DNA from: Chitinophagales bacterium
GTDB lineage: Bacteria; Bacteroidota; Bacteroidia; Chitinophagales; UBA2359
Assembly: GCA_020629335.1 (NCBI GenBank)
Contig: JAHDDN010000313.1
Location: forward strand, 1-6,432
Reading direction: 5' to 3'
Length of the DNA stretch: 6,432 nucleotides
The notes under the pieces were generated by a model. That model had not been told where the DNA came from, did no database searches, and was given only the letters and a program-made list of their open reading frames with translations. A program made the translations under genes and the position numbers. Below are positions 1-6,432 of the stretch, in pieces; within the stretch, counting starts at the first letter, position 1; every line of letters begins with the position of its first letter.

Positions 1-8
1 AGATGCTG

Positions 9-39
9 CAAAGGTAATTATTACAATCAGATTTCCAAA
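9..39 (-). promoter_or_regulatory. Leftward Bacteroidota-type promoter
   Basis: On the minus strand TTTG (plus 36-39) is followed after exactly 19 bases by TACCTTTG (plus 9-16). This fits the established Bacteroidota primary-sigma consensus, a -33 TTTG and a -7 TAnnTTTG about 19-20 bases apart, with no mismatch. Transcription would start near or just beyond the left edge and run out of the window, so a minus-strand gene or RNA probably lies to the left. The motif is short, so a chance match is possible, but both boxes and the spacing are right. Confidence 0.55.
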
Positions 40-204
40 TATCCCATGATAAATTTTATAAATTGTCAGCATAGCCAAAATCTAATGCTTAAGTTTATAA
101 TGTTTAAGATGTAGAATCGTAAAAAGACAAAACTTGGACTGTCAAGGACTTATAAATTTAACCACTAACTCAGGATAATCACTGTTTTTTTACGACACCA
201 CATT

Positions 205-235
205 ATTCGTCATTCGTAATTTTTAATTCGTCATT
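205..235. repeat. Short ATTCGTCATT direct repeats
   Basis: The 10-mer ATTCGTCATT occurs exactly at 205-214 and 226-235, with the related ATTCGTAAT between them. Similar words (TTCATCATTACGCATTATGCATTCG) continue from 294 to 318 on the far side of the next element. It looks like degenerate, slippage-prone low-complexity repeat DNA. No function is evident. Confidence 0.55.
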
Positions 236-236
236 A

Positions 237-288
237 AATTGGGGCGTGCCCTGCGCTCATATGGGCGAGCCTTGTGCTCACCCCAATT
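237..288. repeat. Small GC-rich repeat with inverted ends
   Basis: This 52-bp block is bounded by a perfect 8-bp inverted repeat, AATTGGGG (237-244) and CCCCAATT (281-288). Inside lie two imperfect 18-bp direct copies at 242-259 and 263-280, which start GGGCG and end GCTCA and match at 15 of 18 positions. It is much richer in GC than its surroundings. It may be an inserted miniature element or a structured RNA segment. Confidence 0.5.
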
Positions 289-330
289 CATCGTTCATCA
301 TTACGCATTATGCATTCGCCGAAGGCGCAG

Positions 331-466
331 GTCGGGCTGTCCGTTCTTATGTGGCTATGCTGCTCCTACTTTGCTAAGTGCTGCTTGTCTGCTAAAGCCA
401 GCCATCGCATCACTAAGCGCCGTAAGTCGCATCATAGACGCCACATACCACTCCCATCCCTCACGC
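331..466. repeat. Structured intergenic repeat (CGGGCTGTCCG ... CATCCCTCACGC)
   Basis: The block opens with CGGGCTGTCCGTT (333-345) and closes with CATCCCTCACGC (455-466). From memory, many Bacteroidota intergenic regions carry repeats with very similar ends (a CGGGCTATCCG-like start and a GATGCCGCT...ATCCCTAACGC-like end) around a variable centre. Here TATGTGGC (348-355) pairs perfectly with GCCACATA (440-447), and TATG (356-359) extends the stem with CATA (433-436) across a 3-base bulge. A stem in the variable part between fixed ends suggests a folded RNA or a hairpin mobile element. No protein is encoded convincingly. A GAA-loop hairpin, CGCC/GGCG, sits just before it at 317-327. Confidence 0.5.
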
Positions 467-472
467 ATTTTT

Positions 473-557
473 GGGTATTGAGTATTGGGTAGTGGGTATT
501 GAGACTTGTAGGTCTGTTAGTCTATTAGTATTAGGTCTGTTAGTCTGCCAGTCTATT
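473..557. repeat. Low-complexity G/T-rich direct repeats
   Basis: GGGTATTGAG occurs at 473-482 and 494-503 with variants between them. The 15-mer TAGGTCTGTTAGTCT then occurs exactly at 509-523 and 532-546, with further AGTCTATTA words around it. The pattern is that of slippage- or recombination-prone simple repeats. It directly follows the structured repeat and may be part of the same composite. Confidence 0.6.
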
Positions 558-687
558 ATTTCAGTTAAATCGGTTATATAATTTGTCTATTTTGTACATA
601 AATGTCAAAAAATCGAATTCATAAAATGTAATAAACAAATAAAATACGTAGCTTGGTCTATATGCATAATTTACATTAAATAAACGA

Positions 688-861
688 GGTGCTTTTGGGC
701 ACCAAAGATATTTTAGCGCAGGGTTTTTAACCCTGGGATAAGGTCGTCCCAAAATTTATAGCGTGCCGTAGGTACGCACGATATGAATATGTATCGTAGC
801 TAACGGCACTTTAAAATGGGGGCGCATATTTCCCCAGCATTAAAATGCTGCGCTAAAATAT
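688..861. repeat. Hairpin-rich element bounded by a 14-bp inverted repeat
   Basis: ATATTTTAGCGCAG (708-721) and CTGCGCTAAAATAT (848-861) are a perfect 14-bp inverted pair around 126 bases. Smaller stems lie inside and beside it: GGTGC/GCACC at 688-692 and 699-703; CAGGGTT/AACCCTG at 719-725 and 729-735; GTGCCGT/ACGGCAC at 763-769 and 803-809, with CGATA/TATCG nested at 779-783 and 792-796; GGGG/CCCC at 818-821 and 832-835; CAGCAT/ATGCTG at 835-840 and 845-850. Some stems share bases, so alternative folds are possible. It resembles REP/BIME-like or MITE-like clusters but encodes no transposase. It ends 59 bases before the NACHT start, so it could also act as a folded leader. Confidence 0.6.
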
Positions 862-866
862 GATGC

Positions 867-883
867 ATCCCTACGGGATTTTA
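867..883 (+). other. ATCCC-TAC-GGGAT hairpin before the NACHT start
   Basis: ATCCC (867-871) pairs with GGGAT (875-879) over a 3-base loop and is followed by TTTTATTT. The form resembles a weak intrinsic terminator or attenuator on the plus strand. It could shield the NACHT gene from upstream transcription, or be the last stem of the repeat cluster. The 5-bp stem is short, so the role is uncertain. Confidence 0.35.
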
Positions 884-920
884 TTTCTACAAAAAAGCCT
901 AAAACAAAAACAATCTCCCA

Positions 921-3617
921 ATGTTAAACAAAAACAACATCCCAGAACTCACCAACGACATCGTCACCAGCTTCCTAAAAAGCTTAGATGAATTTGATTT
1001 ATTTGACCATGATGGTCTATTAGTAGATATCCCCTTTGGGAAAATAGCAGGCTACCTTGCCAAAAAGATCATTGAAATCAATACAGCAGACGAGGCTTTA
1101 CAAAAAGCAGTAGCGATGTCTTATTTGACCAGCTTTATTCAAGGAGTCAAGTTTCTAAACTTTGAAGACCGACTGACTCAGGCTCGCTTGGGAGATATAG
1201 GAGGTAAGGTCAATGAGTCATTTGAGCAAGTAAATTTTGATGCTAAGGAGTTTGATATCCACAATTTTAATGGAAATATAGTGGCAGAACACTATATGGA
1301 TTTATTTAGAGAAGTGATGAAGGCTTATGATATGGAGGAGATGCATATTCAGCAGATAGCAAAATATGTAAAAGATTATGCACCACTCAATTTCCACCTG
1401 CTGTTAGAAAAAAGTGCTACTGTTTTTAATAAGTTGATCAGCTTTTTGGATAGTAAGTCTTATCAATTGATAAGAGAGGATTATTTGCTTAAACTATATC
1501 AAGTGAACCTCGTACATGAATTTCAAGAACCAGTATGGAATGATAAAAAAGGACTCACCCTAGATCAACTATATGTCAAGCCAAACTTTAAAGTACATCA
1601 ATATAGTTTTAAAGAGGAGGAGGAGAGGATACAATACAAGGATTATAAAGAGAATAATGGTTTCGTAGATATGGATTATCCATATGAATCTATACATGAA
1701 TTAATTTATGAAACACTGACAGAAAAAAATAGACTGAAATTAGCCAATAATGCTCCTCAATTAATTTTATTATTGGGCTATCCAGGACAAGGTAAAACTT
1801 CTTTTTGTAAAAAAATGCTTTATGATACTTATGCTGATCCAATGTTGTTGGGTAAGGATCTGTTCTTTTTAAAATTTAGGAATATTAGTAGGGTAAGGGA
1901 GTTATTAAACAACCCTTTAGCTACTCTAAAGGAAAAAATACGAAAGGAAATAGGCTTTGAGGTGAGTGATCAAAAAATAGAAGAATCTATTCTTTTACTA
2001 GATGGTTTGGATGAGTTGTATATGAAGGAAAATATGGAGAAGGATGAAATTGATACATTCATTCGTAATTTCCTAAGAGAATTAAAAAATGAATATAAAC
2101 AGCTTAAAATAGTCATTACAAGCCGTTATGGTTATTTGTATATGCCTAAACTGAAAGATAAAAATATTTTGATTGCTCAATTGAGTGAACTGAGTATTGA
2201 ACAACAGCAAAGATGGTTAGCCAACTATAAAAAATATCATCCTAATATTGTTTTAACTCAAGAAAAAATTAAGGAAATACATGAAAATAAATCGGGTAAT
2301 TTAAAGCATATAGCAGAGTTAATTAAGCAACCTATTTTATTGCACATGATTGCTCGTTTGCCAGAGGAAATTAGTGCGGATGATAATAAAGCCAAGATTT
2401 ATGATAATTTATTTAGTGCTTTAGTGAAGCGAGAATATGATACTGAAGAGGAAGGGCAAATTGATGTTTTGAAAGGGCCATCTGAAAAGGACTTGAGAAA
2501 GGTCATTAGAGAGATTGCTTTTGCTATTTTCAAAAGTGGTAATGAATATATCCATAAAACTCAAATGGAAAAATTGCCAGCCGTAGAACAGTTTATGGAG
2601 AAATTAGAGAATAGAAATATGAACAATGCGCTCAAAAGCTTAATGATTGCTTTCTATTTTCAGGAGGTTAAAAAGAAAGAGGGGGACGAGGGAGAAGATA
2701 AAGAGAAAAGAGAAGAGTATGCGGTAGAGTTTTTACACAAATCCTTAAAAGAGTATTTGGTAGCCGAAAAAATTTGGTTAAAGATGAAAAACTTTATTAA
2801 TAAAAATTCTGAAGAGGATTATACCATTGATAGCTTTGAAGAGGCGATGGGGCTAACTTTTCCTTTATTAGCTAAGCAAGTTTTATCTAAAGAGATAATA
2901 GACTATTTATCAGAGATTATTAAAAATGATGAGATGACTGATAAAAATAAAGAGGAACTGCATACTAGACTAGTAAAATTCTTTCCTGCTTATATCAAGA
3001 ATAATTTTCTACAAGAATATAAAGCAGAGAAAAATACTGCTATTAGTGCTTTTGATTTAGCTAATAATCATTGTTATGGATATTGGAGTATATTAAGTCA
3101 TTTACACATTGATCGAAATGCTATTCCTGAAGAGGAAGCTATTCAAGTTATGCTAATCGAACAATTTTACAGCTTATTGTATAAAAATAGATATATAAAT
3201 TTAGGCAAACAGCAGCTTAAAAACACCAATTTAAGAGGTATAAACTTATCCAATGCCATCCTTGATGGAGCCATCCTTGATGGAGCCAGCCTTGATGGAG
3301 CCATCCTTGATGGAGCCATCCTTGATCGAGCCATCCTTGATGGAGCCATCCTTGATCGAGCCATCCTTGTAGGAGCCATCCTTGTAGGAGCCAGCCTTGT
3401 AGGAGCCAGCCTTGATGGAGCCATCCTTGATGGAGCCATCCTTGATCGAGCCAGACTTGATCGAGCCAGACTTGTAGATACTGATCTAAAAGATGTAGAA
3501 GGCTTAACAGTAGAGCAATTAATCAAAACGGCTAGTCTGAAAGGCTGTAGAAATTTAGATCCTAAGTTAGAACAAGGCGTTAGAGATGCGGGTTATGGAC
3601 ATTTATTTGAAGAATAA
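921..3617 (+). CDS. NACHT-family STAND NTPase with C-terminal pentapeptide repeats
   Basis: This 898-residue protein is probably a cytosolic signal-sensing ATPase. Residues 1 to about 260 are rich in predicted helix and match no effector I recognise. The NACHT core has a Walker A GYPGQGKT at 286-293 (Lys292), a Walker B LLLDGLDEL at 358-366 with the NACHT-like acidic pair Asp364/Glu365, and a TSR motif with Arg402. EFLHKSLKEYLVAE at 603-616 matches the motif usual in the winged-helix part after NACHT. A helical linker leads to 18 pentapeptides (769-858) and a cap (859-898, GLTVEQL ... GYGHLFEE) of a kind often seen after such repeats. In known bacterial NACHT proteins the C-terminal repeats sense a trigger and the N-terminus carries out the response, often antiphage defence; that role here is inferred. 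The ATG has an A/C-rich leader without Shine-Dalgarno, normal for Bacteroidota. No clear promoter is visible. The exported-protein gene follows by 79 bases. Confidence 0.9.
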   Translation: MLNKNNIPELTNDIVTSFLKSLDEFDLFDHDGLLVDIPFGKIAGYLAKKIIEINTADEALQKAVAMSYLTSFIQGVKFLNFEDRLTQARLGDIGGKVNESFEQVNFDAKEFDIHNFNGNIVAEHYMDLFREVMKAYDMEEMHIQQIAKYVKDYAPLNFHLLLEKSATVFNKLISFLDSKSYQLIREDYLLKLYQVNLVHEFQEPVWNDKKGLTLDQLYVKPNFKVHQYSFKEEEERIQYKDYKENNGFVDMDYPYESIHELIYETLTEKNRLKLANNAPQLILLLGYPGQGKTSFCKKMLYDTYADPMLLGKDLFFLKFRNISRVRELLNNPLATLKEKIRKEIGFEVSDQKIEESILLLDGLDELYMKENMEKDEIDTFIRNFLRELKNEYKQLKIVITSRYGYLYMPKLKDKNILIAQLSELSIEQQQRWLANYKKYHPNIVLTQEKIKEIHENKSGNLKHIAELIKQPILLHMIARLPEEISADDNKAKIYDNLFSALVKREYDTEEEGQIDVLKGPSEKDLRKVIREIAFAIFKSGNEYIHKTQMEKLPAVEQFMEKLENRNMNNALKSLMIAFYFQEVKKKEGDEGEDKEKREEYAVEFLHKSLKEYLVAEKIWLKMKNFINKNSEEDYTIDSFEEAMGLTFPLLAKQVLSKEIIDYLSEIIKNDEMTDKNKEELHTRLVKFFPAYIKNNFLQEYKAEKNTAISAFDLANNHCYGYWSILSHLHIDRNAIPEEEAIQVMLIEQFYSLLYKNRYINLGKQQLKNTNLRGINLSNAILDGAILDGASLDGAILDGAILDRAILDGAILDRAILVGAILVGASLVGASLDGAILDGAILDRARLDRARLVDTDLKDVEGLTVEQLIKTASLKGCRNLDPKLEQGVRDAGYGHLFEE
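3255..3479 (+). repeat. 15 tandem 15-bp units encoding pentapeptides
   Basis: Fifteen 15-bp units encode residues 779-853. Each follows GCC, then ATC/AGC/AGA, CTT, GAT/GTA and GGA/CGA, giving Ala-(Ile/Ser/Arg)-Leu-(Asp/Val)-(Gly/Arg); only the last unit ends differently, in GAT (Asp). The GCC and CTT codons are invariant in every unit. These are the inward-facing Ala and central Leu of the pentapeptide helix, while the three varying codons face outward. Units 3-5 (3285-3329) and 11-13 (3405-3449) are identical 45-bp blocks. The near-identity implies recent growth by slippage or unequal recombination, so copy number may differ between strains and short-read assemblies may collapse it. Confidence 0.95.
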
Positions 3618-3696
3618 AAATTCCCGCCCTTCATAAGGATAAAAATAGATTTTTTTCATATATTGTAATTCTCCCAACAACACACAAACACAACAG

Positions 3697-4527
3697 ATGA
3701 AAAAACTACCCTTACTATTAGGCCTGTTATGCCTATGCGCCAGTTTATGCGCACAAGAAAAAATCAAAACCACTCACATTAAGGTCAGGCTGTATAATGA
3801 ATTCCACAAGGAAGTGCTGACTAAAGATACACTCATAGAAGCTAATATACCCGATGCTCAGATAGAAAGCATAGTAGAACAAATGGGATTAGGTAAAGAT
3901 GAATTGCCCGACTCCATCATCAAGCGTTCGGTTAAGATTCGGCATTTGGAGCGACCTAAGTTGGTCTTTGGAGATGCGAATGTAGATTCTTTGATGCAGA
4001 CAGGGGGGGAATATACCATTCCTTATGAACGTATACTGGAAAATGGCTTGGTGGAAGTAGGTACTAAAACCCTTAAAGCTCGTAAGATCGACTTGGAAGA
4101 ATTATTTCCGCCTGATCCGACTGCTATGCTGCCAGAGTATGAGCATCGTATCACGAAGCGTTCTTACCGCAATATGACGACTAATCAGGTAGTGAATCTT
4201 ACTTTTGAGGATATTGATCGGATAGATTATTCTAAGGCAATACGAGACACAGTAGAGCGAGATAATTTATTGGAAGTGCTCAACTTCGTCTTTAAGCCGA
4301 ATTATAAGGCTGGGGTATTTGAGTTTAGTATCAGTATTGATACTAAGAAGGCAGTGAATCTAAAAATCACTAATCCTGTCGGGAATCCCGTTTATAATGA
4401 GACGATTGATCCTTTCCCTCGTAAGTATGAGGCGAATACGGAGATTGCGCTTAAGATGACAGGGGAGTTGATTTTTGAGGCGGAACAAAATGGCAATTAT
4501 TTTAAAAAGAGAATTATTGTAGAGTAG
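3697..4527 (+). CDS. Exported protein of unknown function, possible T9SS sorting domain
   Basis: I do not recognise the family of this 276-residue protein. It starts with a clear signal peptide: Lys2-Lys3, a Leu/Cys-rich core at 4-18 and a probable signal peptidase I site after Ala19 (SLCA|QEK). The residues before the cysteines do not make a good lipobox. Residues 20 to about 195 are charged, with no catalytic motif I can name. Residues 199-276 look like a beta-rich module with a VNLKITNPVGNPVYNE segment and the ending YFKKRIIVE. This resembles type A sorting domains of the Bacteroidota type IX secretion system (a strand with a G..V turn and a final KK-I-I-V), so the protein may reach the cell surface or be secreted. 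The resemblance is moderate. It lies 79 bases after the NACHT gene on the same strand with no strong terminator between, so co-transcription is possible. Its leader is A/C-rich with no Shine-Dalgarno. Confidence 0.8.
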   Translation: MKKLPLLLGLLCLCASLCAQEKIKTTHIKVRLYNEFHKEVLTKDTLIEANIPDAQIESIVEQMGLGKDELPDSIIKRSVKIRHLERPKLVFGDANVDSLMQTGGEYTIPYERILENGLVEVGTKTLKARKIDLEELFPPDPTAMLPEYEHRITKRSYRNMTTNQVVNLTFEDIDRIDYSKAIRDTVERDNLLEVLNFVFKPNYKAGVFEFSISIDTKKAVNLKITNPVGNPVYNETIDPFPRKYEANTEIALKMTGELIFEAEQNGNYFKKRIIVE

Positions 4528-4542
4528 GGCTTAAAAATAAAA

Positions 4543-4618
4543 GAAATGACATATCTCCTTATAAGTAGCACTTCAAATCAAAAAATTTAAGCAGCTACTC
4601 AACAAGATATGTCATTTC
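4543..4618 (-). terminator. Long hairpin terminator between convergent genes
   Basis: GAAATGACATATCT (4543-4556) and AGATATGTCATTTC (4605-4618) form a perfect 14-bp stem. Inside it AGTAGC (4564-4569) pairs with GCTACT (4594-4599), then CTT/AAG and AAAT/ATTT close on a short A-rich loop. Read on the minus strand the stem is followed by TTTTATTTTTAAG, as in an intrinsic terminator, so it would end GTPase transcription. On the plus strand the following sequence is less T-rich, so termination of the exported-protein gene is less certain. The 76-nt nested fold is longer than a usual terminator and may be a small inserted element. Confidence 0.65.
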
Positions 4619-4624
4619 AAATTG

Positions 4625-4660
4625 GTTAAAACGTTTCAACGTTCACAACGTTAAAACGTT
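4625..4660. repeat. Cluster of four AACGTT palindromes
   Basis: AACGTT occurs at 4630-4635, 4638-4643, 4647-4652 and 4655-4660, with start-to-start steps of 8, 9 and 8 bases. The 11-mer GTTAAAACGTT is repeated exactly at 4625-4635 and 4650-4660. The block starts 5 bases past the GTPase stop codon. Neighbouring palindromes can pair into a short hairpin (4638-4643 with 4647-4652, 3-base loop), so it may assist termination of the minus-strand gene. Regular spacing of palindromes also fits a protein-binding site. Confidence 0.6.
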
Positions 4661-4665
4661 AATTA

Positions 4666-6393
4666 TTAGGCCAATTCTTTTTGAATCTCTCCAAACTTAC
4701 CATCAATAGCAGTGAGTTCGCTTTCGATGGTATTGATACCTTTCATTTCTCTATTGATATGATTATCGAAAGGATCAAAGTTGCGATCTAATTTGTTTTT
4801 GATGTTTTCGATATAGGCTTTTAGCTTGCTTTCGATTTCTGTTTTGAGGCGAGTTCTACCATCTTTAATGGCATTATCGAATTCGGATACCACTCCTTTT
4901 CTTTTGAAGAGGATGGTGAAGCTGGCTAATAATAAACCCAAGCCCGATAAGATACCACCTGTAATATCCAATAACATACCATGTGTGGCAGTCATCAAGA
5001 TGGCTCCCACAACAGCTAAACCACCGCCCATAGCAATGTCTGGTGCTAGGGAAGAAGCTTGTGGAAATAATTCAGAATCCACAAAATTATCGGTATCACT
5101 TACAAACTCGCCGAAGTTCATTTGTAATTGCTGTAGGGTTTCTTGACGCTTATTGGCGATGTCTCCGAAGATTTCGTTATTGACGTCTAAGATCGTTTTG
5201 TTATTCTTTATTTTTAGCTCTACTATCTTGGCCATTTGGCGGATGCTTTCGGCTATGTCTTCTACACCATTATCCAACTTAGGTTGGAAGCGAGCGGTGA
5301 GTTGTTCTTCTAATTTCTTGGAGATTTCTTCTAACCAAGCTTTGATGGATTCATCTTTAGAGAAGATAGAACTGACCCCTCTTTTGATTAAGCTACCTAC
5401 CCCTAATCCTTCCTTGAATTCCTCTCTGATCTCGCCAGTTACATCATCGTATTCTTTGAGGAGGCCGTCTACTAATATGTCTACTCTATTAGCTGATTTG
5501 TCGGCTTGTGCGCCTAAAGAATCTGCAATTTCTGAACGGAAATCAATATCTGCTTCGTACTGTTTTTTGCGTAAGCTAACCGCTTCTTTGATATTGCCAG
5601 ATATTTGGTTGGCAGTATTCATGCTGGATTGTAGCTTTAGCTTATAAGCATTTCCACCTGTGATATTTTCGATGATATACTTTCTGATATCGTAGAATCC
5701 ACTTTCTTTTTCGTCTGCTCCTTCTAATTCCATTTTGGCAGATACGCAGAATACTTGTGGGTTTTCCAAGCCTTTTTTCTTGGCTTGCTCGATTACTCCA
5801 TTTTTATTGATGGCTAAATCTTCTTCATTCATCAAGTCCTTTTGTTGGAGGACGAAGATGATTTTTTTGCGCCATTCAGTATTGATGAAATCGAAAAACT
5901 CCCAGGCCGATTGTCGGTATGGGTTTTTGCATTCAAATACAAAGACAATCAGATCAGAGCTTGGTACAAAATCCTCTGTAATGGTTTGGTGATCGTCTGC
6001 TATAGTATTGGTACCAGGCGTATCGACGATAGAGATTTTTTGTAGAATATCTACTGGTAGAGAGATTTTCTTTAGTTGAGGATTGATTTCCGAAACAGCT
6101 TGAGTTTCACCATATACGATTTGTTGAACGGTGTCGGTACATGGATCAGGGGCTACCTTACAAATTTCTTCCCCTGTTTCTAATAAAGCGTTGACGAAGG
6201 AGCTTTTACCTGCTTTTACTTCCCCCACGATGACGAACATAAATGGTTCGTTGAGTTTAGAGCGAATATCGCTTACGGTAGCGGATAAGGACTCATTTCC
6301 TATATCGTTAGTTAATTGATGTAAATCTTTATAAAGCTCGTCTATTTTTGATTGATAGAGCTGGAGTTGACTGTCAATTATTTGATTTTCCAT
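4666..6393 (-). CDS. Dynamin-like membrane GTPase
   Basis: From the ATG at 6393 this is 575 residues. It has a dynamin-superfamily GTPase domain: P-loop GEVKAGKS at 57-64 (Lys63), switch I PCTDTV around Thr86/Thr88, G3 DTPG at 124-127 and a G5-like SAK at 218-220. The usual G4 (N/T)KxD is replaced by QQKD at 183-186, which keeps only the Asp. Long charged helices follow, likely the stalk. A hydrophobic pair at about 455-473 and 474-496, then KRK, should anchor it in the inner membrane. Helices resume to the end. Dynamin-like proteins remodel or repair membranes on GTP hydrolysis; some bacterial ones act in antiphage defence or lysis delay, and which applies here is unknown. The frame continues upstream through a GTG at 6423 to the window edge, so the start could be earlier. 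I prefer the ATG because Bacteroidota mostly use ATG and it leaves a natural amphipathic N-terminus. The gene is convergent with the exported-protein gene; its promoter lies outside the window. Confidence 0.9.
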   Translation of the reverse strand: MENQIIDSQLQLYQSKIDELYKDLHQLTNDIGNESLSATVSDIRSKLNEPFMFVIVGEVKAGKSSFVNALLETGEEICKVAPDPCTDTVQQIVYGETQAVSEINPQLKKISLPVDILQKISIVDTPGTNTIADDHQTITEDFVPSSDLIVFVFECKNPYRQSAWEFFDFINTEWRKKIIFVLQQKDLMNEEDLAINKNGVIEQAKKKGLENPQVFCVSAKMELEGADEKESGFYDIRKYIIENITGGNAYKLKLQSSMNTANQISGNIKEAVSLRKKQYEADIDFRSEIADSLGAQADKSANRVDILVDGLLKEYDDVTGEIREEFKEGLGVGSLIKRGVSSIFSKDESIKAWLEEISKKLEEQLTARFQPKLDNGVEDIAESIRQMAKIVELKIKNNKTILDVNNEIFGDIANKRQETLQQLQMNFGEFVSDTDNFVDSELFPQASSLAPDIAMGGGLAVVGAILMTATHGMLLDITGGILSGLGLLLASFTILFKRKGVVSEFDNAIKDGRTRLKTEIESKLKAYIENIKNKLDRNFDPFDNHINREMKGINTIESELTAIDGKFGEIQKELA

Positions 6394-6432
6394 AAAATGC
6401 TTAAAATTGGATTGGGCGGACACATAGGTCTG

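Follow-up and report, generated by a model that had tools for sequence, protein, structure and literature searches.

Among the closest described counterparts of the locus analysed here are the NWD-type NLR genes of fungi, in which the repeats show high internal conservation and concerted evolution, with replacement-rich surface codons beside a conserved core, according to the available parts of four studies (PMC1805685, PMC2873952, PMC4986451, PMC12222747). The count of NLRs with high internal conservation, as set out in the available part of one of them, requires that the repeats span 100 aa or more (PMC4986451). For prokaryotic WD40 proteins, low omega is reported for old repeats, and the passages available contain no surface-codon test (PMC5587647). 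In the available portion of the work of Persi and colleagues, the dN/dS of repeats is on average below 1, which points equally to relaxed constraint and to positive selection (PMC5120217).

Pentapeptide repeats form a helix in which residues i and i-2 point inward and residues i-1, i+1 and i+2 are exposed to the solvent, as stated in the part of the source that was available (PMC2964730). Bacterial NACHT proteins have been described with C-terminal domains termed SNaCT or NCH1, and the word "pentapeptide" does not occur in the available text of that description (PMC12169576). Among the literature matches listed from open-licence PMC, titles and opening lines of abstracts reveal no apparent treatment of pentapeptide arrays of the kind presented below.

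The window, that is, the whole stretch of 6,432 nucleotides analysed here, carries on its forward strand, as do all features named below, a gene (921..3617) for a STAND protein of 898 aa. From the N- to the C-terminus, the protein comprises a weak NNH3-like region, a NACHT NTPase, a region without Pfam match and a pentapeptide beta-helix. The first of these (residues 36-209, 1026..1547) resembles the NACHT N-terminal helical domain 3 (PF22735) below the Pfam cut-off (18.8 bits against 27, E 0.0018). The NACHT domain (residues 281-433, 1761..2219) scores 34.9 bits against a cut-off of 26.7 and contains the P-loop GYPGQGKTS (nt 1776-1802) and a DGLDE motif (nt 2001-2015); P288, G289, Q290, G291, K292 and S294 of the former and D361, G362, L363, D364 and E365 of the latter are invariant in 51 aligned sequences, namely the window protein and 50 homologs. 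With a NACHT domain that has both Walker A and Walker B, the protein belongs with the STAND/bacterial NACHT proteins, as the original prediction had supposed. The beta-helix matches the Pfam family Pentapeptide (PF00805) with 72.8 bits against a cut-off of 20.2 and consists of 20 contiguous units (residues 759-858), where at least eight A(D/N)LXX-like units in a row define such a region; by sequence it also matches solved pentapeptide proteins, for example 4yfo and 2j8k (15 distinct sequences at E 0.01). A C-terminal tail (3495..3617) follows the beta-helix. PADLOC returned only mad8 for the window protein (E 0.0061).

The 20 units (3195-3494) fall into four diverged, 14 near-identical, one deviating and one exit unit. 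The diverged units INLGK, QQLKN, TNLRG and INLSN (3195..3254) differ in their Leu codons (TTA, CTT). They are followed by 14 units of the form GCC-(ATC/AGC/AGA)-CTT-(GAT/GTA)-(GGA/CGA) at 3255..3464, after which the array decays through unit 15, ARLVD (3465-3479, GCC AGA CTT GTA GAT), into the exit unit TDLKD (the two together at 3465..3494). TRF detects a single array in the window, namely this one, at 3255-3468; with a period of 15 and 14.3 copies, it matches at 92%, has no indels and scores 323, and the frame is kept through 15 units. The Ala codon GCC and the Leu codon CTT are invariant in 15/15 units, as had been claimed, and within units 1-14 the variable columns are 5, 6, 11, 12 and 13, all in outward codons. 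These are the codons for i-1 (ATC/AGC/AGA), i+1 (GAT/GTA) and i+2 (GGA/CGA), whose predicted exposure to the solvent agrees with the match to the solved helices 4yfo and 2j8k and with the available part of the source cited above (PMC2964730). The expected minimum of six allele combinations is likewise present, since units 1-14 comprise six DNA types that encode six distinct peptides, or seven and seven when unit 15 is added. Whenever two units share a residue at a given position, they also share its codon.

These codons do not reflect the codon bias of the gene: outside the array, 6 of 42 Ala codons are GCC and 6 of 102 Leu codons are CTT, and the GC content is 32% compared with 54% in the array. 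The array is no chance sequence. Neighbouring units resemble each other more than they do when the order is permuted (one-sided P 0.012), and at other lags the similarity between units of the window array is not significant.

According to the original prediction, every difference changes the amino acid. This is correct for the codons and not necessarily for the mutations, since GAT and GTA are two bases apart and the shortest path between them may contain a silent step (GTT-GTA). The whole window array can be explained by 4-5 point changes, and since identical units are copies and not events, the lack of silent change is uninformative at so few steps. Under nine ways of combining a mutation bias with a choice of sites, the probability of seeing no silent change lies between 0.07 and 0.35, and the path with the most silent changes has one silent and four replacement steps (P about 0.6). 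The window array alone thus fails to reject neutrality, and selection for surface diversity cannot be concluded from it. It is possible, if not the favoured account, that the array is simply young, that is, that one unit was recently multiplied by slippage, that its few mutations all happened to be replacements, and that ordinary purifying selection holds the buried codons while the window gene is under no selection for diversity. The small number of steps and the likeness of adjacent units, which slippage predicts, are in its favour, and what speaks against it comes from other arrays of the same kind.

Such arrays were collected mainly from viral contigs, where a scan for eight tandem GCN-NNN-CTN-NNN-NNN units yielded at least 120 stretches, which are a sample. 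The pattern, with GCN and CTN fixed in each of the eight units, restricts replacement in the buried codons and leaves silent change free. Ten duplicate loci (L002, L003, L042-L049) were skipped, and of 144 arrays extracted, 136 were kept and eight dropped as antisense or off-motif. A class of 73 near-identical arrays was defined by a mean distance below 1.5 of 15, with a few loci contributing more than one array; 70 of the 73 come from viral contigs. Their outward codons contain 21 silent and 331 replacement steps, where neutral mutation predicts 76-87 silent steps; no draw out of 100,000 simulated gave a silent count as low as the observed one, and omega is about 4.4-5.2. In more diverged arrays it declines, to about 0.8-1.0 at mean distances of 2.5 and more, and this loss of the excess could be explained by saturation or by a different process.

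The excess persists when transitions and transversions are separated. In 24 arrays whose consensus units differ from one another by more than 3 nt, 52 of the 140 outward replacement transitions that could occur and 4 of the 128 silent ones are present (P 4e-13), while for transversions the figures are 54/354 and 5/155, the silent possibilities being counted anywhere in the unit. Replacement alleles also occupy more units than silent ones (mean unit occupancy 0.226 against 0.113; 295 and 23 variants). From the usage in flanking codons, 34% of same-residue codon pairs would be expected to be identical, compared with 98.9% in the arrays (69 arrays). The 21 multi-base steps in outward codons are omitted from the counts of occupancy, of codon positions, and of transitions and transversions.

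In a simulation of neutral slippage (50 runs per setting), the silent share was 0.23-0.24 at mean distances of 0.5-1.5 in the two settings rich in such arrays, and it scattered from 0 to 0.40 in settings with one or two of them, while the share observed in the 73 arrays is 21/352 (0.06). For the simulation to approach 0.06, either an omega of about 3-6 or a fourfold lower acceptance of silent changes than under neutrality was needed. Flanking codon usage and neutral slippage therefore do not explain the excess of the class. A young neutral array is hard to reconcile with a bias that recurs across 73 arrays, where chance is excluded, or with the greater occupancy of replacement alleles. The slippage-type origin itself, which had also been proposed, is borne out by the likeness of neighbours in the window and by multi-unit blocks in other arrays: repeated blocks of 2, 3 and 4 units are 1.45, 2.67 and 4.88 times as frequent as expected in the 64 of 71 arrays with at least ten units and at least three unit types, the window and L040 being excluded.

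In a second alternative, silent sites are constrained by codon choice or by the DNA identity needed for recombination, so that the excess at tolerant surface positions is only apparent. With silent acceptance lowered to a quarter, the simulated share is indeed 0.04-0.10 in settings that produced two or more arrays as homogeneous as these, and third-position replacements are rare as well, with 12 of the 203 possible ones present, compared with 194 of 630 for first positions. This alternative is nevertheless unlikely, since a variety of synonymous codons occurs elsewhere in these loci (the expected share of identical codons is 0.34), the codons of the window array differ from those preferred by its gene, and diverged arrays contain many silent changes. 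The filter works on amino acids: of the 70 arrays whose modal codon at i-1 is NAY, 66 contain Asn at this position, 60 Asp, 34 Tyr and a single one His.

Most of the statistical weight for the excess lies in viral proteins. Four of these were scanned with Pfam; all four are pentapeptide proteins, two contain DUF5758, and no NACHT was found in any of the four. The name DUF5758 is absent from the open-licence PMC literature that was searched. The median ORF of the 73 arrays is 203 aa, and only those of the window and L040 exceed 600 aa, with some ORFs being cut by the ends of their loci so that they may hide a NACHT domain. Since 70 of the 73 arrays are viral and the four scanned proteins have no NACHT, the replacement excess is not specific to STAND proteins, and the suggested link to STAND sensing is not a specific one.

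Arrays of STAND proteins themselves were compared separately. Plasmids of two Nostoc strains encode NNH3-pentapeptide proteins of window-like layout, 66% identical to each other over their length, with near-identical arrays of 28 and 23 core units. One of these arrays contains silent variants (CTC 17, CTT 6), so STAND arrays are not always free of silent differences. NNH3 lies well above the cut-off in three cyanobacterial proteins of the window layout (two from Nostoc and one from Scytonema), while for NACHT only the Scytonema protein passes the cut-off; one Nostoc protein scores below it, and in the other the domain is unlisted at E 0.001. The outward codons of three Bacteroidota NACHT arrays contain 2 silent and 18 replacement changes (P 0.14-0.25), and those of five STAND arrays 6 silent and 36 replacement changes, with 8-10 silent ones expected (P 0.10-0.30, with or without G035). 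Over all silent sites of these five arrays, counted without boundary units, 8 changes compare with 14-17 expected (P 0.004-0.025). The bias in STAND arrays has the same direction as in the viral class but is weaker.

Homologs of the window protein numbered 169 among 7987 candidates scored. Among the 120 listed, the best match has 40% identity over 96%, and none exceeds 42% identity, a value reached over part of the length. At least ten consecutive units are present in 88 of the 120 listed proteins, the window's own counted; a 10-unit stretch at least 80% identical to its own consensus occurs in 9 of these 88, again with the window included, and in 6 at 85%. The other homogeneous arrays have motifs such as ANLEG, ADLRS and ADLSG. 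Genome searches with the window protein at E 1e-30 gave matches in three of the 395 genomes from the phylum of G001, in 2 of 114 genomes of the order of G132, neither new to the survey, and in 1 of 249 genomes of the family of G207, which was not new either.

Two of these homologs form an ortholog pair, G132 and G035, from two species of one genus, in which the STAND gene is present in 2 of 3 genomes examined. The genes are syntenic within a 7-kb block that is 87.8% identical, and over 879 codons outside the array dS is 0.509, dN 0.095 and omega 0.187. Array length and order are polymorphic between these relatives: without boundary units, the core comprises 37 units of 17 types in G132 and 20 units of 6 types in G035, with three types in common. 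In G132 the contig ends within the gene, just 3' of the array. Silent deviations within the arrays amount to 2 per 133 silent sites in G132 and 1 per 72 in G035, far below the dS of the flanks, and on the simplest reading the units of each array are therefore younger than the split of the species. By the same simplest reading, the array turns over faster than the rest of the gene, while the body of the receptor is conserved. The proposed selection for surface diversity thus finds its support in the array class and in this rapid turnover, and not in the window array.

A mistaken assembly, with the 225-bp array collapsed or made chimeric by short reads, is very unlikely. An array of this size is about as long as a typical short read or longer, and the window is apparently the whole of a 6432-base record, so that the number and order of units may be wrong. 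The 15 units are, on the other hand, all in frame and of six types in units 1-14, and similar arrays occur in other records, including two plasmids of Nostoc whose records describe them as complete. A mutagenesis directed at surface codons, for example by a diversity-generating retroelement, would fit the prevalence of first-position changes in the class and can still be set aside as highly improbable, since the preference for Tyr over His at i-1 points to a filter on amino acids, the variable columns of the window (T/G, C/A, A/T, T/A, G/C) are not specific to adenine, and the three main ORFs of the window have no reverse transcriptase match in Pfam.

The array probably represents a state of high internal conservation in the C-terminal beta-solenoid of an NLR-like (NACHT) protein, generated by block copying and surface diversification. 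Slippage or unequal recombination would copy units in blocks of one to a few, and this copying would sweep the whole array to a single set of silent bases. Purifying selection would hold the buried Ala and Leu, while changes in the three solvent-facing codons would be kept and spread, so that a few alleles could be reshuffled into new surfaces. The surface of the helix may then bind a ligand, from phage or otherwise, and thereby trigger the NACHT switch; this sensor role is suggested by analogy. The replacement excess is a result for the array class, and in the window array the diversity may be adaptive. If this reading is true, some bacterial NLR-like proteins alter their surface by turnover, homogenisation and diversifying selection, as fungal NLRs do, and the 15-bp unit should make the changes easy to follow in passaged cultures.

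A broader and more speculative proposal is that pentapeptide beta-solenoids could be a general device for rapid diversification in bacteria and phages, in which block duplication would freeze the core codons and nearly all silent bases while diversifying selection would replace the solvent-facing codons. In NACHT proteins this might create a sensor that can be reprogrammed and would be the prokaryotic equivalent of fungal NWD receptors, and in viral proteins it might serve another side of molecular conflict. The larger effect in viral pentapeptide proteins makes them a tractable system for surface diversification.

Among known systems, the viral DUF5758 pentapeptide proteins have near-identical A-x-L-x-x arrays that vary at i-1, i+1 and i+2, as in the window, but they are short, and the four scanned carry DUF5758 in two cases and NACHT in none. 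Bacterial NACHT proteins with NNH domains (bNACHT) share with the window protein the central NACHT domain with intact P-loop and DGLDE motif. The plasmid-encoded NNH3-NACHT-pentapeptide proteins of Nostoc and Scytonema have the layout of the window protein, and the two Nostoc arrays are also near-identical; they differ in their unit alphabet (N/Y/I; D/S/R/Y/N; G/R/I) and in an NNH3 well above the cut-off. Highly repetitive prokaryotic WD40 proteins, in the passages available, resemble the window array in their young internal duplications and differ in fold (PMC5587647).

The fungal NWD/HNWD NLR genes het-d and het-e of Podospora anserina share with the window protein a NACHT domain followed by C-terminal repeats that form a superstructure. 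In the fungus this is a WD40 propeller whose repeats control the specificity of recognition, while in the bacterium it is a beta-helix with a five-residue unit. The repeats of the window array are alike to the degree of at least 85% that applies to NWD-type genes, since the protein sequence of its best 10-unit stretch has an identity of 0.86 to its own consensus and DNA-level matches reach 92%. With 14-15 units, or 70-75 aa, the array is shorter than 100 aa, and it is therefore likened to the NWD-type genes and not counted among them. By analogy, the pentapeptide NACHT array would work like the fungal NWD receptors, through concerted evolution combined with diversifying selection.

The array of near-identical pentapeptide units in the NACHT gene (positions 3255-3479) differs in composition from the DNA around it: its GC content is 54%, against 32% in the surrounding gene, and its codons are ones that the NACHT gene seldom uses. 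Because of these two features, the founder unit of the array may have come from an outside source. When the array DNA was searched in phages and plasmids, no DNA match was found, and matches occurred in four of the 395 genomes searched, all of them short and partial. The antisense ORF of 119 aa across the array (3167-3526, minus strand) is probably a by-product of its 15-bp periodicity.

Short pentapeptide proteins with near-identical arrays are numerous on viral contigs (loci L050-L169). Their i-1 alphabet is stereotyped (N/D/Y), and two of the four such proteins scanned contain DUF5758, a name not found in the open-licence PMC papers searched. Across the 73 near-identical arrays (mean distance <1.5), adjacent units are not more similar than remote ones (lag 1, Z -0.02), and yet blocks of several units do recur. 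In G132, a genome whose STAND gene has an ortholog in G035, a second segment located upstream (L039 1250-1527) resembles the array end and tail of that NACHT gene, with 80.6% identity to 8115-8403 of locus L040; it would be a remnant or a paralogous end.

Upstream of the NACHT gene lies a 31-nt inverted repeat (708-738 and 831-861), whose arms are 77% complementary and spaced 92 nt apart. Another gene (3697-4527, plus strand) codes for a protein of 276 aa that begins like a signal peptide and has no match in Pfam or NCBIfam; its C terminus looks like a type IX secretion sorting domain, which would fit a Bacteroidota host. One gene separates the NACHT gene from a dynamin-like GTPase gene on the opposite strand (4666-6423, minus strand; Pfam Dynamin_N, 63.8 bits), whose product matches LeoBC in PADLOC (E 3.1e-14) and, under the cut-off, a LeoA-type family of NCBIfam.
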